DNA of 64,000 nt from a virus: positions 29,745-93,744 of IMG/VR virus record IMGVR_UViG_3300043436_004480; one strand, 5' to 3'. Numbering within the stretch: position 1 is the stretch's first letter; each line of letters starts with the position of its first letter. A program made the position numbers and the translations under genes. Positions 1 through 64,000 of this stretch are shown here, in pieces. A model generated the notes under the pieces. It was not told the DNA's origin, did not search any database, and worked only from the letters and a program-made list of their open reading frames with translations.

Positions 1-277
1 ATAGTGATTTTAGTTTTAGAATTACAGGTTCTCCGAAATCTTGAGTCATTCGTTTTTCGATGACTGAAATGATTTCTTCTTTTGCTTTTTGCATTGATGA
101 ATACTGCTCATCAAGAACATCATCACCTCCTGCAAGTACAGTAGTCATGTAAACTAATTCTATTTCTTTGTTTGGCATTTTTGCAGGTATTGTGTTGATT
201 TCGCAATGAAATCCGCAAAATGCTAATACGAAACTACTGTCAGTTTCCAAGTCTGGCGTTAATTCTTTCTGGATCAT
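1..277 (-). CDS. Unrecognised protein, 3' end cut by window
   Basis: The frame starts at ATG 275-277 and stays open to base 1, giving at least 92 residues, so the C-terminus lies outside the window. The visible part is soluble and acidic with no membrane segment; a central stretch of about 30 residues (GGDDVLDEQY onward) is probably helical. The start overlaps the stop of the upstream gene by four bases (ATGA), the usual sign of translational coupling in this block. I recognise no family. The frame is supported by its codon use and the overlap rather than by homology. Confidence 0.7.
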   Translation of the reverse strand, partial: MIQKELTPDLETDSSFVLAFCGFHCEINTIPAKMPNKEIELVYMTTVLAGGDDVLDEQYSSMQKAKEEIISVIEKRMTQDFGEPVILKLKSL

Positions 278-552
278 AAGTTTTCTTTAAATCTTGTATA
301 AGGTAACCAACAATCAAAAGGATCTCCACAAAATGTGTAATATCCTTCTGAATATTTTGATGCGAGAAATATGCAGGGTTCTGCTTTAGTTTCAAATACA
401 GAATGAAAAACTACAATTTCTTGTCGTTCTTCAGGAAGTTCTTCAGTAAACTTCTTAATTCTTAATTTGTTGTAAGCAGTTTCTACGCCTTTGTTAAAAG
501 CGTGCCACATTGCAGTTCCTTCTAAATAAGGATTTATAACTTCAATGTTCAT
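274..552 (-). CDS. Small unknown protein
   Basis: A 92-residue protein, probably cytoplasmic, with no signal peptide or membrane segment. The end reads CGDPFDCWLPYTRF; a Trp-Leu-Pro followed by basic residues near the C-terminus loosely recalls small phage proteins of the DUF551 type, but the match is too weak to name it. Its ATG overlaps the stop of the preceding small gene by four bases, and its own stop overlaps the next start in the same way, so three genes sit in a tightly coupled minus-strand operon. Confidence 0.75.
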   Translation of the reverse strand: MNIEVINPYLEGTAMWHAFNKGVETAYNKLRIKKFTEELPEERQEIVVFHSVFETKAEPCIFLASKYSEGYYTFCGDPFDCWLPYTRFKENL

Positions 553-689
553 CTTCTTTTGCGTTTAGAACCTTTCTGATAAATAGGTTGTTCTTTTGGT
601 TTTTGTTTGTAAGGCATGTAAGTAGTAAATTCTCTTATTAATTTTTGAGTTCTTTCTACTTCATGTCTTAATATTTCTGGCTGTTCCAC
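549..689 (-). CDS. 46-aa basic protein with GTG start
   Basis: A short gene that fills the gap between its neighbours exactly. It would start at GTG 687-689, overlapping the TAG stop of the upstream zinc-ribbon gene by one base, and its TGA overlaps the ATG of the downstream gene by four bases. The 46-residue product has an amphipathic N-terminal helix (EILRHEVERTQKLIREF) and a very basic tail (GSKRKRR), suggesting nucleic-acid or ribosome binding. The perfect fit on both sides is the main evidence. The GTG start is inferred because no ATG lies earlier in the frame. Confidence 0.55.
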   Translation of the reverse strand: MEQPEILRHEVERTQKLIREFTTYMPYKQKPKEQPIYQKGSKRKRR

Positions 690-880
690 TATTCTGATAT
701 TTTTCTTGTTGTAAAAACTACTTCTGAAACTTGTGCAGTAACTCGGTATTCTTTACCACACTTTTTACAAGTGTCATTTAAGAAATGATCGGTATTGGCT
801 AAAACTTCCAGCCAGCCACACCTTTTGTTTTCTTCTCCACAATGAGGACAAATAGGATATTCTGTTTTTTCAGTTGTCAT
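689..880 (-). CDS. Zinc-ribbon protein
   Basis: A 63-residue protein with two cysteine knuckles, CPHCG at residues 11-15 and CKKCG at about 38-42, separated by about 22 residues: a typical four-cysteine zinc ribbon. Such small phage proteins usually bind nucleic acid or a protein partner such as RNA polymerase, but the partner cannot be read from the sequence. The start is preceded by the AAAATTATG signal found across this block, which supports the chosen ATG. Confidence 0.8.
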   Translation of the reverse strand: MTTEKTEYPICPHCGEENKRCGWLEVLANTDHFLNDTCKKCGKEYRVTAQVSEVVFTTRKISE

Positions 881-884
881 AATT

Positions 885-1097
885 TTAAGGTTTTACGTGC
901 GGAAGTTGTGAATCAAGAATTGCTATTCTTATTTCACCATCTTTAAACTTTTGAAGATGTTCATGCAATATCCATCTTCTTCTTCTCATTCCTTTTTCCC
1001 TATTCTTTTTCAAGATATAGGTATCAAAATACAAAGTTCTCTGCGATGCTTTACGAATTTGATCTTCGTTAAGCCAAGTGTATCCTACTGGTAACAT
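885..1097 (-). CDS. Small basic unknown protein
   Basis: A 70-residue protein with a strongly basic middle (KKNREKGMRRRRW) and no membrane segment. The Arg-rich patch suggests contact with nucleic acid, though no fold is recognised. It lies four bases upstream of the zinc-ribbon gene and one base after the stop of the 193-aa gene, so it is part of the same minus-strand operon. The start lacks the clear AAAATTATG signal and may depend on coupling to the upstream gene. Confidence 0.7.
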   Translation of the reverse strand: MLPVGYTWLNEDQIRKASQRTLYFDTYILKKNREKGMRRRRWILHEHLQKFKDGEIRIAILDSQLPHVKP

Positions 1098-1098
1098 T

Positions 1099-1680
1099 TT
1101 ATTTATCTGGATTATCTACAACTTTGAATTTTAATACTCCTGAATCCATTTTTTCTTTTCTAATAGAAAATATATTGAATCCAAGAGTTTGCGCTCTCCA
1201 AGATGCCATATTTACAGTTTCAACTTTTTTTGAACCTATATTTCTGAATGTATCTTGAATAATATCTGGATAATACTCCAGAACTCTTCCATTTTTTGCA
1301 GAAGTATCAAAAACTAATAGTATTTTATCTTTTTCTGGCATCGGTATTTTCTCAAAAGTCAAAGTTTCCCAAGTTTCATGAAAAACACCGTAAGTCACTA
1401 ATACTTTTTCTGAACTCTTTAGACAAAATAAAGATTTTTCAAATTGCCAACCTTCTCCTTCATTTCCAAACAAGTTTGAAAACAAATAGAAATGCTCAGG
1501 AAAATAACTATATCTAACCAAATTCAAGTCCAAATGAACTTTTTTTAGATATATAAGTTCTTCCCCAGAAAAAGTAAGAATCCTTTCACCGGGCGAAAGC
1601 ATTTTCTTCTCAACCAGAGTTTCTATTTCAGTAGCTTTACTAAAATCGTAAGAAGCTTGAATTATTTGTTGTCTTGTCAT
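1099..1680 (-). CDS. Unknown 193-aa protein
   Basis: A soluble 193-residue protein with mixed alpha/beta character, many aromatic residues and no membrane segment. No catalytic motif stands out. The ATG has an AAAATTATG-type context. The gene follows the 117-aa gene after four bases and lies one base from the next gene, so it is in an operon. One copy of the CTTTTTCTGGG motif, discussed in the findings, lies within it at 1564-1574. Confidence 0.75.
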   Translation of the reverse strand: MTRQQIIQASYDFSKATEIETLVEKKMLSPGERILTFSGEELIYLKKVHLDLNLVRYSYFPEHFYLFSNLFGNEGEGWQFEKSLFCLKSSEKVLVTYGVFHETWETLTFEKIPMPEKDKILLVFDTSAKNGRVLEYYPDIIQDTFRNIGSKKVETVNMASWRAQTLGFNIFSIRKEKMDSGVLKFKVVDNPDK

Positions 1681-1684
1681 AATT

Positions 1685-2038
1685 TTAGAATTTTAATTTA
1701 TGAATTTCGTTAAATCCTTCTACTTTGTATTCAAGAAGAATACTACAAATTTGTGAAGTATCATACTTTTCAAACAATTCTTCAGATTTACAATTAAGTA
1801 ATTCGCAAGCAACTGTTTTAAATTCTTTAAATTCTTCTAACTCATGTCCTTGTTTATGACATTCATTAGCAATCTCTACTAATCCTCTACAACCTGTCCA
1901 TGCAAATTTTGAAGATTTAATTTTTGAGTCAGAAGGGATTAAATTTTCAAGAACTTTTTCCCAATCTTTTGGATGCATGGCTTTTAATTTGTCAAGACCA
2001 TTTGCCATTTGTTTTACTAATGATTCCAAGTTTTCCAT
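1685..2038 (-). CDS. Unknown 117-aa helical protein
   Basis: A 117-residue, mostly helical soluble protein with two Cys residues near ACELLNC. It has the canonical AAAATTATG start and is the first gene after a rho-independent terminator-like hairpin at 2060-2087, so it probably begins a transcription unit that runs to the left end of the window. No family is recognised. Confidence 0.75.
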   Translation of the reverse strand: MENLESLVKQMANGLDKLKAMHPKDWEKVLENLIPSDSKIKSSKFAWTGCRGLVEIANECHKQGHELEEFKEFKTVACELLNCKSEELFEKYDTSQICSILLEYKVEGFNEIHKLKF

Positions 2039-2059
2039 AATTTTAAAGTTTGAAGTGAA

Positions 2060-2087
2060 TAAAAAACAGGCTCCTAAAAGAAGCCTG
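2060..2087 (-). terminator. Rho-independent terminator
   Basis: On the minus strand an 8-bp stem (CAGGCTTC paired with AGGAGCCTG, one G-U) is followed by TTTTTT. It lies downstream of the 197-aa membrane protein gene and directly upstream of the 117-aa gene. Confidence 0.7.
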
Positions 2088-2142
2088 CTTTTAAACTACC
2101 TATTAAATACACCAAATTTGTATTAACCAAAATACAAAGTCT

Positions 2143-2736
2143 TTATTTCTCTAATGCACAATGATCGAGAAACAACAAGAAATCTTCAGAAATAGACTTT
2201 TCTTCATTATTTACAAATTTACATTTAAAAATGTAAATGTGATCGTGGATTAAAGAAACCAAAGTTAATTCTAAGTTATCTTCAAGAATGTTTTCCGCTT
2301 TAACTATTTCTCTATAAAAGAAAGGGTTTTTGCAAAGTTTCTCAATGTGATAATGTTTTAGAATTGAAACTGATAGAGGATTATATCTTGAGTGATATTC
2401 TATTGTTATTGGATTTCCAGGATTTCTATTATACGTACTAAAGAAATACCATTCTTTGTCTGCACTCCTATTTCCTGAAAAATAGTTGTTTAAAACCTGA
2501 TAATATTCAGGGTTTATTAAAGTTCCTTCCAAGTTGTAAGTTTTCTGTGCTTTCAGGTAGATTATATCGTCTACTTCAAACTTCTTTTTGAATTCGGAAA
2601 TTTTGTTTCTGAAATGATTAGTAGAAAATACTTTTTCCTTAGGATTCAAATTTACAAATCCGAAGAGAAAGAAAGGAATTGCCAACAATATGCAAATCCC
2701 TTGAGTGCTAAATTCAATGAGTGTTTGTGAGTTCAT
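2143..2736 (-). CDS. Single-pass membrane protein
   Basis: A 197-residue protein starting at ATG 2734-2736. A longer open frame runs upstream to 2928, but that extension is rich in Asn, Cys and Lys, overlaps another small gene and has no start signal, so I reject it. Residues about 12-32 (ICILLAIPFFLFGFVNL) form one membrane segment or signal anchor. The remaining 160 residues are probably exposed and contain several Tyr-rich strands. The partner and function are unknown. Confidence 0.65.
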   Translation of the reverse strand: MNSQTLIEFSTQGICILLAIPFFLFGFVNLNPKEKVFSTNHFRNKISEFKKKFEVDDIIYLKAQKTYNLEGTLINPEYYQVLNNYFSGNRSADKEWYFFSTYNRNPGNPITIEYHSRYNPLSVSILKHYHIEKLCKNPFFYREIVKAENILEDNLELTLVSLIHDHIYIFKCKFVNNEEKSISEDFLLFLDHCALEK

Positions 2737-2750
2737 TTTTGAGTGTGGTT

Positions 2751-2855
2751 TTATAAGAAAGTTACTAATGCAACTATTACGCAAGCTGCAAGTGCAAATC
2801 CTATTATAAAGATTGACATTTTGTTTTGTCTGATAATTTTTTTTGTGAGTTTCAT
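2751..2855 (-). CDS. 34-aa membrane peptide
   Basis: Using the ATG at 2853-2855 the product is a basic head (MKLTKKIIRQNK) followed by one strong membrane helix ending in VALVTFL. The stop lies 14 bases before the next gene. Small one-helix proteins of this type are common in phage early regions, where some modify host membrane functions. A longer frame from 2942 exists but adds an unlikely Cys- and Leu-rich extension. Confidence 0.45.
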   Translation of the reverse strand: MKLTKKIIRQNKMSIFIIGFALAACVIVALVTFL

Positions 2856-2987
2856 TTTGTTGCTGTTTGAGGTTGAAAGTAGAACTCCTATCTTTAACGA
2901 AAAAGAATATAAATGCAGGAGGACACATTTATACAAAAGCAAATCTAATGCAGACCAGCGTTCAGATTTCTTTTTAGGAGTTTTTAA

Positions 2988-4133
2988 TTAAGATACTAAC
3001 ATGTAATATCCATATTGGTAAGGTTTTACATCTAAAAACAATGTAGTCAAAGGATCTTGAAAACTAAGATCAAAATCTTTAGAACTTATACCTTTTTTAG
3101 AATCTTCTGAATTCAAACTCAAAAGAACTGCGTTTTTGAATGGCTCTTTGAATATAGCATCTGCTATTTCAAGAAGAACATCAAAATATCTTTCTGGATC
3201 GGAATTCCAAATTGTAGGATTTTTTAAAACTTGTAAACAATAGCCATTAGAAAAAATAAATTCTTCTGCTTCATACAAATTCAGTTTCTGAGTGACTATA
3301 TCTCCCTGATTTACTAAATCAGAATTAATAGCTTTTCCTATGTAGAAAAACTCAATTTGCTTCTTTTTGTTTTCCATCAAGGCTGCAAATATTTCTAAAT
3401 AGGATTTGTGAGTTACTAAATCTTGTATGGATCTAATAGACAGATCAGAAAACAACATTCTTGTTTTTTCTGGGCATAAACTTGCTATTTCAATTAAATA
3501 ACTTCTCAATAAGTCAAAATTCATTCTTGACTCAGAAAAAAGATGACTTCTTTCTGGATCTACTATTTCCAAAAGAAGTTTATAGCTATCTGTCGCTTGT
3601 AAATCGGAATCTTTAGTAAAAGAATTTGTTAATTCTTTATCTTCTCCACTAACAAGTAATTTTTTTAACAGTTGTTCTGGAGAAACATTCTCAATAGGAG
3701 AAACTTTCTTTTTGAAATCTAAATAAGAAACAAAAGAATTTTTAACCGCTTCTTCTAAGTTATTCCCTAAAGAGTGACTTCGTCTTCTAGAAATTTCTTC
3801 TATTTTTTTATTGAAAACAAATTCGTCTTCTTTTTCGTAAGAAACTAGAAGAATAGATAATTCTTCATCATGTTCTTTTCTTTGATTGTTTACCAAATTA
3901 GAAAGAGCTTGGTTATCAGTTAACAATACATTAACTTGTTTATGTTGTATCTCAAACTGTAACTTGAAATGCTCTTTTTCTATTGCTAGTTCTGCGTTAC
4001 TCAAATTTAAACTTTCTATATCTGCTGCCATTTTTCCACGAATTGGATCATGTCTAATCTGATACCAAAGAATGGTAATTCCAACTGAGTATGCAAGTAG
4101 CAATATTACTACAAATAATAATTGTTGTGTCAT
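2988..4133 (-). CDS. Membrane-anchored coiled-coil protein
   Basis: A 381-residue protein. Residues 5-24 (LLFVVILLLAYSVGITILWY) form an N-terminal membrane anchor. They are followed by a predicted coiled coil from about 38 to 120 with many Glu, Lys and Leu, then a mixed globular C-terminal half. The layout recalls RmuC-like or EzrA-like anchored coiled coils, but no nuclease motif is visible. A terminator-like hairpin lies just upstream (4183-4201), so it may start its own unit. It could organise a complex at the inner membrane; this is inference. Confidence 0.7.
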   Translation of the reverse strand: MTQQLLFVVILLLAYSVGITILWYQIRHDPIRGKMAADIESLNLSNAELAIEKEHFKLQFEIQHKQVNVLLTDNQALSNLVNNQRKEHDEELSILLVSYEKEDEFVFNKKIEEISRRRSHSLGNNLEEAVKNSFVSYLDFKKKVSPIENVSPEQLLKKLLVSGEDKELTNSFTKDSDLQATDSYKLLLEIVDPERSHLFSESRMNFDLLRSYLIEIASLCPEKTRMLFSDLSIRSIQDLVTHKSYLEIFAALMENKKKQIEFFYIGKAINSDLVNQGDIVTQKLNLYEAEEFIFSNGYCLQVLKNPTIWNSDPERYFDVLLEIADAIFKEPFKNAVLLSLNSEDSKKGISSKDFDLSFQDPLTTLFLDVKPYQYGYYMLVS

Positions 4134-4182
4134 AACTATTTAAGTTTTTTTTTGACGTTAGAGATAATTTTAAAGAAATAAA

Positions 4183-4201
4183 CTGGCATTAAAAATGCCA
4201 G
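4183..4201 (-). terminator. Terminator-like hairpin
   Basis: A perfect 8-bp stem (CTGGCATT with AATGCCAG, loop TTT on the minus strand) is followed by TTTATTTC. It lies between the 111-aa membrane protein gene and the 381-aa gene. Confidence 0.6.
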
Positions 4202-4231
4202 TCTATTTTCCGAAAAAAAAGCATATGGTCA

Positions 4232-4567
4232 TTATTTAATATTACTTTTCAATATTGAATAATGGTCAGCTTTTACTATACAACTCTTTTCTAGTTCTTC
4301 AATAACAAAAAGACTTTCATCTTTTGTTACTGTTCCATCTAGTAAACTTTTTTTGTATATCTGAATTAACTCTATGTCAGATTCATTTAATGAATCTACT
4401 ACATAAAGCATGTTTTTTTGTTTTGTAGAACTATGGTCTTGCTGCTGGAAATCTTGGTGGATAATCTCTATTTTTGAGACTGACCAAATTCCTATTATCA
4501 ACAATATGATTAGGAGTCCCAGTTCTAAAATCCTCAGATTCTTTATTTGATCTTTGTTGTAAGTCAT
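4232..4567 (-). CDS. Single-pass membrane protein, overlaps upstream gene
   Basis: A 111-residue protein: a short polar head, a membrane helix at about residues 13-32 (ILELGLLIILLIIGIWSVSK), and a charged helical C-terminal part. The start has the AAAATTATG context, which argues it is real. Unusually, its first 46 codons overlap out of frame with the end of the 149-aa gene (4431-4567). Function unknown. Confidence 0.65.
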   Translation of the reverse strand: MTYNKDQIKNLRILELGLLIILLIIGIWSVSKIEIIHQDFQQQDHSSTKQKNMLYVVDSLNESDIELIQIYKKSLLDGTVTKDESLFVIEELEKSCIVKADHYSILKSNIK

Positions 4568-4880
4568 AATTTTCTTTAGTTTCTATCAACCAATATTTAA
4601 CTTTTGGTTGATTACGATTGACAATTGATTCTTTTTCAGATACGACAAAGCCGTATTTTTCTAATCTGCGTTTCACGCTTTCTAGTTCACCTTCTTCATA
4701 TTTTTCAATATCAAGAAATGCTTCGATTGGATTTGCAGGGTTCTTTGCTGCATTACGCAGTTCAAAGTTTATTTTTTCGAGAAGAGGAATTTCATCATTC
4801 CTATTTTCACGAATTCTTTTTAAGTCGTCCAAACTTGTTACTCGAGACAAACTTTTAAACGTAGTCACTTTAAAGCCCAT
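4431..4880 (-). CDS. Unknown 149-aa protein with long 3' overlap
   Basis: A soluble, charged 149-residue protein, helical in the first 105 residues. The start has a duplicated AAAATT context just before ATG. The last 46 residues share DNA with the membrane protein that follows and are low in hydrophobics, ending PPRFPAARP, as expected when a frame is forced by another gene. The original stop may have been lost. No family is recognised. Confidence 0.65.
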   Translation of the reverse strand: MGFKVTTFKSLSRVTSLDDLKRIRENRNDEIPLLEKINFELRNAAKNPANPIEAFLDIEKYEEGELESVKRRLEKYGFVVSEKESIVNRNQPKVKYWLIETKENYDLQQRSNKESEDFRTGTPNHIVDNRNLVSLKNRDYPPRFPAARP

Positions 4881-4906
4881 AATTTTGATAATTTTAAAGG
4901 TTAAAA

Positions 4907-4934
4907 ATGTGCAGACTTTTACATCTGCACATTA
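4907..4934 (-). terminator. Rho-independent terminator
   Basis: A perfect 10-bp stem (AATGTGCAGA with TCTGCACATT), 8-base loop, then TTTTTAACC on the minus strand. It ends transcription of the 225-aa gene. The same stem core (AATGTGCAG with CTGCACATT) recurs at 9376-9457. Confidence 0.75.
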
Positions 4935-4943
4935 ATTTTAATA

Positions 4944-5621
4944 CTAAGCTTTTACAGTTGTTTGTTCTGCATAATTACCTGCTGGAACAGAAACAGCATT
5001 GGAGACAGATGTTTTTGCAGCAGTTTCTTGAAGTTTCAAGTCTTTTGCAAGCAAATTTTCAATCTCTTCATCTAACCAAATGTCGTGAGTTTCACGATAA
5101 TCAATGTCAGTTTTTCCTCCAAGAGTTAATGAAGCAACTTTAAATTGAGCTACAAAGCGAGCTTTAACTTCGCCAGTTTCTTGATCTACAAAGTTTCTTC
5201 TCAAATACGGAACAATTTCTCTGTCTTTTAGACGTACTAATTGTGCCATTTTGATTTTATCAAAAGTAGTAAGACCATTGGCAATTGCACTTCTTTGATT
5301 TTCGCTTAGCAACGGAGCGCAGGCATAAATCATAATAATTCTTGGTCTGTCCCAAGCATCCACTTTTTTCTGCAATTCTTCTATGGTATCTGTTTCATTA
5401 ACTTCCATCCATACTATTCTTTTGGAATCGTAAGATTTTGTTGATGCATCAGTTAACAAAACTTCGTGGTGGGTTTTGCTAGGATCGTTACCATAAAACA
5501 ACTTTACTTCTTGTTCAAGCGTTGCTTGAAATCTGTTTTCGCCAATTGACGACTTTTTTACTTCTGTTACAGTTAATTTGCCAAACTGTACTGGACGAGA
5601 ACTTTGATTTAAGTTTTCCAT
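4944..5621 (-). CDS. Conserved-looking 225-aa early protein
   Basis: A 225-residue soluble protein with alternating strands and helices and an Ala/Val/Thr-rich flexible tail. Its length, isolated position and own terminator suggest a well-expressed protein. It has a long, structured 5' leader that contains three hairpins with the same seven-base loop (5661-5725), so it may bind RNA and control its own messenger; this is inference from context only. No known motif is seen and no name is justified. Confidence 0.75.
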   Translation of the reverse strand: MENLNQSSRPVQFGKLTVTEVKKSSIGENRFQATLEQEVKLFYGNDPSKTHHEVLLTDASTKSYDSKRIVWMEVNETDTIEELQKKVDAWDRPRIIMIYACAPLLSENQRSAIANGLTTFDKIKMAQLVRLKDREIVPYLRRNFVDQETGEVKARFVAQFKVASLTLGGKTDIDYRETHDIWLDEEIENLLAKDLKLQETAAKTSVSNAVSVPAGNYAEQTTVKA

Positions 5622-5660
5622 TAGGATTTTTGAGATTATTTTGAGAAATAGTTTTAATTC

Positions 5661-5725
5661 TTAGCATTGACAGCTAAATTCAAATAAACTTATGCGTTGA
5701 CAGCATTGCTACATTGACAGTAAGC
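5661..5725 (-). promoter_or_regulatory. Three leader hairpins with invariant TGTCAAY loop
   Basis: Read on the minus strand: TTAGC-TGTCAAT-GCTAA (5661-5677), ATGC-TGTCAAC-GCAT (5692-5706), and GCTTAC-TGTCAAT-GTAGC (5708-5725, one bulge). The seven-base loop is kept while all three stems differ but still pair. They lie 40-105 bases upstream of the 225-aa gene. The pattern suggests repeated protein-binding or aptamer sites. Confidence 0.5.
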
Positions 5726-6000
5726 ACGTTTATTAAGGAAGGATGTGTTTCTGCACAATACACATCAAATTGTTGTGAAATAAGAACTTTTTAAAATACT
5801 TAAAGTCTCTCCGCAATTTTCTATTAATAAGGACTTCTGCAACGACTTCGCAGCATTTGGAATCTTATGAAAATAGAAATAATTAACTAAGGAAGTTAAT
5901 ACATGATTTTTACTTCTGCACGATACCTCTTACGTTATGAACTAGTCATCGACTTGAGTTACGCCCCACATGTTTGTCATTTCTGAAGAATTTCTGTAAA
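5726..6000. other. Non-coding leader, weakly structured
   Basis: No convincing gene on either strand. It contains short hairpins, for example CTGC-AACGACTTC-GCAG near 5837 and a GATGTGT/ACACATC stem near 5742-5766. Two copies of a TTCTGCAC element (near 5750 and 5910) also occur in other non-coding gaps of this block. Confidence 0.4.
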
Positions 6001-6030
6001 ATAAAAAACTCTCTGATTTCTCAGAGAGTT
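6001..6030 (-). terminator. Rho-independent terminator of the tmRNA gene
   Basis: A perfect 10-bp stem (AACTCTCTGA with TCAGAGAGTT) closed by a GAAA tetraloop and followed by TTTTTTAT on the minus strand. It lies just after the tag-coding piece of the tmRNA. Confidence 0.85.
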
Positions 6031-6064
6031 TATTCACCGTTTTAGTAGGTTTCACTCGTTTAGC

Positions 6065-6109
6065 TTATGCTGCAACTGCAACACGAGAAAACATAGGTAC
6101 TGATTTGCC
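6065..6109 (-). other. tmRNA tag reading frame
   Basis: From a likely resume codon GGC (6107-6109), preceded by ATAAAC, the frame reads GKSVPMFSRVAVAA and stops at TAA (6065-6067). With the alanine carried by the tmRNA the tag would be A plus these 14 residues. The VAA end matches known proteolysis tags. The exact resume codon is inferred from spacing. Confidence 0.7.
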
Positions 6110-6169
6110 GTTTATGGCTTTGCTTTCCTTTCTCAGCGATTTTTCATACTGTCAAAACCGGTCTTCCCC

Positions 6170-6230
6170 AATTTGCAGAAATGCATCTGCACAGTACTAA
6201 AGCGACTGGTTAGCTACAACAAAAGTTGAG
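6170..6230 (-). other. Intervening segment of permuted tmRNA
   Basis: A 61-base spacer between the mature 3' end of the acceptor piece and the mature 5' end of the coding piece. It would be removed by RNase P and 3' nucleases. It contains a GCAGA/TCTGC hairpin near 6176-6191. Confidence 0.6.
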
Positions 6231-6365
6231 TGGAGAAGTAGGGATTCGAACCCTAGTCCAACATGAATTCTACTTCGATACAAGCGGAACGCATCGTAAA
6301 AGTATGCAGAGTTATTTAACTATGCAACTTTAAATTTTAAATCTTTTCCCAGAAAAAGAAAAAGA

Positions 6366-6755
6366 TTAGGGCAACTGTTGATTTTCAACATCTGACTCCT
6401 CGAACTTGATTATTATATCAAACTCAATTTGTAGTTCTGCACCAGTTAACATTTGTTCTTCTGGAGTCCAAGATATATACACTTCACTACCTATGAATAT
6501 GTTATTCATAACAAGTTCAGGAATTAATATGTATCTATGTTGCCACTTAACTGTATTTTCATCATAAGTAAAGAAATCTATTTGTAAAGCTTCATTTTTT
6601 GAAGCATTATCTAAGTAATCTTTATCTATGTTGAGAAAACACTTGTTTTGCAATTCTATTCTTAAACTTGGTGCAATTTCTTCAAGTTTTATACCTTTTA
6701 TAAAGCTTGTTTCCTCTGACCAATTTTGTGTTTTGCACTCTCGTGTTATTTTCAT
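6366..6755 (-). CDS. Unknown 129-aa protein
   Basis: A 129-residue soluble, acidic protein rich in beta-type sequence in the second half and ending DVENQQLP. No motif is recognised. It lies one base after the stop of a two-helix membrane peptide gene and just upstream of the tmRNA, so the tmRNA could be processed from a longer transcript. Start ATG lies in an AAAAT-type context. Confidence 0.7.
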   Translation of the reverse strand: MKITRECKTQNWSEETSFIKGIKLEEIAPSLRIELQNKCFLNIDKDYLDNASKNEALQIDFFTYDENTVKWQHRYILIPELVMNNIFIGSEVYISWTPEEQMLTGAELQIEFDIIIKFEESDVENQQLP

Positions 6756-6756
6756 A

Positions 6757-6915
6757 CTAATCTGAATTCATTTTGTACAAACCGGCTATTCCTAGTAAAG
6801 ATATAATTCCAAAAGCATAGCTTTTTCCAAAGTTTGATTCTAAAACACCTTCTATGCAAAGAAATAAATCTATTCCTATTAATACGCACATGATAATACT
6901 TCCTATTTTTTTCAT
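6757..6915 (-). CDS. 52-aa two-helix membrane peptide
   Basis: I choose ATG 6913-6915 because the longer frame to 7017 overlaps a convincing lipoprotein gene. The product has a short basic head (MKKIG), a first membrane helix (SIIMCVLIGIDLFLC), a short loop and a second helix (AFGIISLLGIAGLY). Small two-helix proteins can act as holin-like or exclusion factors, but there is no direct sign of either. Confidence 0.55.
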   Translation of the reverse strand: MKKIGSIIMCVLIGIDLFLCIEGVLESNFGKSYAFGIISLLGIAGLYKMNSD

Positions 6916-6922
6916 AGATGTA

Positions 6923-7063
6923 TTATTTTCTACAACCTGTACCCATAGTACAAGCTGGTCTGTTTCCATACTTTTTATAAGCAGTATGTCGCTTTTGTGC
7001 ATTATTCTGAGTTGCACAACTCGTTATTGCTATTAAAAGCAATAATGCAATTACTGTTTTCAT
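6923..7063 (-). CDS. 46-aa lipoprotein
   Basis: ATG 7061-7063 to TAA 6923-6925. The first 16 residues (MKTVIALLLLIAITSC) form a classic signal peptide with a lipobox ending ITSC. The mature peptide is about 30 residues, basic, with two further Cys (ACTMGTGC) that could form a disulfide. Phage lipoproteins of this size often block superinfection or phage receptors at the cell surface; that role is inference. It ends seven bases before the two-helix peptide gene. Confidence 0.7.
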   Translation of the reverse strand: MKTVIALLLLIAITSCATQNNAQKRHTAYKKYGNRPACTMGTGCRK

Positions 7064-7121
7064 GCTGTTTCAGTTTTAATTTTAAATGTTGTTGTTTTCT
7101 GTATATCCTGAAATAAAATAA

Positions 7122-7142
7122 TCCAGAGCCATAGACTCTGGA
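7122..7142 (-). terminator. Terminator-like hairpin
   Basis: TCCAGAG with CTCTGGA (7 bp), seven-base loop, then TTATTTTATTTC on the minus strand. It separates the tRNA-like/structured RNA segment from the lipoprotein gene. Confidence 0.55.
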
Positions 7143-7175
7143 ATATTAACTACATATTATACAAAATTATGAACA

Positions 7176-7195
7176 CATCATTTCGATTACCCGAA
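7176..7195 (-). other. Hairpin next to tRNA-like element
   Basis: CATTTCG with CGAAATG (7 bp, six-base loop) lies nine bases from the 3' end of the tRNA-like element. It could be a terminator or a processing structure. Confidence 0.4.
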
Positions 7196-7204
7196 ATGTA
7201 GTTG

Positions 7205-7288
7205 CTGCGTACACAGGATTCGAACCTGCTTTGTTCAGACAACACGAGTTTCACGTGCGCAAACAAAATCACCATTAGAAATACGCAG
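7205..7288 (-). tRNA. tRNA-like gene, class II layout, anticodon unclear
   Basis: Minus strand: acceptor TGCGTAT paired with GTACGCA, then G73; a canonical T arm GCAGG-TTCGAAT-CCTGT; a long variable arm TTGT-CTGA-ACAA as in Leu, Ser or Tyr tRNAs; and a 5-bp arm GCACG-TGAAACT-CGTGT in the anticodon position. The seven-base loop lacks U33, and the D-arm region (GGTGA) does not fold well, so I cannot assign an amino acid. CCA is not encoded. It may be a degenerate or non-decoding tRNA. Confidence 0.6.
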
Positions 7289-7340
7289 TTTAATTTATTA
7301 AACTTTCTTTGCAGTATCTTAGCAACAGAATAATAAATTA

Positions 7341-7496
7341 GTAAGTTTCTCTGGTTCTTCCCCTTTCTCTTTGAAACTTACAAATGTCTGAGATTGGAGG
7401 TTCTTGGTTTAAACAAGTCGAAATACGGGATTCATAGCCCGCACTTCAACTCAAAGTATGTTTACTCTTAATAAAATCACATAGACGGAAACATAC
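7341..7496 (-). ncRNA. Candidate structured RNA with three hairpins
   Basis: Three separate stems in 156 bases: 9 bp GTAAGTTTC/GAAACTTAC (7341-7381); 13 bp, all paired with four G-U pairs when read on the minus strand, around loop CTATGAAT (7417-7450); and 8 bp GTATGTTT/AAACATAC (7456-7496). The G-U pairs favour the minus strand. No gene fits here, and no known RNA family is recognised. Confidence 0.5.
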
Positions 7497-7521
7497 AAAG
7501 TTTCTATGCAAAGTTTTACTC

Positions 7522-7540
7522 AATTACAATAGTTGTAATT
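7522..7540 (-). terminator. Hairpin after the 152-aa gene
   Basis: A perfect 8-bp stem (AATTACAA with TTGTAATT, loop of three) lies 11 bases downstream of the stop of the 152-aa membrane protein gene. The following T-run is poor, so it may protect the 3' end rather than terminate. Confidence 0.4.
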
Positions 7541-7550
7541 ATTCATTTGA

Positions 7551-8009
7551 CTAATCATGTCCAAATATATCTTCTTCAAGATAAGACTTGACAGGCTCCT
7601 GAGTTTTTTCTTTTTCTGGGACATCTTTCATAGAATCAATCCTTGAAAGTAAGTTCTTTACATCAACTTTTTGACGAAGATCAGAATTTTCTTTTGCCAA
7701 GTTATCAATTTGACTTTCTAAACTTCCTATCAATTGAAGACGAAAAGCATTTTTATTTACTTCGTTTGCAAGATTTCTATTTATTCTTTCCGTTTCTTTA
7801 TTCACTTGATTTACAAGTAGATAGCAAAGTAGTATCAAACCTAAAACAGAACTCAATAACAAAAGAGTCAAGAGTATAATTTCAAGTTTAATTAAGTTAG
7901 TTCCAAGAACTATCCAGAAGATTAAACATGTTGCTACAATTGACAATGCAATTATAGCTAGAATTTGCGTGAATGCAGTAGCTGCAATTTTATTGATTTT
8001 GGTATTCAT
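7551..8009 (-). CDS. Two-helix membrane protein with coiled coil
   Basis: A 152-residue protein: two membrane helices at about residues 13-36 and 42-66, then a cytoplasmic coiled coil (about 67-120) and an acidic end (EEDIFGHD). The same plan, two helices plus coiled coil, is found in the next gene upstream, so the two may be distant relatives or partners. The leader carries one of the GTATAGG-loop hairpins, 8 bases before an AAAATTATG start. Confidence 0.75.
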   Translation of the reverse strand: MNTKINKIAATAFTQILAIIALSIVATCLIFWIVLGTNLIKLEIILLTLLLLSSVLGLILLCYLLVNQVNKETERINRNLANEVNKNAFRLQLIGSLESQIDNLAKENSDLRQKVDVKNLLSRIDSMKDVPEKEKTQEPVKSYLEEDIFGHD

Positions 8010-8017
8010 AATTTTAA

Positions 8018-8039
8018 TTCTGTTAGCCTATACACAGAA
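8018..8039 (-). promoter_or_regulatory. Leader hairpin, GTATAGG-loop family (copy 1)
   Basis: Minus strand TTCTGT-GTATAGGCTA-ACAGAA, then TT and AAAATTATG. One of four such hairpins directly before starts at 8009, 8515, 8921 and 9318; stems differ, loop is kept. Confidence 0.55.
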
Positions 8040-8059
8040 AGGTGTTTTGGTTGGTAAAT

Positions 8060-8086
8060 GAGCAATTACGATAATAGTAATTGCTC
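8060..8086 (-). terminator. Hairpin containing the stop codon
   Basis: A perfect 10-bp stem GAGCAATTAC/GTAATTGCTC with a seven-base loop. The TAA stop of the 149-aa gene lies in the stem. The T-run is weak (ATTTACC). Confidence 0.5.
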
Positions 8087-8515
8087 TAATTTGTACTTTG
8101 ATTCTTTTATTAACATTTCTAAAATGTCAACATGACCAATTAAATATGCAGTTTCATTTCCAATATGACCTTCTGCACGTTTTTTGTATTCTGCAATTTT
8201 ACTTTCATAAAATTTGATGTTCTCTTCATGAACATTTTTAATATTATGAATATTTTGCATCTTTTCATCTTGAAGTGCATCCCAAGCATACAAACTTTCA
8301 TCTGCAAGTTTGTTAATATCTTGGAATGTTTCCCTAATCATAAAGCACATTCCTATGAATGCGCCAAATCCTAGAGATATTAGAGCGTAACCCATAATTA
8401 CTACGGATTCCAACTTGTTTTCTGTAAATTTGTTTCCTATTATACAAGAAACGAAAACTAACAAAAACATTGTTAGTATGGCAAATATATTGCCTTTGAT
8501 TTTACTTGAATTCAT
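8066..8515 (-). CDS. Two-helix membrane protein with coiled coil
   Basis: A 149-residue protein with two membrane helices (about residues 11-30 and 36-59) and a long helical cytoplasmic tail rich in Glu and Lys. It shares topology with the 152-aa neighbour. The AAAATTATG start follows a GTATAGG-family hairpin. The stop codon is inside a perfect 10-bp hairpin (8060-8086). Function unknown; a membrane-tethered scaffold is possible. Confidence 0.75.
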   Translation of the reverse strand: MNSSKIKGNIFAILTMFLLVFVSCIIGNKFTENKLESVVIMGYALISLGFGAFIGMCFMIRETFQDINKLADESLYAWDALQDEKMQNIHNIKNVHEENIKFYESKIAEYKKRAEGHIGNETAYLIGHVDILEMLIKESKYKLEQLLLS

Positions 8516-8526
8516 AATTTTAAAGT

Positions 8527-8546
8527 TCGATTGACCTATGTATCGA
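8527..8546 (-). promoter_or_regulatory. Leader hairpin, GTATAGG-loop family (copy 2)
   Basis: Minus strand TCGAT-ACATAGGTCA-ATCGA, followed by AAAATTATG of the 149-aa gene. Confidence 0.55.
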
Positions 8547-8558
8547 GAGATATTATTT

Positions 8559-8921
8559 TTAAAGTTTTGTTAAGCTTCTACATCCGATGATTTCACCTTC
8601 GGAATTTCTTACTGTTTCTGCAACGATGTAAAAATCATTGCGTTCGGGATAATACGTTTTTATTGATTGTGCAGCAATTTGCGACACAACATAAATCGTA
8701 TTTTCCTTTTCTTCTGGGATGAAATCTGGTTCTCCGAAAGACGTTTTAGCCATAACTGGAATTCCGAATGTTCCTCTACTTATGAAAGTTTCTTGAACAT
8801 ATGGATTCTGCTTTGCTCTAACAATTCCGTCACTTTCAATCTCTAATGCGATGACATCTACGTCATCTATTTGTGCATAAAATCTTAGTTTATGCGGAGT
8901 GAAATTTTTTATTTCAGTCAT
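8559..8921 (-). CDS. Unknown 120-aa protein, beta-rich
   Basis: A 120-residue protein from ATG 8919-8921, chosen because AAAATTATG precedes it; the frame could extend to 8948, but that would cross the leader hairpin. The sequence is beta-rich with the pattern TPHKLRFY near the N-terminus and GIPVMAKTSFG in the middle. The TPH(K/T)L start is reminiscent of small conserved phage proteins of unknown role. No catalytic residues are evident. Confidence 0.75.
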   Translation of the reverse strand: MTEIKNFTPHKLRFYAQIDDVDVIALEIESDGIVRAKQNPYVQETFISRGTFGIPVMAKTSFGEPDFIPEEKENTIYVVSQIAAQSIKTYYPERNDFYIVAETVRNSEGEIIGCRSLTKL

Positions 8922-8931
8922 AATTTTAAAT

Positions 8932-8951
8932 TCGATTAACCTATACATCGA
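8932..8951 (-). promoter_or_regulatory. Leader hairpin, GTATAGG-loop family (copy 3)
   Basis: Minus strand TCGAT-GTATAGGTTA-ATCGA, followed by AAAATTATG of the 120-aa gene. Confidence 0.55.
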
Positions 8952-8964
8952 GAGGTTTTGAGAT

Positions 8965-9318
8965 TTATAATTTGTTGTTACTACGGATCATGAATTTTCC
9001 GTATGCCATTAGAGTTTCTCCTGCTAATTGAGAGTAAACTGAATCGGGACACATGTACGCATCAGTTAGAAATTCTACTTCTACTAAAGTTTCAGGGTTA
9101 GTTCCTAATTCTAGTGCATTATCAACGTGCTTTTTTAGCTCTGCTAAAGTTAAATGTTTACTTTTACTTTGAACTTCTTCAAGTTCAGCAAAAGCCAACT
9201 TTTCTTTCAACTGATTCATTTCTGAAGTCATCTGAGTTATCAATTCTTCGCCAGTTGAACCAGCGATGTCTGCTGCGTAACCTTTAATACGCATTTTTAA
9301 TTCTTCTACCTTTGTCAT
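8965..9318 (-). CDS. Unknown 117-aa helical protein
   Basis: A 117-residue protein. Residues 1-65 look like a helical hairpin or coiled coil (KEKLAFAELEEVQSKSKH), and the rest is mixed. No membrane segment. The AAAATTATG start follows the fourth and most divergent leader hairpin. It is the first gene of the four-gene group that shares these leaders, so the four are probably controlled together. Confidence 0.75.
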   Translation of the reverse strand: MTKVEELKMRIKGYAADIAGSTGEELITQMTSEMNQLKEKLAFAELEEVQSKSKHLTLAELKKHVDNALELGTNPETLVEVEFLTDAYMCPDSVYSQLAGETLMAYGKFMIRSNNKL

Positions 9319-9328
9319 AATTTTGAAA

Positions 9329-9345
9329 TGGTTGCCTTTACACCA
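9329..9345 (-). promoter_or_regulatory. Leader hairpin, GTATAGG-loop family (copy 4, divergent)
   Basis: Minus strand TGGT-GTAAAGGCA-ACCA, followed by AAAATTATG of the 117-aa gene. Shorter stem and loop than the other three. Confidence 0.4.
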
Positions 9346-9375
9346 AAAGGTTAATTTTGAATTTTAAATTTGACG

Positions 9376-9457
9376 GAATGTGCAGTCACGCACTGTGAAT
9401 AAGAACTTGTTCTGTTGATTAGACTACAAACAATTTGTTTCTTACATCTGCACATTC
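9376..9457. ncRNA. Candidate cloverleaf-like structured element
   Basis: A perfect 10-bp closing stem (GAATGTGCAG at 9376-9385, CTGCACATTC at 9448-9457) encloses small hairpins TCAC-GCACT-GTGA, AGAAC-TT-GTTCT and AAACA-ATT-TGTTT. The strand is uncertain because the stems are nearly symmetrical. No gene covers it. Confidence 0.45.
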
Positions 9458-9473
9458 ATTTTAACAGAGGCCA

Positions 9474-9543
9474 AGATATAATATGCAAGTTGACAAAAGT
9501 TAATCAGACTTTTGTCCAATGTTATTCTTTCTGCACTATATCT
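9474..9543. ncRNA. Candidate structured element with long hairpin
   Basis: A 7-bp closing stem (AGATATA with TATATCT) encloses a perfect 9-bp hairpin, GACAAAAGT/ACTTTTGTC, around a seven-base loop (9492-9516). On the minus strand the loop is CTGATTA. tRNA-sized, but there is no T arm. Confidence 0.4.
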
Positions 9544-9588
9544 TATTTATGCTCCACGCATACCTCTGCTAAAACTGTCAAACTTTGT

Positions 9589-9695
9589 CACAATGAGAAG
9601 ATTCGAACTTCTAAAGTTTTTCGGATTAGAATCTTGTCTAATCTTACTAAGGAATCTACCGATTTCCTCAACTATTCCACCGACTGGACATTGCG
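9589..9695 (-). ncRNA. tRNA-like element with insert in place of anticodon arm
   Basis: Minus strand: acceptor CGCAATG/CATTGTG (one G-U) and A73, D-like arm TCC-AGTCGGT-GGA, T arm AGAAG-TTCGAAT-CTTCT. Instead of one anticodon arm there is about 60 bases with two hairpins: AGGAA/TTCCT around a loop with CGGTAG, and GATTAG/CTAATC. No seven-base U33 loop is present. At 107 bases it is too long for a normal tRNA. Confidence 0.5.
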
Positions 9696-9720
9696 AACAA
9701 GTAGTTTAAAATTACGACGT

Positions 9721-9789
9721 ATATCAAATTCATTATTTGATATTTACTTAGGTCGTGTCTATTTTTCACCCTATAACAACAAAATAGAC
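9721..9789. other. Two strong hairpins in non-coding gap
   Basis: ATATCAAAT/ATTTGATAT (9 bp, loop 5, 9721-9743) and GTCTATTTT/AAAATAGAC (9 bp, 9757-9789). The gap 9346-9932 holds no credible gene; it is filled with stem-loops and the tRNA-like element. Confidence 0.4.
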
Positions 9790-9846
9790 TAAATTTGTTA
9801 CTGGGATGCTTTCTTACGAAAGTTTTCAGGAAAAGGTACTATCATA

Positions 9847-9897
9847 AACAGTTTAACAACTTGTTGAGGTTCTGAAAAAGCAGTTTTAAAACTTGCT
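9847..9897 (-). promoter_or_regulatory. Two bulged-A hairpins
   Basis: Minus strand AGC-A-AGTTTT/AAAACT-GCT (9879-9897, followed by TTTTTC) and AAC-A-AGTT-GTTA-AACT-GTT (9847-9865). Both have a single unpaired A on the 5' side. A third copy is at 10621-10641. Confidence 0.45.
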
Positions 9898-9921
9898 TAG
9901 GTTTTGAAATTAACGGTACTA

Positions 9922-9952
9922 TTATAAACGAATTATTTAAATTCGTTTATAA
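9922..9952 (-). terminator. 13-bp hairpin containing a stop codon
   Basis: TTATAAACGAATT pairs perfectly with AATTCGTTTATAA around ATTTA. The TAA of the 187-aa gene is in the loop region. No strong T-run follows, so it may stabilise the 3' end. Confidence 0.45.
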
Positions 9953-10496
9953 ACTCTTGAGAGCAACGGCAAATTTCTAATTCTGTATCATCTCCTCTAT
10001 TTAAATAAAACAGAATGTCAAAATTATCCACTTTGATCACTAATTCATAAGAACCTTGACCAGAAGCAATCATGAAAAATTCAAGATTTCTTTTGTTAAG
10101 TTTGAATTTTTCTATTTCTCTTTTTAAGGTAGAAAATACAAGTTCAGCATCTTCTCTGCTAAGAATCTTTGATTCATTATCACAAAGAAATTGTTCACGT
10201 TCTGCAAGTTCTCGTTCTGTTTTAGAAAACATAGGACGAATTCTTTCGTCTATATATTCTGCATGCTCTTCATCATGTTTATTAGCATAATGAATATAAT
10301 CTGTTGAATTGCTGAATTCATACAGAGGACCATTTTCGTCATTCTTTATGTATAACAAAATGTCGTTACCGTTATCATGAACAAGATATTGTTCATTTAC
10401 TAATTTGAAAGCATATCTAGCTTCTGTGTTAGCAATTATTTCTTCTAAATTAGGAAATAATTTAATTGCAATGTCCTTTGTGATTAACCTAGGCAT
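9933..10496 (-). CDS. Unknown 187-aa acidic protein
   Basis: A 187-residue acidic protein that appears to contain two related halves: both have a pattern of Asp/Asn-rich turns with hydrophobic strands (NGNDILLYI near residue 43 and DNFDILFYLNRGDD near 158) separated by a charged helix. This may be an internal duplication of a small beta domain. No membrane segment. The start lacks AAAATT. Function unknown. Confidence 0.7.
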   Translation of the reverse strand: MPRLITKDIAIKLFPNLEEIIANTEARYAFKLVNEQYLVHDNGNDILLYIKNDENGPLYEFSNSTDYIHYANKHDEEHAEYIDERIRPMFSKTERELAEREQFLCDNESKILSREDAELVFSTLKREIEKFKLNKRNLEFFMIASGQGSYELVIKVDNFDILFYLNRGDDTELEICRCSQEFINEFK

Positions 10497-10572
10497 AACT
10501 CTGAATGCAGCTTCTCATCTGAGAATTTCGACTCCTTTAAGTCTTATTATACTGCTACTTTTTACTTTTAGA

Positions 10573-10618
10573 TATTATTGAAAGATTCGAACTTTCTGAT
10601 CCACCGACTGGAATAATA
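10573..10618 (-). ncRNA. Mini tRNA-like element without anticodon arm
   Basis: Minus strand: TATTATT pairs with AATAATA (7 bp), D-like hairpin CC-AGTCGGT-GG, T arm GAAAG-TTCGAAT-CTTTC. Only 46 bases. The D-like motif CCAGTCGGTGGA is the same as in the element at 9589-9695. It looks like an acceptor-T-arm minihelix with a D arm and nothing to decode with. Confidence 0.5.
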
Positions 10619-10620
10619 AG

Positions 10621-10641
10621 GAACAGTTTTTAAACTTGTTC
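10621..10641 (-). promoter_or_regulatory. Bulged-A hairpin (third copy)
   Basis: Minus strand GAAC-A-AGTTT-AA-AAACT-GTTC, six bases after the stop of the 109-aa gene and two bases before the mini tRNA-like element. Confidence 0.45.
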
Positions 10642-10646
10642 AGGTT

Positions 10647-10976
10647 TTAATCTGCTAACCAGTCGTATTCAGATTTATCGAAATAGTCTGGATCACTAAT
10701 ATCTTTGTTATCGAATGCTTCTAGTTCTTCTATGCTTTTTCTTAACGAAGGATGCACTCCAGTATTTTCTTGCCACTCGACTATCTGCTCATCAGTAAGT
10801 TCAACTTCATTTCTAAGTTGTGCAAGAAATTTATTTCTATCGTCGTCTGTAAGGATTTCTCCATACATATTCTCAAAAATTTCGACGTTGTCTTCATGAT
10901 AAAGACGTTCTGCTTCTCTGAAAGGAATTTTTAACTCTAAAGAAGCGTATGCGATTAATTCGTTTTGAAGGTTCAT
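10647..10976 (-). CDS. Very acidic 109-aa protein
   Basis: A 109-residue protein with an excess of Glu and Asp along its whole length and an end reading KSEYDWLAD. Small, very acidic phage proteins made early are sometimes DNA mimics that inhibit restriction or other DNA-binding enzymes; this is only a possibility because charge alone is not proof. The protein looks helical and has no membrane segment. The bulged-A hairpin and mini tRNA-like element follow it. Confidence 0.7.
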   Translation of the reverse strand: MNLQNELIAYASLELKIPFREAERLYHEDNVEIFENMYGEILTDDDRNKFLAQLRNEVELTDEQIVEWQENTGVHPSLRKSIEELEAFDNKDISDPDYFDKSEYDWLAD

Positions 10977-11102
10977 TGCTTTGAAGTTTTATGGTGATAA
11001 TCTATGAATAATATACCTGACAATTCCAAGACAAAATTAATTGTGATGGAAATGTTCAAGGTTTTCAATTAGTATGATGAAGACTAATTGATTTGGCAAA
11101 AA

Positions 11103-11130
11103 GAATTGGTTGCTAAAATGCAACCAATTC
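11103..11130 (-). terminator. Rho-independent terminator containing the stop codon
   Basis: A perfect 11-bp stem GAATTGGTTGC/GCAACCAATTC with a six-base loop, then CTTTTTGCC on the minus strand. The TAG stop of the 76-aa gene sits at the base of the loop. Confidence 0.75.
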
Positions 11131-11343
11131 CATCATAATTCTCCCGTCTGGAAGAACCATTTCTACTTGCTTGATTTCTTTGCAAGTAAATTCAAAGGTC
11201 TCTCCAGCTTCTGCTGGGCCTTCAAACCGCATGAGACCAGGAAGTTTCCTGAATCTGCCAGTAGCGACTTCGGTGCTTATACTCCACCACGAGTTTTCGC
11301 CTGACTTGGTCAGGCAAACGAAAGTTGCTTTAACTTTGTTCAT
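11113..11343 (-). CDS. Unknown 76-aa protein
   Basis: A 76-residue protein from ATG 11341-11343 (context AAATTATG; the frame could extend to 11376). It is beta-rich with Trp-Trp (SWWSIST) and a Cys pair spread over the chain, suggesting a small beta barrel such as an OB or SH3 fold; that is inference. Codon use here has more G and C than the neighbours, which may mark a recent arrival. It ends in a strong terminator. Confidence 0.65.
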   Translation of the reverse strand: MNKVKATFVCLTKSGENSWWSISTEVATGRFRKLPGLMRFEGPAEAGETFEFTCKEIKQVEMVLPDGRIMMELVAF

Positions 11344-12010
11344 AATTTGCATCTGCACGTTAGTGTGTACAGCCAACTTTAGGCAGGGGGGATAGTGGGG
11401 GGTTAGCTCTGCAATTGAAAATGAAATAAATTTTTTTAATTTTTTTTTTTGAAAAAATTTTGGAGTTTAAATTTTAGCTCTTCAATCCAGATCGAAAAAT
11501 AATTTTTTGAAAAATTTTTCTGGAATTTTTTCTCTGCTTCTGCAAAACAAAAAACGCCAACCTACACTTTCGCTGGTTGACGCTTTTCGAGGTCTTTGTC
11601 CGCAGACATGACTTTGCAAAGATAAGAAAAAAAAACAAAACCCACCAGAATTAACTGATGGGTTCTGCGTACTGGCAAGAATATCTGAAAATTAGCTTTC
11701 GCCAGAGTTCTCAGCATAAGTTTGTTTTTGCTTTTTAAAAAGTTCCAGATCACAAATCTGAAATTTTCTTCTTTATAATATTCTCAATTTTCAATCCTAA
11801 TTTACTTCCTTATTTTTTATTTTTCAAATCCAAAATCGGATTTTAAAATTTTTCCTTTTTCTGGGAAAATCAAATTGCCTGTACCATTGGTAGAAGAGGC
11901 GTTATCTTTGATGCACAACTTCGGTCTCTTGGTGGTCGCTTTGCTTTGACCTTAGCAAGATACAACTTTTTCCTGACATTATGGTTAACTATCCAAACTT
12001 TATTTTCATA
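11344..12010. other. Gene-poor gap, 667 bases
   Basis: I see no credible gene. The part from 11400 to 11560 is extremely AT-rich with long A and T runs. A strong terminator lies at 11627-11663. The part 11870-11960 has higher GC and can form GGTC/GACC stems; it could hold an unrecognised small RNA or a decayed gene. Confidence 0.5.
11627..11663 (-). terminator. Rho-independent terminator
   Basis: ACCCATCAG pairs with CTGGTGGGT (one G-U, loop TTAATT) and is followed on the minus strand by TTTGTTTTTTTTT. It ends the transcript of the HAD-type gene or of something in the gap. Confidence 0.75.
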
Positions 12011-12847
12011 CTACAATGAATTAAGGATTTGTTTAGAGCGAGTAGGTAATTCATAAACAGTCCATTGTAGAGAATGTAGAAACTGAAAAGCTTCTTCTGA
12101 AGTTTCATTTTGAAGAAGTAATAATCCTAGATCTTCATGAATAGAAGCAACAGGTCTGTTATTGTAAAGAATTACTACTGAACCTCGAAGTTCTGGATGG
12201 TTAAGATAGAAAGAAGAGAAAGGAAAGTCTCTGTTTATATCTGAATACAAATTTTGCATAGGAACAACTCCATATTCGAAGTGAGGTATATAGAAAGCTG
12301 TCGCAGATTCTTGTTCGTTAGTAACTCCAATTGCATATGAATTTCCATATTGAAGAAGACATCCAAGTTGAGAAGTTTTAGCTTTTGTTTTTAAATACAA
12401 AGCACTAAGCAAAGGATTTATAGAAGGATTCTGCAAAAGAAGTTCTACTGCAAACCAATCAACAGTATATCGTTGTGAATTTGAAAATCTAACAAGTGGA
12501 CAACCTAAAGCTGCATCATCTATATATATATGTGCAAACTGTTTATTAGAATGGCTCCAACTTTGATCTGGATTAAAGTTCAACCAATCAAGATTGAATT
12601 TAAGATCGTGCATTTTGAGAAAGTCAAAAGCTTCTTGCAAAGTGTCTACTGGTTCTGAATCTTTGTCTGGTCTGATTTGCAGAGTACTTCGCATAGTCCA
12701 GAGCATAAGTTGAACTTCCGGAATTGTAGATAGTTTAGTTAGAACTTTCTTTGCATACGGAACAAGTTTGCCTATTCTTGGGAAATCATGAGTTACAATT
12801 GTTCCATCGAAGTCAACTCCGATAATAATCTGGTTTTTTTGAGACAT
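12011..12847 (-). CDS. HAD-superfamily hydrolase with extra C-terminal domain
   Basis: A 278-residue protein from ATG 12845-12847. Motif I is VDFDGTIV (residues 11-18, nucleophile and acid Asp), motif II the LWTMRS segment near 50-55, and the final acidic motif IDDAALG near 103-109: the signature of HAD phosphatases. The first 125 residues match the size of a compact HAD domain; the remaining 150 have no recognised motif. Possible substrates include nucleotides or nucleic-acid 5'/3' phosphates. It is the first gene of the minus-strand block, next to the divergent promoters, so it is probably early. Confidence 0.8.
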   Translation of the reverse strand: MSQKNQIIIGVDFDGTIVTHDFPRIGKLVPYAKKVLTKLSTIPEVQLMLWTMRSTLQIRPDKDSEPVDTLQEAFDFLKMHDLKFNLDWLNFNPDQSWSHSNKQFAHIYIDDAALGCPLVRFSNSQRYTVDWFAVELLLQNPSINPLLSALYLKTKAKTSQLGCLLQYGNSYAIGVTNEQESATAFYIPHFEYGVVPMQNLYSDINRDFPFSSFYLNHPELRGSVVILYNNRPVASIHEDLGLLLLQNETSEEAFQFLHSLQWTVYELPTRSKQILNSL

Positions 12848-12965
12848 ATTATATATGTATAGGTTAAAGGTTAGATTGCTCTGGGAAAGAGGGCCGAAAT
12901 GAGAATCGCCCAAGTCTTTTTCTTTTTTTGGGACTACTATTGACCTGTAAAAATTTTGACTTTTA

Positions 12966-12997
12966 CAAATGTAACTTAATACTGACTAAGAAGCAAG
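12966..12997 (-). promoter_or_regulatory. Bacteroidota-type promoter, leftward
   Basis: Minus strand -7 box TACATTTG (12966-12973, full match to TAnnTTTG) with CTTG (one mismatch to TTTG) 20 bases upstream. It would drive the HAD gene with a leader of about 110 bases. Confidence 0.55.
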
Positions 12998-13013
12998 CAA
13001 TTTCAAAAATTGT

Positions 13014-13044
13014 TTTGTAATTTATCAAACTATGTGTACGTTTG
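13014..13044 (+). promoter_or_regulatory. Bacteroidota-type promoter, rightward
   Basis: TTTG (13014-13017), 19-base spacer, TACGTTTG (13037-13044): an exact match to the Bacteroides housekeeping sigma consensus TTTG-N19-21-TAnnTTTG. It lies 16 bases before the ATG of the PD-(D/E)XK nuclease gene and opens the late block. Confidence 0.75.
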
Positions 13045-13060
13045 TAAAAAACATCATCTA

Positions 13061-13867
13061 ATGTCATCAGCAACTTCAAATTATTACAAAACTCACTCTG
13101 TTGAAAAAGTTCCTAAGATAATTAGGGATGAAAATCATATATATAGAGATGAAACAGAAAAACAATATACTTCTGTTACAACTTTGATCGGACAGTTTAA
13201 AAATAAATTCGATACCGAGAAAATTAGCAAAGCATATTCTGAAAAGCATAACATACCACAAGATCAAGTTAAGAAAGCTTGGTTGCAGACTTGTGTAGAT
13301 GCTTGTGAAAAAGGATCGTTACTTCATGATTTAATGGAGAAAGGATTAGAAGATGTTGATGCATATGTAAAAGCAGAGATGAATAATTTCAATTCTCCTG
13401 CTTTGGCAAGAGATGTCCTTAGTTCAGACGATATTACAAAGTTTGAGAATAACGAAAAGTATCTTGTCTGCAAAGAACCAATTATTGCTTTCTCTCTGCC
13501 GGGAAATAATAAAGGTATTGCCGGAGGAATTGATTTTATTGCTGAGGAAATAGGAACAAATGTTGTACATTTACGTGATTGGAAAACTAACAAAGCGTTA
13601 AATCGTTCTGGATATAACAATCAAATGATGAAGTTTCCAGTTTCTCATTTGCCAGATTGTAATTATCAGCATTACGTTTTGCAACTTTCATTATATGCAT
13701 TCATATTAGAGTACGGATATAATAAAACTATTGGTACTTTAGGAATACACCATTTTAATTATCTTGCAAACACAGTTCAATATTATGAAGTTCCTTATCT
13801 GCGGAACGATGTATGCGATATGTTAGCAATTTTCTTTCATGGTTCTATAATGAAAAAAGTCTGCTAA
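13061..13867 (+). CDS. PD-(D/E)XK nuclease
   Basis: A 268-residue protein. I choose ATG 13061 because the longer frame from 13010 would start inside the promoter. Core motifs are GGIDFI (the Asp of the ID pair) followed by HLRDWKTNK (D-x-K) and a later Gln-rich helix (HYVLQLSLYAFIL), the order of RecB/Cas4-like PD-(D/E)XK nucleases. An N-terminal YTSVTTLIG segment is also typical. A related domain sits in the giant virion protein. Its place before the terminase suggests a role in DNA processing for packaging or recombination. Confidence 0.8.
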   Translation: MSSATSNYYKTHSVEKVPKIIRDENHIYRDETEKQYTSVTTLIGQFKNKFDTEKISKAYSEKHNIPQDQVKKAWLQTCVDACEKGSLLHDLMEKGLEDVDAYVKAEMNNFNSPALARDVLSSDDITKFENNEKYLVCKEPIIAFSLPGNNKGIAGGIDFIAEEIGTNVVHLRDWKTNKALNRSGYNNQMMKFPVSHLPDCNYQHYVLQLSLYAFILEYGYNKTIGTLGIHHFNYLANTVQYYEVPYLRNDVCDMLAIFFHGSIMKKVC

Positions 13868-13875
13868 AAGCAGAC
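13859..13875. terminator. Hairpin containing the stop codon
   Basis: GTCTGC-TAAAA-GCAGAC; the TAA stop of the nuclease is in the loop. T-runs are weak on the plus strand (CTCTTTC) and stronger on the minus strand (TTTTTTC). Confidence 0.5.
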
Positions 13876-13924
13876 CTCTTTCAATTCAGTATCTAAACAC
13901 CATCTCTAAATTAATTTTACAAAA

Positions 13925-14338
13925 ATGAGTCAAAATACCGAACAAACAAACGATTATGTCTTTACTAACGATTCGCTCGAAGAAGGATGCTTACAATGGG
14001 TTACAATGTTAGCCGGATTAAGTTCTTTAACAGATACAGAAATAAGATTTCTGACGAAGTTCGTTATTAGAGATTATAAATACAGAGAATCTGCTCCTCA
14101 TATACCAAGAGGAGATAGAGATTTTGAATATAAAGTTGCTTTGTACTTGCGTTCTAATAGAGTAAGAGAAGAAATTTGTGCAGAACTAGATATAACAGAT
14201 GGTTATTTTGCAATTCTGATGAACAGATGTAAAGAGAAGAAAGTTATTATTGCAAAAGATATTAAGTCTTTAGCTGTAAATCCTATTTTCTGTTTTCCTA
14301 AAGACGGAGTAGCAAACATCATCTTCAAATTAAACTAG
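13925..14338 (+). CDS. Putative winged-helix DNA-binding protein
   Basis: A 137-residue protein. The middle (YLRSNRVREEICAELDITDG) reads like a helix-turn-helix, followed by a charged helix and short strands that could form a wing. Position just upstream of an HU/IHF-like gene and the terminase genes suggests a role in DNA recognition for packaging, for instance as a small-terminase component. The function is inferred from context. Confidence 0.7.
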   Translation: MSQNTEQTNDYVFTNDSLEEGCLQWVTMLAGLSSLTDTEIRFLTKFVIRDYKYRESAPHIPRGDRDFEYKVALYLRSNRVREEICAELDITDGYFAILMNRCKEKKVIIAKDIKSLAVNPIFCFPKDGVANIIFKLN

Positions 14339-14340
14339 TA

Positions 14341-14532
14341 ATGAGAAACGTACAGGATATAATTGACAAAATATCAGAAGATAAAGAAATTCCTAGAGAT
14401 TTAGTGGAGAAAACTATCATGCGTTTTCATGAAATGATGTGTGATAAGGTAAAAGAAAGTAAGTTTGACATAAAACTCCCAAGATTTGGGTATTTGCATT
14501 TGAGTAAACCTAAAAAAGATGAAAGTAAATAG
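14341..14532 (+). CDS. HU/IHF-like DNA-binding protein
   Basis: A 63-residue protein. The pattern of an N-terminal helix pair (DIIDKISEDKEIPRDLVEKT) and a following strand with PRFGYLHL resembles the core of HU/IHF family proteins, shortened because the DNA-clasping arm is absent or reduced. crAss-like phages commonly encode IHF-related proteins near their packaging genes. Likely bends DNA near the packaging site. It starts two bases after the previous stop and overlaps the next start. Confidence 0.6.
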   Translation: MRNVQDIIDKISEDKEIPRDLVEKTIMRFHEMMCDKVKESKFDIKLPRFGYLHLSKPKKDESK

Positions 14533-15076
14533 TTTTAAAAGTTCAGAATCAAATTTCTGGGAGTTTAATCCTAGTTTTTCTTATGTTCCTGAGTTTTCAG
14601 CAATAAGAAAACAAGATCTTTCTACTTTGAAGAAAGATTCATCTTATTATATGTGGTTTGCTTGGTTTATGTTTGATCCAGAAAGTCCATATCACTATTT
14701 CCCAGAAAAAGAAAGAATGCAGAGGATTGCTGAATGTGATTTCTTCCGCAAATTTAGATCTGGAGAAGATGATATTATATCAAAAGATGATAAAGATTGG
14801 ATTCCTAGAATATTAGTTGAATATCAGAAGGTAACAATGACTTCTGCACAGCGTTCTTTGTATATGTTTGATGAGCATATAAAAGAACGTGAAGAATACA
14901 TGAGAAGTTTAACTTACTCAGATCCTAATAATGCAAAAGTAAAAGATGATCTTCTTATAAACACAAAGAAAGTTTTAGATTCAAGAAAAGAAATCGAAAA
15001 ACTAGCTTTGTCAGAAATGTCTTCGGTTGAAATAAATAATTCAGAAGCTTCTTTAAGCGATAAAAATGTTATATAA
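14519..15076 (+). CDS. Unknown protein before terminase
   Basis: A 185-residue, mostly helical and charged protein with aromatic residues near the N-terminus (YYMWFAWFMFDPESPYHYF). It overlaps both neighbours (14 and 11 bases), so it is translationally coupled with the large terminase. Its position is that of a small terminase subunit, but no helix-turn-helix is obvious. Treat that assignment as tentative. Confidence 0.7.
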   Translation: MKVNSFKSSESNFWEFNPSFSYVPEFSAIRKQDLSTLKKDSSYYMWFAWFMFDPESPYHYFPEKERMQRIAECDFFRKFRSGEDDIISKDDKDWIPRILVEYQKVTMTSAQRSLYMFDEHIKEREEYMRSLTYSDPNNAKVKDDLLINTKKVLDSRKEIEKLALSEMSSVEINNSEASLSDKNVI

Positions 15077-17225
15077 CCGTTCTAACTTTATTCTTCCTGA
15101 AATACCTTTAATAGATCCGAGAAGTCCAGAATATACAGACTTCTGGAGAGGAGAAAAAAGAAAAGCTATTGAAGGAGTTTGGGCAGGAGGATTTTGGTGT
15201 CCTCCTACTGTATATCATTATGCAAACTTTAGTAATATAGATATTACTCAAGGAAAGATAAGGGTGCAGAAGAGAGCTGAACTCAGAGATTTAGAATGGG
15301 AAAAGGGGAAAGTTCATGCAGTAATGAGAGGATTTTCAGGATTTGAAAACGATCCTGAATTTACTTGTGATATAACTGCAAAAGAATTTGGAGTAGATGC
15401 AAAAGGAAGAAAGTATTTAGAACCTATGGACTATTTAAACCGTTGGTTTAAAACAGACTTAGGAAAAGCTAGATATAATAATCCGAACTTAAATCTTTTA
15501 GATATGGAAGCACGTGGAACAGGAAAATCTTTCTGGGCTGCGAATTTAATATCTCATTACTTTTTGTATGATGGTGCAACAGACTATGATGTGTATTCAC
15601 ATCAAAGAAATATAGGTGAGCAGATGAACTGCGAAATTATAGTTGCTTCTGTTCAAGACACTTTCATTGATGCTTTGCTTTCAAAAGTAGATAAACACTT
15701 AAGTAATTTACCCGGAGGACAAAGTATAAATGGAAGATACCATCCATCACCTTTATCAGTTACATACGCTGGACAATTAGATAGCAAAAATAAATCTGGA
15801 ATTGTAAAAGGAAGAAATGTAAAGAAAGGTGGAGTTTGGGTATTCGAAGGTTCGCAGACTCAAATATTAGTAAGAAACGTAGGTACTAAAAAAGCAGCTT
15901 CTTCTGGTAGTCGTGCAATGTATGTTGCAATTGAAGAGTGCGGACTTGATCCAAGATTAGATGATGTATTTGCAAACTTAAAAGACGTAATTAAAACAGA
16001 TACTGGAAACTTTGGTTCTATACATATGTTTGGAACTGGAGGAGAAGTTGCAGCAGGAAAAAGTCAAGCTGCAAAAAAGATGTTTTCTAAGCCTAGAACG
16101 TATGATTGTTTGTTTTTTACAGACAAGAAAGGAACAGAAATAGGATATACAGTTCCTGCATATAAAAAGTATAATGAATTCAGAGATGATAATGGTATTC
16201 TAGATGAAGCAAAAGCATTAGCTTTCTATAATAAAGAAAGAGAACGAGAAAAAGGAGATACAAAATTATATTATGATTTTATTCAAAACAATCCGTTAGA
16301 ATGGGAAGAGATGTTTCTAATTCCGGGAGGAAATAGATTTCCTACTCAGTTATTAGAACAACAAAGAAGTTATTTAATGACTGCTGCACATCCTAGAGAA
16401 CTAGGAATTTGCGGAGAATTAAGTTCAATTGGTGCAGATGGAAAAGTTACATTTACTCCAGATTTAGAAAACAAACTAAAACCCGCATCTTATCCAGTAG
16501 AAGATAAGAATAATAAAGATGAAGGTTGTGTAGTTATATTTGAATTTCCAGATGAAGATTTAGTTCAGCACGATGGAGTATATATTGCAGGACTAGATCC
16601 ATATGATCACGATGATGCAAGTTCAAGTTCTTCATTAGGTTCTATAATAATATTCAAAAGTTGCAGAGCAAACAAATATAAGAAAGATGCAACATCAGAA
16701 ATCATAGTTGCAGAATATACTGGAAGACCTAAGTCAGCAAATGACTTCTATGAAATTTCGTTAAGACTTTTATGTTTTTATAACGGAAAAGTTCTTTATG
16801 AAAATGAAAAGATAATGGTGAAAGCTTATTATCAGAGAAAAGGTTTTGCACATAGACTTGCAGGAACTCCAAATATATTGAGATCGTCAGTTGATGCTTC
16901 AATAAAAAATAGAAATGGTGTTGGAATCAACATGACTCTCGACATAAAGAAAGAAGCAGAGGAAATGTTAAAAGATTATTTTACAGAATCTGTAATTATG
17001 CAAATTAAGTCCATTCCTATTCTGTCAGAAGCAATAGATTTCAATCTTTCTGGCAACTTTGATAGAATGATTGCTCTAATGTTAGCTATTATTTATAACT
17101 TGCAAATAAAGACTGACGATGGTGATGAAACTCAGGCAGTTAATAATGACTTAATGGATTATCTTAGAAAAAAGACAGAGCATATGCGAACAAGACCGAA
17201 TCTAAGAAATCTAATCCAGAGATAA
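15066..17225 (+). CDS. terL: Terminase large subunit
   Basis: A 719-residue packaging motor. Walker A is ARGTGKS (about residues 149-155); Walker B is MYVAIEE, with acidic residues 290-291; the C-terminal RNase H-like nuclease has its first acid in AGLDPYDHDD (D511). It cuts concatemeric DNA and pumps it into the prohead through the portal encoded next. The length matches crAss-like TerL proteins, which are longer than average. The start overlaps the preceding gene by 11 bases. Confidence 0.92.
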   Translation: MLYNRSNFILPEIPLIDPRSPEYTDFWRGEKRKAIEGVWAGGFWCPPTVYHYANFSNIDITQGKIRVQKRAELRDLEWEKGKVHAVMRGFSGFENDPEFTCDITAKEFGVDAKGRKYLEPMDYLNRWFKTDLGKARYNNPNLNLLDMEARGTGKSFWAANLISHYFLYDGATDYDVYSHQRNIGEQMNCEIIVASVQDTFIDALLSKVDKHLSNLPGGQSINGRYHPSPLSVTYAGQLDSKNKSGIVKGRNVKKGGVWVFEGSQTQILVRNVGTKKAASSGSRAMYVAIEECGLDPRLDDVFANLKDVIKTDTGNFGSIHMFGTGGEVAAGKSQAAKKMFSKPRTYDCLFFTDKKGTEIGYTVPAYKKYNEFRDDNGILDEAKALAFYNKEREREKGDTKLYYDFIQNNPLEWEEMFLIPGGNRFPTQLLEQQRSYLMTAAHPRELGICGELSSIGADGKVTFTPDLENKLKPASYPVEDKNNKDEGCVVIFEFPDEDLVQHDGVYIAGLDPYDHDDASSSSSLGSIIIFKSCRANKYKKDATSEIIVAEYTGRPKSANDFYEISLRLLCFYNGKVLYENEKIMVKAYYQRKGFAHRLAGTPNILRSSVDASIKNRNGVGINMTLDIKKEAEEMLKDYFTESVIMQIKSIPILSEAIDFNLSGNFDRMIALMLAIIYNLQIKTDDGDETQAVNNDLMDYLRKKTEHMRTRPNLRNLIQR

Positions 17226-17231
17226 CGAACA

Positions 17232-19628
17232 ATGAATACTAACAAGATACTTTTCCAGACTGCTGCCGTAGGATTTCCTCCGCAGAAAATTGCCAGTTCC
17301 AAAAAAGGAAAAGAGTGGCAAAGACAATGTATGGATGCCATAATTGGAAAAGCTGCATTGTTAAACCAACAAGGAGGAAGAAGAACAGATAGAAACTCAA
17401 AGATTAGAAATTATAATCTTTTGAATTCAATCTTAGATCCAAATGATTTTCAGTCAGTAGTTAGTTCATTAGGTTATACAGAAGATACACTTGCAAACGA
17501 TCCCGCAAAACTGAGACCGTTTAATATGTTTTATCCAATACATCAACAGTTAATAGGAGAAGATTTAAAAAGACCTTTTCCTTTTACTGTATATGCTAGT
17601 GGTGGATCTATTGTGGAAGAAAAAGACAGAATGAAAAAAGAAGCAGTAGTTACTGAACTTCTAAAAGGATTCCGTCAAAAAGTAAAAAGAACTGCAAATC
17701 CAGATGTTGAAGAAGAAGAAGTTAATCTTGATCAAGTTGTAAAAGATTACGGAAGTTCTTATTATCACAAGAAAGAAGTATTAGCAAATAAGTATTTGAA
17801 AAGTCTGTACAAGACTTGTGAATTAGATATAACTTTTAGAGATGGTTTAAGTCACGCAATTATAGTTGCAGAAGAACTTTACAAAGTTACAAAAGTAAAC
17901 GGACAACCATCAGTAAGAGTAGTTGATCCTTTGCAGATCGAATTTGACTTACCTACTGGATCTTCAAAACTTGAGGATGCATATTGGGTAAGAGAAGAAA
18001 GACAGATGACTCTTGCAGAAGTAATTGATGAATTTGCAGAAGACTTAACAGATGAGCAGATTTCCGAATTAGAAGAGTTAGGCGGAAACCACATGCAAGG
18101 TTATTCACCAACTACTGATTTTCCGGGAGTAATATCGAATGATATAGATATACGTAATACAGAAAGGTATGGTTCTGCACAAGGAAGAAGTGTAGGAACC
18201 ATAACAACTTTTGATGTGCATAATGTATGTTGGAAATCATTCAAGAAAACTCCTTATTTAGAAGGAATAGATGATTCAGGAATTCCATTTAAAGTTCTTG
18301 TAGAAGAAAACAGAAAACTTACTTCTGAAGAAAAGAAAAAAGGTTACAAGATAAATGTACTTTGGATAACTGAAGTTTGGGAAGGTGTAAAGATTGGCTA
18401 CTTGCATTTGAAAGCAAATCCAACAGAAGTTAGATATGCTTCAATGAGCAATCCGAAAGCTGCAAAACTTCCTTACGTTGGTACAGTATATAATGCACTC
18501 AATTCTCTAGCAACTTCTATTATAGATTTAATAAGACCTTTAAATTATTTGAAGATCATTATTATTTATAGATTAGAAAGAGAACTAGCAAAAGCAAAAG
18601 GTAAAAAGATAGTAATAGATAAAGCAAAAATTCCGGGAGATATGTCTTGGGATGAATGGTTCTATTACTTAAATGAACAAGATGTAGAAATCATAGATAC
18701 ATCGAAGATTGGTTCTGGCTCTCCTAATCTTGCATACAATACTTATAAAGATCACGATTTGACTATTTCGTCAAACGCAACTCAATACTTAGGTATTATA
18801 CAATATATAGATAACGAAATTTTCAGAATTACTGGGATGAGTAGTGCTAGAATGGGAACTCCAACACAAGATGGACTTGGAGTAAACCAAATGGCAATGA
18901 CTCAATCTTATGCAATTACCGAAAATCTTTTTTATCAGCATAATGATGTAAAGAAAAGAGTTCTTTCACATTTATTGCTTTTGGCGAAATACTGTTATGC
19001 AGATACAGAAAATGTAAAGTATCAGCAAATGAATGGCGACCTTCTGACGGAAATTATAGAAATGGATGGTGGAATATTTGCTGATTCTGATTTCGATATA
19101 TTTGTTATGAATAGTATCAAAGAAAATAAGATCTTTGCAACTATTGAAGCACTTGCTACTACTGCAATGCAGCAACAAAGTATAACTATGACAGAATTTG
19201 TCAAAGCATTAAAATCTGAATCATCTGCCGAAATGGAAGCTGTATTAGGAAAAGCAGAAGAAAGAAAACAACAACAACAAGAGGCATTCCAACAACAAAG
19301 TCTGCAAGTTCAACAAGAGAAAAACGAAATTGAAAAACAGAGAATGGAAATCGAACGTCAAGAAAAACAACTTGACAGAGAAAACCAAGTTCTAATTGCA
19401 GAAATAAAATCAGGTAGCGACATACAAAGAACTATGTTAGGCCTAAATGATAATGCAGAAAATCAAGCAAACAGAACATTTGCATTAGATGCTGCAAAAA
19501 GTCAAACAGAAAATCGTAAAGTAGATGTCGAAGCTGCATTGAAGATTGCAGAACTGAAAACTAAAGTTTACGATGCAGATACCAAACTCAAAATAGCAAA
19601 AGAAAATAAACTACCCGGAGAAAAATAA
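17232..19628 (+). CDS. Portal protein
   Basis: A 798-residue protein directly after the terminase, the conserved place of the portal in crAss-like phages. The middle has the alternating strands and helices of portals. From about residue 660 to the end it is a long Gln/Glu/Lys-rich coiled coil (EERKQQQQEAFQQQ onward), probably the barrel or a flexible tail. It forms the ring through which DNA enters and leaves. The next gene's ATG overlaps its stop (TAATG). Confidence 0.85.
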   Translation: MNTNKILFQTAAVGFPPQKIASSKKGKEWQRQCMDAIIGKAALLNQQGGRRTDRNSKIRNYNLLNSILDPNDFQSVVSSLGYTEDTLANDPAKLRPFNMFYPIHQQLIGEDLKRPFPFTVYASGGSIVEEKDRMKKEAVVTELLKGFRQKVKRTANPDVEEEEVNLDQVVKDYGSSYYHKKEVLANKYLKSLYKTCELDITFRDGLSHAIIVAEELYKVTKVNGQPSVRVVDPLQIEFDLPTGSSKLEDAYWVREERQMTLAEVIDEFAEDLTDEQISELEELGGNHMQGYSPTTDFPGVISNDIDIRNTERYGSAQGRSVGTITTFDVHNVCWKSFKKTPYLEGIDDSGIPFKVLVEENRKLTSEEKKKGYKINVLWITEVWEGVKIGYLHLKANPTEVRYASMSNPKAAKLPYVGTVYNALNSLATSIIDLIRPLNYLKIIIIYRLERELAKAKGKKIVIDKAKIPGDMSWDEWFYYLNEQDVEIIDTSKIGSGSPNLAYNTYKDHDLTISSNATQYLGIIQYIDNEIFRITGMSSARMGTPTQDGLGVNQMAMTQSYAITENLFYQHNDVKKRVLSHLLLLAKYCYADTENVKYQQMNGDLLTEIIEMDGGIFADSDFDIFVMNSIKENKIFATIEALATTAMQQQSITMTEFVKALKSESSAEMEAVLGKAEERKQQQQEAFQQQSLQVQQEKNEIEKQRMEIERQEKQLDRENQVLIAEIKSGSDIQRTMLGLNDNAENQANRTFALDAAKSQTENRKVDVEAALKIAELKTKVYDADTKLKIAKENKLPGEK

Positions 19629-20500
19629 TGAGAACAAGATCAAAAATTAATTCTGACGGTTCAGTTACAGAACGTAGCAATCTGTCAGATCTTAATAAAT
19701 ACCCAGACGGTACTAAAAAGGTAAAAGCACCTAGTACAGAAACGAGAGGTGATAAGACTGCAACGGCAATGCCTGCAAAGAGAAAGGCAATGACTAATGA
19801 AGAAGAAATAAGAAGCACAAGAGGTACACAAATGGAGCGTGGTTCTTATTATGATAATAAGGATAAAAATCAGTTTGAAGGAGATGTTTATCAAGCACAA
19901 GACAAAGCAAGGGATATAAAAAAGGCACAACAAAACCAAAGGGATAAAGCCCTTGAAAGAGCAGTATCTGGCAAATTTGAAAAAGGTACTTCTGGTGTTT
20001 CTAATTCCAAAAAATCTCTTGCAGAAAGATATGCAGAAAACAAAGGCGGATATGCAAGAGCATTACAATCTGGAAAAGTTGTAGAGAAAAACGGAAAGAA
20101 AGTTGTAACAGATCCAGATACAGGTCTGGAATATGAATACAAAGGGAATCCGGAAAAAACTTCTGAATCTACAAAACAAGGATTGTCTAAAATAAACAAT
20201 CAGATTGATGGAGATAATTCTGCAAAGAGAAGAATGCCAAAAGCAATGAATTTAATGCCACAATCTGACAAAGTTAATATTCCTATGTCAAATCCTAAAT
20301 CAGGAAATTTAGGAACTCCAAAGACTTCTTCTATGTACGATAACGAAGCTGTCAGAAAGGCAACCGGCAGAACAGGTCAAATAAGTAACCGAGACAGAAT
20401 AAACGCAGCTAAAGGTAATAATACTTCTAGCACATCTACACCGGTGACTGCTTTTTCAAAAAGGGAAGAAGAATTCCAGAGAAAATTAAGAAATAAATAA
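19628..20500 (+). CDS. Disordered basic protein with KGTSG motif
   Basis: A 290-residue, low-complexity, Lys/Arg/Asn/Thr-rich protein with almost no hydrophobic core. It carries a short motif FEKGTSGVS, and KYPDGTKKVK near the N-terminus, that both recur in the 1245-aa protein far downstream. Such proteins may be packaged with DNA or act as assembly chaperones. The location between portal and scaffold-like protein supports a role in head assembly. Confidence 0.7.
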   Translation: MRTRSKINSDGSVTERSNLSDLNKYPDGTKKVKAPSTETRGDKTATAMPAKRKAMTNEEEIRSTRGTQMERGSYYDNKDKNQFEGDVYQAQDKARDIKKAQQNQRDKALERAVSGKFEKGTSGVSNSKKSLAERYAENKGGYARALQSGKVVEKNGKKVVTDPDTGLEYEYKGNPEKTSESTKQGLSKINNQIDGDNSAKRRMPKAMNLMPQSDKVNIPMSNPKSGNLGTPKTSSMYDNEAVRKATGRTGQISNRDRINAAKGNNTSSTSTPVTAFSKREEEFQRKLRNK

Positions 20501-20525
20501 TTTCGTAACCAATCTTTAAATTAAT

Positions 20526-21572
20526 ATGTCAACAAAAGCAAGTGAAATCGAAGAAACCTTTGAAGATACAAATGACTTCATTGGAAATTTAGTATCGCAA
20601 GATACTTCTGCCCAGACAGATTTGAATTCAGGAGATAATGATCCTGATGAAGATGATGATGATGCAGATGATGATTCTGGAACTCAGATTGCAGATGATT
20701 CTGCAACTAGTCAATCATCTCAGCAAACCGCACCTGCAAATAAATCAGTAGAAGAAATTCTAGATGTATTTACAGAACATCTATTTATTCCAGCAGAAGG
20801 AGTAGATGTAACAAACAAAGAAGAAGTTTCAAAACTATTAGATTATCATAACACTACTGTTATTGATACTTTTATAGATCAGACAAAAGAAAATCTATCT
20901 GAAAAAGAAGTTATGCTTTTAGAAGCACTTACTTCTGGAATTCCTTTGTCAGAAATTGATTTTGATTTTCAGGCTGTTGATTATTCACAAGTGGATGAAA
21001 CAGACGAAGAAAATCAAAGAAACTTGTTATTTGATTACTATGTTAATGTTAATAATATGGACGAAGAAGATGTAGAAATTTTAATTTCTTCTCTTAATCC
21101 TGAAACATTAGCTAGCAGAGCAAGAGTAGCAAAGGAAAAACTTTCCGATTTTCAACTTTTGGAAATTCAGAATGCAAAGGAACTGCACGAAAGGAGACTC
21201 GAAGAACAAGAAATTATCGAGAGACAACAACTTGCAGATTTTAAGAGTAAAATTTTGAGTATAGACTCAGTAGCAGGAATGAATTTATCAAACGAAGATA
21301 AACTTGCTATATATGATTACTATACTTTGCCAGTAAAAAATGGAAAAACTCAAAATGAGTTAGACCAGACAAGTATTGATAATGTTGCTTTGCGAGCAAT
21401 AATGAACATAAAGAATATTTCTTTAGATAAATTGAGCAGACAGGCAGAAACAAAAGTTGTAAATAGACTTTTAAGAGTTGGTTCATCAGAACAAAATACA
21501 GGTGGCAGAACTGTTCAGGGAAAATCTGGAATTGCTACTACGCAAAATACTACCTTTGCTTATGACCTATAA
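20526..21572 (+). CDS. Acidic scaffold-like protein
   Basis: A 348-residue, very acidic protein. The first 80 residues are Asp/Ser/Thr-rich (DPDEDDDDADDDSG) and probably disordered; the rest is helical, with a charged coiled coil at about 205-240. Its position immediately before the major capsid gene and its composition are typical of internal scaffolding proteins. No protease motif is seen, so it probably leaves the head without a dedicated cleavage enzyme here. Confidence 0.7.
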   Translation: MSTKASEIEETFEDTNDFIGNLVSQDTSAQTDLNSGDNDPDEDDDDADDDSGTQIADDSATSQSSQQTAPANKSVEEILDVFTEHLFIPAEGVDVTNKEEVSKLLDYHNTTVIDTFIDQTKENLSEKEVMLLEALTSGIPLSEIDFDFQAVDYSQVDETDEENQRNLLFDYYVNVNNMDEEDVEILISSLNPETLASRARVAKEKLSDFQLLEIQNAKELHERRLEEQEIIERQQLADFKSKILSIDSVAGMNLSNEDKLAIYDYYTLPVKNGKTQNELDQTSIDNVALRAIMNIKNISLDKLSRQAETKVVNRLLRVGSSEQNTGGRTVQGKSGIATTQNTTFAYDL

Positions 21573-21594
21573 TAATAACAATAATATATAAACC

Positions 21595-23115
21595 ATGCCA
21601 GCAGAAGCACAATTTAATGCAGGAAGGTTATCTAACTTACAGGTAACCACTCAAGAAGCACTTGTAGGAAATCTTTCTACAAGCGATCACTTAGAACGAA
21701 TGTTCGCAACAGAACGCCATAAACTAGGAAGATTTTTATCTTACGAACTTGGTGGTAGGAATGTAAAAAATGGAAAATTCTTAATGCAGTTCTTGACTGG
21801 CGGTTTAGGAAATGAAATTTTTACAGAAAGCGAAGAATTCAGTTGGGATTTAATTCTCCCTCAGATTTATTACGGTGAAGTAATAAAAGATGCAACAGAA
21901 GTTGAACCGAACAACGAATTCGTTGGTAGGTATCATACTGTATTTAGGGTTGTAATGAAAGATAAAGTCTTTAACCAAAGAGATATTATCTATTCAGATA
22001 AAAACATTGACATCACCTGTCAAGTTTGTGCAGAACCAGTTCCGTATTCAGCAGGTGGTTGGATGTATTCATTGGTAATTTCAAATGCAGACAAAGATTT
22101 GTATTTGACCAAAGATGCAATTAGTACTGGTGCTAAATGGAGCAGAGACTTTACAGCAGTTGAAGAACTGTCAACTAAAGTTGAAAGTGGTAGAGCGCAT
22201 ACATCAGCAATGTTTGTAAACAATCTTACCACAATCAGAACAGGTTATTCAGTTTCTGCAAAGTTAGCAATGCAGAAGATGATAATTGAAATTCCAGATT
22301 CAGAAGGTAAGTTCCACAAAAAATGGATCAACTATGCTGACTGGCAGAACATGATTGATTTCCAAAATGATTTTGAAAATCTATTGTTCTACGGAAATCC
22401 ATCATTTGACCAAAATGGTTTGAGCCACTTAAAAGGTAAAAACGGAAAAGTAATTAAAATTGGTGCTGGGGTTCGTTCTCAGATTTCCGATTCAATGAAG
22501 CATTTCTACAAAGGTTCATTTACTTATGATTTCTGGGATGAAATCCTATTGGATATGTCATACCAAGTACAAAGAAATGGTGGAAATCATAACTTTGTTG
22601 CATTCACAGGTAAAATGGGTATGCGTAAGATTACCGAAATGGTAAATAAGAAATGGAAAGGAATGGTTACTCCGAATTTCATTAGTAATGATGCACGTTT
22701 CTTGGATGGAAAAGGTCAAGAAATGCAATTCTTAGGAATGGAATTCCAAACAATTCATTTCCCGAACGGAATTAAGTTAACCGTAAAAGAACTTCCTGCA
22801 TACGATGAAATGTCAGGTCGTGGTTTAACAAGAGATCCGTTAACAAACAAACCAATTGAATCTTCAAGATTTACATTGATGAATTTTGGTACAGCAGATT
22901 CAAGTGGTACTAAGAATATCAGAAAAGTCACCAGAAAAAGTTCAGAAAGAATGTGGTACACAGGTGGTTCAATTGATCCAATGGGTATTGTTTCAAATTC
23001 TAAATCGAAAATGGGAAGTACTGATATTGATGGTTACGAATTGCACAGGATTACAGAAGGCGGTGTAATTATTACCGATCCTACTCAATGTTGTGAAATT
23101 ATCATGAAAGCATAA
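21595..23115 (+). CDS. Major capsid protein
   Basis: A 506-residue protein after the scaffold-like gene and before a strong terminator, the place of the HK97-fold major capsid protein in crAss-like phages. It has an N-terminal helical arm and long beta-rich stretches (NMIDFQNDFENLLFYGNPSF). Length about 500 fits the crAss-like family. The intergenic leader is AT-rich with no Shine-Dalgarno sequence. Highly expressed virion protein expected. Confidence 0.85.
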   Translation: MPAEAQFNAGRLSNLQVTTQEALVGNLSTSDHLERMFATERHKLGRFLSYELGGRNVKNGKFLMQFLTGGLGNEIFTESEEFSWDLILPQIYYGEVIKDATEVEPNNEFVGRYHTVFRVVMKDKVFNQRDIIYSDKNIDITCQVCAEPVPYSAGGWMYSLVISNADKDLYLTKDAISTGAKWSRDFTAVEELSTKVESGRAHTSAMFVNNLTTIRTGYSVSAKLAMQKMIIEIPDSEGKFHKKWINYADWQNMIDFQNDFENLLFYGNPSFDQNGLSHLKGKNGKVIKIGAGVRSQISDSMKHFYKGSFTYDFWDEILLDMSYQVQRNGGNHNFVAFTGKMGMRKITEMVNKKWKGMVTPNFISNDARFLDGKGQEMQFLGMEFQTIHFPNGIKLTVKELPAYDEMSGRGLTRDPLTNKPIESSRFTLMNFGTADSSGTKNIRKVTRKSSERMWYTGGSIDPMGIVSNSKSKMGSTDIDGYELHRITEGGVIITDPTQCCEIIMKA

Positions 23116-23128
23116 CAAAAAATATCAT

Positions 23129-23136
23129 TATATTTG
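23129..23136 (+). promoter_or_regulatory. Possible -7 promoter box
   Basis: TATATTTG fits TAnnTTTG, but no TTTG lies 19-21 bases upstream. It directly precedes the terminator hairpin, so a transcript from it would start inside the hairpin. Weak call. Confidence 0.25.
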
Positions 23137-23137
23137 T

Positions 23138-23164
23138 GGGAGAAGAGCAATCTTCTCCCTTTTT
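23138..23164 (+). terminator. Rho-independent terminator after major capsid gene
   Basis: GGGAGAAGA-GCAA-TCTTCTCCC (9 bp) followed by TTTTT. Confidence 0.85.
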
Positions 23165-23181
23165 ACTTAATCTAAACATCC

Positions 23182-24069
23182 ATGAGTATCAAAACTTTAG
23201 TACCAATTAAAGCAACTAATTCTTTTCTTGGTTTGCAGACAGATCCTGCATTGAAAAATTTAACAAGACTTCCAGAAGCAGGAACCAGACTAGGACTTGC
23301 AGAAGATGATTACGGAAATGTAATTACTGGGATTCCTGAAAGCGAAAGAGCAGAGTTAGAAAAAGAATTAGGATTAAAATCTGGTCAACTTTCTACAAGT
23401 TCTGAATTCTGGAGAACTTCTCCTGCATTCAAAGCAGGTATTACGATTCCAGCAGAAGGTTTAACTTTAGATCTAGGTAAAGCAGAGGATAAAGTTAAAT
23501 GGTACTTGATGCAGACGTATGACATTTTGCAGACTGGAGCAATCAGAAAAGCAAGTCATGAATTTTATGTAAAAGATGAAGAACAAGAACTAAAAGTTTC
23601 TTCTGAAAAGCTTACTAAGAAGAAATTCTTGTACGGTTTGTATGTAAACTGGAATTTAAAAGACAAACGTGACTTCTTGTATGCATCTGGAGTAAAACAT
23701 TTAGGTCTTTCTGAATTGAAGATTGATGATTTGGTTTCTACTAGAATTGAAGATAAGACCGCAGAATCTTATGAATTGTTAAAAGATCCAAGATACAATA
23801 AAATTGTAATGTTGGAAAAACTTTTAACTACTTCTGTAATTACATATTCTCCTCAATTAATGAGATATGAATTCCAAGATGAAGCATTAGCAGAAACAAA
23901 AGATGGACTATTAGCACTACTTGCCAGACAGGATGAAAAAACTGGTGCATTAGTTCAAAGAATTAGACTTGTCTATGCAGACAGATTGAAATCTAATGAA
24001 TATGTAGATTTAGCATCTGAAACTGATTTGACACCGGCAAAAGAAGCTCCCGCAAAAGCAGATAAATAA
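23182..24069 (+). CDS. Conserved head/connector protein
   Basis: A 295-residue protein after the capsid terminator. It starts with a beta-rich segment (KTLVPIKATNSFLGLQTD), has a mixed central domain and ends in an Ala/Lys/Pro tail. The position between capsid and connector genes suggests a capsid decoration or auxiliary capsid protein. The name is from context. Its stop overlaps the next start (TAATG). Confidence 0.75.
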   Translation: MSIKTLVPIKATNSFLGLQTDPALKNLTRLPEAGTRLGLAEDDYGNVITGIPESERAELEKELGLKSGQLSTSSEFWRTSPAFKAGITIPAEGLTLDLGKAEDKVKWYLMQTYDILQTGAIRKASHEFYVKDEEQELKVSSEKLTKKKFLYGLYVNWNLKDKRDFLYASGVKHLGLSELKIDDLVSTRIEDKTAESYELLKDPRYNKIVMLEKLLTTSVITYSPQLMRYEFQDEALAETKDGLLALLARQDEKTGALVQRIRLVYADRLKSNEYVDLASETDLTPAKEAPAKADK

Positions 24070-24797
24070 TGACAGCCTTAGAATTTCACGAACTCTTTAG
24101 ACTTCGTATTGACAGAATGGATGGATCTTATCTCCCTGATATATTAGCAGAGGAGATAGATTCATTTCTAAATGTTGCACAACTGCAAATTCTGAAAACG
24201 AAGTATGGAATAAATAATATTTACCAGAAAGGATTTCAAGAAATTCAGAAGAGAACAGACGATCTGAATCCAATAACTGGGACTTTTTACTTATTCCCAG
24301 AAAAAGCAAAAGATAGATTGGAGAGGACGGAACTTAAATTCGACTTCTCCAAACTTCTATTGCCAACAGAACAAGCAGATTCATATTTAGAATCTTACTT
24401 TGTAGATAGCAATAAAGAATACTTAATATTCTTACGTGCAGAAGCAAGAACAAAAGTTGATAAATGTGATTACAATTGGCAAAAAGTAAATATTGTGCAA
24501 ATTGATGATCTGAATCATTTGCTAAAAGATCCGCACAATCGTCCTACTGCTGAATATCCAGTAGCTTACTTTGTCGAAAATCGAATTGTGATGCCCATTA
24601 CAAATTTCGAAATAGAAGTGCTAAAGATAAACTGTATCTTTAAACCAGATAAAATAAGTCTAGCAGAAGATAAAACTACAAATTTACCTGAATTAGTTCA
24701 CGATGAAATTGTAGAAAGAGCAATAACTCTAGCATTAGAATCTATTGGACATCCGAGAATTCAAATACAACCACAAATATCACAGAAAACTGAATAA
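24069..24797 (+). CDS. Head-tail connector-like protein
   Basis: A 242-residue protein beginning with helical segments (LDRMDG, AQLQILKTKYG), then a beta-rich part. The N-terminal pattern, a helix-rich section with a FLNVAQLQI stretch, resembles the gp4/gp15-like connectors found after capsid genes. It would form a ring below the portal. Assignment by position and general pattern only. Confidence 0.65.
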   Translation: MTALEFHELFRLRIDRMDGSYLPDILAEEIDSFLNVAQLQILKTKYGINNIYQKGFQEIQKRTDDLNPITGTFYLFPEKAKDRLERTELKFDFSKLLLPTEQADSYLESYFVDSNKEYLIFLRAEARTKVDKCDYNWQKVNIVQIDDLNHLLKDPHNRPTAEYPVAYFVENRIVMPITNFEIEVLKINCIFKPDKISLAEDKTTNLPELVHDEIVERAITLALESIGHPRIQIQPQISQKTE

Positions 24798-24799
24798 TT

Positions 24800-26227
24800 A
24801 TGAGTGAATTAGAAAATGCTACACGCAGGCAGTACATTCAAAATACGAATACTGCCGGAACAAGAACAGGTGATCCTGCTGCAAATTTAGCAGAAGGTGA
24901 AATTGCAATTGTAGATAGAGCCGGAAAAATCATAACTGTTGGTGGTGCAAATCCATACACAGGAAATGCTTTGCAGAAAGAAATTGCAATTGTGCAGAAA
25001 CTTGACGGAAGTATTGATTATAGTCCGTGGTTTAAAACTTCGGATATTGAAGTTCTATCAAAAGAAGCTTACAAAGCACCAGATCAACAAGTTTTGGTTT
25101 TAGGTGTTGCAGGAACAGTTGGCAGAAATCCAGTTTGGACTGCTGCGGAAACATATCGAATGTCGGTGGAATTTGAAGACCGAACTCGTGTGGCTGCAAA
25201 TAGAAATCCTGAAAGATACTTTGTTTCAACTCTGGCTACAACTAGTCAAGCTGATAAATTAGCACTGTTTTCAGATTTCTTAGCCCAACTTCAAGCAGAT
25301 AACTATTGCAAAAAGTTTTGCAGAGCATATTTAACTGCAAATGGAAGTTTTGTTGCTTCTACAACAGCAGGAGCAAACGCAAACTCAACTTATGCATTTA
25401 CAAAAGGTTCTAAAACAGTAACCGTTACTATTTTAGGAACTGCAACTGTTGGAAACTCAGTTATTGCAGATGCTTGGTGGAAAATTTCAAATAATCCACA
25501 AACAAATTTAATTTCTGGCGCACCAGTCGCATCTTCTCCAGTTTATAAAATTGTAGCTGCATCTAATGCATCGCAAGTTTATACTTTGACTTTAGATCGT
25601 CCATACGAAGGTGAAACTCAGACTTTAACTTTAGGAGCAAACGCAGTTGCAACTCAAATTACAGTTATAGCTGCTGCAAATACAGCAACCGTTACTGAAT
25701 TTGGAATTGGAATTGTTGGTTTACGTCAGCCATTCGGAGAAAGAATTGGCAGACACATTGTAAGAGTCTATGCAAACTTGGGCGTAGATGATATAAATCG
25801 TGGAATAAGAACTTTAACCGAATCAAGTTCTTCAACTTCAATTCAAGAAGCAGATTACGGTGCAGGTGCTTGGGAAACAATTTTTGATATGGAAAGACAA
25901 AGTATGTTTGCAAATGGTTCTCAGAATCATGGAGAGTGCATTCGTATTCGTCCTGCATTTAGAACTTTGGAAAATGGAGCGTACAGTCTCTTTAGTATTT
26001 TTGTTAACAGCAAAACACAAAGAGCAATGTACACAACAGGAGTTGCACCACTTGCAATGCACATTGCAATAAATGCAGGAGCCGGTGCTGGATTTGAAAC
26101 CTCTGATACAACAATGGTTTATTTCAATACTGTATTAGGACTAATTGCAGTTGCTGAAAAAATCGTACCTGATTCAACGGCTTGGAACGCAGCATATACA
26201 AGTGGCGGTGTAACTATTGCATCGTAA
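24800..26227 (+). CDS. Virion structural protein, beta-rich
   Basis: A 475-residue, Ala/Thr/Asn/Val-rich protein. The central part (about 190-300) has repeated beta strands with Thr-Val alternation, like Ig or beta-sandwich folds in head fibres or tail hub parts. It ends the first structural subcluster and is followed by a terminator. It starts two bases after the previous gene. Likely exposed on the virion; identity not certain. Confidence 0.75.
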   Translation: MSELENATRRQYIQNTNTAGTRTGDPAANLAEGEIAIVDRAGKIITVGGANPYTGNALQKEIAIVQKLDGSIDYSPWFKTSDIEVLSKEAYKAPDQQVLVLGVAGTVGRNPVWTAAETYRMSVEFEDRTRVAANRNPERYFVSTLATTSQADKLALFSDFLAQLQADNYCKKFCRAYLTANGSFVASTTAGANANSTYAFTKGSKTVTVTILGTATVGNSVIADAWWKISNNPQTNLISGAPVASSPVYKIVAASNASQVYTLTLDRPYEGETQTLTLGANAVATQITVIAAANTATVTEFGIGIVGLRQPFGERIGRHIVRVYANLGVDDINRGIRTLTESSSSTSIQEADYGAGAWETIFDMERQSMFANGSQNHGECIRIRPAFRTLENGAYSLFSIFVNSKTQRAMYTTGVAPLAMHIAINAGAGAGFETSDTTMVYFNTVLGLIAVAEKIVPDSTAWNAAYTSGGVTIAS

Positions 26228-26250
26228 TTACAGAATCTGTAAATTAAAAA

Positions 26251-26270
26251 AAGGGGGCGAAAGTCCCCTT
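26251..26270 (+). terminator. Rho-independent terminator
   Basis: AAGGGGGC-GAAA-GTCCCCTT (8 bp, one G-U) then TTCTTGTTTT. It follows the 475-aa gene. Confidence 0.8.
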
Positions 26271-26287
26271 TTCTTGTTTTATTTAGT

Positions 26288-26295
26288 TATATTTG
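26288..26295 (+). promoter_or_regulatory. Possible -7 promoter box
   Basis: TATATTTG, exact TAnnTTTG, 3 bases before the ATG of the next gene and right after a terminator. A transcript would be leaderless. No TTTG at the usual distance. Confidence 0.35.
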
Positions 26296-26298
26296 TAT

Positions 26299-26976
26299 AT
26301 GTTACTAAGTCAAATAGTTTACGACATTCTGAACACAGTTTCAAAAGGAGTTCCAGCAGATGATACTCCATATAGTGAACGTCATTTGGTTTATTTGATA
26401 AATAATACCAGAGCATTACTTATTCGTTCCGAAACTGAAAAAGGAAAAGAAATTGCTGGAAATATAGTTCAGAATTTAAAAGGCGTAAAAGTAACAAGAG
26501 AAAAATCATCTTTAACAGAATGTTGCAGTCCAAACCAATGTTTGTATGTAACAGAAAAAGAACTTCCTGTACCAATATCGACAAACAGCAAAACTTTGTT
26601 TACTTATGTTGGTAATGATAAAGGAAAATCTTTTCAGGCAACATCATATCAAAATATAAACTACGACAGATCTTCTTCTATAACTAAAAATATGACAAGG
26701 TATTTTTATTTAGAGAAAAGAATTTATATAGTTGCTCCTAGAAATGAGTCTGGTTTAGAATACATAAACATTCATGGAGTTTTTGAAGATCCTCATTTAG
26801 CAAACACATTTGCAACTTGTGAATGTGAAAACGGAGTTTGCGATTCATCAATCGAATTTGAATATCCAATAAAGTCAGATATGCTTTTAAATTTAAAGGA
26901 TATGATAGTTAAGAGAGATGTTGCTTATATGAACTCGTTTGTTAATGACAGTTTGAATAACACATCACCATCTTAA
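26299..26976 (+). CDS. Connector/tail structural protein
   Basis: A 225-residue protein from ATG 26299 (the frame could also open at TTG 26293). The start MLLSQIVYDILN is helical, followed by beta strands and a Cys-rich part (TECCSPNQC near 75-83 and ATCECENGVC near 172-181) that may form disulfides or bind metal. It is the first gene of the tail subcluster. Probably a ring or tail component. Confidence 0.75.
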   Translation: MLLSQIVYDILNTVSKGVPADDTPYSERHLVYLINNTRALLIRSETEKGKEIAGNIVQNLKGVKVTREKSSLTECCSPNQCLYVTEKELPVPISTNSKTLFTYVGNDKGKSFQATSYQNINYDRSSSITKNMTRYFYLEKRIYIVAPRNESGLEYINIHGVFEDPHLANTFATCECENGVCDSSIEFEYPIKSDMLLNLKDMIVKRDVAYMNSFVNDSLNNTSPS

Positions 26977-26977
26977 T

Positions 26978-27433
26978 ATGACAAACGCATACGATATTTC
27001 TTACTTTGTTTCATTTGATGAAACAATGAGCAAAGAAAAAGAAGTTCCTACTTTAAAATCATTATTTTTAAAAGCTGGAATAAAATACTCTTTGGCAAAA
27101 GAAATACTTACTGAATATTTTAAACTTGTTCCGCAGGCACTTGTAAATAACGGAGAATATTCATTTCCGGGATTAGGCAAAGTATCAATACGAAGATACA
27201 AAGGCAAGAGAACAAAAATGTTAGATTATAAGCATTATAAACTAACCGGAGAAATTCAGCATATTTATGATACTGAACTAGATAGAAACTATTTCAGATG
27301 TTTGTGGACAAGACCTTTTAATGCAGCTAGTCATAATTATAGATTATCAATATCTATAAGGTGTTTCAGAGCAATGAAAAAAACAATAGAAGATAACAAT
27401 CTTCAAAACAATTATCCTTTGCAGAAATCATGA
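26978..27433 (+). CDS. HU/IHF-like protein, larger form
   Basis: A 151-residue protein with a central segment NNGEYSFPGLGKVSIRRYKG that matches the strand-Gly-strand core of HU/IHF proteins, preceded by a helix pair (LKSLFLKAGIKYSLAKEIL). The C-terminal half is basic. IHF-related genes in the structural block are a recurring feature of crAss-like phages. It may organise DNA near the portal. It starts one base after the preceding stop. Confidence 0.65.
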   Translation: MTNAYDISYFVSFDETMSKEKEVPTLKSLFLKAGIKYSLAKEILTEYFKLVPQALVNNGEYSFPGLGKVSIRRYKGKRTKMLDYKHYKLTGEIQHIYDTELDRNYFRCLWTRPFNAASHNYRLSISIRCFRAMKKTIEDNNLQNNYPLQKS

Positions 27434-28308
27434 ACATAACTTTTATAGATTACAGAGAAGCAATTTCTAAAGTTATTCGTGACTTAGCAATAAGGAATAA
27501 CGAAATTCCAGATCTAGATTTCATAGAATGGATTGCAGAATGTCTTAAAGATATTGGCTCTTATTATCAATTAGTAAGAACTAAAAAATTATTAACTGTA
27601 AATGATTACAGAGCATCTTTGCCATTAGAAGCGCATAGTGTAAATTCTATAAATGCATTTTGTGAATATGCATCGGCAAAAGCAATAATGTCAAATGCAG
27701 GAAGTTATCAAATAACTTACTACAATACGAAGATTGAAGAAATAGACGAACTTCTAACTACTGAAACGAATCCTGATATAATTGCAGATTTGGTAACGAA
27801 GAAAGAAATTTATAAAGCTACAAGGGACGAAAGAATTGCAGCAATTAACTATGTGCAACCAGAATATCCGGCAGATATGCTAGATCTCTTTTCTTTTTCT
27901 GGGACAATGCTCAATAGTGCAAAGTATATAGTTCAAGGTAGTTATATTGATGTTTCTTTTAGACATGGTTTTGTAGAAATAGAATATATGGCATTTCCAA
28001 CAGATGATTGCGGAATACCAATGATTCCAAATACACAAAACACAAAAACAGCAATATTCTGGAAAATTGTAATGCAGTTGTGCATTCAAGGAAGTTCGTT
28101 TATTAAAAACGATGCTTTAAAAAATCTTGATTATGTTACAAAACAATATCAAAGATTTACAGATATGGCAAGAGCAGAAATAAATACTCCTGATAGAGAA
28201 ACTATGATGAGGCTTGCAAATAGCTATCACAAGATGATTCCTACAAACAATGATTTCAGAACTAAGTTTGTAAATCTAGGAAAAGAAAGAGTTTTAAACT
28301 TACGATAA
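27430..28308 (+). CDS. Tail/connector structural protein
   Basis: A 292-residue protein that overlaps the previous stop by four bases (ATGA). It contains long helices (EEIDELLTTETNPDIIADL) and beta segments. In crAss-like phages this place, just before the very long tail protein, is held by ring or tail-hub proteins. One CTTTTTCTGGG motif copy (27893-27903) lies inside and encodes LFSFSG. Confidence 0.7.
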   Translation: MNITFIDYREAISKVIRDLAIRNNEIPDLDFIEWIAECLKDIGSYYQLVRTKKLLTVNDYRASLPLEAHSVNSINAFCEYASAKAIMSNAGSYQITYYNTKIEEIDELLTTETNPDIIADLVTKKEIYKATRDERIAAINYVQPEYPADMLDLFSFSGTMLNSAKYIVQGSYIDVSFRHGFVEIEYMAFPTDDCGIPMIPNTQNTKTAIFWKIVMQLCIQGSSFIKNDALKNLDYVTKQYQRFTDMARAEINTPDRETMMRLANSYHKMIPTNNDFRTKFVNLGKERVLNLR

Positions 28309-28309
28309 A

Positions 28310-31300
28310 ATGAATAGCTTCGAAAGAGGATTACATACTGAATTTGATCCAGCATTCCAACCAAAAGGATCTTATAGAGATTTAACAAATGCAGTTAGAG
28401 ATTTATCAGGAACTCTTTATTCGGAAAATGGAACTATTGAAATAATGAATATACCTACTGGTCTTAAACTGGTAGGTAAAATTCTTATTAACCAAACTCT
28501 AGTTTTGTTTCTTTCTAATTTGCAGTCAGGTTCTGAAAATGTATCTGAGATAGGAATTTATGAAAACGAGCAGTATGTACCTTACGTTTCAAATAGAATT
28601 AATTCTGGTGCAAAACTTCAATTGACAGAGGATGTATTCAGATTTAACGAATTTAATTTAGTTCCGGGAACAGGAAGAACAAATTACAATGGTGACTTGT
28701 TGATTTATTTTTCTGATGGAAACGGAGAAGCAAGAACAATAAATTTAACAAAAGTAGAAAGTGAAAACCCTTTAACTTTTGCAGAAGACAGTAAGCTTTT
28801 TATATCAAGATTAATTCCTGTAATAAATTATGTTTCTGTAACTGATGATGGAGAATGCTTATCCGGAGTTTATCAATTTGCAGCTAGGTATGTTACAAAT
28901 TCAGGAAATACTTCTCCGTTCGGATTTGTAACTAATCCTATTTCTATTGTAGATGAATCAGAAAATTCAAATTTTGGTCAATACGATGGATGTTTACCGC
29001 AAACACAAACTGCAAAATCTATAAACATAGAAGTAAGTCACTTAGACACAGATTACCCATTTATAGAAATAGCAATGCAGACTTATGTAGGTTTGCAGAA
29101 TACTCCTACATATAAAATTATTGCTCGTTTGCCAAATAACAAATCGGTAATAAGTTACAAATTCACAGGAAAAGAAGACAGAGGCTCAATAACAAAAGAT
29201 GAATTTATACAAGAAGGTGCATCTTATTCATTTGTTTCTTTTTATCAACAGAAAAATAATCATTTGTTAATTGCTGGACTTGCTGCAAAAAACGAAGACT
29301 TTGGATTTGAAGAACTTGCAAATAACATTGAGATAAAACTACAAGCTAGATTTACTTCTCCAAGTCAAAACAGAGTATTGTTTAATACTAGTGAATCTGA
29401 CGATGGAAGATTTCCTACTTATGTAGATAGTGATTATATAAATTATGGAAATACGCTAATTACAGGAAGAGGAAATATTATAGATTTAAAATCTCAGTCA
29501 TTAGGAGGAGCAAACACTTACAAATCTCCAGTTTTTGCAGCAGATAATAAATGTTATATGCCAGACGAAGTCTATTCGTTTGCATTCGTTCCTATTTTTA
29601 AAGATGGAACTTATGGATTTGCATATCCGATATTAGCAAAATCAACACTTCCAAAAACAGAACAAGATTTTGCTAATCTTTTAGGAGAAGACGACATTCT
29701 TGAAACTTTCAACCCTTTTACAGGAATCGGAACTTTGTTAAGATATGATTCAGAGGAAACTTATGCAGATGGAAATGAATCTAAAATCATAAGACATTTT
29801 AGATTTCCTCCGAAAAGATATTATGCAAAATTTGTAGAGGATGTTTATAAAGGAGAAGATGTTCCTAATCCAGCAAGACATAATGTTGTATATGGAATAC
29901 ATGTTTCAAATATAAACTTTACAGAAGCACAGAAAAAAGTATTACAAGGTTACGTGATTGTTCGTCAAAAACGAGATACGTTTCAAAACAAATCTGTATT
30001 ATCACAAGGTTTTGCAAAAAATTTCAGTAAAAACAATGCAGGAAACGTAACTGTTTGGGACATTCCTGTATTGGGAACTACGCAGTTGGAAAATTATCCT
30101 CCAGACGGAGGAACTGATTCAGACAGATTAGTCGGAATAAATACTTCTACTGGAGAACTTCTTTCTGCAACAATAGGTGATTATTGCAAATTTTATAGTC
30201 CTGATATTTTTCACAATGTTGAAACTGGACAGTTTGCAAAACAAATGTGTTATGGAGGAGATTTGAAAATATCTTTAGGGTATCTTGCACAAGGAGGAGG
30301 AACAAGTGTTCAACAAGATTTGTTTGTTGCTTCGTTAGAAAACACTAATTATACAAATGATAGTGCATACGATCAAGGTTTTTCAGACTTTATAGAAGAT
30401 AGGGCAAATTTAGGAACTGAACTAGAAGAAAGAACCATCATTGCAAACTTATTAAAAAACGTAAGCGCAGACAATTATTATGATACAAATTCTTTCTGGA
30501 GACCATCAGGACTAGATTATCAATCATTTGGTGATCAATCAAAAACATGTCTGTATAGATTAAACGGAAGATTAAAAAAGACTTATAATCGTCAAACTTT
30601 AGCTGGAGCAGATTTCAATTTTGTTAAATTACGCAGAGATAGTTCAAACAACGTAAGCGATTTCGATGGAAACAAGACCAAAAAAGTAAAACTTTCAACT
30701 CATTATATAAAAGCCAATAATACTCGTCAATACGGAAAGTTAGAAGAGGCTGAATATATGCAGGTTGGAGTTTCTTTTGATTTGAATGCAACTTCTATTT
30801 CTTTAATGGGCGGAGATTGTTATCTTTCTTATTATTGGATGAATTACAAAGAACTTTTATCTTTTGAGGGATTTAATCGCTCAATATTTACCATTGTTCA
30901 GTTACCTATTCTCTCAGAACAAAATTACAATTTAAGGCATTATGTAGAGGCTGGTTCAGGACAGACTGCACAGGACAGCGAAGGAACGCAGCCATACTAC
31001 CCTAAAGAAACTCGCATTTTTAATGGTAGTACCGGACAAAGAATTGGATTGGCAAATTTAGATATAAAAAATGGAGTTTCGTCTGGATATAATAAACAAT
31101 ACGGATTTCAGAATATAACTAAATCCTTTTTTGCAAAACCTTTTCTATATGAAAAAATAATTGACTTTAGTAATCGAGTTGCTTATTCTGATCAGTCAAT
31201 AGAAGGAGAACAACTAGATGCATTCAGAATATTCAAACAGAATAATTATCAAGATGTAACCAGACAGTTTGGAAAGATTTCTGATTTATTTGTATTTAAT

Positions 31301-32302
31301 GATGTACTTTATGCACATTGTGAAAATGCTTTATTTAGATTGTCTTTTTTAGAACAAACTGCATTAGTAACAACATCTGGAGAAGTAGAAGTTGGAGACG
31401 GTAAAAAGTTGATGAATTCTCCTAGAATTGTATATGATATAAACGGAGGATATGCAGGAACTACAACTCGTTGGGCAAATGTAAATACTCCGTTCGGAAG
31501 ATTCTTTATAGATACAAATCAGAAAAAAGTATTTTTGCTTTCCGATTCAATCAGAGAGATTTCTGATCTGGGTATGAAAAGATTGTTTTTTGAAAATCTA
31601 AAGCATAAAGAAAATTCATATTATAACAGATATATAGGCACTTATGATTATCAGAACGATAGGTATTTGTTGTTTGATACAGATCCTAGTTTTAGCTTTG
31701 CTTATTCATACCATCCGAAATCAGAAAGTTGGTTATCAAGACATACTTGGAAGCCACAGGATTTGTTTTACTTCGGAGCCAAACTCTTTTCTTTTTCTGG
31801 GGATAAGATGTATGCTCATACAGATAATAAGAATACACTTATTATTTATGGAAATAACGAAGAGTTTTCAATAACCGTAGTTGAAAACGAGCAAATAGTT
31901 CAAACGAAAAGATACGATAATGTTCGTATGTATTGTGAATTTTTCAGAAATACAAATAGTTCTGGAATAGAAACTATTATTGATCCGAAATCAGTATTAC
32001 CAATACATTTGGAAGAAAAAGGGTTATCATACAAAAACTTCTTTGATGAAGTTACAATATCAAATGATAATCATCTTGTAAACAAACCTTTTAGTTTTGA
32101 TATAAAAGATACAGAATCTGTACTTGTAAGAAGACTAAATTCTGAATATAGGTTTGCTATACCAAGAAATACAAATCCTGAAAAAGTAAAGCAACGTATT
32201 ACAGGAAAGTTTGCTATATTAAGCATCAGAAAAAACCAATCTGCTGGCGACTCTATAAAACTAAACTGGATAGATATTACTTCAACACCTTACGAGAGAT
32301 AA
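28310..32302 (+). CDS. Very large tail protein (tubular/muzzle type)
   Basis: A 1330-residue, beta-rich protein starting MNSFERGLHTEFDPAFQ. N-terminal Gly-Leu-Asn/Thr-rich openings of this kind, in which the chain begins with a surface loop followed by many beta strands, are typical of podovirus tail tubular protein B homologues and the crAss-like tail muzzle. It would form the end of the short tail and guide DNA ejection. No enzyme motif. It overlaps the next gene by one base (TAATG). Confidence 0.75.
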   Translation: MNSFERGLHTEFDPAFQPKGSYRDLTNAVRDLSGTLYSENGTIEIMNIPTGLKLVGKILINQTLVLFLSNLQSGSENVSEIGIYENEQYVPYVSNRINSGAKLQLTEDVFRFNEFNLVPGTGRTNYNGDLLIYFSDGNGEARTINLTKVESENPLTFAEDSKLFISRLIPVINYVSVTDDGECLSGVYQFAARYVTNSGNTSPFGFVTNPISIVDESENSNFGQYDGCLPQTQTAKSINIEVSHLDTDYPFIEIAMQTYVGLQNTPTYKIIARLPNNKSVISYKFTGKEDRGSITKDEFIQEGASYSFVSFYQQKNNHLLIAGLAAKNEDFGFEELANNIEIKLQARFTSPSQNRVLFNTSESDDGRFPTYVDSDYINYGNTLITGRGNIIDLKSQSLGGANTYKSPVFAADNKCYMPDEVYSFAFVPIFKDGTYGFAYPILAKSTLPKTEQDFANLLGEDDILETFNPFTGIGTLLRYDSEETYADGNESKIIRHFRFPPKRYYAKFVEDVYKGEDVPNPARHNVVYGIHVSNINFTEAQKKVLQGYVIVRQKRDTFQNKSVLSQGFAKNFSKNNAGNVTVWDIPVLGTTQLENYPPDGGTDSDRLVGINTSTGELLSATIGDYCKFYSPDIFHNVETGQFAKQMCYGGDLKISLGYLAQGGGTSVQQDLFVASLENTNYTNDSAYDQGFSDFIEDRANLGTELEERTIIANLLKNVSADNYYDTNSFWRPSGLDYQSFGDQSKTCLYRLNGRLKKTYNRQTLAGADFNFVKLRRDSSNNVSDFDGNKTKKVKLSTHYIKANNTRQYGKLEEAEYMQVGVSFDLNATSISLMGGDCYLSYYWMNYKELLSFEGFNRSIFTIVQLPILSEQNYNLRHYVEAGSGQTAQDSEGTQPYYPKETRIFNGSTGQRIGLANLDIKNGVSSGYNKQYGFQNITKSFFAKPFLYEKIIDFSNRVAYSDQSIEGEQLDAFRIFKQNNYQDVTRQFGKISDLFVFNDVLYAHCENALFRLSFLEQTALVTTSGEVEVGDGKKLMNSPRIVYDINGGYAGTTTRWANVNTPFGRFFIDTNQKKVFLLSDSIREISDLGMKRLFFENLKHKENSYYNRYIGTYDYQNDRYLLFDTDPSFSFAYSYHPKSESWLSRHTWKPQDLFYFGAKLFSFSGDKMYAHTDNKNTLIIYGNNEEFSITVVENEQIVQTKRYDNVRMYCEFFRNTNSSGIETIIDPKSVLPIHLEEKGLSYKNFFDEVTISNDNHLVNKPFSFDIKDTESVLVRRLNSEYRFAIPRNTNPEKVKQRITGKFAILSIRKNQSAGDSIKLNWIDITSTPYER

Positions 32303-35300
32303 TGAAACATAAAAGTTGCAGGTGCAAAAACAAGAAAGGCGTTAAAAAGTACCAAATGGGTACTCAGAATATTAGCGCAGGAAGTAATACATTTCTAGAT
32401 TCTCCAGATTACAGAGAACTGGATGAAAAACTAGACAGAAAAGCAAATAGAGATGCAGCAGTAAGAAGTGCTGCTGTTATGGCAGGAGACGCAGCACTTC
32501 CGGGTTTAGGAACTGCAATTGGAATCGTAGATTCTTTTACCGACAGAACCAAAGATGAACATGGAATATATAAAAGTAAAGGAGCAGAAGTATTGGACAG
32601 AATAAGTCCTATACATAAAACAAAAGCTTTGTTTTCTGGTGACAGAGATGAAATATTAGATGCTGCTACTTTTGGTATTGCAGGAAAATCATCATCTGAT
32701 AAAGCAAAAGAACTAAAGAAAAAAGCAGAAGTTGAACTGAATCAAAGAGTTCAAAACAGAAAATATGCAGGAACTGATTCAACTTCTTTTCAATCTTCAA
32801 AACAATTCAGAAGAGGAACTTCTGGAGTTTCTAAATATACAAACGGATTAAAGAAAGCAAAGTCCATAGTTTCAGAAAATGATAAAACATATGATGAAAC
32901 AAAAGCACCAAAAGATGGTGATTTGTTGTTGCCAGATGTAAATAGACCTAGTTATAAAAACAAAGAAGGTCAGATTGTATCTGAAAATAAAATAACAGTA
33001 GGCTTTGACGATGGTGAATATGTAATACCGACAGTAGTTAATGGTAAACAACTATCAGAAGAAGAAGCAGTTGCAGAATTTAAACGTACCGGTTTACATA
33101 TGGGAAAATTCAATAGTTCAAAAGATGCAGATATATCTGCACAAAAAAGAACTATGAAATACAATGTTCTTGCAGATCCTGTTCGTAATCAGTCAGAACA
33201 GATCTATAAAAAAGGAACTTCTGGATTAAATAAAAACGGAGTAAAAAATACTCTTTGGAATAATATCAGAGCAAATAGAGGTTCTGGAAGAAAACCAACT
33301 GCTCAGATGTTAGAACAGGAAAAAAAGATCAAAGCTTCTGATAAATATGAAAAAGGAGGAGAAGTTTGGACAAGAAAAGAGGGGCAGGATCCTGACGGAG
33401 GACTTAATGCAAAAGGTAGAGCCGCATATAACAAAAAACACAATGCTAATTTAAAACCTCCACAACCAGAAGGAGGAAGCAGAAGAGATAGTTTTTGTGC
33501 AAGAATGAAAGGAATGAAAAGAAAGCTCACGTCTGCAAAAACAGCAAATGATCCTAACAGTAGAATAAACAAATCATTACGTGCTTGGAAATGTAAAACT
33601 GGTTGTGTGGTAACAAACTCGGAAAATATGAAAACTAAAAAGTATCCCGGTGGAGTAGCAGGATTAACAGGATTAAAAGGAATGGATTTATCTTTTATGA
33701 AAGATATGAATGTTCCTAATAGTACAACTACAAATTCTGCATCTGCACAATCTATGGGTTCTGGATTCGGTTCTGCATTTCAATCAGGAATGCAAAGTCC
33801 TTATGGTCAAGCTGCATTAGGATTAGTAAATACTTTTCTTGATAATCAAGAAGAAAAAAGAAAAAAGCGCAGAGACCAAGGTAAAATAAATAATTTTCCT
33901 ACTACTTTTGAAAAAGGAGGACAAGTGAGAAGTGGTTATAAACGTCAAGGTAAATTTAAAAATAGAATTACTGGCGGAGAAGGTTTTAATGTAGATAATA
34001 CAGGAAAAGCTGTAACAATTGGTAAAAAACTTTATAATAACCGCAGATCAGATGAAGAATTTGCAAAACTTCGTGTTGGTTACAGTTTAGATGGAATCAG
34101 AGAATTAGGTGCAGATGAACTTGCAGCAATTACTGATAAATCTAAACTTATTAGAGTTCGTGTAGGAGATGGAAAATATGGAGATAATAATTCTTTGTAT
34201 AGAGATAATGTTCCACAACCAGTTTCTCCACCAAATAGAACTCCATTTACACCACCTGCATTAGAAGCATATCCAGATGTAAATGATTATAATGGAGATA
34301 CTGAAGCTTGGCAGAGAGATTATGCAAATATAGAAAAAAGAAATAGAGAACTTCGCTCTAAATACAAACAGCTTGCAGATCAAAAGGCTGAAAATCAAAG
34401 AGACGACGTTCGTCCAGAAGATATAGATAACAACCGTTATACAGGAGTAGGTGTATCTTTTGAAGAAAGTAAAGCTAGAAGAGATGCCTACAAGAAAAGA
34501 AAGCTTGGAGAACAATCACAGTTAGAAAACACAACTGTTGCTGAACCTACAAGTTCTATTCCAAAACAGAATCTGGAAGAAGAAGTTCCTGTATTCAGCA
34601 AAGGGGGAAGATTTAAATACAAACAAAAACAAGTTATTGAAATAGAAGGAAAGAAAACTCCTGAAATTCATACTAGCGAAGATTTCGAACTTAAAAATTT
34701 AGGAACAGTTCCTCATTCAAAAGGAGGAAACAAAGTTGTTGCAGAAGAAGGAGATATTGTATTTCCTACTCAGAACAATCCTGAAAAGTTCAAACATATT
34801 GCAGAACTTATGAAAATGAAAGCTTCTGGAACAGAAGAACAGAAAGCTTATGCAGTTTCTCAATTAGAAAAAGAACGTCGTAAATTACCTGCTGATAAAG
34901 GTTCTAAATATCCAGACGGAACTAAGAAAGTTAAAAAAGGAAGATACAAAACAACTTCTATACAAACTCCAGACAAGTTGCCAACTGGAACAAATGCAGA
35001 CTATATAACTCGTAATCAAAACAGAAAAGACAGAAGATCTATTTATAACAAGTTAGGAACTTTTAAAAATAGAGCAACTGGCAGAACTGGTATTCAAACA
35101 GGAAATCCTGCATTTAATAATCAGTTATCAGATGCAGAATTTAACTCTGATAAGTATCAGCAAACTGCACAATTTGTAGTTTATGACAAAACTACAAATA
35201 AACCTATTCCTTATGATTCAGCAGTTCACAAAAGGGAAGATGCAGTTCGTGTAATTAAAGGTGCAAAAGGTGAACTATTAGTTGATCATGATGCAAATCA

Positions 35301-36039
35301 AAAACCTCCTTTAGAATTAAAAGGACAAGGAATAGGAAAAACAGATTGGAAAGTTCCAAATACAAATTTTTCTCGTGTTCCGGATGCGGTGACTAGCCCA
35401 GAAAAAGCAAAAGATGTGGCATCTAAGAAAGGTCGCTCTGATTTTCCTGTATATGTAAACGAAATAAATAACTTTGCTCGTGCAAATCAAAGATTGCCAA
35501 AGAGACAAGAAAGATATTTATCTCCTGAACTTATGCAGTATTCAGATATGTCAGAAAATCTTCGTAATGATGTAAGAAACATTTCTGCTGCTGATAAAGA
35601 TAATTCTCGTAACTTGTCCGGTGGTTCTGCTGCTAATGCAAGGTCTAACTTTTCAAGAGCAGGTGCAGAAAGAAGTCAAAGGATGGCTGCAATTCAAGAA
35701 GCAGAAACTCAGAGAGCAATGAATATCCAAAATGCAAATGTTGGTATTAAAAATCAAACTCAGCAATTGAATTTGGGAAGATTTGATGCATATCAACAAG
35801 CAAGAGAACAAGACCAAGCTGTCAGAACTGCATACGCAGACACCGCAGTTAAAGGTATGGATGATAAATTGCAGGTAGAAAGAAAAGATAGAAACCAAGC
35901 AATAAGAGATAAAGAAATTCTTAAACACTTGCGTACAGAGAATTATAGATATGACGAAGAAGGAAATCTTATTCCTATGAAGAAAAAAGGTTCTCGTTGT
36001 ATAACTTCAAACAAACCAAAATACAAATATGGCAAATAG
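32302..36039 (+). CDS. Basic virion protein with DUF6321-like domain and KGG repeats
   Basis: A 1245-residue, very basic protein. Residues about 360-432 (GGLNAKGRAAYNKKHNANL ... LRAWKC) fit the phage family DUF6321, of unknown role. Spread along the chain are at least eight short motifs of the form aromatic-x-x-Gly-Gly/Thr: KYQMGT, FRRGTSG, YKKGTSG, KYEKGG, KYPGGV, FEKGG, FSKGG, KYPDGT. The rest is disordered or coiled coil, and the end reads KPKYKYGK. It probably enters the virion with DNA; it lies in the cargo-protein cluster. Confidence 0.75.
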   Translation: MKHKSCRCKNKKGVKKYQMGTQNISAGSNTFLDSPDYRELDEKLDRKANRDAAVRSAAVMAGDAALPGLGTAIGIVDSFTDRTKDEHGIYKSKGAEVLDRISPIHKTKALFSGDRDEILDAATFGIAGKSSSDKAKELKKKAEVELNQRVQNRKYAGTDSTSFQSSKQFRRGTSGVSKYTNGLKKAKSIVSENDKTYDETKAPKDGDLLLPDVNRPSYKNKEGQIVSENKITVGFDDGEYVIPTVVNGKQLSEEEAVAEFKRTGLHMGKFNSSKDADISAQKRTMKYNVLADPVRNQSEQIYKKGTSGLNKNGVKNTLWNNIRANRGSGRKPTAQMLEQEKKIKASDKYEKGGEVWTRKEGQDPDGGLNAKGRAAYNKKHNANLKPPQPEGGSRRDSFCARMKGMKRKLTSAKTANDPNSRINKSLRAWKCKTGCVVTNSENMKTKKYPGGVAGLTGLKGMDLSFMKDMNVPNSTTTNSASAQSMGSGFGSAFQSGMQSPYGQAALGLVNTFLDNQEEKRKKRRDQGKINNFPTTFEKGGQVRSGYKRQGKFKNRITGGEGFNVDNTGKAVTIGKKLYNNRRSDEEFAKLRVGYSLDGIRELGADELAAITDKSKLIRVRVGDGKYGDNNSLYRDNVPQPVSPPNRTPFTPPALEAYPDVNDYNGDTEAWQRDYANIEKRNRELRSKYKQLADQKAENQRDDVRPEDIDNNRYTGVGVSFEESKARRDAYKKRKLGEQSQLENTTVAEPTSSIPKQNLEEEVPVFSKGGRFKYKQKQVIEIEGKKTPEIHTSEDFELKNLGTVPHSKGGNKVVAEEGDIVFPTQNNPEKFKHIAELMKMKASGTEEQKAYAVSQLEKERRKLPADKGSKYPDGTKKVKKGRYKTTSIQTPDKLPTGTNADYITRNQNRKDRRSIYNKLGTFKNRATGRTGIQTGNPAFNNQLSDAEFNSDKYQQTAQFVVYDKTTNKPIPYDSAVHKREDAVRVIKGAKGELLVDHDANQKPPLELKGQGIGKTDWKVPNTNFSRVPDAVTSPEKAKDVASKKGRSDFPVYVNEINNFARANQRLPKRQERYLSPELMQYSDMSENLRNDVRNISAADKDNSRNLSGGSAANARSNFSRAGAERSQRMAAIQEAETQRAMNIQNANVGIKNQTQQLNLGRFDAYQQAREQDQAVRTAYADTAVKGMDDKLQVERKDRNQAIRDKEILKHLRTENYRYDEEGNLIPMKKKGSRCITSNKPKYKYGK

Positions 36040-37753
36040 ATTTAACACTCCTATTGCCTCACAAGCAATTTCTGCATACGCACCTGTTGATATGAAGGTA
36101 CTATTGAATGAACTTCAAATGGTGCAGAAAAGATGGGATGAAAACGAAGCTTTTAGTGACGAAGTTAAAAAAACTATAAAAGCTATTCCGGCAATGCCGG
36201 GAGATGTTCCATTTAGAGATCAATTAGTTTCTTCATTAACAAATGAATTAAACAAAGCTGTTTCACAATCTACTGATTTAGGTTCTTCTTCATTTAGAAG
36301 AACTATTGAAGGAATTTATGACAAATTTGGTGCAAATGCAGATGTAAAAACTCTTATATCTAACAATGCGTTATATACAGAGAAAGAAAAGAAAAAAGCA
36401 GATTTAGAAAAAGATGGAAGATATACACAAGATTTATTTGCTGATAATGAATCTACTCGTGTTGACAAAGATGGAAAAATTATTCCTTATAAATATGAAC
36501 TAGAACGTGCTTTTTCTGACGAAGAATATCTAAATCCTATATCTAAATTTGCAAATCAACTTAAAGCAAATGCACAAGCAGGAAAAGGATTTACATTTGA
36601 CGAGTTTGGAAATAAATACACATTCGATGTTTCATCAGAAGGAATAAGTGATGCTCAGATTATGAATTTGGGTGGTACTTGGGCAAAATCTTTTTTGAAT
36701 ACTGATGTCGGAAGACAACGTACTAAAAGATATATGCGAAGTAAAGGTGTTGATTACGAAACTGCAAAAAAACTTATTGAATATGATGTACTTTCTTACA
36801 TGAGAGGAAATGTATTTTCTAAAACTTCCCAAGGAAAAGATTTTCAGTACGCTCCCGAAGGAATAAGAAAAGAAATGCAAGAGAAACAAAAATCTTTAAT
36901 GGCTCCCGATGGAACTTTTATAAGAACAGGAGATTACGAAGTTGATAATGGTGAGTTAGCAATAGATAGTCCAGAATTTAATGCTGCATTACTTAATTAT
37001 GCACAAAGTAGAGGAATACCTCCAGAAAAAGTAAACAAGAAGGAACTTCATGCTGCACTTAATAATATGAGAAGTGGGGCGCAACAAACAGGTGTGATAA
37101 TTCCTGATAAAAAACAAAGAAGTGAAATAAACACAGCTCTTTTTGGAGAAAAAACTAGAGCATTGACATTTTTTACCAATGGAACAATGGTAAAAGAAGG
37201 AACCAAATTAGTTCAAGCAGATGATGATACTCTAAGTGAACTGGAAAAAAATCAATATGAATTTGATTTTATGGGAGTTGATGTAACTAATGGAAAACTT
37301 CCCGGAGCAATTGTTGTTCAAGCTATTCCAAAAGAAGGAAGTTCTGGAAAACAAAGAACTTTTTATCTTCCTAATACTTCTGGAAACCGACAAATTGCAG
37401 AGTCAACAAGAATGATTGGTGCAATAAATATGGCAAAAACAAAAGCACAAGGAGATGATATTCCTATTGGAGGAACTATGCTTCCTATATTAGATGAAAA
37501 CGGAAGAGTAGTATCTCAACAAATTGCTCCAGAAGGAACAATTCTAAGAATAAGAACTACAATTAGCAGAGGAACTGCAAATAGTCCTTCTAGAGCAAGT
37601 CAAATTGGAGAAGTTGTAATAAGCAGCAGAAACGAAAAAGGACAGATAATAACTAAAAAAATAGATACAGATCTAGACAAACTTCGTTCTTATCATGGAT
37701 CACGAATTGTAAAAGGTATGTCACAAGAAACACCTGACTACTCCGAAGAATAA
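36029..37753 (+). CDS. Virion cargo-type protein
   Basis: A 574-residue, mainly helical protein with a beta-rich C-terminal third. It overlaps the preceding gene by 11 bases. It lies directly before the giant polymerase protein, in the cluster that in crAss-like phages encodes proteins packed inside the capsid or tail and injected with DNA. No catalytic motif is visible. A strong terminator follows. Confidence 0.7.
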   Translation: MANRFNTPIASQAISAYAPVDMKVLLNELQMVQKRWDENEAFSDEVKKTIKAIPAMPGDVPFRDQLVSSLTNELNKAVSQSTDLGSSSFRRTIEGIYDKFGANADVKTLISNNALYTEKEKKKADLEKDGRYTQDLFADNESTRVDKDGKIIPYKYELERAFSDEEYLNPISKFANQLKANAQAGKGFTFDEFGNKYTFDVSSEGISDAQIMNLGGTWAKSFLNTDVGRQRTKRYMRSKGVDYETAKKLIEYDVLSYMRGNVFSKTSQGKDFQYAPEGIRKEMQEKQKSLMAPDGTFIRTGDYEVDNGELAIDSPEFNAALLNYAQSRGIPPEKVNKKELHAALNNMRSGAQQTGVIIPDKKQRSEINTALFGEKTRALTFFTNGTMVKEGTKLVQADDDTLSELEKNQYEFDFMGVDVTNGKLPGAIVVQAIPKEGSSGKQRTFYLPNTSGNRQIAESTRMIGAINMAKTKAQGDDIPIGGTMLPILDENGRVVSQQIAPEGTILRIRTTISRGTANSPSRASQIGEVVISSRNEKGQIITKKIDTDLDKLRSYHGSRIVKGMSQETPDYSEE

Positions 37754-37798
37754 TTACAACTTCTGTAATTTCTAGTCCGCCAAGTGCGGACTTTTTTT
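37752..37798 (+). terminator. Rho-independent terminator
   Basis: AGTCCGC-CAAGT-GCGGACT followed by TTTTTT. Upstream there is a small hairpin AATTACA-ACTTC-TGTAATT. The giant gene starts 14 bases later, so it probably depends on read-through or a promoter overlapping the terminator (TACCTTGG, a poor -7 box). Confidence 0.85.
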
Positions 37799-37811
37799 GT
37801 ACCTTGGCTTT

Positions 37812-40800
37812 ATGGCAAAGCAACAAAAACCTACTGTACCAGTTGTAAATCGTAGTACACAAGAAATTGATCAAATATCTAAGATGTTTGATAATGTAAA
37901 AGGTGGACTAGATAGTTATGGAAATACTGCAAGAACAAGTTTTATAGGAAAAGACGATTATACTACCAGTCAATATGATACTGAAAGAACTCAGTTCGAT
38001 GATATGGAAGCAGTATATAATGCAAGAAATGCAAATCAAAGTTACTTTGATATTGCAGGAAATATGCTGGGAAAAGTTGGAGTTCGTGCTTTGTCTGCAA
38101 CTATTGATTTAGGAGCAATGATTTCTGGTTCAGGAGTAAGCGGAGTTCCTTTATACTTATTTGATAAATACGTAAGAGATAAACATCAAAATGTAAATAG
38201 TTTTTGGGATGGTTACAAAGAATCCGTATTTGATAACTCAATAACAGATCTTGCAGATTTAGTTCAAGAATTTGGAGATGATAATTTTCAACAACAATAT
38301 AGTGCAGATCAAAGAAAATCAGATGGAGTTTCATTAAAAAGAATTGTTACAGAGGGAGTACCAGATGCAGCAGGATTTATTTTATCTGCATGGTTAACTG
38401 GAGGAACGTCTGGCGCAACAAGTTTAGTAGGAGGAGCAGCAAAAGCTGCAACTGGTATAGGATTAGCAGGAAAAGGATTAAATGCATTAAAAGCTTCTAA
38501 AAGTTTTGGAAAAATGATGACTGTTTTTCCACAAGAAACCAAAGCTATACTTTCTGCTGCTTCTAAAGGTGCAGATGTTACAGAAGATATAATTAAATTA
38601 AGTAATGCAGCTAGAAATGCAACACGTTGGAATTTAGCAAAGTCTGCATTTACAGGTTCTCTAGGAGAAGCTTCACAAGAAGGCAGAGCAACAAGAAAAG
38701 AAGTAGAAAAAGAACTTGTTGAAAATTACATGCGTGAAAATGGAATTGCAAACGAAGAAGATATAGATGTGTTTACAAGAGCGAGTCTGAGAAGTGCTGC
38801 AACAGATGCAGGTGTTGTAAATTTTGCTATAAATAGTGCAATCCTTACAGGTTCAAACTTATTATCTTTTCCTACTTATTTTAAAAGATTTCAACATGGA
38901 AAAAGAGAACTAGGAAAATTTGTAAATAAAGGAATAAACCCGGATGATGCATATGATTTAGTTAAAAAAACAACAAAACAAAGAGTAGGCGATGCAGCAA
39001 AAAGATACGGAGAAACTTTTATAAAACAAGGCACACCAGAATCCGTACAGGAACTTCTGCAGACAATGTCTTCTTCCGGAGTAACAAATTATTATTCTAA
39101 CAAATTTTCAGAAAAAGAAGCAGAAGAAGCTACAAGTGCAATTGGTGGATTTTTATCTTTGTTTGCAGATACAATCTCAAGTACAGAAGGACTTGAAGGA
39201 ATGATTGTTGGTGGTCTTATTGGAGGCGCACCGGCAATAGTTGCAAATGAAAAAGAAAGAGGTGCAAAAAGAAAAGAAGCAGCCGAATTAGTAACTGCGT
39301 TAAATAATAGCCAAGCAAAATCACAATATCCAAAGTTATTCAAAGGTATTGTAGATAATCTTAATTCTCAAAAAAAGAAAGATACTGCCCTTGTAGCAGA
39401 TGACATCTTTACTTTTAAGAATGAAGATCATAAGCAGATATTTGACTATATGAACTTGCGACTTGATCTAGATCGTGAGGAAGATATAAAAGCAGATATT
39501 GAAAATCTAAAAGTTGCAGATCCAGATATATTAGATGAATTATTTGGTGCAAAAAATAGTGAAGTAGAAGGTTTTTCTTATGCAGATTTAGCTACAAAAC
39601 TAGAAGAAAAGTTAGAGGCAGTAAAGAAAACTCGTGACAAAATAAATCTTAATTATACAACTCTTGATCAAGAAACAAAAAATCAGCTGATGTATTTTGC
39701 ATCAGCAGTTGACAACTTTGACAAGAGAGAAAACCAGATTGTTGAAGAATTGGCTGCACAAACTGGAGTAAGCGTAGATACTATTAGAGAAACTTATAAA
39801 AGTTACAAAGATACAGATGCAGTAGATTACAAAGATGTAATTCTTAGAGAATCTAAAAAGAAGTTCAATGTTAATCCTATATTAGATAGTTTAGATACAC
39901 TTGCAGATTCACTAGGATTGTCAAGTGCAACTAAGAAATCATTTTTAGATTTTGAAACTGAGAAAAAGAAAACGGAGCCTGATTTTAAAACAGATTTGGA
40001 TTCTCTGTTTAAGATTATTACAGGAGAAGCCGGTACAACATCTTCTTTGTTTTCTGGGGATAATACTAAACCTGCAAACTCTGAACTTTCATCAGTAATA
40101 GATGAAAATGCATTTTCAGATGAGTATAAATCACTAATAAGTTCTGCAAAAACAGATTATGCAGCTAAAAAACTTAAAGGCAACCAAACAAGAAACGAAA
40201 AAGGACAATTTGGAGAGAACGAAGATTTTTCTCCTCAGTCTGAACAAATAAACAAAACTTTTTCTGACTTAAAAAAAGTTGCAGACACAAGAGAAACTTA
40301 CTACAAGTATTATACTGAACTTAGCAGAAATCCATTTGCACAAGCAAGATTCAGAAACGAAGTTGAGCAAGACAAGAAGAGATATGCAGAATACATATCT
40401 AAAATATTAGCACAGCCTGTAACTACTCCTGCGGAATTAGCATCAGCAGAAACTAATACTTCTGCTTCTAATTCTATTGCAGAAGCAGGTAAAAAAGCTA
40501 CTCCTACTTCTGGTTCAATTCCATTTTCAGAAATGCCAAGTGGTTATGAAACAGGTACCGGAGATAACTCAGGTTTGCCAACTCCATCTGGAAATCAGAT
40601 TATTCAACAACCTCCTGCAAAACCAACAGAAGAAAAAAAACCGAACCAGAAAAAAGAAGAACCTTCTAAAGGAACTGGTACAAACACAAGTACACAAACC
40701 TTAAAAGAAGCACTTGCAAAGGTAGTTCAAAAAAGTAATACAATTTCTCTTAATGAAAAAGGAGATGGATATGTAGTAAAAGGTTTAGGAAAATTTTTCA

Positions 40801-43800
40801 GAAGAGCAACGTCTGTTGTAGGAAGAGAATTTACTGGCGGGAAGTCAAAGCAGACAAATCAGATTGCATTAGGTAATGCATTCGATGTATTAGGAAAATT
40901 GACTTTTGGAAAAGAAGGTGCAGAAGCTAGTGAAGAAGATAAAGCAAAATTGTTACCTATTTTTCCTTCGATTTCTCAAGAACTTGCTGATATAACTGAT
41001 GGTCTTGCAGGAATAAGAAAATCTTTAGAAACGGGATCAAAAACAAGACCAAAAGCAATAAATTTTTATACAGGTTTAAAACTTGCAAATACAACAGGAT
41101 TAAACATAGCAGGCGAAATAGATTTGCTTGTTGAGTACGAAGACGGAAGTTTACAAATTGTTGATTTTAAGTCGACTTCTTCAACTGACTATATATTAGA
41201 CAATTATCTTCCTCAACTTTCTTTATATCAGTCTTTATTACAAAGAGAACTCAATTTACCAGATGTAAATTTTAGAGAACCTGCAATAATAAATATTGCT
41301 ACTAAAGTAGATCCTAATAATTCAACATTAAGAATATTTGACGAAAAGTCTGTAAAAGCAATATCTCTTACAGATACAGAAGATAAAAAGAATCTTGGAA
41401 TAAAAACAAGAAGTTTCTTATCAATGTTATTAGAGTATGAAGGATTTACAGATGAGTACTTCTCTTTACCAGAAAACAGAAATGATTTAGAAGCTGTTGC
41501 AAGATACAATCAGGAATTATTAAGAAATCCGAATATAAATCACGAAGTAGAACTTCTTGATAATGGATTAACGGCAATATATGCAGAATTATCAGATGGT
41601 TCAGGAGCAAAAGAAAGCAAACATGTTTCTTATATTCATACTGATTCAACTCTAAAAGCATACAACATAGAAAATGCAAAGATGCTTCTTTCTGAAATAG
41701 AAAAAGACACTTGGGCAAAAGACAATCTTCTGAAACCTGATATAAAAAGAGAAATACGTTCGACTTTCGATAAATTGAATAGAGTAAGAAACGTAAGAAA
41801 CTCTTTAACAAAAGGAAAAAGAAATAAACTTTCTGTAAAAATTTCATATTCTCCTGATTTTTTTGTTAGTGAAAAAGATTGGAAGCAACAGAGAACTTTG
41901 GCAGATATGATTGCAGCAGGAGATATTCCTATTGGATCTTATGTATATGAATCATTAAGAAAAAAAGACAATAATTCTTACTCGGTAAAACCACTAAAAG
42001 AAACAGGAACTCCAGCAGACCTGACTGCTACTGCTCAAGGACTAAATGCAAAATTTCCTACTGACAAATGGATTTTAGTATTACCAAAAGCAGATTCTAC
42101 TGTTGCTCCAAAAAGAGTAACGCTAAGACCATTGCCTATATTCAAAGAAGATGGAACTTCATTGACTAAAAGTTCAAGAGAAAAGTTAGACAGTCTTAGA
42201 AAGTTAGCAACTTCAAACTTCGAAGCTTCTAAGGCTACTGATATTCTGAACTCTCTAGTTTTTATTCCTACTCAAAAACAATATGAAGTAGAAATAGAAG
42301 GAGCAGATGGAAAAATCAAAAAAGAAAATACAAATTATGACTTTAGAGTTTCAGTAGCTGGAAAACTATCAGATACTGAACTTGCAGTTACTTATCAAGT
42401 AACAAGTTATAAATATGAGAATGATACATATACACCAGTAGATTTTACTTTTACTGGAAGTATGGAATTACTTTCTGAAGATGAATTTGAATTTCTTTTG
42501 GATATGCCTACTACCGTAAACAAAGGAAAAATGTTTGAAGGTAGTGAGTTTTTAGGAAAAACAAATAAGCAGATATTTAATGAACTTCTTGGAAAAGATG
42601 GAAAACCGGGAGTAACTGAAGCGAAAGGTAAGTTTGCAATTGACAAATCTTCTTTCTTGTTAGGAAGTCCTACATCTGCATCGGAATTAGTTCCTTTATT
42701 AAATCAAGATGTGCCTATAAAAGTTGTAAAAGAGTTTGCAGAACAGGCAGTAGGCGAGGAAGTACAAGATTTGAAGAAATCGGAAACAGTTGCTAATAAA
42801 GTAGTTGATAATCTAGTTACTCCAGTAACAATAAAACAAGAGGATGAAGATACTGGATATTCTTTGTTTTCTGGGAATAATTTAGTTTCTGCTGATTTAC
42901 AGGATATAAAAAATAGACTTTCTAAAATACTTCCTTCTTCTGTTGAAGTTAGTAGTATTATGTCTATGGTTCAAAAATTAAATCTTACTGGTGCAGAACT
43001 AGGAATGGTTTATAAAAACGCAATTTATCTTGCTAATAAAATTGAAAAAGGTACAGAGTATCACGAAGCATTTCACATTGTTTTTAGGTCGATTCTTTCC
43101 GAAAAACAAAGAGCAGAACTTCTCGAAGAAGAACTTAGAAATAATCCAGTATCGCAGGAAGAAGTTGATTCTTTCAAAAATCTTCACCCATCGTATAAAT
43201 TTTTAACAAATGAAGAAGCATTAGAAAAACTTCTTGAAGAAAGATTAGCAGATAGATTTCAGACTTATCAAGTTAAAAAAGATTCTACTTCCTTGGTAGG
43301 AAAATTCTTTAACTATCTAAAAGATCTAGTTTCTTCTCTTTTTAAAAACAGAAGCAAGATAGATTCAATCTTTGCAGAAATAAGTGCTGGAAAATTTAGA
43401 AATTCTGCATTGTCTTATAATGGAAAAGCTGTATTATTCAAAGCTTTGCCAGCAATGATGGTGAGTGAATCAGACTATTTAGTAAGATGGATTTCTTCCG
43501 AAATAGCTGCTGATTTTACTAACAGAGAACAAGGTGATAATTTAGAAGAAGCGAAAGAAAATGCTTATGAAGGTTTAACTGATTCATATCTTGATAATCT
43601 TACAGAAAGATATTATGCAGAATCAGGAATGCAGATGAGCAAGGAAGAGTATGATAATTTAGATATTGCTAGTAAACAATATTATGTTGCTACGAAATCT
43701 GGCGAATATTTACCTAAATCTGGATTTCTAGATCTTTCTGCAAGACCTGCATTTTTAGCAGAATTAAGAAATGAAATTCTTAATAAGTTTAATAATTATG

Positions 43801-46800
43801 CATATTTCGATTCAGATTTGGAAGATATTAGATCTGGAGCATCTGAAACAGCAAACCTGAAAGACTATGAAGCAGAAAACAATACTGTTGGTGGATTAGA
43901 TTCAATCAATAAGAAAGTTACAGGTTGGCTAGACTCAATTTTCTACATAAATGAAAAAGGAAGAAAAGTAATGATAAATGTACAACAAGTGCATGCAAAA
44001 CTCATTACTAATCTTGCAGATTCATTGTCTGGAGAAGAACTTATTTCCAAATTAGAAAAAATTGCAGGAACAAAAAGTAATCCACGAGATAGAGAATTGC
44101 TTGCTGTATTAGATGCTTATAATGGATCTAATATGAAAAAAGAAGTTCAACTTTTGTTTTTGAATTCATACAACAAAGTGTATATGGATTCAGTAACTAC
44201 CTTGCTTAATTCTTCAATGAAGAAGATTCAGCTAGACATGGTAGAAACAAATGGTATTGCAACAGATGGCTCAACAAAATTAGTAAACGAAAACAATCGT
44301 GCTGCATTAAGAGAATATTTAGGAAACTTTAGTGGTAATTTTAATATTATAACTAAGGATAAAAACAGAACTTTATTAAATTCCGAATTACAAGAAGAAT
44401 ACGAAGACATATCTAAAAGTATTCAAGAGTTGTCAGAAGATGAACAGCAACCTATATTAGAAAGAATGAAATTCATTCTTGAAGAACACTTAGGTATGGA
44501 CCTATCAGTAGAAACTCTTAGGGAAAACTATGTTCTTACTGATAATCTGGAAACCAAAGAAGTAAAAGAGTCTATTTCTGAGATTTTGAAGTTTGTTACC
44601 AAAAAAGGACAAAATCCTTTCTTGGATGATAGTAAAGGAACTAACAATCGTTCTCGTTTGCATAAGATTATTCTTTCGGAAATGAAGTATTCGTTAGAAC
44701 CTATTTCTGCATTGACTTACAAAGATGCAACAAATAAAAATCGTTATGCAATTACCGGAATGTTTGAAGAAAAAAAACGTCTTCTTAGATTTCAAAGAGA
44801 TGGTGCGTTTTTAAGAGAAATAGTTGAAAACGATTATTTTAAGTTTTCTTCGTTATTTTCATCTGGAACAGACGGAATAGGAAAGATTTCTAGTACTCTG
44901 AATTCAATAAAATTAACTTTTGTTAATGGGCTTTCTTACAAAAAGACAAAAAACAATGGAAAGAGAACTTTCAAAGATTTTAATTCTGCTGACCACATAC
45001 TTTCTAAATTAAGTCTTTACGAAAAAGGATATATTAGTCCGTTTGTTCACGAATCAGGTTCAACCCAAACTGCATATGATTTAGGCAAACTATTTGAAAA
45101 AAATGAATTGTTAGACAGAACAGTTGAGGCATTAGAAAAAGTAAAAGACTCAACCGGAAAAGTTAAACCTGTAAATCTAAACGAATCTTTTGCTGTTCAG
45201 TATGCAAACATTTTGAAACAAGATATTCATCTTGCAATCGAAAACGAAAAACTTTTAAGAACGGCAAAAAGAAAATTAGCTGAATTACAGAAATTAGCAA
45301 AAAGCAAAGATGAAAAAGTTGCTAAAGATGCAAAAGAAGAACTATTCAAAGAATCATATCTAAATGATTTAGTTTTAGGCCTTTCTTTTAAATATGAAAC
45401 TGACGGAGAATCTTTTGTATACGACGAAGAAGGAAACAGAAAAGTGATTTTTCTAAAAGATCCGAAGCATAGAACTTTCAACAGTATTGGAGGAGTTGAT
45501 TTATTTGCTGTAATAAAAACAGAGATAAATGGTTTAGGAGAAATAAGAAAAGAAGAGCAGTTAAACTCAGATTTAATATCGTATCTAACTGATTTAGTTG
45601 AAGCAGGAGCAGATCAAACTGCACAAATAAATAAAATTCTTTCTAATTCTAAAACTGGAAGTTATGCTTCTGTTTTTCAAAAAATAAGATCTGAAATACA
45701 CAAGATCACAACTGCTTCTGTTAAAAAAGAAATGAAATTTGCACGAGATCAGGGTGTAGATTATGCTTCTTTTTTCAAAGCTACTGCCGGAGTTTCTATT
45801 TATGAAAAAGCAGAACAGTATCTTTATGAGAAAGCAGTAAGATCTTTCTTAGGTTCAGTATATGTAAACCAGATGATTACTGGATATTCTGGAGCGCATA
45901 TAAATTTTAAGAATAACGTAGATATTGCCAAAAGAAGTAAAGATAAAACTTCTTCTGGAATGGACATGAGCAACTATGCTTTTGTTAATGATTCTGAAAC
46001 AACTGTAAACTTTGCAATTATTCCTGATGACATTTCACGATCTTCTAAAAAACAAAGTAAAAAAGCAGCAGAATACGATATTATAGCAACTGATGGTGCT
46101 GCATACGTAACTGCCAACTTTATGAAGATGTATCTAAAAAGTACAGTAGGTATATCACCAAAACAAGAAGAAATTTTAGACATTATTGCAAATCCTTATC
46201 GTTGGAACGAAATCGTAAACGTAGGCGGAATAAAAAATTATCTTAGAGAAATAAGACCAAATGATTCAGAATACATGAAAGCTCTGAATACTTTGGATTT
46301 AGCTCCTAAGAAAAGTTTTGTGGCTAATCCCGGAAGTTATGATAAACTAAATCAAGGAGGAGAAATGTTTAAAGACGCTTCTTTCTTTTTGAGTCCGGAA
46401 TTAATATTCACTCTAAAAAATGGTGAATTAGTACCAAGAAAAGGAATGGAAAGACAGGCACATTTATTAAAGCAAATGACATTGCAGAATATAGATAGTG
46501 CAGTTTATGTTTCTTCTTCTAAAGCTACAAAACGAAACTTATCTGTAATTCATCCAACAGATCCTTCAAAAATGTTCTTAAAGAGTACTCCTATTTCTAT
46601 GGAGCATATAAAAGAACAAGTTAGAATGGAAAGTGGAAAATTAAAAGTAGTTCATGGTACACAATTGATTGAGTTAGCAGATATAAGTTCGGTAAAACCA
46701 GAAGAAAGAGAAGAGTATCAAACTCTTCTTGCAAACACAAGAGAAAGTGCGCAGAACTTATATAGTTTAAGTCGTAAACTTATAACTAAGAATGGATTGA

Positions 46801-49800
46801 CTGTGTTTGCAAACTCTATAACTAACCAATTGGAAAGTAAAAAGAGGAATGTGAACGTAATGAAGCTACTGTCTGGAGAAACTACTGCTAATAATGAACA
46901 CAAGTTTAAATTTAGTGTAGATTTGCCGATTATTTCCAGTTTGTTTGAAGAAGCATTTTCTTCTTTTTTTGGGAAAAATGTAAACCGTCAAAGAGTAGCA
47001 GGTTTAAAACTTACTCTTGCTCCTTCAAAAGGAATGACTTATGAAGTTACAAAAGCAGGAAAACCTACTTATAATACATTAAGAAGAGATGAAGAAAAGT
47101 ATGACTATAAAGAATTAAAAATTCATAGATACGAAAGCGGAGAATTCAAATTTGCAGAAGTTTTAATATCAGAAGAAATTCTTGATGATATAAAAATTTC
47201 TCGTAAGGATTTCTTAGCTCTTTCTGAAGAAGAACAACAGAAAGCTTTGCAAATGATTGGTTATAGAATACCAACTCAAGCAGCGCACTCAATACTTCCT
47301 ATAAAAGTAGTTGGTATTTTACCAAGATATTACGGTTCTGTTGTATATATGAACGAAGAAGCCGTAGCAATAATGGGTGCTGACTACGATATTGACTCCT
47401 TATTTGTATTTAGAAAAAAGATACAATCTATATCTACTATAAATGCACAAACAAAGAAAAAAACTACTCGTCTTCTTACTCATGAACTTAATTCAGAAGA
47501 TAGACTTGACAGTTGGCTTCAATACATGTATTCTGAAAAGAAATTTAGAGGTTTCTTAGAAAGATACGCAGAAACAAGAAGTAAAGAAGAAGGAAATGTA
47601 ATAACTCTAAAAGATATTCTTTCTATTGATGAAGAGAAAGTAATGTTATTTGGAAAATTGCAGCAGATGGGAATAATATCTCCTAACGAAAATGCTCCTA
47701 ATTATTATTCGCCTTTTCAACAGCAAAATAGAATCTTAGAACTTAATCTCGGCTTTATAAAAAGCATGAGTCAAGAAGAATTAGAAGAAGTTGCATTACG
47801 TCCAGCAGGAACGTCTTTAGTAAAGAATGTTGCAGACACAATGGCTGAATTCTTAGGATTTAACAAAAACGATGAATTCGGTTTTAATTTTCCTTCTGAA
47901 CAGCAAGAATCACAAATTCGTAATACTGTCGGAAAGAAAAACGTAGGTAATGCGGTAGCAGTTGCAGTTGCTGCCTTAGCAGTAGCTAAAAACGAATCAG
48001 TTGTAGCACATTTGTCAAACCCTCTTGGTTTAAGTGTTATTGATAGTTCTGATAGTTATGAAGCAGATGTTGCTTATGATAAAAATACAGGATTGCTTGT
48101 TATTTCTGAAAACGAAAGACAAGTTCCTAAACAATTAAGTTTTTCAGACGTTTCTTCATCTTCAACAGATGACGCAAAAGAAAACAATGCTTATAAACTT
48201 AATATAACTGAATTTACTATAAAAAGAGTAAGCGCAGGTATAGCAATGGGATTAGGAATAACTAGATCGTTACTTCTTAATACTATTCCTATAATGAAGT
48301 ATATAGCTAACTTTGAAAAACAAGGACAAAGTGCGTATGATATAAAAGAAGACTTTTTGAAAAAATCTATTGATTTTACAAAAGCTTATGAAGATTTAGC
48401 TAAAAAACCAATTCGTCTTGATAGACAAAATCCAAAACCGGCATTGATTAGATTTAATGAGATGTTAGCAGATGGAATAAATTTCTTTAAGACTGACACC
48501 GGTAAAGTAGTAAAGTCTATAATGAGAGATACGGACTCTTTTGTTTTTTCAAAAGACGTAATAGCAGAACTTAAACAAAAATTAAACGAAGAGCAGAAAA
48601 AAGATTTCGGTTTATTCTTAATAAACCAAAGAGAACTTCTTGATTTGTCTGATTATTTAGGTGACGTTGCTACTTTATTACTTAGATACAGAAAAGTAAA
48701 TTCTAAAGGAAATAAAGAGGTAGGAACTACGCTTGCAGATTATCAAGAAATTGTTGATAATTTCGAATCAGAAAAAGAAATACAAGAAAAAGTATTATCT
48801 GGAGAGTGGGAAGTACCTGCAATAGTAAGAACTGACGGAGTTCCAGCTATAACTAAAAACGGAGAAGCAATTTATAGAAATGCACTTCGTGTTTTAGAAG
48901 ATTCTGAAAATTATACTTTGAAAACAAATAAGATGTTCAGAAAATCTTATATGTCAACAAAAGGAATGTTTTATTCAGACAAGCAGAAAAAAGAAAAGAT
49001 GTTAATTGACTCTTTCTTTAACTGGTTTAATATTCAGGCTGCAAAAAGACGTAGTTCAGCAATAAAAGACACCCAAACTTTAGCTAAGGAATATATCTTT
49101 TCAAAAGATAACAATGTAGCCAAGAAAATAAATACTTTATTAGCAAGTAGTCCTGAGTTACAAAAACTTCTTAGAAAAAATACTTTCTGGAAAAAGTTAG
49201 AAATAACAGACATTGATCATCAAAAAGGTATTTTTGCAGCAGAAATAAAGTTTCCAAGTTATTCTACTAAAGATACTATGGTAGAAGATAAAATTATTCA
49301 AGATGCATCTATAATATTTACTAATTTAAAACTTAGTAACTTTTCAGAACAGGATAAACCACTTGCTGAAAAACTTTCAAAGGAATTAAAAACTCTTCGT
49401 GAATATTTAACTACTTATGAATTACTAAGATCAGGATTGTCTTATAAAAATAATAGTTACACTTCAAAGATGCCTGCATCTTTATTTTCAAAACAATCTG
49501 ACTTTTTAGAAAATTTAAGAACTGAAATTTTTGCAGAAGTAACCAGAGAAGAGGCAGCATTAGTAGCTAAAAAATACTCTGTTGATCCGAGTGTTATAAC
49601 TAAAATGGATGTAGTTTCCAGAAGACTGTATTATTTACTAAATCCTAATGCAGAATCAGAAAACAAACCTTACAAACCCGGAACATCAGAAAGTGCATGG
49701 ACACATAGATTTAATTATTTTTCTGTTTATTTCAAAAAGAATGAAAACAGAATATCTTTGTCTTCAGTTTTTGGAAGTGTAACAAAAAATGAAACTGACA

Positions 49801-51605
49801 TAAACAAAATAGTAAAGTCTATAAATTCAGCATTTGCAGCAGAAAAATTTGGTCTTTCTGGAAACTCCCAGATTTTTGAAGTAAAAGAAGAGGAATTAGG
49901 AAAAAAGTTAAACTTTTCTTTAAATCAATCAGCGATTGATTTACTAAGTCCTGAACAAAAATCTGCATTCTTATCTAATTTTAGGAATTACTTATTCTTT
50001 AACAAAAAAGAAGAAAAGTATGAACTTGCTTTACCTATGGTGATAAGAATGTCTTATGCAGCAAACCCTCATGTTTACATAAGAACAGATGCAAAAAAAG
50101 GTAATTACACTAGAATTGACAAATTAGATGGTCTTGAAGACTTACCATTTGATATAAATTCATTTAGTTCTGGAGAAGAATTAGATAAATTTATGAATAC
50201 TCCAGAAGTTAAAGCATATTTAGCAGAGATTAAAAAACAAAGAGATGCAAACTTACCTCCGAATACAGTATCTGGACTTGCAGGTTATTCACAAGAAGAT
50301 TTTAGGACTGGTCAATCAGAAGATGATTTTGATTCAAGTTATGTTCGAGAAGCTTCTGCGGAAGATGATAAATTTAATCCTGATTTAATAGGTTTTAGTA
50401 CTGTTGGTGAAAGTTTTGAAACTCCGTCAACTTCAATAGGAAAAAATATAGTTTCTATAAAAATTCCACAACTTAAAGTAAGTGGAGTGATGTCTTATCA
50501 AACTACGCAAAATGCAACAGATGAAGCAAAAGAAAAAATAGGAAGTAGTAATCCAACCAGTTTAGAATTAATAAAGTTTGGATTTAGAACAAGAACAACA
50601 CGCTCTGCATCAGAAATGAAAAAATATAATCTCAAAAAAGGAGATTTAGTTTATCAATCTGGAATTATAAATGGCAAACCTGCTGAAATTCTAACAAGAA
50701 TAACAGATGTAATTTACAAAAACGATCCTCGTTTTGTATCAACTTGGAATCAAGAAGGATGGACAGAAGAAGGAAAGTTTGTTCTTGATACAAAGTATAA
50801 AGATGCTGAATCAGGAGCAATATTTTTTGAAGTTATAGAAAATGAAAAACCTTCTGAAAACAGCCCAGAAAAGAAAGAAGACTCTGGAATTTCTATAAAT
50901 TCTCCAAGAAAGCCCAAACCAAGAAAAGTTGATGACAACGAAGCACCTGACTTTTTGCAAAAAGCTTCAAACACACAACAAATCTCACTAGATGCAGCAG
51001 AAACTATTTTGAAAAAACTTTCTTCAAAACTTAACTTGCCGTATTCTTTTGTTTCTGGTACTGGAAAATGGATAGGAAGATTTGACGAAAGAACCGGAGG
51101 AGTAGAAATAAATCAAAATGCAGAAATTGGTTTAGATACTCCTTTTCACGAATTTCTGCATCCTTTTATTTTAATGATTCAGAAAACTCGTCCTGAATTA
51201 TATAATTCTCTAATTGACCAAATTATAGAAGAGGGAAAAACTTTAACAAGAATTTCGGAACTTTATCCTGAACTTTCACAAGAAGGAATAATAATGGAAG
51301 CAATAGTAACTAAGACTGGCGAACTTGCAGCAGGAATTTACGCAAACAAAAAAGAACAATCTTTATTCCAGAAAGTTTTATCTGAAATAAAATCTATTAT
51401 TAGTTCTATTTTGGGAATTAACGAAGATTTCGTATCTTTAGATAACGCTACATCTTTGTTTGACTTAGCGCAAATAATGAATGATAATAATTCTTACGAC
51501 ATGTCTTCATTATTTAATCAGAATAAAGAAACACATTTAGCAAAGCTAAAAATGACGGTTTCTTCTTTAGTAAAATCAGACACTTTAACTTTCAGTTGCA
51601 AATAA
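37812..51605 (+). CDS. Giant virion RNA polymerase polyprotein
   Basis: A 4597-residue protein from ATG 37812 (an alternative start at 37797 overlaps the terminator). Domains: hydrophobic Gly/Ala-rich segments at about 89-115, 186-223, 333-358 and 462-478, likely membrane-active; a Lys/Pro linker near 940-960; a PD-(D/E)XK nuclease with GEID (D1104) and DFK (D1118, K1120); a zincin HEAFH (1751-1755) with Glu 1809/1810; an RNA polymerase core with GADYDIDSL (D3191, D3193, D3195) after a YRIPTQ...PIKVVG strand; and a second zincin HEFLH (4446-4450, E4496). DxDxD is the metal site of crAss-like virion polymerases. The fusion may be cut by its own proteases. Confidence 0.9.
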   Translation: MAKQQKPTVPVVNRSTQEIDQISKMFDNVKGGLDSYGNTARTSFIGKDDYTTSQYDTERTQFDDMEAVYNARNANQSYFDIAGNMLGKVGVRALSATIDLGAMISGSGVSGVPLYLFDKYVRDKHQNVNSFWDGYKESVFDNSITDLADLVQEFGDDNFQQQYSADQRKSDGVSLKRIVTEGVPDAAGFILSAWLTGGTSGATSLVGGAAKAATGIGLAGKGLNALKASKSFGKMMTVFPQETKAILSAASKGADVTEDIIKLSNAARNATRWNLAKSAFTGSLGEASQEGRATRKEVEKELVENYMRENGIANEEDIDVFTRASLRSAATDAGVVNFAINSAILTGSNLLSFPTYFKRFQHGKRELGKFVNKGINPDDAYDLVKKTTKQRVGDAAKRYGETFIKQGTPESVQELLQTMSSSGVTNYYSNKFSEKEAEEATSAIGGFLSLFADTISSTEGLEGMIVGGLIGGAPAIVANEKERGAKRKEAAELVTALNNSQAKSQYPKLFKGIVDNLNSQKKKDTALVADDIFTFKNEDHKQIFDYMNLRLDLDREEDIKADIENLKVADPDILDELFGAKNSEVEGFSYADLATKLEEKLEAVKKTRDKINLNYTTLDQETKNQLMYFASAVDNFDKRENQIVEELAAQTGVSVDTIRETYKSYKDTDAVDYKDVILRESKKKFNVNPILDSLDTLADSLGLSSATKKSFLDFETEKKKTEPDFKTDLDSLFKIITGEAGTTSSLFSGDNTKPANSELSSVIDENAFSDEYKSLISSAKTDYAAKKLKGNQTRNEKGQFGENEDFSPQSEQINKTFSDLKKVADTRETYYKYYTELSRNPFAQARFRNEVEQDKKRYAEYISKILAQPVTTPAELASAETNTSASNSIAEAGKKATPTSGSIPFSEMPSGYETGTGDNSGLPTPSGNQIIQQPPAKPTEEKKPNQKKEEPSKGTGTNTSTQTLKEALAKVVQKSNTISLNEKGDGYVVKGLGKFFRRATSVVGREFTGGKSKQTNQIALGNAFDVLGKLTFGKEGAEASEEDKAKLLPIFPSISQELADITDGLAGIRKSLETGSKTRPKAINFYTGLKLANTTGLNIAGEIDLLVEYEDGSLQIVDFKSTSSTDYILDNYLPQLSLYQSLLQRELNLPDVNFREPAIINIATKVDPNNSTLRIFDEKSVKAISLTDTEDKKNLGIKTRSFLSMLLEYEGFTDEYFSLPENRNDLEAVARYNQELLRNPNINHEVELLDNGLTAIYAELSDGSGAKESKHVSYIHTDSTLKAYNIENAKMLLSEIEKDTWAKDNLLKPDIKREIRSTFDKLNRVRNVRNSLTKGKRNKLSVKISYSPDFFVSEKDWKQQRTLADMIAAGDIPIGSYVYESLRKKDNNSYSVKPLKETGTPADLTATAQGLNAKFPTDKWILVLPKADSTVAPKRVTLRPLPIFKEDGTSLTKSSREKLDSLRKLATSNFEASKATDILNSLVFIPTQKQYEVEIEGADGKIKKENTNYDFRVSVAGKLSDTELAVTYQVTSYKYENDTYTPVDFTFTGSMELLSEDEFEFLLDMPTTVNKGKMFEGSEFLGKTNKQIFNELLGKDGKPGVTEAKGKFAIDKSSFLLGSPTSASELVPLLNQDVPIKVVKEFAEQAVGEEVQDLKKSETVANKVVDNLVTPVTIKQEDEDTGYSLFSGNNLVSADLQDIKNRLSKILPSSVEVSSIMSMVQKLNLTGAELGMVYKNAIYLANKIEKGTEYHEAFHIVFRSILSEKQRAELLEEELRNNPVSQEEVDSFKNLHPSYKFLTNEEALEKLLEERLADRFQTYQVKKDSTSLVGKFFNYLKDLVSSLFKNRSKIDSIFAEISAGKFRNSALSYNGKAVLFKALPAMMVSESDYLVRWISSEIAADFTNREQGDNLEEAKENAYEGLTDSYLDNLTERYYAESGMQMSKEEYDNLDIASKQYYVATKSGEYLPKSGFLDLSARPAFLAELRNEILNKFNNYAYFDSDLEDIRSGASETANLKDYEAENNTVGGLDSINKKVTGWLDSIFYINEKGRKVMINVQQVHAKLITNLADSLSGEELISKLEKIAGTKSNPRDRELLAVLDAYNGSNMKKEVQLLFLNSYNKVYMDSVTTLLNSSMKKIQLDMVETNGIATDGSTKLVNENNRAALREYLGNFSGNFNIITKDKNRTLLNSELQEEYEDISKSIQELSEDEQQPILERMKFILEEHLGMDLSVETLRENYVLTDNLETKEVKESISEILKFVTKKGQNPFLDDSKGTNNRSRLHKIILSEMKYSLEPISALTYKDATNKNRYAITGMFEEKKRLLRFQRDGAFLREIVENDYFKFSSLFSSGTDGIGKISSTLNSIKLTFVNGLSYKKTKNNGKRTFKDFNSADHILSKLSLYEKGYISPFVHESGSTQTAYDLGKLFEKNELLDRTVEALEKVKDSTGKVKPVNLNESFAVQYANILKQDIHLAIENEKLLRTAKRKLAELQKLAKSKDEKVAKDAKEELFKESYLNDLVLGLSFKYETDGESFVYDEEGNRKVIFLKDPKHRTFNSIGGVDLFAVIKTEINGLGEIRKEEQLNSDLISYLTDLVEAGADQTAQINKILSNSKTGSYASVFQKIRSEIHKITTASVKKEMKFARDQGVDYASFFKATAGVSIYEKAEQYLYEKAVRSFLGSVYVNQMITGYSGAHINFKNNVDIAKRSKDKTSSGMDMSNYAFVNDSETTVNFAIIPDDISRSSKKQSKKAAEYDIIATDGAAYVTANFMKMYLKSTVGISPKQEEILDIIANPYRWNEIVNVGGIKNYLREIRPNDSEYMKALNTLDLAPKKSFVANPGSYDKLNQGGEMFKDASFFLSPELIFTLKNGELVPRKGMERQAHLLKQMTLQNIDSAVYVSSSKATKRNLSVIHPTDPSKMFLKSTPISMEHIKEQVRMESGKLKVVHGTQLIELADISSVKPEEREEYQTLLANTRESAQNLYSLSRKLITKNGLTVFANSITNQLESKKRNVNVMKLLSGETTANNEHKFKFSVDLPIISSLFEEAFSSFFGKNVNRQRVAGLKLTLAPSKGMTYEVTKAGKPTYNTLRRDEEKYDYKELKIHRYESGEFKFAEVLISEEILDDIKISRKDFLALSEEEQQKALQMIGYRIPTQAAHSILPIKVVGILPRYYGSVVYMNEEAVAIMGADYDIDSLFVFRKKIQSISTINAQTKKKTTRLLTHELNSEDRLDSWLQYMYSEKKFRGFLERYAETRSKEEGNVITLKDILSIDEEKVMLFGKLQQMGIISPNENAPNYYSPFQQQNRILELNLGFIKSMSQEELEEVALRPAGTSLVKNVADTMAEFLGFNKNDEFGFNFPSEQQESQIRNTVGKKNVGNAVAVAVAALAVAKNESVVAHLSNPLGLSVIDSSDSYEADVAYDKNTGLLVISENERQVPKQLSFSDVSSSSTDDAKENNAYKLNITEFTIKRVSAGIAMGLGITRSLLLNTIPIMKYIANFEKQGQSAYDIKEDFLKKSIDFTKAYEDLAKKPIRLDRQNPKPALIRFNEMLADGINFFKTDTGKVVKSIMRDTDSFVFSKDVIAELKQKLNEEQKKDFGLFLINQRELLDLSDYLGDVATLLLRYRKVNSKGNKEVGTTLADYQEIVDNFESEKEIQEKVLSGEWEVPAIVRTDGVPAITKNGEAIYRNALRVLEDSENYTLKTNKMFRKSYMSTKGMFYSDKQKKEKMLIDSFFNWFNIQAAKRRSSAIKDTQTLAKEYIFSKDNNVAKKINTLLASSPELQKLLRKNTFWKKLEITDIDHQKGIFAAEIKFPSYSTKDTMVEDKIIQDASIIFTNLKLSNFSEQDKPLAEKLSKELKTLREYLTTYELLRSGLSYKNNSYTSKMPASLFSKQSDFLENLRTEIFAEVTREEAALVAKKYSVDPSVITKMDVVSRRLYYLLNPNAESENKPYKPGTSESAWTHRFNYFSVYFKKNENRISLSSVFGSVTKNETDINKIVKSINSAFAAEKFGLSGNSQIFEVKEEELGKKLNFSLNQSAIDLLSPEQKSAFLSNFRNYLFFNKKEEKYELALPMVIRMSYAANPHVYIRTDAKKGNYTRIDKLDGLEDLPFDINSFSSGEELDKFMNTPEVKAYLAEIKKQRDANLPPNTVSGLAGYSQEDFRTGQSEDDFDSSYVREASAEDDKFNPDLIGFSTVGESFETPSTSIGKNIVSIKIPQLKVSGVMSYQTTQNATDEAKEKIGSSNPTSLELIKFGFRTRTTRSASEMKKYNLKKGDLVYQSGIINGKPAEILTRITDVIYKNDPRFVSTWNQEGWTEEGKFVLDTKYKDAESGAIFFEVIENEKPSENSPEKKEDSGISINSPRKPKPRKVDDNEAPDFLQKASNTQQISLDAAETILKKLSSKLNLPYSFVSGTGKWIGRFDERTGGVEINQNAEIGLDTPFHEFLHPFILMIQKTRPELYNSLIDQIIEEGKTLTRISELYPELSQEGIIMEAIVTKTGELAAGIYANKKEQSLFQKVLSEIKSIISSILGINEDFVSLDNATSLFDLAQIMNDNNSYDMSSLFNQNKETHLAKLKMTVSSLVKSDTLTFSCK

Positions 51606-51606
51606 A

Positions 51607-54600
51607 ATGGTTTGTGAAAACGGAATATCAGAAATTCAAGTAAGAGCAAAGAATGGGAAACCGTCTTTGCTCTTTGAATCAATTTTAAAAGACGTAAATG
51701 GAGATAAGTCAAAAGCATTGGAACACTATGCAATGGCTAATACTCCTGAATTTTTGAATTGGTATAAAGGCGAACTTGATGAAAATGGAGAACCTGTATT
51801 TAATAAAGGTTTTATTTCAGAAGGAGTAAATAAATATTATTATCAAACTTCGAACTCTTCTCAGAAAACAAAGACTCAGGATTTGATAGATTCTGCGATC
51901 TTAAATCTAAAACGTAAAATGAAATTTTACGAAAGTAGAGAAAGTTATGAAACTTTATCTGATGTTGCAAAATTACATACTAAAGAATTAGGTATTTTAG
52001 CAGATAGAATTTCTGAACTGGAAGAACACCAAGCAGTTGTAGAATATTTACTAGCTTCTCAGAAACATATTCAATCAGCAAGAAGTAGATTTGATGCTTT
52101 GCAAAAAGAAGTAAGTAATCCAAATCCATCAAAAACTAAATCTCAATTATTAAATGAATTGCACCAAGTGCATGCATACGTTTCAGATTATACTTTAGCT
52201 ATGCAAATGGCTTATAATTATGAGTCGTTTAATAATTTAGATCCAACAAAAAGAAAAGAATATGATGAATATACTACTGAGAGAGAGCCAGATACAAAAT
52301 TAGTTGATGTAATTGCAGATATATCTACTAATGGTGGATATATAAGTCAAACATATTTAGTTTTAGCTAGAGAAATAATGGCTGATGCTCTTTATGACGC
52401 AGACGATTTTTCTAAAATAAATGAAGAGTTAATCGCAGCAGGAAAACCTATAATAACTAAAGAAAGTTTTAAAAAAGAACTTGCAGTATCATCAAAAGAT
52501 ATTGGGCCTGTATCAAGATGGTTTGGCTCTTTAATTTCTGTAAATGATCCTGTATTAGCGGCATTTGCTAAAAAAGTAAAATCAGTTATAGATGTTGTAA
52601 GAAGAAACAGTATCTCAACAGAAGCTAGAATAGATCAGGCCAAAAAGAAATACGAAGCTGCATCTGGAATATCTTCAAATAACTTAAAAATGTTCAATGA
52701 ACCTTTTTATGAAGAGGTAGATACTATAAATGAATTAGGAAATGTCGTAAAACGTCTTGCTTTTGTTAATAAAATTGATTATGCAGGTTACCAAAAAGCA
52801 CTTAGGGAAAAAGAAGCTGAAATTGAAAATAGAGAAGAAGCTTTACAAAAAGCGTTACCTAATTCAACAGATCCTCAGCTAATTTTGTCTCAGATTAAAG
52901 CAGTCAGACAGGAACTAAGAGATTGGAAAAGTGTAAACTTTGATGATGTTAAAGAAGAACCAAGATACCCATTATGGAAAAATAAAAAATATGAACTTCT
53001 TGAAGCAAACAAACCTGCATTTGAATACTATTCAGAACTAAAGTCAGTTTTGTTCGAAGCCAAACTAAAATTACCAAAGAGATATAGAAACTATCCTTAT
53101 TTACCTTCTATAAGAAGAGAAAAATTAGATAGATTAACAGAAGGAGATTGGAAATCTTTGGTCAGAGAAGTCAAATCTAGTTTTTCTGATCCTATTAGAG
53201 ATACAGATACGGAATATGGATTGTTGACTATTGATGGTCAAGAAAGCAGAAGTGTTCCTATTTTTTATCACAATGAATTATCCGCAGACGAAACAAGTTA
53301 TGATTTGTACAGATCTTTTACTCTGTATGCAAAAATGGCAGATAATTATAGAGAGTTATCTTCTATTCAAGCAGACGTAGAAGTTTTTACAGATATAATA
53401 AATAGTAGGAATGCTGCAAAAACTACTGCTTCTGGAAGTATGGTTCAAGAAGGATTTGCAAAAAGAATAGGTATAGAAAGATTTATAAATAAATCAGAAG
53501 AACCTAGATTTAGACAAATGTTTAATGACTATCTTTCTGCAATCTATTATGGAGAAACTAGAGCGCAAGAAAATAAAACACTTTTGAAATGGAGTGATAC
53601 ACTAATGAAATATGTAGCGCAAAATTCATTAGCAATGAACGTATATTCAGCAGTGAATAACTTAGCTTATGGGCAAATTCAAAACTTTATAGAAAGCGCA
53701 GGTTCTAAATTTTATAGTCCGAAAGATTACAAAGACGGAATGGCTATGTATTTTAAAAACTCTGCTCAAATATTAGCAGATGTATCAAAAGCAAGTGGCA
53801 AATCTAAAATTTCTCTAGTTTCTGAACTTTTTGAATTTAGACAAGGATTTAGAGATTATACAACTGGCGATAAGTCTAATATTATTAAAACTGTAATTGG
53901 TTCTGAACCTTTGATGGTTCTTCAAAATATAGGAGAACACAGCATTGGATATGGAATAGGGCTTGCATATTTAAATGGCACAAAAGTAAAAACAAAATCT
54001 GGAGAAACTATAAGTCTTTATGATGCTTACGAAAAAGACGGAGACAATCTTGTATTCAGAAAAGATCTAGCTTTATCAAAAGAGGAATTAGAAAAAATTC
54101 AAAGAAAAGCACAAGAACATATTTCATATCTATTTAAAAAACTACAAGGTAACTATTCTCAACTAGATAGTGTTGCAGCAAGTAGATATGTAATGGGAAG
54201 ATTTGCATTACTATTCAGAAAACATTTATATACAGGTGTGAAAAGAAGATGGGGAGAAAATAGAGTAAATTATGAAGCCGGAGTTGTAGAAGAAGGTTCT
54301 TACATACAATTTTTTAAAGCTGTTAGCAAAGCGGCACAAGCAGCTTGGAAACTAGATAGTCCTTTGTTTTTAAAAGAAGCAAAAGGTATTTATTCTGGAG
54401 AAGCTAGAAAAGCAATGTTGGAATTAGCAGCAGTTGCAGTAATATTTGTATCAATAGGACTAATATGGGATGATGAAGAAGACGAAGAAGATCAGGAAGG
54501 ATTGTTCTGGAAATATCAGTTAACTAGATTATCTTCTGATTTGTTTTTTTACATAAATCCATTTGATATGTGGAGAACTGCAAAAAACCCGACTTCTGCA

Positions 54601-54804
54601 ATCGGAACTGTAAACAAAATGTTGAAATTTATTCAGCAGTTATTTAATCCATTTGAAGAATACGAAAGAACTCAAGGAACTAGAAAATCAGGAGATAGTA
54701 AACTACTAGCAAAATTTGAAGATCTAATTCCTGTGATTACACAAATTGAAAACTTACTTACACCAGAAGAGCAACTTAGTGCTTTTGAGAACTTGGGTGT
54801 ATAA
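51607..54804 (+). CDS. Large virion cargo protein with C-terminal membrane helix
   Basis: A 1065-residue protein directly after the giant gene. The N-terminus (SLLFESILKDVNGDKSKALE, then a SPEFLNWY-like segment) resembles ejected internal proteins of crAss-like phages; most of the chain is helical. One membrane helix lies near 938-957 (LELAAVAVIFVSIGLIW), followed by a strongly acidic stretch. It may help the polymerase or DNA cross the cell envelope. No enzymatic motif seen. Confidence 0.75.
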   Translation: MVCENGISEIQVRAKNGKPSLLFESILKDVNGDKSKALEHYAMANTPEFLNWYKGELDENGEPVFNKGFISEGVNKYYYQTSNSSQKTKTQDLIDSAILNLKRKMKFYESRESYETLSDVAKLHTKELGILADRISELEEHQAVVEYLLASQKHIQSARSRFDALQKEVSNPNPSKTKSQLLNELHQVHAYVSDYTLAMQMAYNYESFNNLDPTKRKEYDEYTTEREPDTKLVDVIADISTNGGYISQTYLVLAREIMADALYDADDFSKINEELIAAGKPIITKESFKKELAVSSKDIGPVSRWFGSLISVNDPVLAAFAKKVKSVIDVVRRNSISTEARIDQAKKKYEAASGISSNNLKMFNEPFYEEVDTINELGNVVKRLAFVNKIDYAGYQKALREKEAEIENREEALQKALPNSTDPQLILSQIKAVRQELRDWKSVNFDDVKEEPRYPLWKNKKYELLEANKPAFEYYSELKSVLFEAKLKLPKRYRNYPYLPSIRREKLDRLTEGDWKSLVREVKSSFSDPIRDTDTEYGLLTIDGQESRSVPIFYHNELSADETSYDLYRSFTLYAKMADNYRELSSIQADVEVFTDIINSRNAAKTTASGSMVQEGFAKRIGIERFINKSEEPRFRQMFNDYLSAIYYGETRAQENKTLLKWSDTLMKYVAQNSLAMNVYSAVNNLAYGQIQNFIESAGSKFYSPKDYKDGMAMYFKNSAQILADVSKASGKSKISLVSELFEFRQGFRDYTTGDKSNIIKTVIGSEPLMVLQNIGEHSIGYGIGLAYLNGTKVKTKSGETISLYDAYEKDGDNLVFRKDLALSKEELEKIQRKAQEHISYLFKKLQGNYSQLDSVAASRYVMGRFALLFRKHLYTGVKRRWGENRVNYEAGVVEEGSYIQFFKAVSKAAQAAWKLDSPLFLKEAKGIYSGEARKAMLELAAVAVIFVSIGLIWDDEEDEEDQEGLFWKYQLTRLSSDLFFYINPFDMWRTAKNPTSAIGTVNKMLKFIQQLFNPFEEYERTQGTRKSGDSKLLAKFEDLIPVITQIENLLTPEEQLSAFENLGV

Positions 54805-54809
54805 ATTTG
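54802..54809 (+). promoter_or_regulatory. Possible -7 promoter box before lysis genes
   Basis: TAAATTTG fits TAnnTTTG, 32 bases before the first holin-like gene. The stop codon of the cargo gene is part of the box. No upstream TTTG at the right distance. Confidence 0.3.
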
Positions 54810-54841
54810 TGCTAAGTGCCTAATAGTCTTATCTTTATATA

Positions 54842-55108
54842 ATGAACATTGTAAAAAAGTTACTGGCATCTTTTGATACAAAAACTGATGGGTTTTCAGC
54901 AAGAAAACTTACAGCATTTGGTTATTTTATGTTAGTAACTTTTTTGCATATTGTAATTTATTTAAAAGACAAAACAGATTTTCTGTTTGAATTTTTGATA
55001 GTTGACACAGTTGCAATATTAACTCTGTTATCAGTAATTACTGTTCAGAAATTAATTGACAATTATTCAGTTAATAAAAACAAACGTGATGAGCAATCAC
55101 CAGAGTAA
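54842..55108 (+). CDS. Holin-like membrane protein
   Basis: An 88-residue protein with the segment FDTKTDGFSARKLTAF near the N-terminus, frequent in small membrane proteins of Bacteroidota phages, then two membrane helices (about 26-42 and 49-70) and a polar tail. The position at the head of the lysis cassette fits a holin or antiholin. Its end overlaps the next start by 20 bases. Confidence 0.7.
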   Translation: MNIVKKLLASFDTKTDGFSARKLTAFGYFMLVTFLHIVIYLKDKTDFLFEFLIVDTVAILTLLSVITVQKLIDNYSVNKNKRDEQSPE

Positions 55109-55373
55109 AGAAATGTCTATTCAACATATAGAAGCATACATAAAACCAGTAATATTATCATTACTAGGTGTTACTTACGGAAAGTTAAGTTTAGTAAACG
55201 TATCCGTAATAACAACTTTAATTCTTGATATTACAGGAATTGCAGCAAATATGGAGCAAGTAATTCACATGATTGTATTATTAAGTGGAGCAGGGACAAG
55301 CGTAACTGGATTTGGATATATTGTATTCAAATTCTATCGAGATTATCGTGAATTCAAAAACTCAAAACGATGA
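55089..55373 (+). CDS. Second holin-like membrane protein
   Basis: A 94-residue protein from ATG 55089 (frame open to 55056, but that would extend further into the preceding gene). Two membrane helices (about residues 20-50 and 56-80), short basic tail (REFKNSKR). With the previous gene this may form a holin pair. Confidence 0.6.
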   Translation: MSNHQSKEMSIQHIEAYIKPVILSLLGVTYGKLSLVNVSVITTLILDITGIAANMEQVIHMIVLLSGAGTSVTGFGYIVFKFYRDYREFKNSKR

Positions 55374-55921
55374 AAAACTTCATATTAGGAATAATTATAG
55401 TATTTGCAGTTGGTTTTGGATGTAGTCCAAAGCAAAGATTTGACAGATTGATTAAAAATCATCCATATCTTGTGCAGACAACAGATTCTGTAATCAAAGA
55501 TACTCTGTACAAAATCGAGATTAAAAGTGATACGGTTAAGATAAACGAAGTTGTCCTGTCCTTAGATACGATTTATCAGATTATAGACAAATTGCCGGAA
55601 CAATCTTTTTCTTTTTCTGGGGGAAAGCAAAAAGCCAAAGACAAAATAGCTTTGATTTCTAAATTACAGAAGGATTGTCTGTATTTAAAAGATAGTTTAA
55701 TCTACGAGGACAAATTGTTAAGTATAAAAATGTCAGTAGTAGATAACATAGCTACTTTAAAAATAAATAAGAAACCGCAGTTAGTAAAAACAAAATTAAT
55801 CCCAGAAAAGAAAGAATATATATGGCAGAAAGATGCTATTTTATGGTTTCTCTTTTTTGTAATGGGATTTCTTACTTATCATTTTATAATCTTGTTTTAT
55901 GATAACCGCAAATCAGTTTAA
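55370..55921 (+). CDS. Lipoprotein with C-terminal membrane anchor (spanin-like)
   Basis: A 183-residue protein. N-terminal signal MKNFILGIIIVFAVGFGC ends in a lipobox Cys; a charged, coiled-coil middle follows; then a C-terminal membrane helix (about 157-176). A chain with a lipid anchor at one end and a membrane helix at the other can link two membranes, as a unimolecular spanin does, which suits its place between holin-like genes and fibre genes. Overlaps the upstream gene by four bases. One CTTTTTCTGGG copy lies at 55611. Confidence 0.6.
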   Translation: MKNFILGIIIVFAVGFGCSPKQRFDRLIKNHPYLVQTTDSVIKDTLYKIEIKSDTVKINEVVLSLDTIYQIIDKLPEQSFSFSGGKQKAKDKIALISKLQKDCLYLKDSLIYEDKLLSIKMSVVDNIATLKINKKPQLVKTKLIPEKKEYIWQKDAILWFLFFVMGFLTYHFIILFYDNRKSV

Positions 55922-56144
55922 CGACTCAATAAAACTTGCAGACGGATTAAGTAAGACTTTGTTTTTAAACAGAGTAAACGTAATAAATGAGAAGTCTCAA
56001 AAGAATTATGAAGTTGCAATTCAAGATTTCAAAACTGTAAGAGCAGCTTTCAATTATGCTTATCAAAGACAAGATGAGCCAAGATTTTCTCAGTTACAAA
56101 ACTTACTTAATAAACTTCAAAAAGATAACCAAAACTTACTATAA
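55899..56144 (+). CDS. Unknown 81-aa helical protein
   Basis: An 81-residue helical protein, starting inside the last codons of the previous gene (23-base overlap) and ending in a TAATG overlap with the next. Such tight coupling suggests that it belongs to the lysis/fibre operon. No motif is recognised. Confidence 0.65.
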   Translation: MITANQFNDSIKLADGLSKTLFLNRVNVINEKSQKNYEVAIQDFKTVRAAFNYAYQRQDEPRFSQLQNLLNKLQKDNQNLL

Positions 56145-56992
56145 TGGCAGTATTTAACAAAAAATTTTACAGAGTAAATTCTAACAATCTTGCTCTTACA
56201 CAAACGCCAAACGGAGGAACAGCAAATCAACCTACTGAGGAAATATTTAGTCTTGCTTTAAGAACAGGTACAATCAGTTGCTCCACAAGTAGCACAACTG
56301 TTACTGGATCAGGAACTCAATTTTCTACTCAATTACAAGTAGGACATATACTTCAAGATGCAATTGGAAACAACATAGGAGTTGTAGCTTCAATTACAGC
56401 AGGTAGTGAAACTTCCTTAACATTGGTATCAAGTGCAAAAATTACACTTAACGGAGCTAGATTTGCATCTGGAAATGTAGATGCTGTATTGCCAACAGAT
56501 TCTTTTTTAATGAGAATTGAAGTAATAAAGGCATCAGGAAATACTTCTGTTACAGTTCCTAGTTTATTTCAATTAAGAAGAGGCACATCAGAAGAAGTAC
56601 TAAGTCCTCCTGCATTTACAAATAAATCTTATATTGAATTTTTTGCAGAAGGTGCGTTAGGAATTGGAGATGTTTCGGCTACTCCGGTTTCTTTAGAAGC
56701 AGGTATAGAAAACTACTCAACAGTAAATCTTCCGAATATTGCTTCAACAGCACAACCTTTTCCTTCAATAATTGCCTCTGGTTTAGCTCAGATGACAGTT
56801 GCAAACTTTCCTACATATTGTTGGTATTTAATAAATCCATTCGCAAGAGGAGTTGAAAATTTAGCCACCAACACAAAATACGGATTTGAAATCACAGATG
56901 ATTTACCTGCAATTGTAATTCCTGCTGCAAACATAACTTTGCAAGCAAGTCATTATGATGTAGTAAATCAAACTTATTTCAGAAAATATTAA
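56144..56992 (+). CDS. Beta-rich virion protein
   Basis: A 282-residue protein rich in Thr, Ser, Ala and Val. The section CSTSSTTVTGSGTQFSTQL followed by VGHIL is a pattern common in phage tail spike and fibre proteins, where V.G..T.F......G..L marks a small beta domain. Probably a tail fibre component or adaptor. The real partner is unknown. Confidence 0.7.
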   Translation: MAVFNKKFYRVNSNNLALTQTPNGGTANQPTEEIFSLALRTGTISCSTSSTTVTGSGTQFSTQLQVGHILQDAIGNNIGVVASITAGSETSLTLVSSAKITLNGARFASGNVDAVLPTDSFLMRIEVIKASGNTSVTVPSLFQLRRGTSEEVLSPPAFTNKSYIEFFAEGALGIGDVSATPVSLEAGIENYSTVNLPNIASTAQPFPSIIASGLAQMTVANFPTYCWYLINPFARGVENLATNTKYGFEITDDLPAIVIPAANITLQASHYDVVNQTYFRKY

Positions 56993-56995
56993 TTT

Positions 56996-58192
56996 ATGTC
57001 TGTTTCAGCAAGAATAGTACAACTAGAAATTGTACCAAAAGATCAAGCATTAGAAGATGAGCCACGAATTTTAGTCGGTTCATATTCTGCTGCTTCTCCT
57101 GAAATATTTTCGCTGAATGGAGATATTCATAAATTAGGAGATTATCCTTTTGTTCTTGAATTTGAAGATCAAGGCGGAACAAATACATTTTTAAAACTTG
57201 AATTTTTAAATAAGAGAAATTCACCAACTGTAATAGAAACTAGATTTTACGAAGTTGCAGTAGAAGCAGGATTTACAGCTTCAAATACAAAAATTCGTAT
57301 CTTCGCAGAAGATATTGCTATAATTCAGCAAAAAGTTGGTACAATATTTATAAGAATAACTGGCTGTAATAACATACATGGAGCAAGTCCTGCTACTTAT
57401 TATGAATACGAAGTTGACGAAGAACCAACAACAATTTTAGAATATCGTTGGAGAAGATGTAGAAAATTACTATTCGGCACAATAAATAAAAGCAGATTGA
57501 TATTTTCTACTATTGGAAATCTGAAACTCATGTTTTCAACAGTTCAGAAAGAAAGACTGTTGTTTTCTACTCTTGGAAATTTAAAGTTGATGTTTACAAC
57601 TATAAATAAGAGTAGATTAATAATAAGTACACCTCCTGAATTTCCAGTTCTTCAGATACCAATTAAAGCAAAACTTAGTCTTATCTCAGATTCTTCAATA
57701 CTTAGAGTTGAAGATGATAACACCTACAATGTTAGTAGACAAAGAGACGATTTCAAGATTTATACAGTATTACTTAAAAATGAAGAATTTCTTGCAGTAC
57801 GCAATTCAAATAATCCTGATAGTTCAGTTCTTTGGGAATTTAATGTCTCAAATGGAATTTATGAATTGTTTTATATAGTAATTCCAAACGAACTAGAATT
57901 AATAGTAGGAGAAGGAAACGCATATCAAGAAATAATAAAAACTTCTGGGGTTATGTATGTAAAATATACAATTCCAGTTTCTAAAGAAATTCTTTCATGT
58001 CTTGAAGAACTTAACGATCAAGAAATAGAAAGATTACTTGAGGGTTTTACCACTGAACAAAATAGATATATACAAGCAGAGTCTTTATATATCTCAATGT
58101 TGGTTGCAGCAGCAAAAAATGATATGAAAACCACAAAGAAACTAAAATCAATTTTAGAAGGTCTTTGTATAAATTGTGGATGCGGATGTTAA
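56996..58192 (+). CDS. Tail protein with six 10-residue repeats
   Basis: A 398-residue protein. Residues 158-217 are six tandem 10-residue repeats of the type L-hydrophobic-F-S-T plus five: LLFGTINKSR, LIFSTIGNLK, LMFSTVQKER, LLFSTLGNLK, LMFTTINKSR, LIISTPPEFP, with a 20-residue higher order. Regular repeats of this size often form a beta solenoid. The C-terminus is Cys-rich (CINCGCGC). Likely a fibre or adhesin; exact role unknown. Confidence 0.75.
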   Translation: MSVSARIVQLEIVPKDQALEDEPRILVGSYSAASPEIFSLNGDIHKLGDYPFVLEFEDQGGTNTFLKLEFLNKRNSPTVIETRFYEVAVEAGFTASNTKIRIFAEDIAIIQQKVGTIFIRITGCNNIHGASPATYYEYEVDEEPTTILEYRWRRCRKLLFGTINKSRLIFSTIGNLKLMFSTVQKERLLFSTLGNLKLMFTTINKSRLIISTPPEFPVLQIPIKAKLSLISDSSILRVEDDNTYNVSRQRDDFKIYTVLLKNEEFLAVRNSNNPDSSVLWEFNVSNGIYELFYIVIPNELELIVGEGNAYQEIIKTSGVMYVKYTIPVSKEILSCLEELNDQEIERLLEGFTTEQNRYIQAESLYISMLVAAAKNDMKTTKKLKSILEGLCINCGCGC

Positions 58193-58458
58193 GTCAGATA
58201 GAACTGTATCAGAACCAACTTAGAGAAAAGATTTATGATTTCTCTATAAAGATTTCAGAAAATTATTCTTGGGACAGATGCAAAGCATTTATACTTGCAG
58301 TATCTGAAATTGAATATGCATTAAGTATTGTAAATTCAGAAGCATTAGATTTGTCAGATGCAGACAAACAGATATTTCTTTCTTATCTAAGAAATAAATA
58401 TGATGTAGAAATTTCTCAGGTTCAGCCTACTTTTTTTTTTACTTCCATTAGTAGTTGA
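58186..58458 (+). CDS. 90-aa protein ending at a T10 run
   Basis: Starts at ATG 58186 within the stop region of the upstream gene (ATGTTAA) and ends TFFFTSISS after a run of ten T (58431-58440). The product is helical until the run. If one T is skipped, the frame continues without a stop into the tail fibre gene, so the two could be one protein made by slippage, or a sequencing error may have split one gene. Confidence 0.6.
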   Translation: MLSQIELYQNQLREKIYDFSIKISENYSWDRCKAFILAVSEIEYALSIVNSEALDLSDADKQIFLSYLRNKYDVEISQVQPTFFFTSISS

Positions 58459-58477
58459 TCAATCTCCATTCGGAGAT

Positions 58478-59452
58478 ATGCGAAAATCTGTATATGATAC
58501 AAATAATAATGGTATTGTAGATAGTGCAGAAAAAGTAGAAGGAATACAAAATGCAGGAGATAGTTATTACTACGGAACAAACTCAGAAGGTACTTCTGGG
58601 TTTTTTCCTATTCCTATTCCAGACATTGATTTATCAGACTATTATACTAAAGAAGAAGTTGATGATCTAATTGACGGAATTGTAATCCCAGAGGTTGCTT
58701 TTTCTCCTACGGAAGATCCTACAACAATTACAGTAGGAGCATTAAATAGTGGTTATGTTTTAGCAAATAAAACTATAATTGAAGTTTTAAAAGCAATGTT
58801 GCAACCTTTTGTAAATCCTAATGCAGCCGTTAGTTTTGTAAGTATGACACTTGCAGATCAAGTCAATTTTGCAAAATCCGGATTGAATTTTGAAAAAGGT
58901 GCGCAGATTACTCAATTAGTATTTAATTACAATGCTTACCCAAATAGTGATACACACTTAGGAGCAACAGTAGTAAACATTCCGAATTTAACACAAATAA
59001 ATATTAGTTCTGGAACTACATCTACTACTGTAACTTGTAATTTTTCAACTAATATAATTTCCACATCAAATAGAGTTGTAACAATAACAACGGATTGGCA
59101 AACAACAGCAAATGAAACAGATACCTTAACAATGATTCCAGTTTCTCCAGTTTATTTTGGATCAGGTTCAGTTGGTGCAGATGTAACTACATTAGGAAAA
59201 GCAAATTTGTTAGCCTCAAAATCAAGAACAAACCTTGCATTTAATGCCAGCAATAATAGATACATATATGCCTATCCAAAAAGTTATGATGTTTTAACAT
59301 CCATTATAGACAATAATAATTTTAATGTGTTTTCTAATTTTACTAGAAGTGAACAAACTATAAATTTTGCAGATGGAACCAGTGAAGTTTATTATGTTTA
59401 CACATTTAATTCAAATTCAATTCCGGGAGCAGTAACTTTTACTTTCAATTAA
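58478..59452 (+). CDS. Tail fibre protein
   Basis: A 324-residue, beta-rich protein. The N-terminus holds a calcium-binding-type loop DTNNNGIVDSAEK, like EF-hand or dockerin repeats and common at the start of phage fibres, and a DYYTKEEVDDLID motif shared with many tail fibres. In-frame codons upstream of the ATG read SPFGDM before RKSVYD, which fits an upstream extension from the T10 run. Likely binds a host surface glycan. Confidence 0.75.
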   Translation: MRKSVYDTNNNGIVDSAEKVEGIQNAGDSYYYGTNSEGTSGFFPIPIPDIDLSDYYTKEEVDDLIDGIVIPEVAFSPTEDPTTITVGALNSGYVLANKTIIEVLKAMLQPFVNPNAAVSFVSMTLADQVNFAKSGLNFEKGAQITQLVFNYNAYPNSDTHLGATVVNIPNLTQINISSGTTSTTVTCNFSTNIISTSNRVVTITTDWQTTANETDTLTMIPVSPVYFGSGSVGADVTTLGKANLLASKSRTNLAFNASNNRYIYAYPKSYDVLTSIIDNNNFNVFSNFTRSEQTINFADGTSEVYYVYTFNSNSIPGAVTFTFN

Positions 59453-59453
59453 C

Positions 59454-60419
59454 ATGTCATTTGTAAACACACCAGTTGGATTTAACAGACTCGGAAATTT
59501 TCCACTTGATAAAGATACACAAGTGGCAGATATTACTGCTAGAAATGCACTTCCTTCTGGTTCAAGATATATAGGACAGGATTGTTACGTTCTTTCCGAA
59601 AACAAACCCTACAAATTAATTGGTGGGATTACAAATGCTCATTGGGTAGATATGAGCGATTATTACAAAAAATCAGAAGTAAATGCACTAATTTCAGATC
59701 TTACGAATGTAAATAATAATGTTTGGCAACAATCATTTTTTGATAGATCTGGTTTTGGTTTAAGTGCTTCTGGTACAGGTTCTAGCGCAAATATTCCACA
59801 AATAAATGAAGCAGTTGCATATACTCCTGCACAAGGAATTGTGTTATTAAGAAGTGGAACAGCTTCAAATGGGAGTTCTAGCATAAGAAGAGATAGCACA
59901 AACGGAGTTGCTTATCAATATTATTTTGATAATGCCTATTTTAAATTTGATACTTGGGTTAGATTTTCTGAAATACCAACCGCATCCAAAGTTTTTACAT
60001 TTCTTAAAAGTTTTCATAATACAACAGGGCCGGGAACAGATAGACGTATTGCAATTACAATGGAATGGAATGCAACGATTAGTCCTAACCGAGCAGTCTT
60101 TGCAATAAGAACAAATACCAATAATTTAACTACTTATACTGCTATTGCAGACACAACTGCAAATCCACTATTCATTCCTACTGCAAACATTTGGTATAAA
60201 CTCAGTCTTGAAATAAATAAATCCACAAACACTTATAATTTTTACATAAATAATATTTTGGCAGCTTCACTAAATGGAGTTGATGTAACTCCAATAACTG
60301 CATACTATGGTTTATTTATAGGTCTTCTTAACACAAGCGGAACATTTACAACTCCGGTTACAGTTGCGATTGATCATTACAAAGAAACGATAATTCCTAG
60401 TTCACCACAAATTATCTAA
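59454..60419 (+). CDS. Tail fibre / receptor-binding protein
   Basis: A 321-residue protein. Residues 71-80 (DYYKKSEVNA) repeat the YYTKxEV motif of the previous fibre; residues about 140-320 look like a jelly-roll or laminin-G-like domain (alternating strands, FKFDTWVRF, NIWYKLSLEIN, YYGLFIGL) that could bind carbohydrate. It starts one base after the previous stop. Receptor-binding role inferred. Confidence 0.75.
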   Translation: MSFVNTPVGFNRLGNFPLDKDTQVADITARNALPSGSRYIGQDCYVLSENKPYKLIGGITNAHWVDMSDYYKKSEVNALISDLTNVNNNVWQQSFFDRSGFGLSASGTGSSANIPQINEAVAYTPAQGIVLLRSGTASNGSSSIRRDSTNGVAYQYYFDNAYFKFDTWVRFSEIPTASKVFTFLKSFHNTTGPGTDRRIAITMEWNATISPNRAVFAIRTNTNNLTTYTAIADTTANPLFIPTANIWYKLSLEINKSTNTYNFYINNILAASLNGVDVTPITAYYGLFIGLLNTSGTFTTPVTVAIDHYKETIIPSSPQII

Positions 60420-60422
60420 ACT

Positions 60423-60587
60423 ATGCCACAAGAAGAACAAACTGAATTTGTACATCTTAATTCATCTAGAGTATACCTAGCAAATCGCATTCTTAAAAAA
60501 GAAGAGATAGAAGATTTGCAGAAAGAATCAATTGAAACTCTAGATAATGAATTTTTATATATAAAAACAATAACCCTTTCTGAATAA
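60423..60587 (+). CDS. 54-aa fibre-operon protein
   Basis: A short gene between the fibre and endolysin genes, starting three bases after the fibre stop. The product is polar with a helical EEIEDLQKESIETL segment and begins MPQEEQTEFVHL. It could be a small chaperone or fibre tip; no homologue recognised. Confidence 0.55.
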   Translation: MPQEEQTEFVHLNSSRVYLANRILKKEEIEDLQKESIETLDNEFLYIKTITLSE

Positions 60588-60592
60588 AAACT

Positions 60593-61135
60593 ATGAAAAG
60601 ATTATTTATTGAAGCTGGTCATAATAACAGCGATCCCGGTGCCATTGGCAACGGTTACAAAGAAGCAGATTTGACTAAAGAACTTCGTGATTTAATTATT
60701 GCGGATCTTAGAAAATCTGGATTTACAGGAACTATTGTTGCCGACTTAGATAACAATTCACTTGCTCAAACTTTACAAAGATTTAGTTCTGACAAAGACG
60801 ATTTAGTTTTAAGTCTTCATTTCAATGCAGCAGGTGTTGCATCTGCAACTGGTCTGGAAGTAATCATTGATGATACCCCAGAAAAGAAAGAAAATGAAAT
60901 GGCTGCCGAAATTGCAAGAGTTTGCGCTCTTGAATTAGGCATTCGTAATCGTGGAGTTAAATCTGAATTGCAAACTGCAAGAAAACGAATTGGCATTCTG
61001 AATATTCAAGGAGTTGCACTTCTTTTGGAGGTTGCTTTTATTTCTAATCCTGACGATATGAAAGCATATCAGAAAAGAAAAGGAAATATGGTAAAAGCAT
61101 TATCTACTATTCTTCGGGAATACTTAATGTCTTAG
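60593..61135 (+). CDS. Endolysin, N-acetylmuramoyl-L-alanine amidase (Amidase_3)
   Basis: A 180-residue protein with the Amidase_3 zinc-enzyme signature: AGHNNSDPGAIGNG at residues 8-21 (zinc His), E24 region, SLHFNA near residue 75 (second zinc His), a GLEV strand and LLLEVAFISNPDD with the catalytic Glu near 149. It cuts the peptide from muramic acid in the cell wall. No signal peptide, so release needs the holin-like proteins upstream. It ends the plus-strand block. Confidence 0.9.
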   Translation: MKRLFIEAGHNNSDPGAIGNGYKEADLTKELRDLIIADLRKSGFTGTIVADLDNNSLAQTLQRFSSDKDDLVLSLHFNAAGVASATGLEVIIDDTPEKKENEMAAEIARVCALELGIRNRGVKSELQTARKRIGILNIQGVALLLEVAFISNPDDMKAYQKRKGNMVKALSTILREYLMS

Positions 61136-61140
61136 AAAAG

Positions 61141-61165
61141 AAGCCTCCTTAATCGGAGGCTTTTT
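61141..61165. terminator. Shared terminator between convergent genes
   Basis: AAGCCTCC-TTAATC-GGAGGCTT followed by TTT on the plus strand and TTCTTTTC on the minus strand. The stop codon and the last codons of the minus-strand gene are within the stem. Confidence 0.85.
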
Positions 61166-61397
61166 GATGTTTTGTAAATTCTTCTGGAAGAGAGTTGTAA
61201 ACTTCTTCTTTGAGGTAGAACTTAAAATCCGAATTGTATTTTGTAAGATCGTCGAGATCAAACATTGGACTTTCAAATTCCCAAGTTCCACTTTTTATAA
61301 GGTGATTTGTTTTAGGTCTAAATTCAATTAACCACCGCATCTGGATGTCATTTATCTCTTTCCAACCAGAAGTATCTTTTCTGTATATTATTCCCAT
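61149..61397 (-). CDS. Unknown 82-aa protein
   Basis: An 82-residue protein with Trp-rich first half (GWKEINDIQMRWLIEF) and an acidic C-terminus (FYLKEEVYNSLPEEFTKHQ). The end resembles the C-terminal part of the 290-aa neighbour, where EVYEALPQEF occurs in a similar place, so the genes may be related. It overlaps the upstream gene by 10 bases. Confidence 0.7.
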   Translation of the reverse strand: MGIIYRKDTSGWKEINDIQMRWLIEFRPKTNHLIKSGTWEFESPMFDLDDLTKYNSDFKFYLKEEVYNSLPEEFTKHQKASD

Positions 61398-61702
61398 TTG
61401 AATTCAACTTTAAGTTCAGGTAAATCATGTTTTGGTACGTCTGCAAGTAAGAGTTCCACATTCTTTTTTACATACTTGACACTATCTGCAAAACCAAAGA
61501 GTTTATAAACGCCCGGAAGACCAGAAAAGATTTCGATTTTCCAGCCTGTTTGTAGAGAGTATATTGATTTATTTTCTTCAATGCTCTTTTCGAATTCTTT
61601 TCTTGGTTCTGTACAATAAGTAACTCGTACTTCATATCTTAAAAACTTGTAAGTATTTATACAGTTTTTATCTGGTTCTTTGAGAGTTAATACTTTTACC
61701 AT
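61388..61702 (-). CDS. Unknown 104-aa protein
   Basis: A 104-residue soluble protein with mixed strands and helices and no recognised motif. It lies between two genes that share the EV(Y)..LP.EF motif and overlaps the downstream one by 10 bases. Probably part of one transcription unit with them. Confidence 0.7.
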   Translation of the reverse strand: MVKVLTLKEPDKNCINTYKFLRYEVRVTYCTEPRKEFEKSIEENKSIYSLQTGWKIEIFSGLPGVYKLFGFADSVKYVKKNVELLLADVPKHDLPELKVEFKWE

Positions 61703-61707
61703 GATTT

Positions 61708-62580
61708 CTAAAAACTACTGTCTTCTGGTTTGTCTTCGATTATTGAAACAACAAGGTTAAGCTTATTTCTTAACTTCTCAACCTCTTCATCCTTTTCAGA
61801 AAGTTCGTTTGTAAGACGATTTATCGTTTTGTATGCAGTTTCCAATTCTGCATTTTTTGATGAAGTATAACTCTTAGGAAAACTTCGAAAAGGTTCTCTG
61901 AATTCTTCTGGAAATTGATAATACTTTTCAACATCCATTTCTATTGTGTTAGTATCCAGATCGTCAGAAATAAATCTTCCCTTTGAAGAAACCTCTTGAC
62001 CATTTAGAAAATACTCAACCATTTCGTGTTTTTTGACAGCTTTTAACCAATTTGTATTATCTCGGTTAAGCTTTATTCTTTTCCCAGTTTCAAGATTTTT
62101 AAATTCTTGAGGAAGTGCTTCGTAAACCTCAGTTAGTATTTCATATACAACCTTTCTGTTAGTTCTTGCTTGCTGATAATCTACAAGTGAAAAACTCATA
62201 TATTCTTTACCATCACACCAATGTTTATTTACAACAGGATTTGTTGGTTGAGTTCGCATAATCCAATCAATTTGAGGGAAGTTTACACGAGTCAGCTTAT
62301 TCTTTTCTTTTTCTGGGATTTCACTAATAAGTCTTCTTCTTTGATCATCAAGCTTTTCAGCTCTTTTTAAGTTTGATTTATGTCTTTCTTCAACCATTTC
62401 TAATGGGCCAGTTCTAAATTCATAAGAATTCAAATCTGCTGTTTTATGTTCTTCATATCTACCAAAATTTTCCATTACGTGTTTGTAATATCCTTTTGAT
62501 ATGTAATCTAAACCGTTATAAATTCCTGTATTAAATGGAAAACTTGCTATTTTCCAAAGAGGCTGTTTTTCTGTATTCAT
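61708..62580 (-). CDS. Unknown 290-aa protein with C-terminal coiled coil
   Basis: A 290-residue protein: a conserved-looking N-terminal part with many aromatic residues, a middle segment EVYEALPQEFKNLETG, and a coiled coil from about residue 238 to 280 (LTNELSEKDEEVEKLRNK). A terminator lies upstream, so it may start its own unit. The shared LP.EF motif with the 82-aa gene points to a small gene family. Function unknown. Confidence 0.7.
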   Translation of the reverse strand: MNTEKQPLWKIASFPFNTGIYNGLDYISKGYYKHVMENFGRYEEHKTADLNSYEFRTGPLEMVEERHKSNLKRAEKLDDQRRRLISEIPEKEKNKLTRVNFPQIDWIMRTQPTNPVVNKHWCDGKEYMSFSLVDYQQARTNRKVVYEILTEVYEALPQEFKNLETGKRIKLNRDNTNWLKAVKKHEMVEYFLNGQEVSSKGRFISDDLDTNTIEMDVEKYYQFPEEFREPFRSFPKSYTSSKNAELETAYKTINRLTNELSEKDEEVEKLRNKLNLVVSIIEDKPEDSSF

Positions 62581-62597
62581 AATTTATTTTTTTTAAA

Positions 62598-62618
62598 ATG
62601 GCTCTGTTTCCAGAGCCA
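62598..62618 (-). terminator. Rho-independent terminator
   Basis: TGGCTCTG-GAAA-CAGAGCCA followed by TTTT on the minus strand, downstream of the lipoprotein gene. Confidence 0.7.
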
Positions 62619-62641
62619 GTCTATCTGTCTCCCCGAAAATT

Positions 62642-62956
62642 TCAATACGGGAATATCTTTCCGTTATACCCACCTCTATATACTCTTATCTGGAAAGACT
62701 CATTATCATTTAGCTTACCTAACGAGCCATCTAATTTTCTGTACTTGACAGAATTAACAAAGTCCTTTTTGTCTAGTGAATAAGGAGTATCCATCCATAC
62801 GGACTTAACTTCAATTCTTCCCTCAGTTTTACTTTCCGTATCTGAGCTCCAATAATGAATGAATATTCTATCTCCATTATTAGGCCTTTTTTCAAGAGAA
62901 GTATCTTCACAACCACACAGTAATATGCAAAGTAGTAAAATTAGTAACTTTCCCAT
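62642..62956 (-). CDS. 104-aa lipoprotein
   Basis: Starts at ATG 62954-62956, one base after the thymidylate synthase stop. The first 15 residues (MGKLLILLLCILLCGC) are a signal peptide with a lipobox ending LCGC. The mature part is soluble and beta-rich with no known motif. Lipoproteins encoded beside metabolic genes in phages may act in superinfection exclusion; this is inference. A longer frame from 62989 is rejected because it would run into the upstream gene. Confidence 0.8.
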   Translation of the reverse strand: MGKLLILLLCILLCGCEDTSLEKRPNNGDRIFIHYWSSDTESKTEGRIEVKSVWMDTPYSLDKKDFVNSVKYRKLDGSLGKLNDNESFQIRVYRGGYNGKIFPY

Positions 62957-62957
62957 C

Positions 62958-64000
62958 TTACTTGAGTAGACCAGTTGAAAGTTCTGCATTTATTGCAGGT
63001 TGTGGATTGTAGTTTTTTAGTTCAAAACAACTAAATGGAAGATTCCCATAATCATTTTTATCTAGAACTTCAATTACTCTATTTTGAGTAAAATTAAGTC
63101 TCAATTGCGTATTACTGTCTTTGTGAGTTATAGATCTGTTTATAACTTCACTTGCTTGAGCAAAATGATTTTCGTAAAGATGAACGTCTCCAAAACTATG
63201 AATAAATTCACCAGATGCGAAATTTAAAAGTCTGCATAAAATCTCTGTTAATAAAGCATAAGATGCAATATTATAAGGAACTCCTAAAAAAGCATCGGCA
63301 CTTCTTTGATACATACTACAATCTAAATAATATTTAGGTGCGTATGTATCTACTAGATCTTTTGTTCTCTTTTGATCAGCTATTAACTCGTCTTCAGAAG
63401 AAGAGTAATATTTTATTACCCAGTTTGTTCTTTGTTCTTCTGTCATAGGTCTGCAATTGAACTGAACAAGTGCATGGCACCAATAAAGTGCAAGTTTGTT
63501 CTGATACTGAGGAGCAACAGAAGTCAAAATATGTCTTCTGCTTTCTGGAGTTTCAGAAAGACTTTTCACAAGATTTTTGATTTGATCTACACCATCCAAA
63601 TCTCTCCAAACTTTTCCATATTGATAACCACAATCACCAAGTCTGTAAAAAGTTTCAATTGCTTCTGGGCGAATATAATGAACAGGAAGTTTATCAAACT
63701 CCGTTTTCTTTATTGCATCAACAAATTCTGCAAAAGAGTAATCCTGTCTTGCTTTCTTTGTTTGTAAGCCAGATTCTCGAAGTTTTATGTAATAATTGTA
63801 AGCATCTTCATTCCAGATGTTACAACCATTATCAACCAAAAACTTGATATTGGTGTCACCATTTAAAAACCATAGAAGTTCTGCAACTATGTTTTTAAAT
63901 GATAACTTTCTTAATTCAAGAAGTGGAAATCTTTCTTGAAGATCAAATCTCATCTGATAACCGAATAAAGATTTTGTAGCAGGCATATTTGCTCTCGCTG
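62958..64000 (-). CDS. thyA: Thymidylate synthase, 5' end cut by window
   Basis: The frame is open to the edge, so the start is outside; the first ATG seen is at 63984-63986, and upstream codons continue the family pattern. Hallmarks: FGYQMRFDL, SRRHILTS, WCHALVQF (catalytic Cys at about 170 from that ATG), CSMYQRSADAFLGVPYNIAS (Asn for dUMP) and GDVHLYENH. It converts dUMP to dTMP with methylene-tetrahydrofolate. Compared with E. coli ThyA it has extra residues between YWCH and YQRS, about 35, and further insertions before the Cys. Confidence 0.93.
   Translation of the reverse strand, partial: ARANMPATKSLFGYQMRFDLQERFPLLELRKLSFKNIVAELLWFLNGDTNIKFLVDNGCNIWNEDAYNYYIKLRESGLQTKKARQDYSFAEFVDAIKKTEFDKLPVHYIRPEAIETFYRLGDCGYQYGKVWRDLDGVDQIKNLVKSLSETPESRRHILTSVAPQYQNKLALYWCHALVQFNCRPMTEEQRTNWVIKYYSSSEDELIADQKRTKDLVDTYAPKYYLDCSMYQRSADAFLGVPYNIASYALLTEILCRLLNFASGEFIHSFGDVHLYENHFAQASEVINRSITHKDSNTQLRLNFTQNRVIEVLDKNDYGNLPFSCFELKNYNPQPAINAELSTGLLK

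Follow-up and report, generated by a model that had tools for sequence, protein, structure and literature searches.

A circularly permuted transfer-messenger RNA (tmRNA; ssrA) gene, very probably a working one, lies on the minus strand of the phage DNA analyzed here, a 64,000-nucleotide stretch (the window) belonging to a 93,744-base IMG/VR record. An earlier note on this DNA had claimed a permuted tmRNA in a crAss-like phage, and the ARAGORN call, the Rfam match, the phage marker genes, and covariation among relatives all agree with that claim.

In a standard tmRNA (RF00023), a single RNA begins with one tRNA half and ends with the other, whereas in the window gene the order of the halves is swapped. 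Along the minus strand, the acceptor half comes first, followed by a 61-nt spacer, the coding half with its tag frame, and an intrinsic terminator (Table 1). Every part that had been described is present in the sequence: the halves can pair through an acceptor stem (7/7 pairs, G3-U70 among them) and through a 9-bp P2 helix with two G-U pairs, the tag frame ends in VAVAA before its stop, and the terminator has a stem and a T-rich tail. The interval given for the whole, 6031 to 6310, does cover the gene, but the terminator extends to 6006 and a predicted Hatchet ribozyme falls just outside. CCA is not encoded after A73 in the window copy, where CTC is found instead. A sigma-70 scan detected no promoter on the minus strand; a candidate Bacteroidota-type promoter was picked out by eye.

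Table 1. Features of the permuted tmRNA gene and its flanks in the window
Feature	Position	Strand	Basis or location
Candidate Bacteroidota-type promoter (TTG ... TACTTTT)	6298..6327	(-)	By eye; upstream of acceptor half
Acceptor half of permuted tmRNA	6231..6277	(-)	Sequence, Rfam, pairing
P2 3' strand TTCATGTTG	6267-6259	(-)	Within acceptor half; pairs with P2 5' strand
T arm	6255-6239	(-)	Within acceptor half
Acceptor 3' strand CTTCTCC	6238-6232	(-)	Within acceptor half
Discriminator A73	6231	(-)	Within acceptor half
Spacer between halves, 61 nt, expected to be removed	6170..6230	(-)	Rfam and sequence
Coding half	6065..6169	(-)	ARAGORN, Rfam, pairing
Acceptor 5' strand GGGGAAG, with G3-U70	6169-6163	(-)	Start of coding half
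P2 5' strand CAGTATGAA	6151-6143	(-)	In coding half; pairs with P2 3' strand
D-like GGTTTTGA		(-)	In coding half (6065..6169)
Tag reading frame GKSVPMFSRVAVAA-stop, resume context GCCATAAAC.GGC	6065..6109	(-)	ARAGORN and tag comparison
Intrinsic terminator, 11-bp stem and T-rich tail	6006..6031	(-)	3' of coding half
Predicted Hatchet self-cleaving ribozyme (RF02678)	5901..5990	(-)	61.4 bits; core residues kept

The Rfam model of permuted tmRNA (RF04321, tmRNA_permuted) matches positions 6277 to 6065 (-) at 59.1 bits (window-wide E=6.5e-9), above its curated cut-off of 47 bits. ARAGORN likewise reports a permuted tmRNA, its tag being GKSVPMFSRVAVAA. The model of the betaproteobacterial form (RF01850) matches the tRNA domain at 37.2 bits, under its cut-off of 84. 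The combined T-arm/acceptor/GAC architecture was found at a single place in the window and in 0 of 60 shuffled windows, and the P2 pairing has a shuffle p of 0.0018. Folding the precursor to its minimum free energy improves only mildly on shuffles (z=-1.83) and yields a structure without the acceptor stem; we gave it no weight as support for that stem.

The terminase, portal, and major capsid proteins match PHROG families with those functions, and tblastn places the portal and terminase among Crassvirales records. On these marker genes the phage is Crassvirales-like, as had been claimed, and since portal and terminase identity is ~30% or less, it is a distant member. No near relative was found by DNA in the phage collection; among viral contigs, neither a neighboring protein nor a strict DNA pattern led to a near relative, and one weak terminase match was obtained. 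Relatives were reached through an alignment of the portal.

Both halves of a permuted tmRNA were found in 11 named Crassvirales records, five IMG/VR Crassvirales contigs, one unclassified fecal contig, and the Chryseobacterium phage MA9V-3, and the acceptor-half-first order recurs in relatives. All named Crassvirales carriers are Suoliviridae, and none of the four Steigviridae tested carries a tmRNA. RefSeq or GenBank already annotates "transfer-messenger RNA, SsrA" in the crAss-like records cr114_1, cr115_1, cr125_1, cr60_1, cr52_1, and cr10_1 (NC_055897, NC_055898, NC_055900, NC_055891, NC_055888, and MT774382), as well as in MA9V-3, which is not a portal relative; in the present analysis, the genes so annotated proved to be permuted. 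To these we add unannotated permuted tmRNAs in cr53_1, Bohxovirus, cr4_1, cr118_1, cr56_1, and the five IMG/VR contigs. The earlier note, which was aware of none described for this phage group, thus has to be revised as regards public annotation; among the openly readable papers searched, none discusses tmRNA in Crassvirales. With its kind already annotated in public records, the window gene is a well-founded lead and not a first sighting.

Pairing between the halves was evaluated across 16 phage sequences and 15 pairs; cr56, G027, and G038, which have unusual T-loops, were omitted, and their acceptor stems are likewise kept. Paired cells made up 99.6% of the total, 11 of the 15 pairs had changed on both sides, and 52 cells were double changed. 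The covariation score was 0.636, compared with 0.154 in shuffles (sd 0.025), and it fell to 0.123 or less when partners were slid by one to three columns. Within this set, four of seven acceptor pairs covary, the T stem is 100% paired, and the first three P2 pairs are 97.9% paired, with double changes. G3-U70 is invariant (19/19 phage copies). The points on which the earlier note could have foundered in sister phages (acceptor pairing, G3-U70, and tag frame) have all held, and the substitutions indicate that the pairing of half to half is under selection.

In light of these features, we propose how the RNA would act. One precursor would be transcribed, as in tmRNA biology generally; host RNase P would cut before G1 (6169) and 3' processing after A73 (6231), which would remove the spacer, and a host enzyme would add CCA. 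The host alanyl-tRNA synthetase would charge the molecule with alanine through G3-U70, the two pieces remaining joined via P1 and P2, and together with host SmpB it would free ribosomes that have stalled, marking their products with GKSVPMFSRVAVAA for proteolysis of the ClpXP type. SmpB was not detected in 17 phage records, the window phage among them, and such a phage would therefore rely on the SmpB of its host. The likely benefit is that ribosomes are kept cycling during infection while mRNA breaks down.

A different explanation could be that the phage RNA is a decoy or inhibitor that lowers trans-translation in the host by binding to SmpB, to alanyl-tRNA synthetase, or to the ribosome. There is a precedent in phage DS6A, whose molecule, tRNA-like only and with no tag frame, is reported to inhibit tmRNA (PMC4131195; PMC11915505), and a phage lacking its own SmpB would fit such a role. 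An inhibitor, however, would need neither tag frame, resume context, nor Ala ending, and all three are kept in 19 of 19 phage copies even though the tags are varied apart from beginning with Gly and ending with Ala. This conservation weakens the decoy reading, which we consider very unlikely. A decaying remnant that has lost its processing and use would be consistent with the long branch of the window copy in our tree (0.31) and with the odd tRNA-like fragments nearby that ARAGORN refuses, but the sequence has diverged far while leaving all 7 acceptor, 5 T-stem, and 9 P2 pairs intact, along with the tag frame and the terminator, and we regard decay as extremely improbable. We conclude that the gene very probably encodes a working tmRNA of the phage.

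Stop-codon recoding was considered as a general reason for carrying a tmRNA and was rejected because the window phage, which uses the standard code, ends 6 of the 38 open reading frames checked with TAG. In the portal gene, TAG is read as sense in many tmRNA-bearing crAss-like phages and not in those tested that lack a tmRNA; the window phage, cr118, and G038 have a tmRNA without reading TAG as sense.

The predicted Hatchet ribozyme, which scores above the RF02678 curated cut-off of 51 bits, lies on the same strand as the tmRNA, ~15 nt past the terminator stem and 75 nt past the tag stop. Hatchets were found in 13 of the 37 phage records searched. In 11 relatives with both elements (including cr109, where only the acceptor half of the tmRNA was seen), the Hatchet is on the same strand 1.4 to 5.5 kb upstream of the tmRNA, an arrangement that argues against a general function in processing the tmRNA 3' end. 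No Hatchet was detected in the tmRNA carriers Bohxovirus, cr118, MA9V-3, G027, G043, and G046, and cr1 and G045 have a Hatchet with no detected tmRNA. A shared neighborhood is the simpler reading of this proximity and explains the pattern without a direct link, while a role in read-through transcripts of the window phage's own branch is possible. The compound proposal that tmRNA permutation happened a single time among phages of Bacteroidota, separately from the bacterial events, and that in the window's branch the Hatchet contributes to 3'-end formation of the tmRNA transcript seems to us unlikely. Theta ribozymes beside phage tRNAs (PMC10879173) likewise place a self-cleaving ribozyme next to tRNA-type genes in Bacteroidota phages; they differ from Hatchet in class, and the predicted window Hatchet adjoins a tmRNA.

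Other RNA elements were seen in the window, all on the minus strand. A tRNA-like element at 7203 to 7288 has an 8-bp acceptor stem and a good T arm and is class II-like; ARAGORN rejected it, and its Rfam tRNA-Sec score of 21.8 bits is not significant. A hairpin at 7412 to 7452 resembles an acceptor stem and T arm alone (AGTTGAA ... TTCGACT), and a Leu-like tRNA element at 9587 to 9708 has an odd anticodon arm. After the latter comes a weak Hatchet-like stretch (9437 to 9557; E=0.068 with a model derived from relatives), which was rejected as a second Hatchet with its core bases broken.

Among relatives, the permuted gene itself is variously interrupted. In cr4_1 and cr118_1, a group I intron splits the T-loop (approximately L111:2567-3320 and L112:2579-3337); the two introns, of 754 and 759 nt, are 87% identical to each other, carry an antisense 165-amino-acid HNH-like open reading frame, and match RF00028 at 74.9 bits in cr4. 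A published list of tmRNA kinds includes permuted forms and intron forms, with none that is both (PMC11915505). The spacer holds a tRNA-His in cr114 (L005:3041-3113) and a tRNA-Tyr in G038 (L106:1558-1630), and in cr56_1 an antisense endonuclease gene (L114:2509-3090) fills a 601-nt spacer and overlaps the acceptor half. RAGATH-9 RNAs precede the tmRNA, on its strand, in several crAss-like phages (L005:2517-2684, L021:1303-1482, L111:1044-1205, and L114:1374-1531), and in cr115 the end of the RAGATH-9 RNA coincides with the start of the tmRNA region. A split gene able to accommodate such insertions, be it a tRNA, an endonuclease gene, or a group I intron, provides a natural test case for the origin and persistence of permuted genes.

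The origin of the permutation was approached with a tree of the concatenated cores (45 rows by 89 columns), in which many forks are unsettled, betaproteobacterial and cyanobacterial permuted tmRNAs are not included, and about one-third of the one-piece Bacteroidota tmRNAs, which could not be parsed, are missing. The 20 permuted copies from Bacteroidota-associated phages fall into a single clade (96/84) that joins the one-piece tmRNAs of Bacteroidota; the alphaproteobacterial permuted tmRNAs group apart from it, with gammaproteobacteria. Mean distances from the phage copies follow the same order: 0.383 to Bacteroidota, 0.425 to Firmicutes, 0.467 to gammaproteobacteria, and 0.523 to the alphaproteobacterial permuted forms. 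Phage copies and Bacteroidota also have in common the Gly resume codon and UUUUGAC; host tags of Bacteroidota (GENNYALAA/GNNNYALAA) begin with Gly and alphaproteobacterial permuted tags with Ala (AND...). The Gly codon alone cannot settle the origin, since some Firmicutes share it. The position of the phage clade makes it most likely that the permutation was independent of the alphaproteobacterial permuted lineage, and we judge that it probably arose anew in phages of Bacteroidota.

Alternatively, the gene could have been acquired from an already permuted lineage (alphaproteobacteria, betaproteobacteria, or cyanobacteria), a question of origin that is compatible with a working tmRNA. The sub-threshold RF01850 match to the tRNA domain would fit such a transfer, as would G027, whose 3' block is nearest to alphaproteobacteria and whose T-loop GGCAGTA and AATAAAC..CGGAC context (L104:1520-1556) are as in alphaproteobacterial permuted tmRNAs (L255) and unlike other phage copies. 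The grouping away from alphaproteobacteria, the resume codon and UUUUGAC common with Bacteroidota, and the absence of an encoded CCA in the window copy speak against it, and we find acquisition rather unlikely. An independent origin in phages is made less certain by the small number of columns, the lack of betaproteobacterial and cyanobacterial rows, and the alphaproteobacterium-like T-loop of G027. Of 395 Bacteroidota genomes, only one has a permuted match over the cut-off; the match adjoins phage-type polymerase and helicase genes, and the genome also has its own one-piece gene. This copy, in G309 (L249/L251), has the tag GKVIQMNNAPVRLAA and belongs to a replication module of phage type that also holds tRNAs.

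Three bacterial lineages, as well as mitochondria, are known to have permuted, two-piece tmRNAs. Those lineages aside, the phage clade beside the one-piece tmRNAs of Bacteroidota suggests a further independent origin, in viruses. It also raises a testable question: why should phages that are abundant in the gut carry a ribosome-rescue RNA of their own?

Comparison with known systems helps to place the window gene. Its gene order, G3-U70 acceptor stem, T arm, P2, and tag frame are those of the alpha-, betaproteobacterial, and cyanobacterial two-piece tmRNAs of RF04321, whereas its Gly resume codon and Bacteroidota-like sequence, far from alphaproteobacteria, set it apart from them. Two-piece tmRNAs published for marine phages (Melnitz and pelagiphages; PMC9004378) are phage encoded and permuted as here, but they reportedly group with their hosts' proteobacterial or cyanobacterial lineages (alphaproteobacteria in the case of Melnitz) and can include a glutamine riboswitch. 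The SsrA genes of Crassvirales records are permuted, phage borne, and from the same host phylum; in most of them the 5' UUGACUGUUAGGUC block is conserved, the tags follow the pattern GN..DYTR, and the Hatchet lies upstream, and the window gene differs from them in its tag, its short spacer, and its downstream Hatchet. One-piece Bacteroidota tmRNAs (RF00023) are closest in sequence and have the Gly resume codon, and those of some Bacteroidales have the GCCATAACTGGCAAC context, like the window gene, but they are not permuted. What is new is the set of 20 permuted phage tmRNAs as one clade beside these one-piece relatives, a placement that argues for independent permutation.
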